This document shows positions 1 through 39,231 of a DNA stretch of 39,231 nt, piece after piece. Below the pieces are notes generated by a model that was not told where the DNA came from, made no database searches, and saw only the letters and a list, made by a program, of their open reading frames with translations. Both the position numbers and the translations under genes were made by a program. Source of the stretch: a virus; the IMG/VR virus record IMGVR_UViG_3300028378_000008, positions 1-39,231 of that record; one strand, given 5' to 3'. Positions within the stretch are counted from its first letter, which is position 1. Every line of letters begins with the position of its first letter.

Positions 1-1449
1 GAATTTGAACCAGAAATTGCTGGTATGGAAGTTACAGATAGAAAAGACATGGCTGATGAGATACTTAAAGCAAAACCAGATGCGGATGGTGTTGGTTCTG
101 AAGTAAGTGGTCTAGAAAAAGGTAGTGACGATGCTATCGACAAGCAAATGGCTGACTTAGAACAAGGTGGTGGTGAAGAAATTGATGTGGATGTAGAAGC
201 TCAAGCACCAGTACAAGAAGATGAAGAAATGGGTGGTACTTTTGAACAGTACGCTGAATCAAGAGGATACGGCATAGATGAACTACATGAGTGTGGAAGT
301 GATGAAATGGCTAACATTATCTCTGGATATAGAAATGACGGTGGTAGTGATGCTAAGGGTGTTGCGGTCTATATTAAAGACCCTGCAGTTGTTGGTGAAC
401 TAGGTGATTATGGTCATAGTGATTTTGGTGAAGAACTAGAACCATTTATCGGTGCTGTAGCCGAAGAAGGTGTGAGTTTCGGTAAGCATGAACCAATGCC
501 AGATGTTCAAGAAGATGAGATGGGTGCTAGTGATGCATTAGATGCTGCAGTTGATGATCTTGACAACGGTGAATTAGATGGAAGTGCTGATGCAAGTGAT
601 TTAGGTAAATTATCTAAAAAAGATAAAAAGAAAGCATTCAATAAAGTTGAAAAGATGGCAGAAGATGGGATTCCTGATGTTGCTGATCTTGATAATGATG
701 GTGAAATCTCTGGATATGAAGAAAAAAGACATAATGCAATTCAAAGCAATATGGATGAAGATGAAAGTGGTGATGCTTTAACTAGAGCAATTCAAGCTGC
801 AATTGAAATAGCTGAAAGAGATGGTGATAAAGAAAGAGCTGAAAGGTTAAGACAACAATTGCCACATGCATCAGTTGATGTTGCTGAGAAAAAAGAAGTT
901 GGATTTGCTAAAATGGGTGAACCAATGGGTGGTGGAATGAGAAAACCACAAGGTTCTCAAATAACTTATGAAGATATTGATCCTAATGAAATTCCTGATC
1001 CAGATTCAGATTTTACTGATAATATAAATGTTGACTTTAGTAAAAAGGATAGCAAAAGTATGGAGTATGATCCAAAATCGGAGTTAGGTAGAAAACAAGA
1101 TTCTCAAGATTGGGACAAGCATAACGATATTATGTATAAAGATAGTCGTATTGACCGTCATGACCCAATGGGTGGAAGTGATGATTTTGAACGAAAATAT
1201 GCTAAAAATGTAAAAGATCAACAAAGTGGTGTTGTTCATAGTAACTCTGTCGGTACACATTTACCTAATCAATATTCACAAATGAATGAATCTGAAAATA
1301 AAATCAGAAAATATGTTCAGAACAAACTTGCTGAGATGGCTGGTAAAAAGAAACCATCTATTAATGAAAGTAAATCAACTAAACTAAAGGCTTTAGATAA
1401 AATGATCGAAGAACAATACGGTCTGTACAATAAGAAAGTCAAAAAGTAA
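1..1449 (+). CDS. Acidic EF-hand-like protein, 5' end cut by window
   Basis: The frame is open to the left edge (8 codons precede the first ATG at 25), so the gene probably starts upstream. At least 482 residues are visible, very rich in Asp, Glu and Gly. A perfect 12-residue EF-hand-type loop (D-x-D-x-D-G-x-I-x-x-x-E) is encoded at about 685-720, so calcium binding is possible but untested. The C-terminus is basic (IRKYVQNKLAEMAGKKK) and contains SINES, which matches the (I/L)xE|S sites expected for a T4-type prohead protease. The gene lies 3 bp before the next one and upstream of the terminase, among head genes. I do not recognise the family. An internal-head or prohead-core role is inference from acidity, location and the candidate cleavage site. 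Confidence 0.75.
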   Translation, partial: EFEPEIAGMEVTDRKDMADEILKAKPDADGVGSEVSGLEKGSDDAIDKQMADLEQGGGEEIDVDVEAQAPVQEDEEMGGTFEQYAESRGYGIDELHECGSDEMANIISGYRNDGGSDAKGVAVYIKDPAVVGELGDYGHSDFGEELEPFIGAVAEEGVSFGKHEPMPDVQEDEMGASDALDAAVDDLDNGELDGSADASDLGKLSKKDKKKAFNKVEKMAEDGIPDVADLDNDGEISGYEEKRHNAIQSNMDEDESGDALTRAIQAAIEIAERDGDKERAERLRQQLPHASVDVAEKKEVGFAKMGEPMGGGMRKPQGSQITYEDIDPNEIPDPDSDFTDNINVDFSKKDSKSMEYDPKSELGRKQDSQDWDKHNDIMYKDSRIDRHDPMGGSDDFERKYAKNVKDQQSGVVHSNSVGTHLPNQYSQMNESENKIRKYVQNKLAEMAGKKKPSINESKSTKLKALDKMIEEQYGLYNKKVKK

Positions 1450-1452
1450 TAC

Positions 1453-1935
1453 ATGAGTAAATCAGATGATTTAAAACTCGTATATGTTCTCAAAATTGGA
1501 TATAATTCAATGGGTGAGGGCTTATACGAGTTTATTTTTGCTAAAGATATTGCCCCTATTATAGCAGAGGATAACATTAAAGATTCATTGTGGGATGAAG
1601 TTCCTGCATCGTCTAAAGATAATGCACTTGTTCCTACTGATGATATGATTGATGCTATATATTCATTAAAAACAAAAGAATTTGACTTATGGTGTTTACA
1701 TGAATCAAATGACAGATCATACCTTGATGGTGTATATACTATTCATTGTTTAGCATATGAACAAGAAATACAGGCTGATTATGAATTTGATGATTATGAA
1801 GCCATGTTTGATGGTGAAGAAGAAGAGGACACACCAATACTAGTATTTCACTTTGGAATGACATATCAGGACGTATCAGATTTACTGTACGCACGTGATA
1901 TTATCCTAGAAAAAACATCTTTTATTAAAGCTTAA
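1453..1935 (+). CDS. Unknown 160-residue protein next to terminase
   Basis: The ATG lies 3 bp after the preceding stop, so the two genes are probably co-transcribed. The product is acidic with mixed alternating hydrophobic stretches. A short acidic patch (DGEEEEDTP) lies near residue 120, followed by a hydrophobic strand. The size is close to T4 gp16 (small terminase) and the gene sits directly before gp17. However, I see no helix-turn-helix or coiled-coil region typical of small terminases, so I do not assign that function. No signal peptide or membrane segment is visible. Confidence 0.75.
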   Translation: MSKSDDLKLVYVLKIGYNSMGEGLYEFIFAKDIAPIIAEDNIKDSLWDEVPASSKDNALVPTDDMIDAIYSLKTKEFDLWCLHESNDRSYLDGVYTIHCLAYEQEIQADYEFDDYEAMFDGEEEEDTPILVFHFGMTYQDVSDLLYARDIILEKTSFIKA

Positions 1936-1954
1936 GTATATATTTCATCATTCA

Positions 1955-1964
1955 AGTATTTATT
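1955..1964 (+). promoter_or_regulatory. Putative late promoter before terminase
   Basis: AGTATTTATT lies 20 bp before the terminase ATG. It is one of a dozen copies of AGTATTTATA-type boxes found in the sense direction upstream of virion genes in this window, and differs from the consensus only at its last base. Confidence 0.55.
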
Positions 1965-1984
1965 ATTATGAAATACTATAAATA

Positions 1985-3988
1985 ATGAGTGAAATATTAG
2001 AACAAAATGATGATAGTAAATTATCATATGAAGATAAACTAGAAATAGAAAAGGAACAGCGAAGAGAATTAATTAAAAAACTTCGTGAAGAGCAAACTTC
2101 ATATGAATCTATTATTGTAACCGAAGACGGTGACGTAAAAACTGCAAGTCAGTTAAATTACGAAGAACAACTAGTTGAGATTAGAAGATGTGCTTTTGAT
2201 CCAGTTTATTTTATTGAGACATATCTTACAGTATTCGATCAAATGCAAGGTGACGGTGGTAAAATCGTACCATTTAAAATGTTTCCCTTCCAGAAAAAAC
2301 TAGTAACTGAATACCAAAAACATAGATTTAACATTGCCAACAAATACAGACAGGCTGGTATATCAACCACAACCTGTGCCTATCTAGCTTGGTATCTAAT
2401 GTTTAACGAAGATCGTTCAATTGCGATTGTAGCAAACAAATTAGAAACAGCACAAAACGAATTAATGAATGATGTAGTTGATTTCATCGACACATCACCT
2501 GAATGGTTAAGACCATCAGCAGATAAAAAAGATACACAAAAACTAAAATGGTATTCTAACGGATGTACTCTCGGTGCATTCTCTGCAACTGCAGGTCTTC
2601 GTGGTTATACTCCAACACTTATTTTCTGGGATGAAACAGCATGGACAGCTAACTCAGGTAAATTCTGGGAAGCAGCAGGGCCTTCATTACAAACAGGTGG
2701 TGGTGCAATATTTGTATCAACACCAGCAGGTCTAGATGAAGTATTCTACAAATACTTTGATGGTGCACGTAAAGGTAAAAATGATTTTAATGCAGTACAA
2801 CTTTGGTGGTTTAATGATCCAAGATACATCAACAATAGAGAAACAGGTAAAAATGAATTAGAATGGATTAAAAATGCTGGTCGTGATGATGAAATCAGAA
2901 TAAAAGATGAAGATTGGAGTGACGAAAAGCGTATCCAAATGATGGATGACGGATGGACTGCATGGAGTCCTTGGTATCAGGAACAAGTTCAAGCAGCTAA
3001 TGGTGATATGCGTAAAGTAGCTCAAGAGCTTTTATGTTCATTCCTTGGATCAGGTGATAACTTTATTTCCGAACAATACATTAGACATATTGAAGAAAAT
3101 ACAGTATCAACACCAATACGTCAAGATTATATCGATAAAAACATGTGGATTTGGGAAGACCCAGAAGAATTAGAAGATTATTTAATGGGTATTGATGTAT
3201 CATCTGGTCATGGTGATGATTATTCGACTATCAACATATTTAAAATCAATGAAATTACCGAGGAAAAAGTAATCTTTAAAAATGGTAAGAAAAAGAAACA
3301 AAAATTTACCATCCATAAAGCAGTCCAAGTAGCTGAATATTATGGTAAATTATCACCTCAAGAATTAGGTGAAGTTGCTTACACATTCGGTACTCAATAT
3401 AATAATGCATATGCAGTAGTCGATGTTACTGGTGGATATGGCTCACAAACAGTTGTAAAGCTTTTTGAGCTTGGTTACGAAGTGAGTCGAGTACATCATT
3501 CAGAAATTACACATAAGCCAACCAGAGACAAGCTAAATGGCTACATCCAGCAATCAACTAAAAAATTACCTGATGGAACAGAGTCTAAAGTAGACTTAGT
3601 ACCGGGTTTCTGGATAGGTGGTAACCGAGGTGTTGTACTTACGGAGATGGAACGTGTGATTAGAATGGAAGAAATCTTTATTAATTCAGTTCGATTATTA
3701 AATGAGTTAAAAACATTTGTAACTGTAACTGGATCACGTGTTGCCGATCACAAACGTAGTTTTCATGATGATTCTATCATGGGTATGGCTATTAGTATTT
3801 ATGTAGCAAACTTTGAGAAAATGAAGTATAATGTTTCTCCATCTAAAACGAAGAAAATGTTAGATGCATTAGTCACATTTAATTCACAAGAAGGTCAGGA
3901 ACGCAATAGAAATAATAATAAAATACAACAAGAAAGAGATAATCCATTCGGTCAACATTCATGGATGATGAAAGGATTAAAAAGATAA
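1985..3988 (+). CDS. 17: Terminase large subunit (gp17-like)
   Basis: This is the ATP-driven DNA-packaging motor and headful nuclease, which docks on the portal. The 667-residue protein is slightly longer than T4 gp17 (610). In the N-terminal ATPase domain the Walker-A-like loop is YRQAGISTTT (121-130) and Walker B plus catalytic Glu is LIFWDE (212-217). In the C-terminal RNase-H-like nuclease the acidic residues are D404 in MGIDVSSG, D480 in AVVDVTGG, and D595/D596 in RSFHDDSIMG. These three clusters match the gp17 nuclease. The start has no Shine-Dalgarno sequence and follows a late-type box. The portal gene is next. Both catalytic domains look intact. Confidence 0.95.
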   Translation: MSEILEQNDDSKLSYEDKLEIEKEQRRELIKKLREEQTSYESIIVTEDGDVKTASQLNYEEQLVEIRRCAFDPVYFIETYLTVFDQMQGDGGKIVPFKMFPFQKKLVTEYQKHRFNIANKYRQAGISTTTCAYLAWYLMFNEDRSIAIVANKLETAQNELMNDVVDFIDTSPEWLRPSADKKDTQKLKWYSNGCTLGAFSATAGLRGYTPTLIFWDETAWTANSGKFWEAAGPSLQTGGGAIFVSTPAGLDEVFYKYFDGARKGKNDFNAVQLWWFNDPRYINNRETGKNELEWIKNAGRDDEIRIKDEDWSDEKRIQMMDDGWTAWSPWYQEQVQAANGDMRKVAQELLCSFLGSGDNFISEQYIRHIEENTVSTPIRQDYIDKNMWIWEDPEELEDYLMGIDVSSGHGDDYSTINIFKINEITEEKVIFKNGKKKKQKFTIHKAVQVAEYYGKLSPQELGEVAYTFGTQYNNAYAVVDVTGGYGSQTVVKLFELGYEVSRVHHSEITHKPTRDKLNGYIQQSTKKLPDGTESKVDLVPGFWIGGNRGVVLTEMERVIRMEEIFINSVRLLNELKTFVTVTGSRVADHKRSFHDDSIMGMAISIYVANFEKMKYNVSPSKTKKMLDALVTFNSQEGQERNRNNNKIQQERDNPFGQHSWMMKGLKR

Positions 3989-3989
3989 A

Positions 3990-4036
3990 AGTATTTATAC
4001 AATATGAGGTTTTTGGCTAAACCAATAGTATTTATA
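3990..4036 (+). promoter_or_regulatory. Tandem late promoters before portal
   Basis: Two copies of AGTATTTATA occur at 3990-3999 and 4027-4036, 37 bp apart, upstream of the portal ATG at 4059. The second is followed by an A/T-only leader. A doubled box may raise portal transcription or simply be redundant. Confidence 0.55.
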
Positions 4037-4058
4037 AAAAACTATAAAATTTTATATA

Positions 4059-7000
4059 ATGGCAGATAATAAAAAAACAATATTTCAAAGTTTAGAGTCA
4101 GTATTAGACCCATTTGGTGGCACAGGTGCACCAGACAAAAATCAACAGCGTATTATTATCAAAGGTAAAACACCTGAAGATGTAAAACGTAGGGCTTTAG
4201 AAATTGAGCAGCAGCAGGAACTTAATAGTAAGTTCACAAAACTTAATGATCATGGCTTTCAAAAGGCAATGCAATATGAAGCTGCACGTTTACCAGCTTA
4301 TTTAGATTATGAAGGTATGGAATATTACCCATTAATCGCATCTGCATTAGATTTATTTATGGAAGAAGCTACTACTATCGACAAGGATGGTAAAATGCTT
4401 AAAATATATTCAGACAAAGAAAGAATTAAGCAACATTTAGAAGAATTCTTCTATGATATTATTAATGTAAATGTTAACCTACCATTTTGGACTCGTAACT
4501 TACCTATTGATGGTGACTCTATGATACCATTATTAGATGGAACTGAAATGTCAATAAAAGATATTTCTGAAAAATTAAAAAATAACTCACAAGAAGATAT
4601 TTGGACATATAGTGTACAGACCGAAACTAATAATATTGTTGGAGGAAAGATTGTATGGTGTGACAAAACAAGGGAAAACACACAACTTGTAAGAGTTACT
4701 TTAGATGATGGTACATATATTGATACTACACCTGATCATGAATTTATGACTAGAAGTGGTGAGTTTCTAAAGGCAAAAGATTTAAAAGCTAATCAAAGTC
4801 TAATGCCTTTTTACACTCGTAATAGTGAAAAACCTAAAGATAGTATACATGGATATGAAAAAGTCTATAATCCAAGTAGTAATCACTATAAATATACACA
4901 TAGCATAATTGCACATGAATTTCGTAGGGATATAACTGAAGAGAAGAAAACAGGTTTAACATATGATACTCATCATGTGGATTTTAATAAACTAAACAAT
5001 CATCCAAACAATCTACAGAGGTTATCTAGAGATGAGCATTTTTCATTACACAGAAAAATTGCACTTGATAATTTACACACACCTGAAATGATTGAAAAAA
5101 GATTAAAAGGTATTGATAAGTATTTGAGATCAGATGATAGAAAAAAATATTTATCTGAAAAAATGTTAGGTATATATCCTGAATATTTTAAAGAATATAA
5201 TAATTCTGAACTTCATGAAAGTCACAATAAAGTACGTAGTGAAAAAATGAAACAATATTGGTCTGATAAGAACTATAAACATTCAACTAAAGAAAAAATG
5301 ATATTATTTCTATCAGATAAATGTGTGAGTATTATTAATAAAATTATATGTGATTCAAACAGATATATTTCAAAGAATGAATTAGCAAAAACACTGAAAA
5401 ATGATAATGAATTCTTTTATGAACTTGATAAATACAATCAACAAAATAAGAGAGATAAAAAGAAATCTATAAACGGTAAAACCCTTAATGAGTTATTCAT
5501 TAGAAAATTCAATCTCACATATCAAGAATATGTTATAACTGTTAATCCAAAAATTTCTGAAGATAGCACATACAAAAAAGCATGTAATATCAGTAAAAGT
5601 AAAATAATTAATCACAAAGTAGTTTCAGTCGAATATTTGAATAATAAAAGAGATGTATACTGTATGGAAGTCGTTGGTATAGATGGCGAACATGATAGAC
5701 ATAATTTTGCAGTTTGTACAAAAAATATAGATGGGTCTTATTCAAGAAATGGTGTATTTGTATCCAACTGTAAATACGGAGACAACTTTGTTTATCTAAA
5801 AGGTAAAAAGAAAGAAGGTATTACCCATGCTAAACAAATGGTTAATTATGAGATGGAACGTATTGAAAGAGTAAAAGATAATAAATCACATCTTTATTTT
5901 AAACAACGTGAAACTGGTCAAGAATTTAAATTACTTGAGATGGCTCACTTTAGATTGTTAGGTGACGACAAGTACTTACCATATGGCTCTTCAATTCTTA
6001 ATAAGATTCGTAGAGCATTTAGACAACTTATTATGGCAGAAGATTCCATGCTTACCTACCGTATTACTCGTGCTGGTGAAAAAAGAGTCTTTAATATTGA
6101 TGTCGGTAACATGGATGAAGACGATATCCAAGAATACATGGGTAAAGTTATTTCTGGCTTTAAGAAAAAACAACAAGTCTATCCTGATGCAGGTCAGATC
6201 GATTATAGATACAATATTTTAGGAGTAGATGAAGATTATTTTATGCCTAAAAGAAACGGAAGTAACATGTCATCTATAGAAACATTACCGGGTGCTTGTC
6301 TATCTTTAGATACTAAAATTGAATTGCTTGATGGTAGATCACTTTCATTAGCAGATATAATCGATGAGTATGATAGTGGTAATACATTGTGGACTTATTC
6401 AATTGATTTAGAATCAGGTTCTATTGTACCTAGTCCAATAACATGGGCAGGTATAACTAGAAAGAATACCGAGGTTCTTAAATTAACATTAGATAATGGT
6501 GAAACAATTACATGTACACCTGACCATAAATTTCCAGTGAAATATGGTGACTATGTTGAAGCTAAAGATTTAAAAATGGGTCAATCATTATGGGCATTTA
6601 ATCAACGTAAAGAAAAAATTAAAAAACACTCTAAACAAGATTATAATCAAATATATGATCATAATTTAAATGAATGGGTTTTTACACATAGAATGGTTGA
6701 TGAATTCAATAACGGATTGAACAATAAAAAAAATACAGCATTACATCATGTAAATTTTAATAGATATGACAATACACTAGATAATTTAAAAAGAATGGAT
6801 TCTATCGAACACTTCAAACTTCATGCTAAATTTAGTAGAATCGGTAGTGATGCATATTCAGATAAATATCATAATGATGAAGAATTTCGTGAAAGAATAA
6901 ATGATAATTTAAGTGAATCTAGAAAAATCTATCATAATAAATTAAAAAATGACATAGATTTTTCTAGTTCAGTTAAACAAAAACAATCAATATCAAGAAT

Positions 7001-8669
7001 TAATTATTTAAATAATTTAAATCAAGAAGAATTTTTACAAGCAATTGCTCATCTGTCAACAGAGGGATCAAGAGTTGAATCAATTGAAACATTTAGAAAT
7101 AATCCTAATTATAATGAAATTATTAAAAATAGAACAGCGAAGCAAATAAATACAAAAAGTACTACTGATTGGAAAATTAAAGCATCTAGAATTGCAAAAA
7201 ATAGTTGGAAAAATAATGAGTATGTTAAAAGTGTAATTGAACCACAGACATTAAAATATTCAGAAAAATTAATTGATTTACTTTTAAATTATAGTGATGA
7301 ATATAATACTTTAACAGAAATACTTGAGAATAAAATTAATGTAAATAATAGTGAATTTAAAAAATTATTTATTGATTTAAATATTAATAATAAACAATTT
7401 TTAGGAAAATTCAATAAAATTACAATCAATAACATTAAAAAATTATTAAAATATTATGGATATAAAAATTGGAGTGATTTTAAATTGAAAAAACAATATT
7501 ATAATCATAAAATAATTAATATAGAATTTTTAAGTGAAAAAGTTGATACTGGTACATTAACTATTGATGGAGATAATTCATATCATGGAATACATAACTT
7601 TCCATTGTCATGTGGTATATTTACAAAAAATTCTAACTTAGATCAGATTGCGGATATTCAGTATTTGCGTGATAATTTATTTACTGGTTTAGGTGTTCCG
7701 AAGCCATTTTTAGGATTCCAGCAAGCAGCAGGTGATGGTAAGAATATGGCACAAATGGATATTAGATTTGCTAAAAAGGTAAATAGAATACAGCAAGCCA
7801 TTGTTCAAGAATTAAATAAGATGGCTATGATCCATTTATATCTACTTGGATTTAAAGATGACTATCAGAATTTCTCTTTAAGTTTAACTAATCCATCTAC
7901 ACAGCAAGAAATGCTTATGGGTGAGATGTTACAAGCTAAAGCACAGATATATACTGAGGTTACAAGAAACGAAGGTGGTATTGCAGCTATGTCACATACT
8001 AACGCTAAAAGACTACTGTTTAATAGTTCTGATGAAGAAATTATTAATGACTTTAAAATTCAGAGAATGGAAAGAGCATTATCACAAGAATTACAAGATA
8101 CACCATTGGTTATTCCAAAAACTGGTGTGTTTAAAGATTTGGATGATAAATATGGTTCTGATGAAATACCTCAAGGAGCACCAGAAGGTGGAGAAGGTAT
8201 GGGAGGTGATATGGAAGGTGTTGATGAACCTAATATACCACCAGCAGGTGATGCTGGTGAAAATGCACCACAAACCCCAGCAGATTTACCACCGATTGAA
8301 AGTGTTCAACTTAAAAAGCCAAATATGAGTGATGATCAGTATGGTTCATTATTAGAAAAAATGGTAAAGGGTGATGCTAAACCAAGTATAAATAAGAAAA
8401 AGAAAGATCGTGAAGTTATTAATGAAAACACGGAAAAAGTTAAAGGTTCTAATGATAGAGCAATTAAAATGGCAAGTGAAATAGAGTCTTTATTAAAAAA
8501 GAATGACAATAGCCTTAATGAAGATGAAACTCTTAAAGAGGCGATTAATGGTGAAAGACTTCAAAAACTTATAGACGAAAACATGAAAAACATATCTAAA
8601 TTCCATGTTAGCGATAGTAAACCAGAAAAAAAAGATGATCAAGAAGATGAAGAAGAAGATAAGAAATAA
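4059..8669 (+). CDS. 20: Portal vertex protein (gp20-like) with two inteins
   Basis: The 1536-residue precursor is the dodecameric portal at the packaging vertex, interrupted by two in-frame inteins (residues 149-570 and 747-1191). Joining the exteins gives about 669 residues, against 524 in T4, with an acidic extended C-terminus. The joined sequences read smoothly at both junctions: NLPFWTRNL to CKYGDNFVYL, and IETLPGA to SNLDQIADIQYL. The ETLPG and VPKPFLGF stretches are typical of gp20-type portals. The C-terminal tail (from about residue 1390) is Gly/Pro/Glu-rich, then Lys/Asp/Glu-rich, and is probably disordered. The gene is flanked by terminase and a probable core protein, the T4-like order. 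Function depends on both inteins splicing. Confidence 0.93.
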   Translation: MADNKKTIFQSLESVLDPFGGTGAPDKNQQRIIIKGKTPEDVKRRALEIEQQQELNSKFTKLNDHGFQKAMQYEAARLPAYLDYEGMEYYPLIASALDLFMEEATTIDKDGKMLKIYSDKERIKQHLEEFFYDIINVNVNLPFWTRNLPIDGDSMIPLLDGTEMSIKDISEKLKNNSQEDIWTYSVQTETNNIVGGKIVWCDKTRENTQLVRVTLDDGTYIDTTPDHEFMTRSGEFLKAKDLKANQSLMPFYTRNSEKPKDSIHGYEKVYNPSSNHYKYTHSIIAHEFRRDITEEKKTGLTYDTHHVDFNKLNNHPNNLQRLSRDEHFSLHRKIALDNLHTPEMIEKRLKGIDKYLRSDDRKKYLSEKMLGIYPEYFKEYNNSELHESHNKVRSEKMKQYWSDKNYKHSTKEKMILFLSDKCVSIINKIICDSNRYISKNELAKTLKNDNEFFYELDKYNQQNKRDKKKSINGKTLNELFIRKFNLTYQEYVITVNPKISEDSTYKKACNISKSKIINHKVVSVEYLNNKRDVYCMEVVGIDGEHDRHNFAVCTKNIDGSYSRNGVFVSNCKYGDNFVYLKGKKKEGITHAKQMVNYEMERIERVKDNKSHLYFKQRETGQEFKLLEMAHFRLLGDDKYLPYGSSILNKIRRAFRQLIMAEDSMLTYRITRAGEKRVFNIDVGNMDEDDIQEYMGKVISGFKKKQQVYPDAGQIDYRYNILGVDEDYFMPKRNGSNMSSIETLPGACLSLDTKIELLDGRSLSLADIIDEYDSGNTLWTYSIDLESGSIVPSPITWAGITRKNTEVLKLTLDNGETITCTPDHKFPVKYGDYVEAKDLKMGQSLWAFNQRKEKIKKHSKQDYNQIYDHNLNEWVFTHRMVDEFNNGLNNKKNTALHHVNFNRYDNTLDNLKRMDSIEHFKLHAKFSRIGSDAYSDKYHNDEEFRERINDNLSESRKIYHNKLKNDIDFSSSVKQKQSISRINYLNNLNQEEFLQAIAHLSTEGSRVESIETFRNNPNYNEIIKNRTAKQINTKSTTDWKIKASRIAKNSWKNNEYVKSVIEPQTLKYSEKLIDLLLNYSDEYNTLTEILENKINVNNSEFKKLFIDLNINNKQFLGKFNKITINNIKKLLKYYGYKNWSDFKLKKQYYNHKIINIEFLSEKVDTGTLTIDGDNSYHGIHNFPLSCGIFTKNSNLDQIADIQYLRDNLFTGLGVPKPFLGFQQAAGDGKNMAQMDIRFAKKVNRIQQAIVQELNKMAMIHLYLLGFKDDYQNFSLSLTNPSTQQEMLMGEMLQAKAQIYTEVTRNEGGIAAMSHTNAKRLLFNSSDEEIINDFKIQRMERALSQELQDTPLVIPKTGVFKDLDDKYGSDEIPQGAPEGGEGMGGDMEGVDEPNIPPAGDAGENAPQTPADLPPIESVQLKKPNMSDDQYGSLLEKMVKGDAKPSINKKKKDREVINENTEKVKGSNDRAIKMASEIESLLKKNDNSLNEDETLKEAINGERLQKLIDENMKNISKFHVSDSKPEKKDDQEDEEEDKK
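4503..5768 (+). mobile_element. Intein 1 in portal, HNH type, Pro at position 1
   Basis: This 422-residue intein spans portal residues 149-570. Its N-terminal block, PIDGDSMIPLLDG, aligns position by position with CLSLDTKIELLDG of the second intein, so position 1 is Pro149 instead of the usual Cys or Ser. Block B is TTPDH (about 223-227). The C-terminal blocks are VYCMEV (533-538), HNF (548-550) and GVFVSN. The intein ends in Asn570 and is followed by Cys571 of the extein. The residue before the final Asn is Ser rather than His. An HNH homing-endonuclease core (THHVDFN, then HPNNL, about 304-319) lies in the middle. The boundaries are supported by the continuous extein reading. Confidence 0.85.
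6297..7631 (+). mobile_element. Intein 2 in portal, HNH type
   Basis: This 445-residue intein spans portal residues 747-1191. It starts with Cys747 (CLSLDTKIELLDG), has block B CTPDH (819-823) and ends GIFTKN before Ser1192. The residue before the final Asn is Lys rather than His. The central HNH core is ALHHVNFN plus LDNLKRM (about 894-913), closely similar in layout to intein 1, so the two inteins are probably paralogues. The stretch around 6900-7500 is visibly more AT-rich than the portal exteins (long runs of AAT, ATT and AAA codons), which fits an acquired element. Confidence 0.88.
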
Positions 8670-8686
8670 TATTTTATATAAATAAA

Positions 8687-8696
8687 AGTATTTATA
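8687..8696 (+). promoter_or_regulatory. Putative late promoter
   Basis: AGTATTTATA lies 21 bp before the ATG at 8718, in an A/T-only leader. It matches the consensus of the other late-type boxes exactly. Confidence 0.55.
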
Positions 8697-8717
8697 AACA
8701 ACTAATTAGGTATTATT

Positions 8718-9515
8718 ATGAAGAATATAAATATAGGTATTGCTAAATCAATAGTTTCGGGTAAATTACGAGACGACTTTATCTCAACTAAGCAAATTAA
8801 TGAGTCAAAAAATATTGCATCTCATTTTTATTTTTTAATTGAAAACTCAGAGGTTTTACGCAATCAATACAATATATATGGTAATTTAGAAAAGAAACAC
8901 ATTGCTAATGATGTTCTGGCTACTAAATATATCGATGATAACATTTCAAATATTTCTAAATATTCGTCAAAGAGTATTCAAGAGGCAAATGAGAAATTAA
9001 AATCATACATTAATGAATCAGACGTTAATAACATTGACAGTGAAAAAGTAGATTTATATGATGCTATTAATAATTTAATTGTAGAATCATCTAAAAAATC
9101 TGAAGGTACTGCCGATGTTGATTTAATCTATGAGTCATATTCTAAGATATTAAATCACTTGAAAAATAATGAAAAACAAGAAGAAGTTTTATCTGAGAGT
9201 ACTAATGATGATAACATAGATATGAGTATGGTGTTAGAATTAGCTATCAATAAATTTAATGATAGGTATTCTAGCTTAAATGAAAATGAATTAAAAATCA
9301 TAAATACATTAGCAGTTGGTTCTACCGATGACAAGAAAGTAATGTTTGAATCATTTAAAAATGAAAATCTAACATTACTTTCTTCGGTTGATAAAAATGG
9401 TATCGAAGATAAAATAAACGAGACCATTGATAAAATTTCTAAAATGCAATATGATAATAAAACATCAACTAAAGATGTTATAAAGCTCTACGATTTAAAG
9501 AACAATTTATCCTAA
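8718..9515 (+). CDS. Probable prohead core protein (gp67/68-like role)
   Basis: The product has 265 residues, is charged and largely helical-looking, and has no recognised domain. It contains six or seven matches to the T4 prohead-protease consensus (I/L)xE followed by a small residue: INE29|S, IQE89|A, INE100|S, IVE123|S, IYE139|S, LSE160|S and the weaker MFE211|S. Regular spacing of such sites is what is expected of core proteins that are shredded during head maturation (T4 gp22, gp67, gp68, internal proteins). The gene sits after the portal, where T4 has genes 67 and 68. It is followed by a hairpin terminator inside the convergent gene. The role is inferred; homology was not tested. Confidence 0.8.
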   Translation: MKNINIGIAKSIVSGKLRDDFISTKQINESKNIASHFYFLIENSEVLRNQYNIYGNLEKKHIANDVLATKYIDDNISNISKYSSKSIQEANEKLKSYINESDVNNIDSEKVDLYDAINNLIVESSKKSEGTADVDLIYESYSKILNHLKNNEKQEEVLSESTNDDNIDMSMVLELAINKFNDRYSSLNENELKIINTLAVGSTDDKKVMFESFKNENLTLLSSVDKNGIEDKINETIDKISKMQYDNKTSTKDVIKLYDLKNNLS

Positions 9516-10379
9516 AAAGGATTTAAAAGAATTAATTTCGAAATCAATATCAAACCCAAAGTATTTTCCTTTGGGTTTTTTATATTTAACCTTTGGTTGT
9601 TTATCATTATTTTCATCACCTAAAACACCAAAAACTCTTTTGACAAATATAATTCCTTCACGGACATAATCATCATTATATTTTCTACCTGCAGTATCCA
9701 ACATTAAACGATAATTAGTTTCTTGCAAAAGAACATCTCTACTATATGCAAATAAAGAATTAGCTCTTAATCCTTCATTTCTTATTAAAACTTCTTTATA
9801 TAAAGCTGCTTGTGCTTTTATCATTAACTCAGGGTTATCAATAATATTCTGATACAATATATCTCTATTATTAATTGCTATCTCTAGACTAGCTTCAGTT
9901 ACACTACGACCACCATAATAATAGCTACTACGTTGATCTGGTTCTATCATGTCAGATGTTATTATGTTTATTTCTGACCTAATTAATCTTTCAGTCTGAA
10001 GAGATTCAAGTGTTGTTGGTTGTGCAACAATATTAGAGAATATTCTTTTTGATTTAAAATTTGCAATACCACAACCACTAGTAAACATATCATAATGCCA
10101 TAAGACATATCCACTATCAACAAATCCAATTGCTGCAAGAGTATTGGCATCAATATCATTATTATTAGCATATTTATTATACCAGAATATAAGTGCATCA
10201 GCCAATTGTTCATTATTATTTATTGGTCTACTATTGTGATCAACAGCATTTGCCGTAAAACCAGTAGGTGTTAAATTACTAAATGGTAAATCATATTTAT
10301 ATCTACCCTTTATTTTATCATCACCCGTTCCACAAACTGATTTTATAAAATCTTCTCCTTTTTTTGTTAACTTTCGCAT
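9507..10379 (-). CDS. Virion-associated protein, possibly lysozyme-like
   Basis: The product has 290 residues. The stretch around 76-108 (IDANTLAAIGFVDSGY, then SGCGIANF) resembles the helix-Glu-Ser-Gly region plus Gly-rich strand of transglycosylase/lysozyme-like folds. If that comparison is right, Asp88 replaces the usual catalytic Glu, so activity is uncertain. The gene overlaps the preceding large baseplate gene by 13 bp and is the last in that late transcript, so it is probably a tail or baseplate component. Its 3' end overlaps the convergent plus-strand gene by 9 bp and carries that gene's terminator. It has no signal peptide. The similarity is weak and by eye only. Confidence 0.75.
   Translation of the reverse strand: MRKLTKKGEDFIKSVCGTGDDKIKGRYKYDLPFSNLTPTGFTANAVDHNSRPINNNEQLADALIFWYNKYANNNDIDANTLAAIGFVDSGYVLWHYDMFTSGCGIANFKSKRIFSNIVAQPTTLESLQTERLIRSEINIITSDMIEPDQRSSYYYGGRSVTEASLEIAINNRDILYQNIIDNPELMIKAQAALYKEVLIRNEGLRANSLFAYSRDVLLQETNYRLMLDTAGRKYNDDYVREGIIFVKRVFGVLGDENNDKQPKVKYKKPKGKYFGFDIDFEINSFKSFLG
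9552..9581 (+). terminator. Rho-independent terminator inside convergent gene
   Basis: A 10-bp perfect stem (AAACCCAAAG / CTTTGGGTTT) with a 7-base loop is followed by a T run. It ends transcription from the plus strand after the gene ending at 9515. It lies within the coding 3' end of the opposing minus-strand gene, where it encodes part of a Lys/Gly/Phe-rich tail. Confidence 0.75.
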
Positions 10380-13300
10380 TTGTAACTTAAATTTTTAATT
10401 TGATCACTATTAACTTCATCATCAAAGATGATATAACGACCAATTCTTTCTCCATTTTTAAACTTTAATATTAAATCGTCAATAGTTCCAACAATATCAT
10501 ATCTTGGTCTATTAGATTCACCACCACAATAAATATTCTCTTTACTAAAATCATTCTGACTATAACCATAACCTAATGTAAACTCAAAGTGTACTGGATC
10601 ATCATTTTTAAATCTACCACCCCATCTAAAACCGTTTTCTTCAGCAATCTGTGCTATTGATTTTTGTGCAGCTATATTTGATCCAAATACATTAGGTGGA
10701 TTTCCTTGAGGAAAATCCCAATATTTATTCTGATCTTTATTATATATTTCTGCAGTAGGGACTCCATTTTTATCTAATTTTCGCAACGAAACATCCACTG
10801 CTAAACCATACTGATGAAAGCTTCTACCCGGTGTTGCTATTGGATTACCATTAGCATCTTTTTCTGACACATTTAATTGGTCTTGATTACTTCTAAATGC
10901 AGAATTTATTTGTAGTACGTAACCTTCATTCTCCCATGCTTTAAATAGATCAGCAAATCTATTTCTAACTTGTGGGTGTAAACTTCTTATCAATGTATTA
11001 TTTTCCTCAATAACACTTTTATTACCGATTGGTTGGTCAATAGCATTTAAAAATCCACTTGAAACTGCTTCATCATATAAAGGAGATGACTTCACATCTT
11101 CCAATGTAACATTAGCAGATAAATCTTCAGCAGTACCAGACTGAAACCCAACACTAACTGCAAAATCAGTAACAATAGGGTTTGGAAATTTCAATATTTT
11201 AGTACCTTGGAATTCTGTCACCGCATGATTAGGTGTGATAGTATGTTCCACGTCTAGAATAACATAAGCACCTGAATACATCGGTATATTTTCTAACTGA
11301 AAATATTGTGTAGGTTGTATCATCATATTACCAAGCATTTTAACTTTGGCTGAATATGCACGATTTTGATATACACTATATAAGTTCTGACCTTTAGCTA
11401 TTGGACTGGTATTACTTTCATCTCCAGCTATTTTAGATAATATAGCTAATGAATCATTGGTTTCAGTAAATTCTCTACCATCTAATTGAATACTATTAAA
11501 GAACGATTGATTTTGTTCTGCAAAACGAACTCTAAATGCTCTTACTTGAGAGTATGGTTGATCACTACCAACAGTCTCTTGGACTCCTTCATCATCACCA
11601 CAATTACCACTAAAGTCTTGTAGACCACCTTCACTTAAATCTCTAATACCATCATCTTCATATTCACTAGCATCATTATTTAATTGTGATGCAGCACCAC
11701 CAATATACATACAAACAAAAGCTGGATTAGCTTCTTGATCAACACTTTCAGTCACTTTAAATGAATCTTCCCATTTATCATTTTCAAATGACATAAAATT
11801 TTGCAGTGGGAAAAATTCAAATCCATTATGTGACAGTAGTGTTGACATAACACTGAATACGTTAACATCGTAATCATTAACTAAATCTAGTAATGGTTCT
11901 ACATCAATAATACAATCACTACCGATTGGATTCATTGCTCTATCAACAAACATAAACTTATCAATAAGACTATCACCACCATTATTAAGTGGGAATCCTT
12001 TATTTACATCAGCACCTAATCCTGCAATCCATTTATCCGAAATAGATTTAAATGAATAATATAAAGTACCTTTAATATCATTATCACTAATACTTCGCTG
12101 TGCTTGTTTTTCAATATTCTCTACTACATCATCTTGCTTTTCTAATTCATCTGCTAACGTTGCAAATAATTTTCTAAAATATATTTGATTTACGTTAGCT
12201 TTAACACTGTCAGTATTTGTAGTTGTTAAAGGAACAAATCGACTTGTTTCTAATTCATCAAATTGTGGCTCACCTTCGGCATTAAATTCTGGAATAAAGA
12301 ATGAAAATTCACTAGGAACAATAATCTGGTAAGGCTCTAATAATGTTTCCATTACAGTAACTTTTGAACCAGATTTCATTTCACGTACTAATGCACTTTT
12401 ATATTCCGATTGTAATGTATTTAATCTTGCACCATCACCAATATTTTCAATAATATTATTGAATAACGCTGAAAAACTAAAATCACCTGAATCTAGTTCT
12501 TCTTTAAACTCAATAAATTCTGGATCATTATCGGCACTTAACAACATAGTAAGATATGATCTTTCAAATTCGAAATACTCTTGATTTGCAAAATCATTGA
12601 ATATTTTAATTAGTCCATCTTTATCTTGTTCCAATAAAAGTTTATCTAAATAAAATGCATCTAGTTTAAAATTAGCTACGTCCCTTTCACCATTTTCAAG
12701 ACCTAATTGTGCACCTTGTTCATTTTCATTAGGTAGTATGAATTTATTAATTAATCCATCAACATCTTGAATGAAGTTAGTATTACCACTATTATTATAT
12801 GCTATTAATCCACCCATATATATTAGAGTGAAATATGGTACTTCATTGACAGAAGGAAATAAAAATCCACTATTAACTTGACCCTTTTCTCCTTTATCTA
12901 AACTAAATTGATGATAAAAACTTCTACTTTTAAAGAAGTTACTCCCTAACAATAATGATTTTGCTTGTCTTAAAGATGTTTCATCACCGAGTGCTTGATA
13001 ACTATCACCAGTAAATAATTCAATTAGTTCAAGTGCTGTTCTATTATCAGCTAATATATCACCTAAGACATCAGAAAGTGAATTTTCATATTTATATACG
13101 TATATATTCTCACGATCTTCAAAAGATATTGGTATTCTATCATCACTATCACTTATATTTTGACCATCAAAACCATTAATATATTTAGTTGTAAAATCTT
13201 CACCTCTATCAACATCGTTATTATATACAACATTTTCTTCAGTAAACACAACTGGTTCATCTGTTCCTCTTAAATAATTTAATGCATTTCTCAACCAACC

Positions 13301-15805
13301 ATCACTAGCTTTGTTAATGTATTTATCAATTGGGTTATCTGAACTATCGACATTATCATTTCTAAGTACAGCACCACCTCTACGAACAAGAAAACCTTTA
13401 TAGACAGTATTTTCTCCCTCACGATATGTAGATAAATCACGACTCTTATAGAGTCTTTCAATATCTTCACCAGTATAAAGTCTTTCACCTTCATCGGTAA
13501 CCGTAGGGTCTAATTTATTACCAATAGTTAAGTAATTTGAAGTAGTTTCATCGGTTAAGATATTAACATCTCTATATGAGGGTACATTAGGGTTGTCAAA
13601 TCTTTGAGATATTACACCGATAGTGGCTGCTTTCAATCTGATTGCTTCTTCTCTAAGAGCATTTATTGTTTTACGATTAGTTAATGATATTGCAATATTA
13701 TATGCCTCACCTTCAGCATATGCTTCAATTAATTCTTGGTTTTTATATTCTTTGTCTGTTACCCATTTAGTAATTAAACTTCCTTCTTCTTCATAGAATG
13801 ATCTACCGAAAGTATATTGGGATAACACATAATACCTTTCTAAAATTTTATTGAAATACTTATCAATATTTTGATCTATATCACCATTATATTGTAATTC
13901 CATATCTTTATATGGTGATTTTCTTCTACCAAACTGAGCATCTAATAATTCACTGTCAAATGGTGTAATAGGAATCCATTTATTATTTCCTTCACCATCT
14001 TCTTGACTTCTTAAGTCTCTAACTAAAAGTTCTTTTTGTAATCTTATAAATGCAGATATGAAGTTATCGACCAAAGTAATTTCTGGAAATGGTTCACCTC
14101 CGTTTTCTTGAACTTGTTCAGATAAACGTATTGGATATTGTCTTACTTTTCTATTAACGTTACATTTTCCAGTATTACCCGACACGTATAATGGAAATGC
14201 ACTTACTCTTTGTTGTTCAATACCATTACTACCTGAACCAAAGATTTGATTTGCAAATTTTTGATGATGATTTTCAGCATCTACATTTGTTTTTCTTAAA
14301 ATATTAAAGAATGCATCAACGTCATCACATATAATTTTCCAAACATTATATATTGTTGGTTCAAACCCTAGTTCTTCAATAACAGTATTATTAATTTTTG
14401 CAGTTAATAATAACCTAGCATCATTTCTTTTTCTTCTAGCTGTTTCTCTAGCATTATATAGTTTAACATAATATCCAGTAATATCTAACGCCACAAATGA
14501 TCTTTTAGTATATCCACCATTAACATTCTTTCTAAATATATGATCTAAATCACTATCGGCTATTAAATCTTTCGATTCAGTATCATTGATTTTCGCATCA
14601 GTAATTAAGTTACGTCTAAAATTAGTATTTAGTAACGTATTAACATTACTTCTATTTATGGTATTCCCAGTAATTTCTACTGCAAGATATACTTTTTCAT
14701 TGACACCTTGAGTATTTCTATTATTACCATTATTAGGACTTGCTTTTACTTTACTAACAGACCTACCTTCTGTCTTTCTAGCTTGTATTTTTTGATCATA
14801 TTGAGATAGATTAGTGATTCTAACTGCTTGTGGAACATCTTCTCCATCAGGTGCATCATCTGGAGCAATAATAATTAATGCACCACTTTGCTGATTTTCA
14901 TTTTCAAATATATTCTTAAAATTATCTAATAATGAAATATTTGCCTGAATAGCTCTTAATCTTTCTTCGGCATCATCTAATTCCTCTGATTCTTCACTAG
15001 TCTTTTTAATGGTTGTAATATTATCATATAAATTTCTCAGTTTAAGTATAAACTCATGAGTACTTCTAGGTGGTAATTTGACATTTGGTGTTTGTCTCTG
15101 AGTGTCAATAGTGCCATTACCATCACTAAGTTGTTCTTGTGTTTTAGGATCAACAGGTGGTTGTGTTTCTTGTTTTATTAAAGGTAAAATATCAATATAC
15201 TTAAATGGTACATCGGTAAGTGGTGCAAATGTTCTTGCAATAAATTCTGCAGTAATAACAAAATTACCTGTTTCAGCTTGGAACTGTGTACTATGTCTTA
15301 CTAGGTGTAATTGATATGTTAGTGATTTACCATAATATCCTTTTACTGTTAAGTCGAATAATGGAGGTGGAAAATCAAATATTGCTTGATATGGTGAACT
15401 ACTACCTTTATTAAAAAAAGCCAATCCTTTTATATCGGTAAACTCAATAGTTACTTGAGGTATATATGACGAGTTTGTTTTAATACTAATATTTGTTACA
15501 CCGAACCCTTCTAATATTGTTCCACTGTTAGTTTCACTCTCAGTCCACTTAGTTGTGTAGTTACCACTTTCAGTATCATAACCAAGCATGTTAATGTTAG
15601 TGTCACTTACTTGGCTTTCAACCAAACTAGTATCACCTGCTTCAAATTTTATTACGCTTCTTCTTCTTCGTCTAGTTCTAAGACTTACGAATATAAACAT
15701 TTCTTCATAATTGGGTGTACCATTCAAATCTTGAGGTAAATCACTTACAGCATCCATTGGATCGATCAGTAATACATTTCCATTATTAACACTATTAATT
15801 GCCAT
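10367..15805 (-). CDS. Giant baseplate hub-type protein with M15 peptidase domain
   Basis: The 1812-residue protein has no signal peptide. The N-terminal ~200 residues (FPPPLFDLTVKGYYGKSL, then VRHSTQFQAETGNF) resemble baseplate hub-type beta-rich domains of contractile tails; this is my reading, not a search result. The C-terminal part (about 1600-1745) is a D-Ala-D-Ala carboxypeptidase/endopeptidase of family M15. It has the SxHxxGxAxD motif with H1664 and D1671, and a second zinc ligand H1739 in DPVHFEF. It would cut peptidoglycan cross-links during injection. The protein is very long for a T4 hub component, so several hub functions may be fused. A late-type box lies just upstream, and the next gene overlaps by 13 bp and may supply a glycan-cutting partner. 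Confidence 0.85.
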   Translation of the reverse strand: MAINSVNNGNVLLIDPMDAVSDLPQDLNGTPNYEEMFIFVSLRTRRRRRSVIKFEAGDTSLVESQVSDTNINMLGYDTESGNYTTKWTESETNSGTILEGFGVTNISIKTNSSYIPQVTIEFTDIKGLAFFNKGSSSPYQAIFDFPPPLFDLTVKGYYGKSLTYQLHLVRHSTQFQAETGNFVITAEFIARTFAPLTDVPFKYIDILPLIKQETQPPVDPKTQEQLSDGNGTIDTQRQTPNVKLPPRSTHEFILKLRNLYDNITTIKKTSEESEELDDAEERLRAIQANISLLDNFKNIFENENQQSGALIIIAPDDAPDGEDVPQAVRITNLSQYDQKIQARKTEGRSVSKVKASPNNGNNRNTQGVNEKVYLAVEITGNTINRSNVNTLLNTNFRRNLITDAKINDTESKDLIADSDLDHIFRKNVNGGYTKRSFVALDITGYYVKLYNARETARRKRNDARLLLTAKINNTVIEELGFEPTIYNVWKIICDDVDAFFNILRKTNVDAENHHQKFANQIFGSGSNGIEQQRVSAFPLYVSGNTGKCNVNRKVRQYPIRLSEQVQENGGEPFPEITLVDNFISAFIRLQKELLVRDLRSQEDGEGNNKWIPITPFDSELLDAQFGRRKSPYKDMELQYNGDIDQNIDKYFNKILERYYVLSQYTFGRSFYEEEGSLITKWVTDKEYKNQELIEAYAEGEAYNIAISLTNRKTINALREEAIRLKAATIGVISQRFDNPNVPSYRDVNILTDETTSNYLTIGNKLDPTVTDEGERLYTGEDIERLYKSRDLSTYREGENTVYKGFLVRRGGAVLRNDNVDSSDNPIDKYINKASDGWLRNALNYLRGTDEPVVFTEENVVYNNDVDRGEDFTTKYINGFDGQNISDSDDRIPISFEDRENIYVYKYENSLSDVLGDILADNRTALELIELFTGDSYQALGDETSLRQAKSLLLGSNFFKSRSFYHQFSLDKGEKGQVNSGFLFPSVNEVPYFTLIYMGGLIAYNNSGNTNFIQDVDGLINKFILPNENEQGAQLGLENGERDVANFKLDAFYLDKLLLEQDKDGLIKIFNDFANQEYFEFERSYLTMLLSADNDPEFIEFKEELDSGDFSFSALFNNIIENIGDGARLNTLQSEYKSALVREMKSGSKVTVMETLLEPYQIIVPSEFSFFIPEFNAEGEPQFDELETSRFVPLTTTNTDSVKANVNQIYFRKLFATLADELEKQDDVVENIEKQAQRSISDNDIKGTLYYSFKSISDKWIAGLGADVNKGFPLNNGGDSLIDKFMFVDRAMNPIGSDCIIDVEPLLDLVNDYDVNVFSVMSTLLSHNGFEFFPLQNFMSFENDKWEDSFKVTESVDQEANPAFVCMYIGGAASQLNNDASEYEDDGIRDLSEGGLQDFSGNCGDDEGVQETVGSDQPYSQVRAFRVRFAEQNQSFFNSIQLDGREFTETNDSLAILSKIAGDESNTSPIAKGQNLYSVYQNRAYSAKVKMLGNMMIQPTQYFQLENIPMYSGAYVILDVEHTITPNHAVTEFQGTKILKFPNPIVTDFAVSVGFQSGTAEDLSANVTLEDVKSSPLYDEAVSSGFLNAIDQPIGNKSVIEENNTLIRSLHPQVRNRFADLFKAWENEGYVLQINSAFRSNQDQLNVSEKDANGNPIATPGRSFHQYGLAVDVSLRKLDKNGVPTAEIYNKDQNKYWDFPQGNPPNVFGSNIAAQKSIAQIAEENGFRWGGRFKNDDPVHFEFTLGYGYSQNDFSKENIYCGGESNRPRYDIVGTIDDLILKFKNGERIGRYIIFDDEVNSDQIKNLSYKCES

Positions 15806-15818
15806 TTGTAAATTTTCA

Positions 15819-15828
15819 CATAAATACT
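15819..15828 (-). promoter_or_regulatory. Putative late promoter for baseplate operon
   Basis: On the minus strand this reads AGTATTTATG, 13 bp before the ATG at 15805. It differs from the consensus only in the last base. The divergent late box for the protease lies about 145 bp away. Confidence 0.5.
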
Positions 15829-15971
15829 ACATATAATAAAATCAATTTGGATGTTTTGGCATGTTCAAGAACTATTTATATATAAATGATCCAATATTTA
15901 ATGTTATTACACATAGGAGTTGAAGGTTTTAACGGTTATTGAGAGAATTATCAATAAAAAATAAAATTAAA

Positions 15972-15981
15972 GGTATTTATA
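15972..15981 (+). promoter_or_regulatory. Putative late promoter before protease
   Basis: GGTATTTATA lies 12 bp before the protease ATG at 15994. The rest of the 15806-15993 intergenic region is AT-rich, with no other feature I can support. Confidence 0.55.
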
Positions 15982-15993
15982 AAAAAATATAAT

Positions 15994-16701
15994 ATGAGTA
16001 AAATTCTTGAAAGAGGTCAAAGTGGATTTGGGATACTGATTGAAAGTGATGCTGGATATGTGGATACAAATCTAAACCCAACCTTACTTAGAGAAGGTTT
16101 TGAAATAAGACCAGATGAACCAGTACTAATAAATTGTATTCTTCAAAAATGGGGAGTAAAAAATAAGAATGGTAGAATTTATCCTAAAGAAGTTCTTATT
16201 GATCAAATAAGAGAATATCAAAAAAATGTTGATGGTAATTCAGCAGTATCTGAAACAGATCACCCAGATTCTTCGGTAGTATCATTACATAACCTATCAC
16301 ACAATATAAAAAAGATGTGGTGGGGTGCTGGTGAAAATGAAAATGTACTTTATGGTCAACTTGAAATAATTACATCACCAGCATACATGAAACAAGGTAT
16401 TGTCTGCATGGTGGGAGATAAAATAGTTGAATATCTAAAACGTGGTATTAAACTAGGAATTTCTTCTCGTGGTGTTGGGTCATTAAAAGAAGTAAATGGT
16501 GAGAATATTGTTCAAGACGATTTTGAATTAATTTGTTTTGACTTAGTTGCTTCACCAAGTACACCGGGTGCATACTTATTTCCAGATATGAATCAGATGG
16601 AGATTGGTGCTAGTATGGAGGAAAATATAACACCTAAAGGAACTAATTTAAACGAAAATACAGAAAAAATAACTACAGCAATAAATAAATTTCTACTATA
16701 A
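15994..16701 (+). CDS. 21: Prohead core protease (gp21-like)
   Basis: This serine protease of the herpes-assemblin-like fold matures the prohead by cutting scaffold, core and capsid proteins. It has 235 residues, close to T4 gp21 (212). Visible motifs are NKNGRIYP (57-64), the catalytic-His region SETDHPDSS with H90, and the catalytic-Ser region LGISSRGVGS with S157/S158. FDLVASPSTPGA (182-193) follows and is typical of the family. It carries its own candidate processing site, LIE17|S, near the N-terminus, which would fit self-activation. It lies directly upstream of the scaffold and capsid genes, as in T4. Confidence 0.93.
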   Translation: MSKILERGQSGFGILIESDAGYVDTNLNPTLLREGFEIRPDEPVLINCILQKWGVKNKNGRIYPKEVLIDQIREYQKNVDGNSAVSETDHPDSSVVSLHNLSHNIKKMWWGAGENENVLYGQLEIITSPAYMKQGIVCMVGDKIVEYLKRGIKLGISSRGVGSLKEVNGENIVQDDFELICFDLVASPSTPGAYLFPDMNQMEIGASMEENITPKGTNLNENTEKITTAINKFLL

Positions 16702-16713
16702 ATTAAGAAAAAT

Positions 16714-16738
16714 GGTACAAAAATAGAAAAAATGTACC
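16714..16738 (+). repeat. Short inverted repeat between protease and scaffold
   Basis: GGTACA and TGTACC are separated by 13 A-rich bases. The stem is only 6 bp and is followed by A rather than T residues, so it is not a convincing terminator for the protease gene. It could be an operator or an RNA processing hairpin; I cannot tell. Confidence 0.35.
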
Positions 16739-16797
16739 AAAAAATCAAATTTTTAAAGCATGAATTTATAAAAATTTGTACTTTTTAATTTTTGGAA

Positions 16798-16807
16798 TGT
16801 ATTTATA
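16798..16807 (+). promoter_or_regulatory. Putative late promoter before scaffold
   Basis: TGTATTTATA lies 25 bp before the scaffold ATG at 16833. It differs from the consensus only at the first base. Confidence 0.5.
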
Positions 16808-16832
16808 AACAAATTATAGAATTTAATTAGCT

Positions 16833-18389
16833 ATGGCAAAAGAAAATACGAAATCAGTTTTAGAAGAAGCAGTACTTGAAATGCAATCCATTTTAGAGGC
16901 TGCAGATAAAAATGCTAAGAATAAAATAGCTAAAGAACTTCCAGAGAAGTTTGAAAAACTTCTTAGTGAAGAAATAAATAAATTAAAAAATAAAGAATCA
17001 GTAAACGAGTCTGCTAAAGACGAAAAAGATAAAGAGCCTCATGACGAAGGTAAGAAAGAAGACACTGATGATAAGGAAGAATCTCAAAAAGATGAGATGA
17101 ATGAAATGGACATGAGAGAAATGTCTATTGAGGAAGTTGAGGAAGCTTACGAAGATGCAACTGACGAAGACTTGTTTGAGACAATTGATGTTGATGACAT
17201 TGCTGCCGAAATCGATGAAATGGAAAATGTACAGCATGAAGTTGAGCAAATGCAAACTGAAGAAGAAAATCCTAGCGATCCTTACGCAAAACTAAAACAC
17301 CTTTACGAAATGATGTCCGAAATGATTAATGAAATGGATGAAGCAAAAATGCACGAAGAACTTCACGAGAAGTTTGACTCTCACATGAAAGAAATGTATG
17401 GCGAAAGTTATAATGAAAACATGGGAGAAGAAAAATGTAATGAGCTTTATGAAATGTATAAAGAATCATATAAAGGCAAAATGGATGAAGGTAAAGTAAA
17501 TGAATTGGAAGAAATGAACAATAAATCAGAAAAAATGCATGAAGGGGTTGACCCATCAAGCATTGCTGCAGTAGCAGCAGGAATAGCAGGTATATTCGGT
17601 GCTGGTGTTGGTATAGATCAATTAATGCAATATCTAGAAAAAAGTTCACCTAAAGCTGCACAGGCATTAAAAAGCCTTGGTAGTGCTGCAAGTCAAAGTG
17701 CCAATAAAGGTGCTGGAACTACAGGTATGGGTAACATGACCGAAGAAGAACATGACGAAGAGCATGGTGAAGAAATGGATGAAAATCAAATTAACACTCA
17801 TGCAGCTCAGAGAAAAGTTCAAGGTGGTAAGAATCCTAATATCGATGTTGCTGGAAAGCACAGAGAAGATAGAATGAGACCAGCTATGAGAGAAGGTGAC
17901 GAGAAAAAACTTAAAGCTTTAATGGCTGAGAACAAGAAATTGTCTAAGCAATTAGTTGAAGTAAAATCTGAAACTTCTGATTTAGAATCTACTAATGAAA
18001 CTTACAAAGGTGTGTTAGCAAAATACAGAAATCAGTTACAGGAAATGGCAGTGCTTAATACAAACATCGCTCACGTAAACAATCTTTTAATTAAGGAAGG
18101 TAATCTTTCAATTGATGAGAAGAAAAACATCGTGAACAAGTTTAAAAGTGTAGAGTCAATCACTGAATCTGAGAATGTATACAAAGGTCTTCTTTCGGAG
18201 ATGGTGAACGTTAAGAAAGAAACATTAGATGAAGGTATTGAAGATGAGAGTATTGAAAGTAAATTCAATGATTCTATTGACCCGTCATCATCGAAAAAAA
18301 TAACCGAACAAGTTGTTGAAAAAACAGCATTGGGTAAAAGTCATTTAGATAAAATAAAATCAATGATGAATTACGCAGTTCAAAAATAA
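16833..18389 (+). CDS. 22: Prohead scaffold protein (gp22-like)
   Basis: This internal scaffold guides capsid assembly and is then degraded by gp21. The 518 residues are highly charged with long Glu/Lys helical stretches suited to coiled coils, and the protein is almost twice as long as T4 gp22 (269). Residues ~60-235 are Glu/Met-rich. About 239-300 is an unusual Ala/Gly-rich hydrophobic block (IAAVAAGIAGIFGAGVG). The C-terminal third is again helical and ends IKSMMNYAVQK. Candidate protease sites include ILE|A near residue 22, ITE|S and LDE|G. Identity rests on composition, these sites and the position between gp21 and gp23, the T4 order. The capsid gene follows after 27 bp. Confidence 0.85.
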   Translation: MAKENTKSVLEEAVLEMQSILEAADKNAKNKIAKELPEKFEKLLSEEINKLKNKESVNESAKDEKDKEPHDEGKKEDTDDKEESQKDEMNEMDMREMSIEEVEEAYEDATDEDLFETIDVDDIAAEIDEMENVQHEVEQMQTEEENPSDPYAKLKHLYEMMSEMINEMDEAKMHEELHEKFDSHMKEMYGESYNENMGEEKCNELYEMYKESYKGKMDEGKVNELEEMNNKSEKMHEGVDPSSIAAVAAGIAGIFGAGVGIDQLMQYLEKSSPKAAQALKSLGSAASQSANKGAGTTGMGNMTEEEHDEEHGEEMDENQINTHAAQRKVQGGKNPNIDVAGKHREDRMRPAMREGDEKKLKALMAENKKLSKQLVEVKSETSDLESTNETYKGVLAKYRNQLQEMAVLNTNIAHVNNLLIKEGNLSIDEKKNIVNKFKSVESITESENVYKGLLSEMVNVKKETLDEGIEDESIESKFNDSIDPSSSKKITEQVVEKTALGKSHLDKIKSMMNYAVQK

Positions 18390-18416
18390 TAAACATTAAA
18401 ATTAAACAAAAAAAAT

Positions 18417-20075
18417 ATGAGTTTTTTAATTGAAAGTCAAGAGGTAGGAAACATCGGTTTAAAGCATCTACGTGAAACTAGAGAAGTTACTACACAAAGA
18501 TGGGATAAATTAGGTCTTTTAGAAGGACTAGAAGGTAACGTTAAAGAAAACTGTGCTCAATTATTTGAGAATCAGTTATCAAATATGATTAATGAGTCAA
18601 CTGACTCTGCATCATCTGGACAGTTTGAGACTGTTGCGTTCCCAGTTATCCGAAGAGTATTCGCTAAATTATTAGCAAATGACTTAGTAAGTGTACAAGC
18701 ACTTAACTTACCAATCGGTAAATTATATTACATTAATCCAAAAGCATCTGTTAGAGTTAACGGTGGTACTGATCATACTTCTCCTGATGGAGCGTATTCA
18801 AATGCTGCTACAAATTCATCGGGTACTCAGTTTGAATCAAGATCATTATATGATTCTTTCTACGCATCAGAATATGGTGAAGAAGGTGATTCATTATTTG
18901 ACCTTTCTAAAGGTAAAATTACACAAGAAACTGGTACAACTACACTTGAAGTATCATATGCTGACGGTAACAGACAAGCTGTTATTACTATGGGTGGTTT
19001 TAATACAACTGACCAAGGTAAATTAGTAGGCCCTGCTGGTGTTCCAATGGATAGCGAATCATTCCTTGCTGGATTGAGAATTATCTCTGATACTGCATTC
19101 GGTGCTCCTGCTCCTTATACAGATCAAAGTATTCCTGCTGGTGAAAGCATTCCATTTAATGTTAAAGTTCAGCCTTATGGTCAAGCTATCGTTGATAGAA
19201 ATGGTAACATAATATTAATCGTTGATTTATCATACGCTGGTACTGATGGATATCAAGCATTAACTGGTGGTACTAACACTCCAGTATTCACAGGTGTTTA
19301 CAAGACATATTCTGATCTTGAAGAAGATTCAGAAATGGCTGAAGTAACATTTGGTCTTGATGAAGTAACTGTTTCTGTTGAAACAAGAAAAATGAGATCA
19401 CAATGGACTCCAGAATTAGCACAAGATGTTAGTGCATTCCACAACATTGATGCTGAAGCTGAATTAACAGCACTATTATCTGAGCAGATGGCTGCTGAGA
19501 TCGATAGAGAAGTTTTAAGAGACCTTAGAAGAGGTGCTGCTTGGACTTTAAGATGGGATTATAATGGTCTTAGAAAACAATCTTCTCAGTACTACGGTAC
19601 TCAAAAAGATTGGAATCAGACTTTAATCATGAAGATTAACCAAATCTCTGCACAGATTCACAAAGCTGTATTAAGAGGTGGTGCATCTTGGATCGTAGTA
19701 TCTCCAGAATTATCTGCAGTACTTGACGATTTAGAATACTTCCACGTTTCTAATGCTGCTCCTGAGCAAGATAAATATAACATGGGTATCGAGAGAATCG
19801 GTTCATTACAAGGTAGATACGAAGTGTATCGTGATCCTTATGCTCCAGCTAACACAATGTTAATTGGTCACAAAGGTTCTTCAATCTTAGAAAGCGGTTA
19901 TATTTATTCTCCATATGTTCCTATGCAGTTAACTCCTGTTATGTACAATCCGTTTGACTTTAAGCCAATCAGAGGTATCATGACAAGATATGCAAAGAAG
20001 ATGATTCTTAACCGTTACTATGGTAGAATCTATGCTGACGGTCTTCAGACTTTCGGTATTGGTGATTTACAATAA
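18417..20075 (+). CDS. 23: Major capsid protein (gp23-like)
   Basis: The 552-residue HK97-fold shell protein is close in length to T4 gp23 (521). The N-terminal ~60 residues form a charged propeptide with two consensus protease sites, LIE6|S and INE60|S. The second lies almost exactly where T4 gp23 is cut (after Glu65). The mature region runs from STDSASSGQFETVAFPVIRR onwards. C-terminal stretches such as GRYEVYRDPYAPANTMLIGHK and PFDFKPIRGIMTRYAKKM look typical of gp23-type capsids. The gene follows the scaffold with an A-rich leader and no Shine-Dalgarno sequence, and ends at a strong terminator. Codon choice is slightly less AT-biased than in neighbouring accessory genes, as expected for a highly expressed protein. 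Confidence 0.94.
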   Translation: MSFLIESQEVGNIGLKHLRETREVTTQRWDKLGLLEGLEGNVKENCAQLFENQLSNMINESTDSASSGQFETVAFPVIRRVFAKLLANDLVSVQALNLPIGKLYYINPKASVRVNGGTDHTSPDGAYSNAATNSSGTQFESRSLYDSFYASEYGEEGDSLFDLSKGKITQETGTTTLEVSYADGNRQAVITMGGFNTTDQGKLVGPAGVPMDSESFLAGLRIISDTAFGAPAPYTDQSIPAGESIPFNVKVQPYGQAIVDRNGNIILIVDLSYAGTDGYQALTGGTNTPVFTGVYKTYSDLEEDSEMAEVTFGLDEVTVSVETRKMRSQWTPELAQDVSAFHNIDAEAELTALLSEQMAAEIDREVLRDLRRGAAWTLRWDYNGLRKQSSQYYGTQKDWNQTLIMKINQISAQIHKAVLRGGASWIVVSPELSAVLDDLEYFHVSNAAPEQDKYNMGIERIGSLQGRYEVYRDPYAPANTMLIGHKGSSILESGYIYSPYVPMQLTPVMYNPFDFKPIRGIMTRYAKKMILNRYYGRIYADGLQTFGIGDLQ

Positions 20076-20095
20076 TCTAAATAATATATATATAT

Positions 20096-20127
20096 AAAAA
20101 AGACTGATAATATCAGTCTTTTTTTTT
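20096..20127 (+). terminator. Rho-independent terminator after capsid gene
   Basis: The stem AGACTGAT / ATCAGTCT with a 3-base loop is extended by five A-T pairs and followed by a T run. It lies 20 bp after the capsid stop and is the clearest terminator in the window. Confidence 0.9.
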
Positions 20128-20161
20128 ATATTTATCTGAATTAAAACATATAGTGTATAAC

Positions 20162-21676
20162 ATGAATAAAATAGTAACAAAAAATAAAGATATATTTATT
20201 GTAAATGAAACTGATTGTAATGAAAGAAAATCATTACTAAATATAAAGAATACCAATAATTTAAATAGTATATACATATATAAGTCTGAATATGAAAATA
20301 AAAGAGAAATTATAGACGAATTAATTAATTACCATAATGATGAAATTGATATTAGAGTATATGCTAGAAAATGTAATATAGAATTAATTCACGATAGTCA
20401 TATCAAAGGAGAGTTTTTAAATAATAATCATATACAAGGTAATGATAAATCAACCATAATATATGGTGCATATTATAATAATGAGTTGGTTGCAATAATG
20501 TCATTCGATGACAAGAGAAATATGTCATCAGGTGTTAAAACAAACTCATATGAATTATCAAGATTTTGTACTAAAAAAGGTATTAATGTTATAGGTATCT
20601 TTAATAAATTATTAAAGTGTTTTATTATTAACTTTAAACCATCAAAAATAATATCATTTGCAGATAGAAGATTTACACTTAGAGATAAAAATATTTATAG
20701 TAGTAATGGTTTTAGATTAATTAAAACATTACCATGTGATTATAAATATTATAATAAACTTAATCCTCAAAAATTATTACATAAATTTGGATTTGGTAAA
20801 TCTTCAATAAAAAAGAAATATCCTTTATATTATGACATAAAAAAAACAGAATATGAGATGATGTTTGATATAGGATATACAAGAGTTTGGGATTGTGGTA
20901 AATATAGATACGAGTTAGATATTGACAAAAACAACAACACAATTTTTGGTTTCATTTATAAAATAATGAATAAATCCAATAATAAAATTTATATTGGTCA
21001 AACAACTAGAAATTTAAATAAAAGAATATATGAATATAAAAAAGCACTAAATAGTGAATCTTTTTATAATAAAATTCTTCAAAATTCATTTAAAAAATAT
21101 GGATGGAATAATTTTGAATTCACAATAATAGATACTGCAATTAGTTTATTCGATTTGAATGAAAAAGAAATATATTATATTAATAAATATAATTCAAGAG
21201 ATAAAAACTTAGGATATAATATTGAATTAGGAGGTAGAAATTCAATTCCCTCCGAAGAAACAATAAGAAAGATGTCTGTTGCTGGCATAGGTAGAAAACA
21301 GTCTCAAGAATGGATATATAAAAGAATTCCATTAAAAGGAACTAAAGAAGCACTTAAACATGGTAGAACTAAAACAGAAAAACAAAAGAAACATTTATCT
21401 GATATATCACCAAAATATTGGAGTGGTAAAACTAGATCAAAGGAGACCATAGATAAAATATCAACCACTAAGAAAAAAAATGGATTAAATGATTTACAAA
21501 AGAAAATTTTATGTAAAAAAGTAATTTCATATAATCCAATCACTAATGAAGTTATTAATATTTTTGAATCTACAAATGAGGCATCTAAATATTATTCTAT
21601 TTCACAATCGACTATTAGTAGAAGATGTTGTGGAGTAACAAAAAATAAAGGTAATATATATTTTAAGTATATGTGA
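20162..21676 (+). CDS. GIY-YIG homing endonuclease with extra N-terminal domain
   Basis: The 504-residue free-standing homing endonuclease was probably inserted after the capsid gene. The start chosen is ATG at 20162; an in-frame GTG lies at 20153. Residues ~95-250 form a domain with YGAYYNNELVAIMSF, YELSRFCTKKG, IISFADRR and GYTRVWDCG. I know this type from other phage homing endonucleases and think it has a GNAT-like fold. The GIY-YIG nuclease follows at 263-345 (GFIYKI, KIYIGQT, Arg288, Glu336). NUMOD3-like DNA-binding repeats are at about 372-435 (GIGRKQS, WSGKTRSKE), and a NUMOD1/IENR1-like helix-turn-helix is at about 452-504. It is strongly AT-rich compared with the capsid gene. Its stop codon overlaps the end of the adjacent RNA-like segment. 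A degenerate late-like box (TATTTATC) lies at 20129-20136. Confidence 0.9.
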   Translation: MNKIVTKNKDIFIVNETDCNERKSLLNIKNTNNLNSIYIYKSEYENKREIIDELINYHNDEIDIRVYARKCNIELIHDSHIKGEFLNNNHIQGNDKSTIIYGAYYNNELVAIMSFDDKRNMSSGVKTNSYELSRFCTKKGINVIGIFNKLLKCFIINFKPSKIISFADRRFTLRDKNIYSSNGFRLIKTLPCDYKYYNKLNPQKLLHKFGFGKSSIKKKYPLYYDIKKTEYEMMFDIGYTRVWDCGKYRYELDIDKNNNTIFGFIYKIMNKSNNKIYIGQTTRNLNKRIYEYKKALNSESFYNKILQNSFKKYGWNNFEFTIIDTAISLFDLNEKEIYYINKYNSRDKNLGYNIELGGRNSIPSEETIRKMSVAGIGRKQSQEWIYKRIPLKGTKEALKHGRTKTEKQKKHLSDISPKYWSGKTRSKETIDKISTTKKKNGLNDLQKKILCKKVISYNPITNEVINIFESTNEASKYYSISQSTISRRCCGVTKNKGNIYFKYM

Positions 21677-21960
21677 ACCACCTACACACTGAAAAGATGT
21701 ATGGGCTTCCTGCACAACACATAGCCTAATGGCTTACGTTAGTGTACAAAGGGTTGTCCCTAACCCCGAAATTCTTTTACATTCAGCTTCAGTTCGTAGA
21801 GAGTATTAGTACAAAAATATGTTTTGGAGTTCTGGGTATTTCGTTTGTTCTATTAGTGAATCATCGCCAGATACCATTAGTCAGTACATTTTAAGTCAAG
21901 GTTAGCATTTGTCGCTTACATCCCATTGGCGAAACGACCAATGAGTATTACTCTCCGACA
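21673..21960 (-). ncRNA. Candidate TnpB-type omega (guide) RNA, no tnpB adjacent
   Basis: This 290-bp non-coding block is clearly GC-richer (about 45% near its right end) than its flanks. Read on the minus strand, its 3' part has the layout of IS200/IS605-type right ends and TnpB guide-RNA scaffolds. GCAGGAAGCCC (21713-21703) is followed by an imperfect hairpin (CCCATACA / TGTGTAGG, 21705-21681) and terminal GGTTCAC (21679-21673). Other likely stems are GGGTT/AACCC (21751-21766), AGCC/GGCT (21723-21734), and CATTGG/CCAATG with an inner CG/CG pair (21924-21943). The bases after GGTTCAC, the guide position, would read back into the end of the endonuclease gene (21672-21653). No tnpB or tnpA is beside it. 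Identification is from remembered family features, not a covariance search. A group I intron remnant is an alternative. Confidence 0.42.
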
Positions 21961-21975
21961 TATAAATAAATCTTA

Positions 21976-21985
21976 AGTATTTATA
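21976..21985 (+). promoter_or_regulatory. Late-type promoter abutting a start codon
   Basis: AGTATTTATA ends one base before the ATG at 21987 and four before the ATG at 21990. If transcription starts about 6 bases after the box, as at T4 late promoters, the mRNA is leaderless or nearly so. Confidence 0.5.
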
Positions 21986-21986
21986 T

Positions 21987-22451
21987 ATGATGAAGAAACT
22001 TATTACATACATAGGACTATTATTTTTAATGTTATCTACTAGCTTAATTAGTAGCTCTGATATTAATGTAGATAATCCAAACAGTATATACCATCATTTT
22101 GGTAACTTCATATTTCAAAATACTTCATTACCAAATACATTTACTTCATATGACCTATGGATAACAAAAGAATTAATTAGTAATAATGAAAACTCAAAAT
22201 CATATATTTATTACAAATATAAATATAAATTAATAGGTGTTAGTAAATCAACATATTATGGTGGTGTAAGAAATACTTTTATGGAAGGATTTCAAATATT
22301 TTATAATAATAGTGCCGAACCAATGAATAATTATCCACTAAATCTTTATATTCAAAAAAATCCAACAGTGTTATATGAAATAAAGAGTAACGATGAAACA
22401 CCTAGTTTCTACGTTAGCTGGACTAACTCATATTACGATGCGAGACAATGA
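21987..22451 (+). CDS. Small exported protein of unknown function
   Basis: The 154-residue protein begins with a typical signal peptide: MMKK, a hydrophobic core ITYIGLLFLMLST, then SLISSS. There is no Cys for a lipobox. The mature part is rich in Tyr, Asn and Ser and looks beta-structured, suggesting a periplasmic or outer-surface product. Two ATG codons (21987 and 21990) are possible; the second is likelier if the transcript starts close to the late box. The stop overlaps the ATG of the following membrane protein gene (ATGA), so the two are translationally coupled. A lysis or superinfection role is possible but not shown by the sequence. Confidence 0.75.
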   Translation: MMKKLITYIGLLFLMLSTSLISSSDINVDNPNSIYHHFGNFIFQNTSLPNTFTSYDLWITKELISNNENSKSYIYYKYKYKLIGVSKSTYYGGVRNTFMEGFQIFYNNSAEPMNNYPLNLYIQKNPTVLYEIKSNDETPSFYVSWTNSYYDARQ

Positions 22452-22807
22452 TAAGTGGTAATACCAATAACATATCGATGGAAACTAAACTTGTTTTTAC
22501 AATAAAAACTTTTATAACTACAATCGTTTCTATATTAACAATATTTGCAAGTTTCTATTTTATGGTTATTGACCCCAGAATACATACCGCAGAAGAAAAT
22601 GGTGAAAAGCTATTAGATGCTAAAATAGAATCTCTCAACACTCAATTTAATGACATAAAAATTTTAATTGAAAGAGATCATCAGAATTTTGAAAACGGTA
22701 TAAAAGCAGCAATAGATGCATCGACTGCTAATACACATAGATTTAATGATATAAATCAAACAATTAATTCTGAAAATCAAGGTGGTTCATCAACTTCTAA
22801 TCGTTAA
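22448..22807 (+). CDS. Small single-span membrane protein
   Basis: The 119-residue protein has one predicted transmembrane helix at about residues 15-40 (FITTIVSILTIFASFYFMV), followed by a helical, probably coiled-coil segment to about 100 and a Ser/Asn-rich tail. It overlaps the upstream exported-protein gene by 4 bp (ATGA). A later in-frame ATG at 22478 is an alternative start. The pairing of an exported protein with a membrane-anchored coil could suit a lysis or envelope function, but I do not recognise either family. The 3' end overlaps the convergent gene by 11 bp. Confidence 0.72.
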   Translation: MISGNTNNISMETKLVFTIKTFITTIVSILTIFASFYFMVIDPRIHTAEENGEKLLDAKIESLNTQFNDIKILIERDHQNFENGIKAAIDASTANTHRFNDINQTINSENQGGSSTSNR

Positions 22808-23078
22808 CAATAATCTCATCACCGTTTTCATATTGCATTAAAACTTCTGAGACTTCTTCTTCTATTTTTTTCTTTTCAGCATATTCTTTTATTGCTTCAA
22901 GAATATAACTTTGAAGATCGAATTTAGCACCATCTTCAATTTTATGTTCATTCTTAATCATTGGATGCCATTCCCTATTTATTTTTTCTTCAAGTATAAT
23001 AGTAAACATATTCATGTTCTGTGCAACAAATAATCTTACGTCTTCTAAATCTTTTATTCTAAAATTTCTTGTAATCAT
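22797..23078 (-). CDS. Unknown small protein after helicase
   Basis: The start is chosen as the ATG at 23078 because it overlaps the helicase stop as ATGA. A longer version from 23105 exists in the same frame. From 23078 the product has 93 residues, is charged and helical, has no Cys cluster or membrane segment, and ends in VND. It is the last gene of the helicase operon. Function unknown. Confidence 0.68.
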   Translation of the reverse strand: MITRNFRIKDLEDVRLFVAQNMNMFTIILEEKINREWHPMIKNEHKIEDGAKFDLQSYILEAIKEYAEKKKIEEEVSEVLMQYENGDEIIVND

Positions 23079-25600
23079 TCTTCTGTTAAATCTATTGGCT
23101 GCCATTCATGATCATAAATTAATTCATGTTTAGCTCTAGTTATTGCTACGTATTCTAGATTTTTCTCTTGTTGATACTCCCAAGCTTTACCAGTTTTTAG
23201 TGGTAATTTATCTGGACATGCTATAAAGACTCTATCTGCTTCAAGACCCTTTGCTTTATGTACAGTACTTAACATAATACCATCAATTTTATCAGTAAAG
23301 ATATCTCCTATCTTTTTTCTAAGCTGTGCTATGGTTTCTACACTATGACAAAGAAATTGAAGAGTTTCTACACTATCCTTCAACTTTAAATACCCACTAT
23401 GCTCTTTATAATCTAGAATACCTTGTTTTCTTAGTTTTAACTTAAGATTATCTAATTCTGTAACCCAATTACCAAGTAGTCTACCTATTGAATTAAACTC
23501 CTTAGTCATCTCAATTAACGATAAACCAATATCACTACCCTTGATCATTGCTTTACGTCCAGTGGATAAATATTCCATGTAGAGTTGTAATAACGGTGCA
23601 GTTGTTCTACAAAGAACAAAATCACCTGCCTCTGGTTCAGCTATAACATCACCGCTTCTAACTTGTCCTTCATGAGCATTATCCATTGCCTTTAGATCAG
23701 GAACAATTTCATTTGCTTTTTTTACAATCTCTTTACCACAACGGAATGTATGTGTTAATGGTAATACTTCAGTGTTTTTAAACTTTCTAAACCATTCAAA
23801 TGAATTTTGATCAGCACCTGCAAAACTATAGATACTTTGGAAAGGATCACCGATAGCAATTAAACGACCAGTAATTTTCTTTTTGTTAACTCTATCTCTC
23901 TTCAACATTTTGAAGATCATAGTTTGCTGTGCCTTATTTAAATCCTGTGCCTCATCTACGATCACATAATCTTGAGGAAATAACCATATTTTCTTATCAA
24001 CGGCAGGTAGAAAAATCATATCAGTAAAATCGAATGTTTTTCTATCTTTCATTAATATCTCTAATACTGATACTGCACGTTTGATATCTTTAGGTGTTTT
24101 ATATTTAACATCATACTTATTAGCCAATATTTCAACCCATTTTCTCTCAAGTGTTAATGTTGATCTACATAAATTAACCAATATTTTTAATGATTTCAAA
24201 TACTCATTTCTAATTGCAGGTGCATTTGGAAATTCATCAGCTAAACCCCATGATGTAGACTTTTTCTTTAAGATATGATCAACTTTAAACTCATCCATCT
24301 TAATACTATCACCATAAGTTCTTTTAATAGCACCCATACCCAAACCATGCATTGTATAACAATTCACGTGTTCTGGTAGCTTTTCTTTTAATTCAGACTG
24401 GATGTGTTTATTAAATGCAAGAAAAGTAATACTACCTTCATTAGGTATTAATTTTAATGCTTCAATTGCGGTAGTCGTATTATGTGTTATTGTGAAATCG
24501 CCTAATAAAAATCTACCATTACCATCCAATGTAAAACCATAATATTCACCGACACCAATATTTTCTACTTTAAATCTAGTCCTTAATACAGATTTTATTT
24601 GTTGGCGTGAAGTGTAATTATTTTTTAATGAAAAAATATCACTATAATCACCTGATATTGTTATTCTCCAATAGTATCCAGTAAAGTTTAAACTTTTTAT
24701 TGTTGATTTTTTGTATGTTTTGTAAGCAACTAAACCTAAACTTCTGCATAAATAAAGAATGTCATCCGATAATTTATCATATTTAGTAGTATACTCAATT
24801 GAGTTACCACTATAGTGACCATCACTGTCGAGTAAACCTCCAAGTAAACGTAATCTATTATCTCTTGAGTTAATTAAGTAATTTACAGGTATACCTATAT
24901 CATCACCAAATTTACAGGTATCAAATTCATACTTAAGAATATTTCTATTATTACTATAATTTTCAGTAGTCAAAGCAATAGTATAACATCCATTATCACC
25001 ACTATATTTTTTAACTTTTGTAGTTATATTATCAAATTTAAGATTCTCAAAATATTGAATGATTTCAATATCATCCTCATTAATAGTAAATTTAGGTGAT
25101 GTATTAACCTTAGTACCGTCTCCCAACCATAATCCAACTAAGTATGGGTCACATATAGTATCTTGTGTTGGATATTCAACACCAACTCTTGTTAATCTAA
25201 AATTTCTAAAGTTGCCATTACTATATTTATTATGATTAACAATTTCATTTAATGGTTTATCTATTAATATTTTTTTTCTATCGTCATGTAATGTCATTAC
25301 ATGCACATCATTACATACCCAAGAATCACCTTTGTTAGGAATTACTTTATATAATTCACCAACACCAACATTCGTGTTTAAAATTTTTCTAGGTTGATTA
25401 TCATCACCCATTAACAAATCACCATCAACTATTTTTTGAACAGGTTTAATTGTACCATCATACATTAGGACAGGTGTATCTCTTCCAAGACATTTACCAC
25501 ATCCTGCACGTGCTTCAATAAGTAGATTTTCTTTTCTTTTTGCTACATACTTAAAGATTCTATCTTGTTCTTTAGTAGGCTTAAATGCTATCTTTACCAT
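23075..25600 (-). CDS. UvrD-like SF1 helicase with intein in its P-loop
   Basis: This superfamily 1A DNA helicase has 841 residues from the ATG at 25600, about 503 after intein removal. In-frame ATGs at 25612 and 25618 are alternatives that overlap the upstream gene more. Motif I is EARAGCGK (29-36), continued by TTTA after the intein. Motif II is VDEAQD (548-553), motif III is GDPFQSIYSFAG (584-595), and the later motifs are HTFRCGKE, STVHKAKGLEADRVF and YVAITRAKHE (817-826). All expected catalytic residues are present once spliced. It probably acts in replication or recombination. The gene sits between two small unknown genes in a minus-strand operon with a Bacteroidota-type promoter, so it is likely expressed before the late genes. 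Confidence 0.92.
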   Translation of the reverse strand: MVKIAFKPTKEQDRIFKYVAKRKENLLIEARAGCGKCLGRDTPVLMYDGTIKPVQKIVDGDLLMGDDNQPRKILNTNVGVGELYKVIPNKGDSWVCNDVHVMTLHDDRKKILIDKPLNEIVNHNKYSNGNFRNFRLTRVGVEYPTQDTICDPYLVGLWLGDGTKVNTSPKFTINEDDIEIIQYFENLKFDNITTKVKKYSGDNGCYTIALTTENYSNNRNILKYEFDTCKFGDDIGIPVNYLINSRDNRLRLLGGLLDSDGHYSGNSIEYTTKYDKLSDDILYLCRSLGLVAYKTYKKSTIKSLNFTGYYWRITISGDYSDIFSLKNNYTSRQQIKSVLRTRFKVENIGVGEYYGFTLDGNGRFLLGDFTITHNTTTAIEALKLIPNEGSITFLAFNKHIQSELKEKLPEHVNCYTMHGLGMGAIKRTYGDSIKMDEFKVDHILKKKSTSWGLADEFPNAPAIRNEYLKSLKILVNLCRSTLTLERKWVEILANKYDVKYKTPKDIKRAVSVLEILMKDRKTFDFTDMIFLPAVDKKIWLFPQDYVIVDEAQDLNKAQQTMIFKMLKRDRVNKKKITGRLIAIGDPFQSIYSFAGADQNSFEWFRKFKNTEVLPLTHTFRCGKEIVKKANEIVPDLKAMDNAHEGQVRSGDVIAEPEAGDFVLCRTTAPLLQLYMEYLSTGRKAMIKGSDIGLSLIEMTKEFNSIGRLLGNWVTELDNLKLKLRKQGILDYKEHSGYLKLKDSVETLQFLCHSVETIAQLRKKIGDIFTDKIDGIMLSTVHKAKGLEADRVFIACPDKLPLKTGKAWEYQQEKNLEYVAITRAKHELIYDHEWQPIDLTEE
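24479..25492 (-). mobile_element. LAGLIDADG intein in helicase Walker A
   Basis: The 338-residue intein lies between GCGK and TTTA of the P-loop. It starts with Cys (CLGRDTPVLMYDG) and ends FTITHN, with canonical penultimate His and terminal Asn, followed by Thr. Two LAGLIDADG-type motifs are visible: LVGLWLGDGT (helicase residues 154-163) and LLGGLLDSDG (252-261). Both carry the catalytic Asp, so the homing endonuclease may be active. Confidence 0.92.
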
Positions 25601-25925
25601 CGTTGTTTTCATTATCATCCTTATTTTTATTGTTAAGGATATCTTTTAATTCATTTAAACTATCATCTTGCTCTTTAATTAAAACAGCTAATTGACCACT
25701 AAGTTCTGTAATCATTTTAGATGTAGTCACTAACTCAGTCATAAACCTTGGGTCTAGTTTTTGTTCTGAATTATTATATCTAACTATTAAGTCGTTCAAT
25801 GAATATGCAACTAATTCCATAGCCATAAAACGATGTTGTGGTTCAACAGAATAATCCTTTTCTATATGAATATATGGTCTTCCATCTTCTTCATCTTGTC
25901 TAATATCGTATTCAAATGTGTACAT
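25581..25925 (-). CDS. Unknown acidic protein before helicase
   Basis: The start is taken as the ATG at 25925 (MYTFEYDIRQ); an in-frame ATG at 25955 would place the start within the promoter box. The 114-residue product is acidic, with a helical middle (VAYSLNDLIV, then LSGQLAVLIKEQDD) and an Asn/Asp/Lys-rich disordered tail. The 3' end overlaps the helicase start by 20 bp, so the genes are probably coupled. No recognised domain. Confidence 0.72.
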   Translation of the reverse strand: MYTFEYDIRQDEEDGRPYIHIEKDYSVEPQHRFMAMELVAYSLNDLIVRYNNSEQKLDPRFMTELVTTSKMITELSGQLAVLIKEQDDSLNELKDILNNKNKDDNENNDGKDSI

Positions 25926-25937
25926 AGAAAATTTTTC

Positions 25938-25947
25938 AGTATTTATA
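25938..25947 (+). promoter_or_regulatory. Putative late promoter for neck genes
   Basis: AGTATTTATA lies 20 bp before the ATG at 25968. It sits within the transcribed leader of the divergent minus-strand unit, so late transcription from here would run against the earlier promoter. Confidence 0.55.
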
Positions 25948-25952
25948 TGTAA

Positions 25953-25983
25953 CAAATATAATGAATTATGGCATTAATATCAA
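25953..25983 (-). promoter_or_regulatory. Bacteroidota-type promoter for helicase operon
   Basis: On the minus strand TTG (25983-25981) is followed by 20 bases and TATATTTG (25960-25953), an exact match to TAnnTTTG with suitable spacing. The ATG is 27 bp further on. The -33 element overlaps the first codons of the divergent neck gene. Confidence 0.5.
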
Positions 25984-27083
25984 CAGCAGATAGAAATAAA
26001 TTGTATACCCACATTAAACATGAGTTTGGATATCCTCAGAGACCATTTGAACTTACTGATGAACAAATGGATTCTTATTTGGAAATGTCCATTGAAGATT
26101 ATTCTTCATATGTTAATGACTGGTTAATACAACAACAATGGGTTTCACTTCAAGGTTTAGATGTAGATAAAGATGATTTTATAACAGCGTATACTACCAA
26201 GGAAAACACTTTTATGAAATCATTTACATATGCTTATTCTAAACAAGTTGGATTAGGTACTAATGCTCCTGCTGGTAATAAGTGGGAATTAAAAAGAGAT
26301 TATATTACAACTTCGGCAAATACTCAACATTATGTTATACCTGCTGGTAGAGAATTAAATGAAGTTCTGTGGGAAACACCACCATCTATTGATCAAGGAT
26401 TAGTCGACCCTTTTGCTATGTCAAATTGGGCTGGTGGTGGTATGGGATGGTCTTACATGGGTAGACCTGCTAGTTATGTTCAACCTACTTATTCATTATT
26501 ACTTGCAGCTCAAGATAGAAGACAAAAACAACGTATTCTACAATCTGAACTTACATACAGAGTTACTGGTTTAGGTGATGGTAGAAAACTACTACATTTA
26601 TACCCAGTACCGGGTAGTAGAAATGAAATATCTGATAGATGGGGTAAACATTATCAGGGTAGAAAAGTATGGTATTGGTATTATGATACAAATGGAGATA
26701 GAGATAAATGTTTAGAAGAAAATTCTGATACAGTTAGACTACCATCTGATGCACCTACAGATATATTAAAATGGGGTAAAATTAATGATGTTGCTCGTCA
26801 GCAAATAAGAGAATTATTACTTGCCAAAACAATGATTGTTACTGCAAGAATAAGAGGTTTTTATTCTGGTGAAGTAGGATCAGCAAACAAACAATTAACA
26901 CTAGATTATCGACAATTAGGTGATTATGGTGATAAATTACGTGAGGAAACTAGAACTAAAATATTTGAAGCATTAGATAAGATATCATTAGTTCAATTAA
27001 CTACAGATAGGGCAACTATTGCTGAAAATGTAAATAAAGAACGTGGATATCAACCGCCAATGTTCCCTATTGTAACATATTAA
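25968..27083 (+). CDS. Putative neck protein (gp13-like)
   Basis: The 371-residue protein begins with a helical module, LYTHIKHEFGYP followed by FELTDEQMDSYLEMSIEDYSSYV (two parts, about residues 12-50). It looks to me like the N-terminus of neck or head-completion proteins of marine T4-like phages. A Gly/Trp/Tyr-rich middle (~150-165) and a helical C-terminal part follow. The gene is co-oriented with a gp14-like gene, as 13 and 14 are in T4, and has a late promoter. It would close the portal after packaging and join head to tail. T4 gp13 is 309 residues. The assignment is by pattern and context only; it could be another connector protein. Confidence 0.8.
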   Translation: MALISTADRNKLYTHIKHEFGYPQRPFELTDEQMDSYLEMSIEDYSSYVNDWLIQQQWVSLQGLDVDKDDFITAYTTKENTFMKSFTYAYSKQVGLGTNAPAGNKWELKRDYITTSANTQHYVIPAGRELNEVLWETPPSIDQGLVDPFAMSNWAGGGMGWSYMGRPASYVQPTYSLLLAAQDRRQKQRILQSELTYRVTGLGDGRKLLHLYPVPGSRNEISDRWGKHYQGRKVWYWYYDTNGDRDKCLEENSDTVRLPSDAPTDILKWGKINDVARQQIRELLLAKTMIVTARIRGFYSGEVGSANKQLTLDYRQLGDYGDKLREETRTKIFEALDKISLVQLTTDRATIAENVNKERGYQPPMFPIVTY

Positions 27084-27088
27084 GAATT

Positions 27089-27298
27089 ATGAAAGCAAAA
27101 GCATTAAAACATATTGACATACCTGACATATACGGTAAATACTTTAGTGAAGGTGAAATTGTTACACTTTCACAACCATATTTATATCCCATGACATTCA
27201 CATTAGAAGGTTTAAAGGATGTAGTAAAAAAATATGAAGGGTTTGATCTTATGGATAATGGCTGGAAAGTAATAACTGTTGAAATAAATGAACTTTAG
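27089..27298 (+). CDS. Small unknown protein in neck operon
   Basis: The 69-residue product has its ATG 5 bp after the gp13-like stop. Its sequence (IYGKYFSEGEIVTLSQPYLYP) suggests a small beta-structured protein. It is followed by an overlapping 45-residue gene. No recognised family. Confidence 0.65.
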   Translation: MKAKALKHIDIPDIYGKYFSEGEIVTLSQPYLYPMTFTLEGLKDVVKKYEGFDLMDNGWKVITVEINEL

Positions 27299-27425
27299 TG
27301 TAACCATATGGATCGATAATTTATTAGATGCTGCAGAGTATTATAGTAACCATAGATGGTATAGACAAATAATTACTTCATGGGATGAAGAGAAAGAGAA
27401 ATATAGAGTAGAAATATATGGCTAG
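27288..27425 (+). CDS. 45-residue protein bridging two neck genes
   Basis: This short frame starts at ATG 27288, inside the end of the preceding gene (11-bp overlap), and stops at 27425, inside the start of the gp14-like gene (8-bp overlap). It fills what would otherwise be a 119-bp gap. The product (MNFSVTIWIDNLLDAAEYY, then a Trp/Tyr/Glu-rich end) has sensible composition. The double overlap suggests translational coupling. Function unknown. Confidence 0.55.
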   Translation: MNFSVTIWIDNLLDAAEYYSNHRWYRQIITSWDEEKEKYRVEIYG

Positions 27426-27996
27426 GAAGAGAAATAAACAATTTTTTGATAAAGAAGAAAGTAGATATGGATTATTCATGAATGATGATTCATTCAACTT
27501 AGATGTCATGTATGGTAGACATTACATTGAAAATGATGTAGTATTTAGAATCAACCTATATAGAATCAATATTATCGAATCAAAAGCCCATGATTTATAT
27601 GGTCAAGCAAAAGCTAAAGATAAGAAGTATTTTCCACCAGTAGAATTACACGGTATTGTTGATATCAACGACAATGAGCAAGTAAATTATGGTAGTGGAG
27701 AAGGTGGTATTGTTCGTGAAGATACTGGTATACTTACTTTCGGTGTTTATTTAGAAGAGCTTAATGAAAATAAAACAGAAATCAATCGTGGTGATATTAT
27801 TGCTTGGAATCAATCAGGTGAAAAAATTAGATATTACGAAGTCGATAAAGCTTCAAATGTTACTGATCAAACCACTAACACAATTGCTGGTATGAGACCA
27901 TACTATAAATTAGTTGAAGCATTCCCAGTAAAAGAAGATGTAGCACAGTACTTGGCTAATGATAAATTAGCCAAGCCACCGAAGAAACAATCTTAA
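27418..27996 (+). CDS. Putative neck protein (gp14-like)
   Basis: The 192-residue protein has its C-terminal half resembling the T4 gp14 layout: a Gly-Asp-hydrophobic turn (RGDIIAWNQSGEKIRYYEV) and then a PYYKLVEAFPV stretch. The N-terminal part, with RINLYRINIIESKAHDLYG, resembles the region before the conserved beta domain. T4 gp14 is 256 residues. The gene follows the gp13-like gene, which supports the assignment, but similarity is weak by eye. The stop overlaps the convergent Zn-ribbon gene. Confidence 0.75.
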   Translation: MARKRNKQFFDKEESRYGLFMNDDSFNLDVMYGRHYIENDVVFRINLYRINIIESKAHDLYGQAKAKDKKYFPPVELHGIVDINDNEQVNYGSGEGGIVREDTGILTFGVYLEELNENKTEINRGDIIAWNQSGEKIRYYEVDKASNVTDQTTNTIAGMRPYYKLVEAFPVKEDVAQYLANDKLAKPPKKQS

Positions 27997-28253
27997 TTAT
28001 TTACTACTTTAACTTCGGTGGGTTTAAAGTAATCACAATTTTCAGGATACGATGGACATGACACTGAGTTTTTAATAATTAATTCATGTCCATTAGTACA
28101 TATATATGGTGTAGTTGACATGTTAGTATCGTGGTGATGTACATTCCCATCTTCGTCATACCAAGTTGGATTAGACACTAATGTTGTCATAGTACCACCA
28201 TAATTACCTACTGTTGATTTTAAACCCTTTTCTTTACATACTGGACAAAACAT
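27993..28253 (-). CDS. Small zinc-ribbon-like protein
   Basis: The 86-residue protein has CPVC at residues 3-6 and a second metal-binding half with Cys52 and His56 (ICTNGHE), plus Cys66 and Cys73. The arrangement suggests one zinc ribbon. It is the last gene of the long minus-strand metabolic operon, 3 bp after the previous gene. The function is unknown; nucleic-acid or protein binding are both possible. Confidence 0.7.
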   Translation of the reverse strand: MFCPVCKEKGLKSTVGNYGGTMTTLVSNPTWYDEDGNVHHHDTNMSTTPYICTNGHELIIKNSVSCPSYPENCDYFKPTEVKVVNN

Positions 28254-28256
28254 AAT

Positions 28257-28586
28257 TTACTTATTTAATAAATCTCTATTAATGTTATAATATTCTACAA
28301 ATTCATTTATGCTATTAATAATAGCTTCCTGCATTGTTTCACCTAGACCATTAGAAATGGTACTACCACATTCTTCTTCAGTTAATGAGTAGCCAATCAT
28401 ACAATGATATTCATTTACATCTCTTCTGTATGTAACATCTAATTGAATTAAAACACCTAAATTGTATTTTTTCTTGATTGTGGAGAAAAATAGATCGATC
28501 TTCCCTAATCGATCTAAATTCTCATATTCCCCTTCTGGAATAATTTTTTTAGTAATAGCACTTTTCCATTCAATAATATTTGACAT
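28257..28586 (-). CDS. Unknown 109-residue protein
   Basis: The product has alternating strand-like segments (GVLIQLDVTYRR, EYHCMIGYSLTEEE) and a helical C-terminus (MQEAIINSINEFVEYYN). This could be a small alpha-beta domain such as those of phage DUF proteins that bind DNA or nucleotides. It starts 1 bp after the preceding stop in the operon. I do not recognise it. Confidence 0.7.
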   Translation of the reverse strand: MSNIIEWKSAITKKIIPEGEYENLDRLGKIDLFFSTIKKKYNLGVLIQLDVTYRRDVNEYHCMIGYSLTEEECGSTISNGLGETMQEAIINSINEFVEYYNINRDLLNK

Positions 28587-28587
28587 A

Positions 28588-29160
28588 TTATGCTAATTTT
28601 GCATTTTTAGGATGTACTAATCTTCTTAAAAATAGATTCTTAGCACCACCAATTTTATCAACCCATTGATTATATGTTAAGCCATCAACATTAGTTTCAA
28701 TTGGTTCATCTAAATTAATAGTGCCATCTTCGTTTGCATTTGCAATTGGCATTGATATATTTATACCATCCCAATCAGGATATTTTTCATGATCCCAAAC
28801 ACGTTCATCAGCAAGAAAACATATAGCACTTAATGCATTATTCAAATCAGGTTCAGTGAAAGTAGCATAATCAATATTCTTACCAGTAAATTTCTGTACT
28901 ATTTGATTTAGACTACCGATAGGTCTTATATTATCCTTATTATCATATACTTCCATTTTGGTATTTGTAGTACCACCATTAAGAATTATCCATGTTTCAT
29001 GATCTTCTATAAAATCCCAAATAGGTGCATGTTCATTAAATCTACCAAACTGATGAGCATATCTTAAAGCAGCATGACCAGCTTGTATTCCTTTTTGTAT
29101 CTCAGAAATATTATAAGGCACAAAAAAATACATTCTATAAACTAATTTTTTTTCTTCCAT
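28588..29160 (-). CDS. PTH2-like (peptidyl-tRNA hydrolase fold) protein
   Basis: The 190-residue protein has an N-terminal segment YFFVPYNISEIQKGIQAGHA (residues 11-30) that recalls the K-G-K-x-A-x-Q-x-x-H-A motif of PTH2-type peptidyl-tRNA hydrolases. ETWIILNGGTTN then gives a core strand, and FTEPDLNNALSAICFLADE matches the C-terminal strand of the fold. Proteins of this pattern occur in many large phages. Whether it recycles peptidyl-tRNA is unproven: the usual KGK is changed to QKG, though His29 is kept. It lies in the metabolic operon between a phenylalanine-hydroxylase-like gene and small unknowns. Confidence 0.78.
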   Translation of the reverse strand: MEEKKLVYRMYFFVPYNISEIQKGIQAGHAALRYAHQFGRFNEHAPIWDFIEDHETWIILNGGTTNTKMEVYDNKDNIRPIGSLNQIVQKFTGKNIDYATFTEPDLNNALSAICFLADERVWDHEKYPDWDGINISMPIANANEDGTINLDEPIETNVDGLTYNQWVDKIGGAKNLFLRRLVHPKNAKLA

Positions 29161-29161
29161 T

Positions 29162-29884
29162 TTAAATTTTATTTAACTCCAGCTTATTAATAAATTTTAT
29201 GTCTCTATTAATATAAGCATAAAATGACTGTAACTCGCTTTTAGTGAAACGTTCAGCAAGTATTTCATGTTTAAATGGTTTCTTTTCACTTTCACTCGAC
29301 ATTACTTTTTTCGTTTCTTCATTAGAAGAAAGTATTCCAGCACCATAAATATCAAATACATTAGGTTTTCTTTTTATCAAACCAAATTCTATTGTGTACC
29401 AATAAAATCTTGACATTTGATATTGTCTTTCTTTATCTTTTGACTCAAATATTGGTTTAGCATGATTACCCAATCTTTCTAGAAAGTTTAAAAATGTCTG
29501 GTGAACTAAAAAAGGAACATGACCAAATAAATCATGAAACATGTCTGGCTCTTCTAAATAATCAATATTTTCTTTAGTTCTAATCCATGTAGTTACAGGA
29601 AAAACTTTAGTTCTTAAACATTCGAAAAAATCACCATCATCAACAATACCGTTAACTGCTTTTATTTTCCAACCTTTTTTTGATAATATTTTATTAACCT
29701 CACTAAATTTTGGAATTTCGTTTCCATTTAATTTTAACTCGTTAACACCATCATAGAACCACCTAGAAGCAACCATAGTTGAGTTTAGAAAATCCCATTG
29801 TTTATTAAACAAGGTCTTCCAAACTTCTTTATCTTCTTCAGTATATTTGCTATAATATTGCTTAGTAAATACCGATTCATCCAT
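29162..29884 (-). CDS. phhA: Aromatic amino acid hydroxylase (phenylalanine 4-monooxygenase-like)
   Basis: The 240-residue iron- and pterin-dependent enzyme is of the size of short bacterial PhhA. The iron-binding motif is EPDMFHDLFGH with H117 and H122. The third ligand is E166 in WYTIEFGLIKRK. The pterin/active-site loop TTWIRTKENIDYLEEPD precedes the motif and YGAGILSS follows at 180-187. All three ligands are present, so the enzyme looks functional and would convert phenylalanine to tyrosine with tetrahydrobiopterin and oxygen; tryptophan could be an alternative substrate. It overlaps a small membrane-protein gene by 8 bp inside a phage operon with thyA and dut, so it is not a contaminating bacterial contig end. 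The phage benefit is unknown. Confidence 0.92.
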   Translation of the reverse strand: MDESVFTKQYYSKYTEEDKEVWKTLFNKQWDFLNSTMVASRWFYDGVNELKLNGNEIPKFSEVNKILSKKGWKIKAVNGIVDDGDFFECLRTKVFPVTTWIRTKENIDYLEEPDMFHDLFGHVPFLVHQTFLNFLERLGNHAKPIFESKDKERQYQMSRFYWYTIEFGLIKRKPNVFDIYGAGILSSNEETKKVMSSESEKKPFKHEILAERFTKSELQSFYAYINRDIKFINKLELNKI

Positions 29885-30122
29885 TTTTCATCCTATTTTC
29901 TTTTATTCTCTCTAATTGTTTGACTATGATTTCATGCTCTTCAACTGTGTTCAATTTTAGTTCTTCGGCATAGTCAATATATATATCAATAACAAAAACA
30001 ATAAAGTCTTTATCTTTTTCAGATAAATACGTTGCCCTTTTTATTACAGTAACTAATGCTATCGATAATAATACAACTACCAATAGAAGAATAAACACTA
30101 CTATCCATAACACATCATTCAT
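29877..30122 (-). CDS. Small single-span membrane protein
   Basis: The start is taken as ATG 30122 (MNDVLWIVVF), which overlaps the rmlC end by 8 bp; the frame extends further upstream to 30194 but that would overlap rmlC deeply. The 81-residue product has one N-terminal transmembrane helix (about 5-27) followed by a charged cytoplasmic helical tail. Function unknown. Confidence 0.7.
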   Translation of the reverse strand: MNDVLWIVVFILLLVVVLLSIALVTVIKRATYLSEKDKDFIVFVIDIYIDYAEELKLNTVEEHEIIVKQLERIKENRMKNG

Positions 30123-30669
30123 TATTAAATTTATATGATTCTTCCCAACTAGGTAGTTCCATGTCTTTTTCTGAAATATAGAAATTATCACCATTCAACA
30201 TCCAGTCAATATTTAATGTCCTATCATCCCAAACTATACCAGATTCACTCTCTTTATTGTAATATTCATCACATTGGTACATAAAAACAGTTTCATTACG
30301 CAGAGCAATAAAACCATGTGCACAGCCTTTAGGTACAAATAAACTTTCCTTCTCTAGCTCACTACTTAATATAAATGTAGCTACTTTCCCATATGTTGGT
30401 GAATTAACTCTACTATCCACCACCACATCCAATACCTGACCTCTTAGAACCGATATTAACTTAGCTTGCGAGTGTTTACCTGTTTGAAAGTGTAGTCCTC
30501 TTAGAACTCCTTTATCGGACTCTGAAACATTGGTTTGTTTTATATTAAAATCACCAATAGTCTCTTGTAATTTACCGTTAAATAATTCTTGGAAACTACC
30601 TCTATCATCCGTAAAACATTTCGGAGTTATTTTATAACAATCGACTATTGGTGTGTTTATTATTTTCAT
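30115..30669 (-). CDS. rmlC: dTDP-4-dehydrorhamnose 3,5-epimerase (RmlC)
   Basis: The 184-residue cupin enzyme epimerises dTDP-4-keto-6-deoxyglucose on the path to dTDP-L-rhamnose. Motifs seen are VLRGLHFQ (55-62) with catalytic His60, LRGQVLDVVVDSRVNSPTYG (75-94) and FVPKGCAHGFIAL (111-123). The length matches the family. It starts with a 4-bp ATGA overlap on the thyA stop. No rmlA, B or D is in the window, so it would act on host precursors or with genes elsewhere in the phage, perhaps changing surface glycans. Confidence 0.93.
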   Translation of the reverse strand: MKIINTPIVDCYKITPKCFTDDRGSFQELFNGKLQETIGDFNIKQTNVSESDKGVLRGLHFQTGKHSQAKLISVLRGQVLDVVVDSRVNSPTYGKVATFILSSELEKESLFVPKGCAHGFIALRNETVFMYQCDEYYNKESESGIVWDDRTLNIDWMLNGDNFYISEKDMELPSWEESYKFNNE

Positions 30670-31856
30670 GTTAATAAGGGAGCTTTTATCGGCTTATCAG
30701 CAATATAATTTTTTAACTCAAAATCATCAATGGTAAATTCATCAATACTTTTAATGTCTTTTTTGATTTTCACATTTGAGCGACAGTAACTAAATAATAA
30801 TTGTCTTTCTTCATCATTACCACTCTCACTTTGGAATCGGTTATCATATCTTTCTAACCATTCTTTAGCTGCATCTAAATGTGCTTCATATAAATGACAA
30901 TCAACTGCATTACATACAACTTCACTAGGTATCATATTAACCACTTTAGAGACCATTTGAAGCAATAATGCATAAGATGGCGTATTGTATGGCTGACCTA
31001 AGAAAAAGTCATTAGAGCGTATGTTATAATACACAGAAAGCTTTCTACTTGGTAATCCCTTCTCATCTGCAAACTTATGAATGTCAGCATCAGTCTCAAA
31101 TGTTATTTTGGAGTAATAATCAGGGTCTAGTTTTGCTCTTTCGTCTGCAGTCAAAGGGACAGTATAAAACTGAAAATAGTTATGACAGCTAGGTAACGCA
31201 ACATCTTTAGATTCTAAATCAGTTGGATTATGTGCTGTAACAATCATCCTTCTATCATCTGGATTAGTTTTTAATGTTTCAATACAATTTAATAATTGAT
31301 CACTTGATCCATTATAGTTTCTCCATTGAAAACCATAAATTCTACCCATATCACCATATTTATATACGGTGTCAATCCAAGCATATTTATCAGCTAGAAA
31401 TGGTTTACCATTTTCTTCATTAGGTTGTAAATATTGATCAACAATTCTTTCACCTAACTTTACCTTCTCAACAAATTTTTCTTTTGATATTTCAAAATCA
31501 TCATTAAACTCAATTTTTAATTGCTTAGAAAGTCCGTTTACATTATTATCAAATCTAAATGGGGAATAGTTTTGCTTATAAAATCTATAAGCATCATCAT
31601 TCCAAATATTACAGTTGTTATCAGCTAAAAACTTAATATTTGTTTCACCTTTAATAAACCAAAGTAGTTCAACTAAAATGTTTTTGAACGATACCTTTTT
31701 TATTTCCATAAGAGGAAATTCTTTTTCAAGATCAACTCTTATTGTTTCCACAAATCTACTTCTCACATCACCAACTCTACTTGGAGTTTGCTTTTGTGGT
31801 TTATAAATTAACTTACGTAGTATTTCAGCATATTGCTGTTGATATGATTTTGCCAT
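30666..31856 (-). CDS. thyA: Thymidylate synthase
   Basis: It converts dUMP to dTMP using methylene-tetrahydrofolate. Signatures are the catalytic Cys224 in ALPSCHNYFQFY, RSNDFFLGQPYNTPSYALLLQ around 280-300 (dUMP and folate site), DRRMIVTAHNP (201-211) and MGRIYGFQWR (170-179). At 396 residues it is longer than the E. coli enzyme (264) because of insertions at about 95-160 and 232-270. The insertion around 232-270 lies just after the active-site Cys. It sits with dut in one operon, as dTTP-supply genes do in many large phages. Confidence 0.95.
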   Translation of the reverse strand: MAKSYQQQYAEILRKLIYKPQKQTPSRVGDVRSRFVETIRVDLEKEFPLMEIKKVSFKNILVELLWFIKGETNIKFLADNNCNIWNDDAYRFYKQNYSPFRFDNNVNGLSKQLKIEFNDDFEISKEKFVEKVKLGERIVDQYLQPNEENGKPFLADKYAWIDTVYKYGDMGRIYGFQWRNYNGSSDQLLNCIETLKTNPDDRRMIVTAHNPTDLESKDVALPSCHNYFQFYTVPLTADERAKLDPDYYSKITFETDADIHKFADEKGLPSRKLSVYYNIRSNDFFLGQPYNTPSYALLLQMVSKVVNMIPSEVVCNAVDCHLYEAHLDAAKEWLERYDNRFQSESGNDEERQLLFSYCRSNVKIKKDIKSIDEFTIDDFELKNYIADKPIKAPLLT

Positions 31857-31857
31857 A

Positions 31858-32037
31858 TTACACTCTTTTCTTTAATACTGTTATTTCTTTTTGGATACGT
31901 TTAGTATCGTTTTCGGTATGTTCAGTTTTCTTTCCAGTATCTTTACCTTCGACTTTCTGAGGTTTCTTACCTGATTTTAATTGTGCTTGTAGTCTTGCTA
32001 ATGCACCTTCTCTTCTTGTTGTCTTATTTACGTTCAT
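31858..32037 (-). CDS. 59-residue basic protein
   Basis: This short frame lies between dut and thyA. The ATG at 32037 is 12 bp after the dut stop, and the TAA lies 1 base before the thyA ATG. The product is Lys/Arg-rich (NVNKTTRREGALARLQAQLK, ending VLKKRV) with a disordered middle and a C-terminal helix. Its exact fit between neighbours supports it as real. Function unknown; DNA or RNA binding would suit the charge. Confidence 0.65.
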   Translation of the reverse strand: MNVNKTTRREGALARLQAQLKSGKKPQKVEGKDTGKKTEHTENDTKRIQKEITVLKKRV

Positions 32038-32049
32038 ATCTATTGTTAT

Positions 32050-32604
32050 TTAGTTTTTTTTCTTTTTATCTGTTGAACCGTAACCACCAGTGCCTCTCTC
32101 TGTTTCAGATAGATCATCAGTAGTTTCAACTAATCTTACTAACGGTAATTTAATAAAAATGATTTGACCTATTTTTTCACCAACCTCGTAAACTTTTTGA
32201 TCTTCTTCTTTTTTATAATTTAATACTCTAAAGCTATTCTTAATCAATCTACCTTGACTGGTATCATATACTTCAGATGTTTTATTAGCTTCTTCAGTAA
32301 TTATCTTATAAAACCTAAAAGATACTTCTCCACGATACGGTGCATCGATGATGCCTATGGCATTTTTTAATATCATATCTCTTTTGGTTATAGAGCTACG
32401 TGCCACAATAAAACCAACATATCCGTTTGGTATTTCAAATTTTAATCCTGTTCCATATTGGATATACTCAGGAGTTTCTTTTTTTGACATGGCAGTTATA
32501 TCATAACCAGCATCCCATTCATGTGCTTTTTCAGGTGTAGGTACATCCGAAGACATTTTATTAAACCTAATATCTTCGGGAGTGTCATTAAATCTTTTAC
32601 TCAT
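32050..32604 (-). CDS. dut: dUTP diphosphatase (dUTPase)
   Basis: The 184-residue trimeric-type dUTPase keeps uracil out of DNA and supplies dUMP to thymidylate synthase. All five motifs are visible: I DAGYDI (31-36), II ARSSITKR (68-75), III GIIDAPYRGE (84-93), IV GEKIGQIIF (142-150), V RGTGGYGST (170-178). An insertion of about 35 residues between motifs III and IV makes it longer than typical enzymes (~150). The start overlaps the end of the preceding gene by 8 bp. Confidence 0.95.
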   Translation of the reverse strand: MSKRFNDTPEDIRFNKMSSDVPTPEKAHEWDAGYDITAMSKKETPEYIQYGTGLKFEIPNGYVGFIVARSSITKRDMILKNAIGIIDAPYRGEVSFRFYKIITEEANKTSEVYDTSQGRLIKNSFRVLNYKKEEDQKVYEVGEKIGQIIFIKLPLVRLVETTDDLSETERGTGGYGSTDKKKKN

Positions 32605-32914
32605 CTGGATCGCTATATTTTTTTATTATCTTATTAATTTCATTTATTTTAGATTGAAAATCATCACCTAAACTTTCGGCATTAATTTTTTCGTCTTTAT
32701 AATCCTTAATAGCTTCTAAGGATGCATCCAACATCTCTTGGTTATACTTATCAATATCAACAATTTGTGATAATGCAAACCTAGCTTGATGACCCTGATC
32801 TCTTTCAATACTTCCTGTCCTATAATTATACTCGGCAGCATAGAATTCTAATGCTTGCTTCAAGAATTGAATTCTACTGACAAGTTCTTCTATAGTTGGT
32901 TCTTTTTCTTCCAT
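32597..32914 (-). CDS. Unknown helical phage protein
   Basis: The 105-residue protein is charged and helical. The stretch LEFYAAEYNYRTG followed by RDQGHQARFAL resembles a module found in many small phage proteins of unknown function. It overlaps the upstream KTSC gene by 25 bp and dut by 8 bp, within the same operon. Confidence 0.7.
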   Translation of the reverse strand: MEEKEPTIEELVSRIQFLKQALEFYAAEYNYRTGSIERDQGHQARFALSQIVDIDKYNQEMLDASLEAIKDYKDEKINAESLGDDFQSKINEINKIIKKYSDPDE

Positions 32915-33228
32915 TCGTTAATCACTTTCTTAGTATCCTCTATCTCAGAGTCATATAATTTATAACTTCTCTGATATGGAATGGCACTATTATTTTTAAT
33001 ATTAGAATTAAAATATTTACCCTGAGAATCTGCTTTCTCAAAATTTTCATATAATTCATTATCAACATTATCATAACGATATGTCTGTCCATATGAGAAG
33101 GATAAATACAGGGTATTGGTTTTTGGAAAATAAATCGATCTAAGAATATTACTAGATTCGAATATAGTATCAATAACACCTAATTTTCCATCGTCATCAT
33201 CGATTGTTTCTTTACGTTCTATTATCAT
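32890..33228 (-). CDS. KTSC-domain protein
   Basis: The start is chosen as ATG 33228 (MIIERKETID), just after the promoter box; the frame continues upstream to 33321 but that would run through the promoters and into the divergent gene. Of 112 residues, about 25-80 match the KTSC pattern: SSNILRSIYF, TLYLSFSYGQTYRYDNV, then AxSxGKYFN (ADSQGKYFN, 66-74). KTSC domains are common in small phage and bacterial proteins, and a nucleic-acid-related role has been suggested. It is the first gene of the 11-gene metabolic operon. Confidence 0.82.
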   Translation of the reverse strand: MIIERKETIDDDDGKLGVIDTIFESSNILRSIYFPKTNTLYLSFSYGQTYRYDNVDNELYENFEKADSQGKYFNSNIKNNSAIPYQRSYKLYDSEIEDTKKVINEWKKKNQL

Positions 33229-33234
33229 AATAAA

Positions 33235-33242
33235 CAAATATA
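33235..33242 (-). promoter_or_regulatory. Bacteroidota-type -7 box for metabolic operon
   Basis: On the minus strand TATATTTG matches TAnnTTTG exactly, 6 bp before the ATG at 33228. No clear TTG lies at the expected upstream distance (TTT only), so the -33 element is weak. The transcript would be leaderless or nearly so. Confidence 0.42.
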
Positions 33243-33264
33243 AGTTAAAATTATTAATAAGTAA

Positions 33265-33274
33265 AGTATTTATA
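33265..33274 (+). promoter_or_regulatory. Late-type promoter close to start codon
   Basis: AGTATTTATA ends 6 bp before the ATG at 33281. With T4-like spacing, transcription would begin at about the A of the ATG, giving a leaderless mRNA. Confidence 0.55.
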
Positions 33275-33280
33275 AAATAT

Positions 33281-34048
33281 ATGGCACTTCCTAAGAAAAA
33301 GAAAACAGATATCAATGTCAATCCACCTAAAGTAGGATTTGATTATTTAGAATATGGTATGGACAGAATTGAGCAGCTAATGCTTGATACTGATAAAAAA
33401 ACTACGTACCTACCAAGAACTATATTATTTGAAGACATTGATCTAACAATGAGAGATTATGTTATGAATGATGATTTAAGTTTAAATATTGATGGTGATG
33501 AAGTTCCAGTGTTTTATTTAGAAAATGAAAGATGGGGTGAGTTTTCTAAAACATGGAAACTAATGGACGAGGATAAAAACGTTCCAACACCATACATTAC
33601 AATCCGAAGAAGTGATAAAGATAGAGGCACTAGACTCGGAAGTAAGTATAGAATTGCACAAAATAAAGCGTTTAGATATCTAGATGTGCCAATTTTAGAT
33701 GAAGGTCAAGTGATCTATCTCAGATTTAAAATACCTGAACCAACAAATGTAGATATGACATATGATATTAGATTGTTCACCAAGTTTAGAACCGATGTGA
33801 ATAAATTTGATGAGCAGATGTTTAGAAATTTCGCATCCCAACAAGGATATATATTTATCAAAGGTAATCCAATGCCTGTTTATCTTAATACAGTAGAAGA
33901 AGCTAATACCATTGATAATGTTGATGGTGATAGATTCTACGTTGGTCAATACACATTATTATGTAAAGCTTTCATACAAGATGAAGAAGAATTTGAGATT
34001 ACTAAAACATCAAGAAAGCCAAGATTCGGTTACGACCTTAGTAAGTAA
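33281..34048 (+). CDS. Putative tail sheath stabiliser (gp15-like)
   Basis: The 255-residue protein is similar in length to T4 gp15 (272). Its C-terminal half has MTYDIRLFTKFRTDVNKFDE, then FIKGNPMPVYL, then GDRFYVGQYTLLCKAFI. This follows the order of the gp15 C-terminal region (a YELSIFTRYEDD-like strand, a short basic strand, and a final strand that ends the fold). It would cap the tail tube and sheath at the neck. The gene is a single-gene late transcript flanked by minus-strand operons. The comparison is from memory and moderate at best. Confidence 0.8.
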   Translation: MALPKKKKTDINVNPPKVGFDYLEYGMDRIEQLMLDTDKKTTYLPRTILFEDIDLTMRDYVMNDDLSLNIDGDEVPVFYLENERWGEFSKTWKLMDEDKNVPTPYITIRRSDKDRGTRLGSKYRIAQNKAFRYLDVPILDEGQVIYLRFKIPEPTNVDMTYDIRLFTKFRTDVNKFDEQMFRNFASQQGYIFIKGNPMPVYLNTVEEANTIDNVDGDRFYVGQYTLLCKAFIQDEEEFEITKTSRKPRFGYDLSK

Positions 34049-34050
34049 TT

Positions 34051-34845
34051 TTATAATTCAACATACTCACCTAGATTACTAAATCCATTACCTATTGGTG
34101 GATTTGGTTTTTCTTTTGGTAATTTATCAACACTATTACCTATTTTATTTTTATATTGAATATTATTAACTTCTTTAAGTTCAACTGAGCTATCTGATAA
34201 ATATGTAAAATTACGTTCTGCTTTTCTAACACTAACAGTATAGAATAATCTTTGACTTGTTCTTAATGTTTCATTATCTTTAGCTAAAAAAACATTAATC
34301 TGTCCACTTTTAGAATTGAAAAAATAATATCTAACATATATATCAAATAAATCACCTTGACTATCTAGAAATTCTTGAGTTAAATATATATCACCTAATT
34401 CAGTACCATCAATAAATGTTGCAGGGTAATTAGTAGATTCACCATTTTTTATAATTTCGAATCCATTTAAAAAAGAACTATGTAATAAAGTCTGATTATC
34501 AATATCGGGACTATCATAATATTGTGCAATATAAAAACTATTTTGTAATGCAGGTGATTGACCTGTAATGTCTTCTTCTAAATTAAAACCGTTAAATCCT
34601 ACTAATGAAGTTTCATATCCAGTTGATGATGCTCTATAAAATTCAAATACTGTTCTAAAATTTCCTTTCCTACTAAAAATAAATTTCTCTCCATCATCAA
34701 CAGAGTTTACCGATAATTGTGTTTCAAAATCCACAAATCTCTGTATTACCTGTTCATCACCAGATATAGAATTCTGACTGTTCAATGGTATTTTTACCGA
34801 AGTAGTTTGATTATTATTTCTTTTTATTTTTTGAGATATTAGCAT
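34051..34845 (-). CDS. Unknown virion-type protein
   Basis: The 264-residue protein is rich in Ser, Asn, Phe and Tyr, looks beta-structured, and has no signal peptide or membrane helix. It overlaps the end of the upstream gene by 7 bp and is the last of three genes sharing a late-type promoter, so it is probably a tail, baseplate or fibre component. The C-terminal residues ~245-264 are Pro/Gly-rich. No recognised domain. Confidence 0.75.
   Translation of the reverse strand: MLISQKIKRNNNQTTSVKIPLNSQNSISGDEQVIQRFVDFETQLSVNSVDDGEKFIFSRKGNFRTVFEFYRASSTGYETSLVGFNGFNLEEDITGQSPALQNSFYIAQYYDSPDIDNQTLLHSSFLNGFEIIKNGESTNYPATFIDGTELGDIYLTQEFLDSQGDLFDIYVRYYFFNSKSGQINVFLAKDNETLRTSQRLFYTVSVRKAERNFTYLSDSSVELKEVNNIQYKNKIGNSVDKLPKEKPNPPIGNGFSNLGEYVEL
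34081..34117 (+). terminator. Possible terminator after gp15-like gene
   Basis: AAATCCA and TGGATTT form a 7-bp stem enclosing a small CC/GG extension with a bulge, followed by GG and a TTTTTCTTTT tract. It lies 33 bp after the stop at 34048, inside the coding end of the convergent gene. The T tract is interrupted, so it is moderate only. Confidence 0.42.
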
Positions 34846-36032
34846 TTATCACCTATTTTATCTAAATCTGATGTTGGATTTGTTTGTATTGAACTATTAC
34901 TTCTAAATACTGTATCACCCAACAATTGACTATTAGAGCTAGAAACGGATTTAAAGGACAAGACTTGATTTAAGAAAATATAATGTCTTAAATTTATAAA
35001 AGGATAATTTACACCTTCTTCGGTTAATGGATCAAGAAAACCTTTATTAAGTAAATTTCTCCATACAAAATTACCCCCACCTGTATTAAAAGCATTATCA
35101 GGTATATCAATCTTTCTTTGATAATCGGTCGTATCTAAACTAACACTTTGAAGATCATCTGATAAATATCTGATTCTTATTGGAATAAATGGATTATACT
35201 CAAAAACAGCATTTCTTTCAGAGCCATTACCATTTTCATATTGTGCTTCAATTCTATAAGTTCTTTCACTAATTACTTCTTGTGAATATCTATTAGCATT
35301 AAGTTCAACAATATCTCCATCAATTACATCACCAATTTCATATTTATCAAAATTAATAACAGGATCGGCATATCCAGCAGAACCACCTGAATTATTATAT
35401 TTTTTTATTTTAACACCTTCAAATTGTCCATTACCGTTTGGTCTCGGATCAAATTCAACATATAAAAATAATTCAGTTAATGGTATCCCAAATGCATCAA
35501 ATTGATTTGTTACATTAACATCACCGAATACTGTGAAAGCAAATTGTTGTTCACCAAATATATTAGTTGAAAATCCTGCTTTTTGGATATTAAAGTCATC
35601 ATCGGTTTTAACTACTTCAAATTTCCTAACAAATTTATTATTACCTAAACTTTCGTAACCTGTTGATATTTCATCATTAGTTAATCTACTACCTGCAGGT
35701 GGAACTGGTTTTAATATGTAAAATCTAAATGAATTTTCAAGATTTTTTTTGTTTAAAGTACCTGACGGTCTTCTAAAGAAGTCCTCTATCGTACCATATG
35801 AAGTACTAATTCCATTTAATATTGATAATATTTGTAATTGTCCATGTATTCTATAAATATCAAGATTTTGACGTTCTCTATCAAATTGACTAGTAACATC
35901 TAATACATTATTGATATTATTTTCGTTAATTAATTTATTAGAATAGTTTAAATCTACTTTAATAGAACTATCTTCATTAACTGAGTTAATACTTTCGAAT
36001 TGTCTTAGCTTTATTTTTTTATTTACATCCAC
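34839..36032 (-). CDS. Unknown virion-type protein, probable GTG start
   Basis: The 397-residue beta-rich protein is rich in Asn, Ser and aromatic residues, with no recognised domain. No in-frame ATG lies near the N-terminus; the frame opens with GTG at 36032 (VDVNKKIKLRQFESI), only 3 bp after the late-type box, so the true start is uncertain. It is the middle gene of three, between a larger protein with an Ig-like domain and a smaller one. A tail or baseplate role is inferred from promoter type and neighbours. Confidence 0.75.
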   Translation of the reverse strand: MDVNKKIKLRQFESINSVNEDSSIKVDLNYSNKLINENNINNVLDVTSQFDRERQNLDIYRIHGQLQILSILNGISTSYGTIEDFFRRPSGTLNKKNLENSFRFYILKPVPPAGSRLTNDEISTGYESLGNNKFVRKFEVVKTDDDFNIQKAGFSTNIFGEQQFAFTVFGDVNVTNQFDAFGIPLTELFLYVEFDPRPNGNGQFEGVKIKKYNNSGGSAGYADPVINFDKYEIGDVIDGDIVELNANRYSQEVISERTYRIEAQYENGNGSERNAVFEYNPFIPIRIRYLSDDLQSVSLDTTDYQRKIDIPDNAFNTGGGNFVWRNLLNKGFLDPLTEEGVNYPFINLRHYIFLNQVLSFKSVSSSNSQLLGDTVFRSNSSIQTNPTSDLDKIGDKC

Positions 36033-36035
36033 AAC

Positions 36036-36045
36036 AATAAATACA
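36036..36045 (-). promoter_or_regulatory. Putative late promoter on minus strand
   Basis: On the minus strand this reads TGTATTTATT, a near-consensus late box 3 bp before the GTG at 36032. The tight spacing leaves no room for a leader. Confidence 0.42.
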
Positions 36046-36062
36046 CATTACTTTTTTATCTA

Positions 36063-38114
36063 TTAAATTATTCCTAGTTCAGATAAATATGTTATACAGT
36101 CTGCTTCTCCAAGACCACGAAAGAAATAACTTTTATTATCAACTCCTTTTGATGGGTCACCATCAATCCTACCACCATCAAATGGTACTGGACTACTACC
36201 ATTTTTATATTCATCACCAATTAAAGTTAGATCATCATCAATAAATCCCTTAGTATTTATATTTTCTAAAATACTTATGATATCTTTTTTTGGAACTTTG
36301 ATAAAGTCAGTATAATGTAAATCTGATCTAGCATACCATTTTGTATTCAAAATACCAGCAGCTAATTCTTGTTGATTGTCAGTGTAAAAGAAAGTTTTCT
36401 TATATTCTTTAGTAAAATTAGTATTACTTCTCCAACTGTCAACAAATGCAGAACCATCACTTAGATAAGCGTTTTGTATAAAATGTAAACTAAAATTTAA
36501 CCATGTAGCACCAAATAAATCTAACTGACCATTATTATTAACACCATTTGATGGTAATTCAAATATTTCATCTTGGTTTTCTCTAATACTAATCACACCT
36601 GTATTCCAGAAAAGGTCTCTAGGTAATTGATTTAAACGATCTTTAATTGAAAATCCATTATCTGGTGTTTGATTTTCATCTCCTCCACCTGACGGAGTAC
36701 TATAATCATTAAAAACCATACCATGAAATTTAGCAACACTATATATATTGTTTATACCAAAAGTATAGTGTTGTAATTTCCACGTTTTTGTATCAGCACT
36801 ATCGTCATCATCAGTAAATGATTTATTTCTATGGGCTGACTGTGGTACTTTATATCTATGTCTAAATGGTGTTAAAGCTGTATTCAAACCAATATCATCA
36901 CTAAAATTCATAGGTGCTTGATTATTCTCATATTCAAACGTAATAAAACCTTTAAATTCAGTGAAAGCCCCACTATCACTGTCACTTGGAATTACCTCTT
37001 CTTCACCTGATTCATTCGTTATGACTCTACGTCTATTACACGGTATTATAAATACAAAATCACCATTTCTTTTAAAAATGGAATATTCCGATTTATCTAA
37101 TATCAATAAATCGCTTGGATCAACATCTTCATTTTCTATTTGTTCATCAGTAAATTTTAGTGGATAATAATATATTCTTTCGTTTACAATACCAATTCTT
37201 TTAGAAGAAATAGAAGCATTTATATCAGCATCATCCCTCATTCTATATAATTCATTAATATTTCTATTACCTTGAAAATCAGTACCATATGCAGAATTTT
37301 CACCATCGGTAAATGTACTTCCAAAAACAGTAAACGATCCCAGTAGTTCTGCTCTAATTCTAAAATCCTGTCTAGTAATACCAATATCAAATGTTTCCTC
37401 ATCACCACAAAAAGGTATTATGTCTACTGATATTTCTTGTGTTTCAATATTAGGTAAATCATCTAAATCATTACTTGGTTTTATTCTAGTAGTATTATTA
37501 CTAAATAAGTTAGGCGAAAAACCTAAATTAGTTACCATAGTAGATGGTGTCATTGAATATTTCCCTACATCAGTAATATCTACAGACATATGTATTGTTT
37601 GTATTCCAACTGGTGCACCAAATATCATATAATCACCTGATTGATTAGTGACAGTTGTATATTTATAATACTTTTCGTATACCTCCAATAATGTCGAATT
37701 AGTAATAAATTCTTCTTTAGTTGGAAAAGAACCGAAAGGTTGTGTTGGACTATATTCTCCAGTTTCAGGATTTTGTATTGCCACTCTTGGAAGTAGATTA
37801 TATCTTTTTCCATTGACATCTTGATCTCTAGGATTTTTATATGGATATACAGCCACAATATCTGGTTTATTTTCATCTTCTTCTCTCAAAGGAATGAACA
37901 CTGATATTTTAGCATTAGGTATTCCTACACCACCATTAGCCACTACTCTGCCGACTAATACTCCATGATTACAATTGAAGTCATTATACTCATTTTCTTG
38001 ATCGATCTTTAATGATAAGATTTCAAACTGATCAACTTCTTGTTCTAGCTTAAGCTTAATGTTGTTAGTCCTGTTAGGATTAACATTTGTTTTTATACGA
38101 TATGATTTATTCAT
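36063..38114 (-). CDS. Virion protein with split Ig-like (carboxypeptidase-regulatory-like) domain
   Basis: The start is chosen as ATG 38114 (MNKSYRIKTN), 18 bp after a consensus late box; the frame extends to 38204 but that would include the promoter. The 683-residue protein has HGVLVGRVVANGGVGIPNAK (50-69) followed by ISVFIPL. At about 150-185, a TNQSGDYMIFGAPVGIQTIH strand pair completes a carboxypeptidase-regulatory/transthyretin-like beta sandwich, interrupted by an insertion that mentions no known motif. The remainder is unrecognised and ends in a Gly-rich tail. Such sandwiches often decorate phage tails or capsids and bind surfaces. It is encoded divergently from the tail sheath gene. 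Confidence 0.8.
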   Translation of the reverse strand: MNKSYRIKTNVNPNRTNNIKLKLEQEVDQFEILSLKIDQENEYNDFNCNHGVLVGRVVANGGVGIPNAKISVFIPLREEDENKPDIVAVYPYKNPRDQDVNGKRYNLLPRVAIQNPETGEYSPTQPFGSFPTKEEFITNSTLLEVYEKYYKYTTVTNQSGDYMIFGAPVGIQTIHMSVDITDVGKYSMTPSTMVTNLGFSPNLFSNNTTRIKPSNDLDDLPNIETQEISVDIIPFCGDEETFDIGITRQDFRIRAELLGSFTVFGSTFTDGENSAYGTDFQGNRNINELYRMRDDADINASISSKRIGIVNERIYYYPLKFTDEQIENEDVDPSDLLILDKSEYSIFKRNGDFVFIIPCNRRRVITNESGEEEVIPSDSDSGAFTEFKGFITFEYENNQAPMNFSDDIGLNTALTPFRHRYKVPQSAHRNKSFTDDDDSADTKTWKLQHYTFGINNIYSVAKFHGMVFNDYSTPSGGGDENQTPDNGFSIKDRLNQLPRDLFWNTGVISIRENQDEIFELPSNGVNNNGQLDLFGATWLNFSLHFIQNAYLSDGSAFVDSWRSNTNFTKEYKKTFFYTDNQQELAAGILNTKWYARSDLHYTDFIKVPKKDIISILENINTKGFIDDDLTLIGDEYKNGSSPVPFDGGRIDGDPSKGVDNKSYFFRGLGEADCITYLSELGII

Positions 38115-38132
38115 GGAATATATACAGTTTTT

Positions 38133-38142
38133 TATAAATACT
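38133..38142 (-). promoter_or_regulatory. Putative late promoter, minus strand
   Basis: On the minus strand this reads AGTATTTATA, a perfect match, 18 bp before the ATG at 38114. It is back to back with the late box for the tail sheath gene. Confidence 0.58.
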
Positions 38143-38177
38143 AATATACGAAAAATATAGATTTTGAAAAATTCTGA

Positions 38178-38187
38178 AGTATTTATA
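38178..38187 (+). promoter_or_regulatory. Putative late promoter for tail sheath
   Basis: AGTATTTATA, a perfect match, lies 59 bp before the tail sheath ATG. This leaves a longer A/T-rich leader than at most late genes here. Confidence 0.58.
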
Positions 38188-38246
38188 AAAAAATACAAAC
38201 ACATTAGAATAATAATTATCGAAATAATATAACAAAAAATTAAAAA

Positions 38247-39231
38247 ATGGCTAACGGATTTATTTTTACCTCACCGGGTGTTAAATTTAGAGAACGAGAC
38301 CTTTCGTTCGTTACAAGAAACGTAGGAGTTACGACTCTAGGCGTTGTAGGCGAAACTTTGAAAGGCCCTGCATTTGAACCAGTATTAATACAAGATGCTG
38401 CTGCATTCAGAACTAGATTTGGTGTCCAAAGCACAGAAACGTTCCCTAACGGATCGCTTAAATATCAATTACCTTATGTAGCCAATGCTTATTTAGAAGA
38501 ATCATCTCAATTATATGTAACCAGAGTTTTAGGTTTATCGGGATATGATGCTGGTACAGCTTGGGGAATTACAGCAAGTGCTGGTATTGATTTATCAACA
38601 ACTGGTGTAACTAACACTGGAACTGTTGCAACATTCAATGCAATAGACAATTCATATTTAGGTGTGACACTTAATAGTGTTGGTGAATCAGGAGTATTCT
38701 TTTCTGGATTCACTAAAACAGGTGCTAACACATTTGAAGGTGATAGAGTAATTTTCTCAGCTACAACAATTAACAATGGAAATATTACTGGTAATACTAG
38801 AACTGAAAGAATATCAGGTAGTTCACTAACAGAATATGAAGATATGGTTATTGCAGTTATTCGTTCAAGAGCAACAGTAACTGATGGTGAAGACACTGCA
38901 TCTCAAACTAATTTTGAAGCGACTTCATTAGCAATTACTGCAAACGAAACTAATACAGGTACAGGCGATTTATTCGGTGTATTTGAAATAACTGTAAACC
39001 AAGGTCAATCAGATGAAGAAATTTATTCAGTATCTTTAGACCCTAACTCAAGAAATTACATTGGAAATGTTTTAGGTACTAAACCTAAAGCAAAAAACAA
39101 TAAAATTTGGGTTGAAGCAGTATATCCTAACTTAATTAAGAAAGCTGATGCCGATGGTTTATTCTACGGTATTAATACTAGTGTAATCAATGCAGATTCA
39201 AATGTATATGCTGATTATAGAGAACAATTCC
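38247..39231 (+). CDS. 18: Tail sheath protein (gp18-like), 3' end cut by window
   Basis: 328 codons are visible, open to the right edge. The start is MANGFIFTSPGVKFRERDLS, followed by GVTTLGVVGETLKGPAFEPVL, the N-terminal signature of contractile-tail sheath subunits (SPGVxxxExD, then a GxxGxxxxGP strand). The next conserved part is QLYVTRVLGLSGYDAG (about 88-103), then a variable protruding domain rich in Thr, Gly and Asn. Subunits stack around the tail tube and contract on infection. T4 gp18 has 659 residues, so about half should lie beyond the window. An A-rich leader without Shine-Dalgarno precedes the ATG. Confidence 0.93.
   Translation, partial: MANGFIFTSPGVKFRERDLSFVTRNVGVTTLGVVGETLKGPAFEPVLIQDAAAFRTRFGVQSTETFPNGSLKYQLPYVANAYLEESSQLYVTRVLGLSGYDAGTAWGITASAGIDLSTTGVTNTGTVATFNAIDNSYLGVTLNSVGESGVFFSGFTKTGANTFEGDRVIFSATTINNGNITGNTRTERISGSSLTEYEDMVIAVIRSRATVTDGEDTASQTNFEATSLAITANETNTGTGDLFGVFEITVNQGQSDEEIYSVSLDPNSRNYIGNVLGTKPKAKNNKIWVEAVYPNLIKKADADGLFYGINTSVINADSNVYADYREQF

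Follow-up and report, generated by a model that had tools for sequence, protein, structure and literature searches.

The non-coding block at positions 21673-21961 (minus strand) of the window is very probably a non-autonomous derivative of an IS605-type transposon, resembling the palindrome-associated transposable elements (PATEs), that has retained its omega-RNA region and is carried by T4-like phages probably infecting Bacteroidota. The window is the complete 39,231-base virus contig of IMG/VR record IMGVR_UViG_3300028378_000008. Judged from sequence, the identification rests on both transposon ends, the stubs of both transposon genes, the target motif, the place of insertion and homology to intact elements. 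The element is of a known kind (a PATE-type IS605 derivative) in an unusual place, and the pattern across its family outranks this copy in interest.

The element is of IS605 type, 289 bases long and internally deleted. On the minus strand, TTTAT is followed by the left end with its hairpin, a tnpA stub, the deletion junction, a tnpB stub, the omega-RNA scaffold and the right end. The features of the locus are:

21962-21966, minus strand: target motif (TAM) TTTAT, directly 5' of the left end (sequence checked)
21906-21961, minus strand: left end (LE) with hairpin CATTGGTCGTTTCGCCAATG and conserved GGATGTAAGCGACAAA, placed by LE model R1 and DNA matches
21777-21905, plus strand (antisense to the element): 3' stub of tnpA (Y1 transposase), ending in FWSSGYFVCSISESSPDTISQYILSQG and a stop, with one internal stop
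21726-21776, minus strand: 3' stub of tnpB, KNFGVRDNPLYTNVSH with its stop codon retained, doubling as the 5' part of the omega-RNA scaffold
21673-21800, minus strand: omega-RNA (reRNA) scaffold and right end (RE), ending in GGTTCAC; 5' limit approximate
about 21680-21706, minus strand: 3' hairpin CCCATACATC/GTGTGTAGG, within the longer 3'-terminal helix of the alignment fold
21657-21672, minus strand: predicted 16-nt guide (ATATACTTAAAATATA), read from the flank and matching the uninterrupted insertion site
20153-21676, plus strand: GIY-YIG homing endonuclease gene, outside the element (Pfam PF01541, E 2.4e-8)
21987-22451, plus strand: 154-aa ORF of unknown function (orf154), with a homologue directly after the endonuclease gene in L058

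The sequence-only reading had reported GCAGGAAGCCC, a hairpin and GGTTCAC closing at 21673 on the minus strand of a GC-richer, non-coding block, and the sequence is as it described. The GC content of the block is 37%; the flanking homing-endonuclease gene has about 20-25% and the whole capsid-to-helicase interval 25%. No ORF longer than 50 aa lies in the block, and a tRNA/tmRNA search found none. Its assignment to the RE and omega-RNA region of a TnpB-type IS200/IS605 element was borne out by the intact tnpA+tnpB element L225, whose tnpB 3' end and RE are 88.7% identical to the last 119 nt of the block, and similar blocks do lie beside tnpB genes, as in L225 itself. The tnpB stub matches the C-terminus of the intact L225 TnpB at 15 of 16 residues (93.75%). 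The RE scored 43.5 bits (E 2e-9) against model R2, in whose seed the window sequence is included, and its GGAAGCCC...GGTTCAC is a slightly degenerate copy of the GAAGCCC-hairpin-GTAGTTCAC of relatives. The extent first given was right at the 21673 end only: the block reaches 21961 (21966 with the target motif) and has an LE too. Likewise, tnpB and tnpA are absent as intact genes from the contig, as was said, but 3' stubs of both are present. An isolated guide-RNA gene is not supported: the block is a whole transposon, with LE and the tnpA and tnpB stubs.

The window LE scored 76 bits (E 1.9e-18) against model R1, which has the window among its seven seed sequences, and independent DNA matches link it to the LEs of related phages (E 1e-20 to 5e-6). 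When the whole records of 50 relatives were searched, the 5' part of the minus-strand block matched four of them strongly, in this same range (E 1e-20 to 5e-6); TnpB is present in the records of 19 of the 50. In G036 the LE match lies directly upstream of tnpB as the left end of that element, and in G013 it opens an element in which two unknown ORFs and tnpB accompany a Y1 transposase gene (tnpA; E 2e-32 to Pfam PF01797). The aligned LEs share a hairpin conserved with paired changes and the core GGATGTAAGCGACAAA. Intact tnpB and tnpA genes are bordered by ends homologous to those of the window element, both in related phages and in genomes of Bacteroidota. Weak LE matches were also seen at G034:64495 and G036:330576. 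A solitary LE at G047:14675-14737 (L203), with no RE, in a 203-kb phage record with no TnpB match, is an element remnant. At L145:3840-4831 (G013:17839-18830), ORFs of 169 and 161 aa lie between an IS605-type tnpA and tnpB; neither had a Pfam or PHROG match, and we read them as cargo or captured phage genes.

The tnpA stub matches Pfam PF01797 (Y1_Tnp) above the curated cut-off (27.2 bits, E 1e-7) and the TnpA of G013 at 50% identity across 42 aa, and it abuts the tnpB stub at a deletion junction near 21776/21777. With TnpA reduced to a 3' stub carrying an internal stop, the window element is a non-autonomous IS605 derivative. A decayed phage gene was considered and rejected: six-frame tblastn against a set lacking the insertion sequences gave weak chance matches only, and the tnpA stub emerged once related ones were included.

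BLAST of the block against cultured phages gave chance-level matches only; one sister element matched there only through its tnpA end, in Helicobacter phages, and another had no match. The literal pattern GCAGGAAGCCC-N10-30-GGTTCAC was discarded as a diagnostic, its 13 matches in viral contigs showing no sign of tnpB or of a matching hairpin. Rfam gave no match to the block at the gathering cut-off, and at E<=10 only chance snoRNA-type hits (E 2.6-8.5); intact relatives also go unrecognised by Rfam, so the missing match is uninformative about an omega-RNA. No homologous block was found at the equivalent locus of relatives by blastn and nhmmer around the capsid gene, as expected for an insertion.

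The place of insertion can be read from the flanks. Joined without the element, they give an endonuclease ending in ...KGNIYFKYI and a stop, with no target duplication. In L058, whose locus is element-free, the endonuclease ends in ...KGNYFFYYE and a stop, and the orf154 homologue follows about 20 nt on with nothing between. The element thus inserted in the short gap between the endonuclease gene and orf154, so that the present endonuclease stop codon (TGA, 21674-21676) is the element's own, supplied by its RE. No exact 24-nt empty site (TTTAT plus guide) was found in viral contigs. The window endonuclease is itself a fusion of two halves that relatives also carry separately. Residues 40-256 correspond to the C-terminal domain of PHROG 3339/559 homing endonucleases, and the GIY-YIG half spans residues 266-350. 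On the other side, the TTTAT target overlaps TATAAATA (21961-21968, plus strand), which we take to be a T4-type late-promoter-like sequence, ahead of the 154-aa ORF; insertion leaves TATAAATA intact. Targeting of late promoters by the element was considered and rejected, TTTAT being the shared motif and the fuller TATTTATA flanking several elements, not most.

Gp23-type capsid and Gp20-type portal genes mark the phage as T4-like. By capsid similarity, Flavobacterium phages come closest among cultured ones, yet their identity is only about 31%. Records of uncultured relatives reach 365 kb, so the 39-kb contig is a fragment, and little can be concluded from its lack of an intact tnpB or tnpA. 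The same LEs occur in several copies in Sphingobacterium and also in Algoriphagus and Galbibacter genomes, which indicates that the T4-like phages bearing the element probably have Bacteroidota hosts. Elsewhere in the window, intein splicing (PF14890) is matched twice in the portal gene (4059-8669), and a Hint/LAGLIDADG intein lies in a UvrD-like helicase gene (23075-25618); the phage group is rich in homing elements.

A census of the family combined an LE-core scan of viral contigs with two covariance models; the window and the previously identified relatives were included in the count, and a few entries duplicate one another almost exactly across assemblies. In total, 50 unique elements had both ends: 11 had tnpA plus tnpB, with a GIY-YIG gene as well in one of these; eight had tnpB only; four had no intact tnpB but a homing endonuclease gene (GIY-YIG in three, HNH in one); and 27, including the window element, were short (180-523 nt) with no intact tnpB. 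TTTAT preceded 45 of the 50, and two of the other five begin at a contig edge. Among the paired cases in Bacteroidota genomes no short element lacking tnpB was recovered, but contig ends truncate many copies there, so no comparison is drawn. At L149 (G035:72000-80000) and L236, short or intact IS605 elements lie amid dense phage tRNA gene arrays.

Short forms moved after losing tnpB, as junctions shared by copies at different sites show. L222 and L277, at two places on one contig, and L286, on another contig, have a common deletion junction and 94-96% identity, yet their flanks differ. The same holds for L266 and L209:11143, with 98% identity. The 93-kb contig IMGVR_UViG_3300025839_000011 carries at least three short and at least two tnpB-bearing elements, which makes enzymes supplied in trans plausible. 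Short elements are common in related phages and still jump, which suggests that they use enzymes borrowed from intact copies.

Homing endonuclease genes also lie inside IS605 ends. In two elements a GIY-YIG gene replaces tnpB between LE and RE, and the endonuclease frames run into the RE, ending in ...TSEA and in ...TPEAHPIAFGVGG, respectively, each followed by a stop:

L204:3502-4191 (G013:12501-13190), minus strand: GIY-YIG gene within IS605 ends, in the tnpB position
L274, element at 890, minus strand: GIY-YIG-for-tnpB element within IS605 ends

Further GIY-YIG genes were found near the tnpA end (L264, L250 and L283) and after tnpB (L245), and an HNH gene lies within the ends of L251. L315 holds another GIY-YIG or HNH insertion within such an element. 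A literature search, covering papers outside subscription, found no description of GIY-YIG genes within IS605 ends, and novelty is not firmly claimed.

The length of RE that short elements keep bears on what the scaffold is for. Published TnpB reRNA is about 150 nt, of which the last 16 nt or so are a guide derived from the flank (Karvelis et al., PMC8612924), and the guide of the window element was positioned from this architecture. The short elements were sorted by hand into about 18 deletion events, with breakpoints taken as the ends of BLAST matches. The kept RE measured 115-148 nt in 12 of the 18 and at least 115 nt in 16 (median 129.5); the length kept on the left side varied from 60 to 360. 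For 12 of 18 events to fall in this band, P is about 4e-7 under a uniform breakpoint from 57 to 300 nt and about 1e-4 from 57 to 200 nt; both values are indicative only, given the grouping by eye and the BLAST-end breakpoints. The short elements L244 and L253 have no full scaffold, and the GIY-YIG-carrying L204, L274 and L264 keep just 54-57 nt of RE, a length that therefore seems enough for movement. Retention of RE near guide-RNA length suggests that guides may have been kept for a TnpB acting in trans.

Peel-and-paste transposition plus homing is the known TnpB scheme. The parent of the window element was very probably an IS605-type element with divergent tnpA and tnpB and a TTTAT target, in which a single deletion brought the 3' ends of the two genes together, sparing the LE, both stubs, the scaffold and the RE. 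Movement would depend on TnpA provided in trans, its source being intact copies of the element residing in the same phage, in a phage that co-infects or in the host. The retained omega-RNA, with a 3' guide read from the flank, could be loaded by a TnpB that acts in trans; this TnpB would cut sites lacking the element, and repair would restore the element there. Extended to the whole phage group, the proposal is tentative and falls short of an even chance: guide-only transposons, IS605 derivatives without tnpB, would be kept at about 200-350 nt because their omega-RNA, given a new guide by every insertion site, is loaded by the TnpB of intact copies, and would home during infection into phage genomes lacking the element as guide-RNA parasites, while in parallel GIY-YIG and HNH endonucleases would invade or replace tnpB inside the same ends.

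That the block is structured rests on comparison. The free-energy fold of the window sequence alone is unexceptional (z -1.2 over 326 nt, -0.9 over the last 120 nt), whereas relatives reach z -3.1 to -3.7, and an alignment of six sequences, the window among them, shows compensatory changes at 17 of 35 pairs, against a shuffle mean of 5.8 and at most 3 in slid controls. The scaffold of the window's subtype has four helices. The marks of a TnpB omega-RNA were found together: a tnpB 3' end joined to the RE, a conserved fold, an end at the element boundary and a guide in the flank. As the authors read the pair table, the window copy can still make 34 of the 35 consensus pairs; one terminal pair is broken (C-A) and the fold is poorer than in relatives, so the copy may be decaying. 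Beside this mismatch in the terminal hairpin, it has GTGGTTCAC instead of GTAGTTCAC and a diverged LE; it is mildly decayed and may be dead.

Under an account that shares the same origin, the window copy is a dead relic that neither moves nor guides, its scaffold persisting merely because little time has elapsed. The chances of this are evenly balanced. The degenerate terminal hairpin and LE, the weak fold energy and a contig with neither tnpA nor tnpB agree with it, as does the search for sisters, in which none had exactly the window's junction and the nearest, L209:5238, was 80% identical. Sister short elements are clearly mobile, however, most deletion events kept the full scaffold, and the nearly complete set of consensus pairs in the window copy speaks against it.

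It is also conceivable, at somewhat below even chances, that the 115-148 nt of RE are kept because TnpA needs them and not for guide use, in which case these would be ordinary transposase-dependent miniature elements. Subterminal hairpins are what IS605 transposases recognise, and known PATEs have been explained in this way (PMC3119063). Against this, L204 and L274 sit at different TTTAT sites with 54-56 nt of RE, so a short RE appears sufficient.

A joint homing system of omega-RNA and adjacent GIY-YIG endonuclease, the functional pairing first suggested for the window, is very improbable. The block and the endonuclease gene do adjoin and have a stop codon in common, and G013 and L274 have a GIY-YIG gene between IS605 ends. 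The window endonuclease, however, lies outside LE and RE on the opposite strand and merely takes its stop codon from the RE; its family follows the capsid gene in many relatives that have no block; and the GIY-YIG-bearing L204, L274 and L264 have lost the scaffold. Equally improbable is a domesticated regulatory RNA, on the model of nuclease-dead TnpB-like repressors, or a different class of RNA, for instance a group I intron: the block is intergenic, ahead of a late-promoter-like sequence and without tnpB alongside, but nothing supported domestication, no Rfam covariance model matched at the gathering cut-off, relatives do not conserve the block at this locus, the LE/RE/TAM architecture is intact with stubs of both genes, and no TnpB-like protein is nearby.

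TnpB is the ancestor of Cas12, and the reason for its persistence is an open question. Intact, nuclease-less and endonuclease-swapped versions of one transposon in phage genomes form a natural experiment, in which what stays after tnpB loss reveals the target of selection. If guides are used in trans, the short elements would be parasites of TnpB at the RNA level, with phage co-infection as their arena. The GIY-YIG-for-tnpB elements suggest that RNA-guided and protein-guided nucleases can fill one role within one transposon.

Compared with known systems, the window element has the LE and RE with subterminal hairpins, the motif directly 5' of the LE and the lack of target duplication of IS605-type (IS200/IS605) elements. 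Divergent tnpA and tnpB are present in its intact relatives L225, L228, L262, L276 and L209:8285, whereas in the window both genes are cut to 3' stubs. The target is TTTAT here, TTAC in IS608 and TTGAT in ISDra2. Standalone, trans-acting omega-RNAs of IscB were reportedly described by Altae-Tran and colleagues in 2021; these too are scaffolds away from their nuclease gene, but they belong to IscB, not TnpB, and to bacterial, not phage, genomes.

The reRNA of ISDra2 TnpB, about 150 nt, consists of the tnpB 3' end, the RE and about 16 nt of flank, and its TAM is the transposition target (PMC8612924). The scaffold make-up and TAM are alike in the window element, which has no tnpB in cis and an RNA predicted from sequence. 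PATEs are known from Haloquadratum (PMC3119063), and a PATE-like element of Halanaerobium has 271 nt: 28 nt of LE, the last 58 nt of tnpB and 160 nt of RE (PMC7290912). PATEs likewise derive from IS605 elements by a core deletion that leaves fused ends and no transposase; they are thought to be moved in trans. The Halanaerobium element keeps the tnpB 3' end as the window element does. The core deletion and fused IS605 ends that define PATEs were found in the window element; the elements here differ in being phage-borne and in many copies. Their kept RE has guide-RNA length, a point absent from the accessible parts of the PATE literature. Finally, TnpB drives IS200/605 elements in multicopy plasmids as a gene drive (PMC11870625), where the guide, taken from the insertion site, directs TnpB to cut copies that lack the element. 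Replicating phage genomes are multicopy too; in the plasmids the nuclease is encoded in cis, unlike in the window element.
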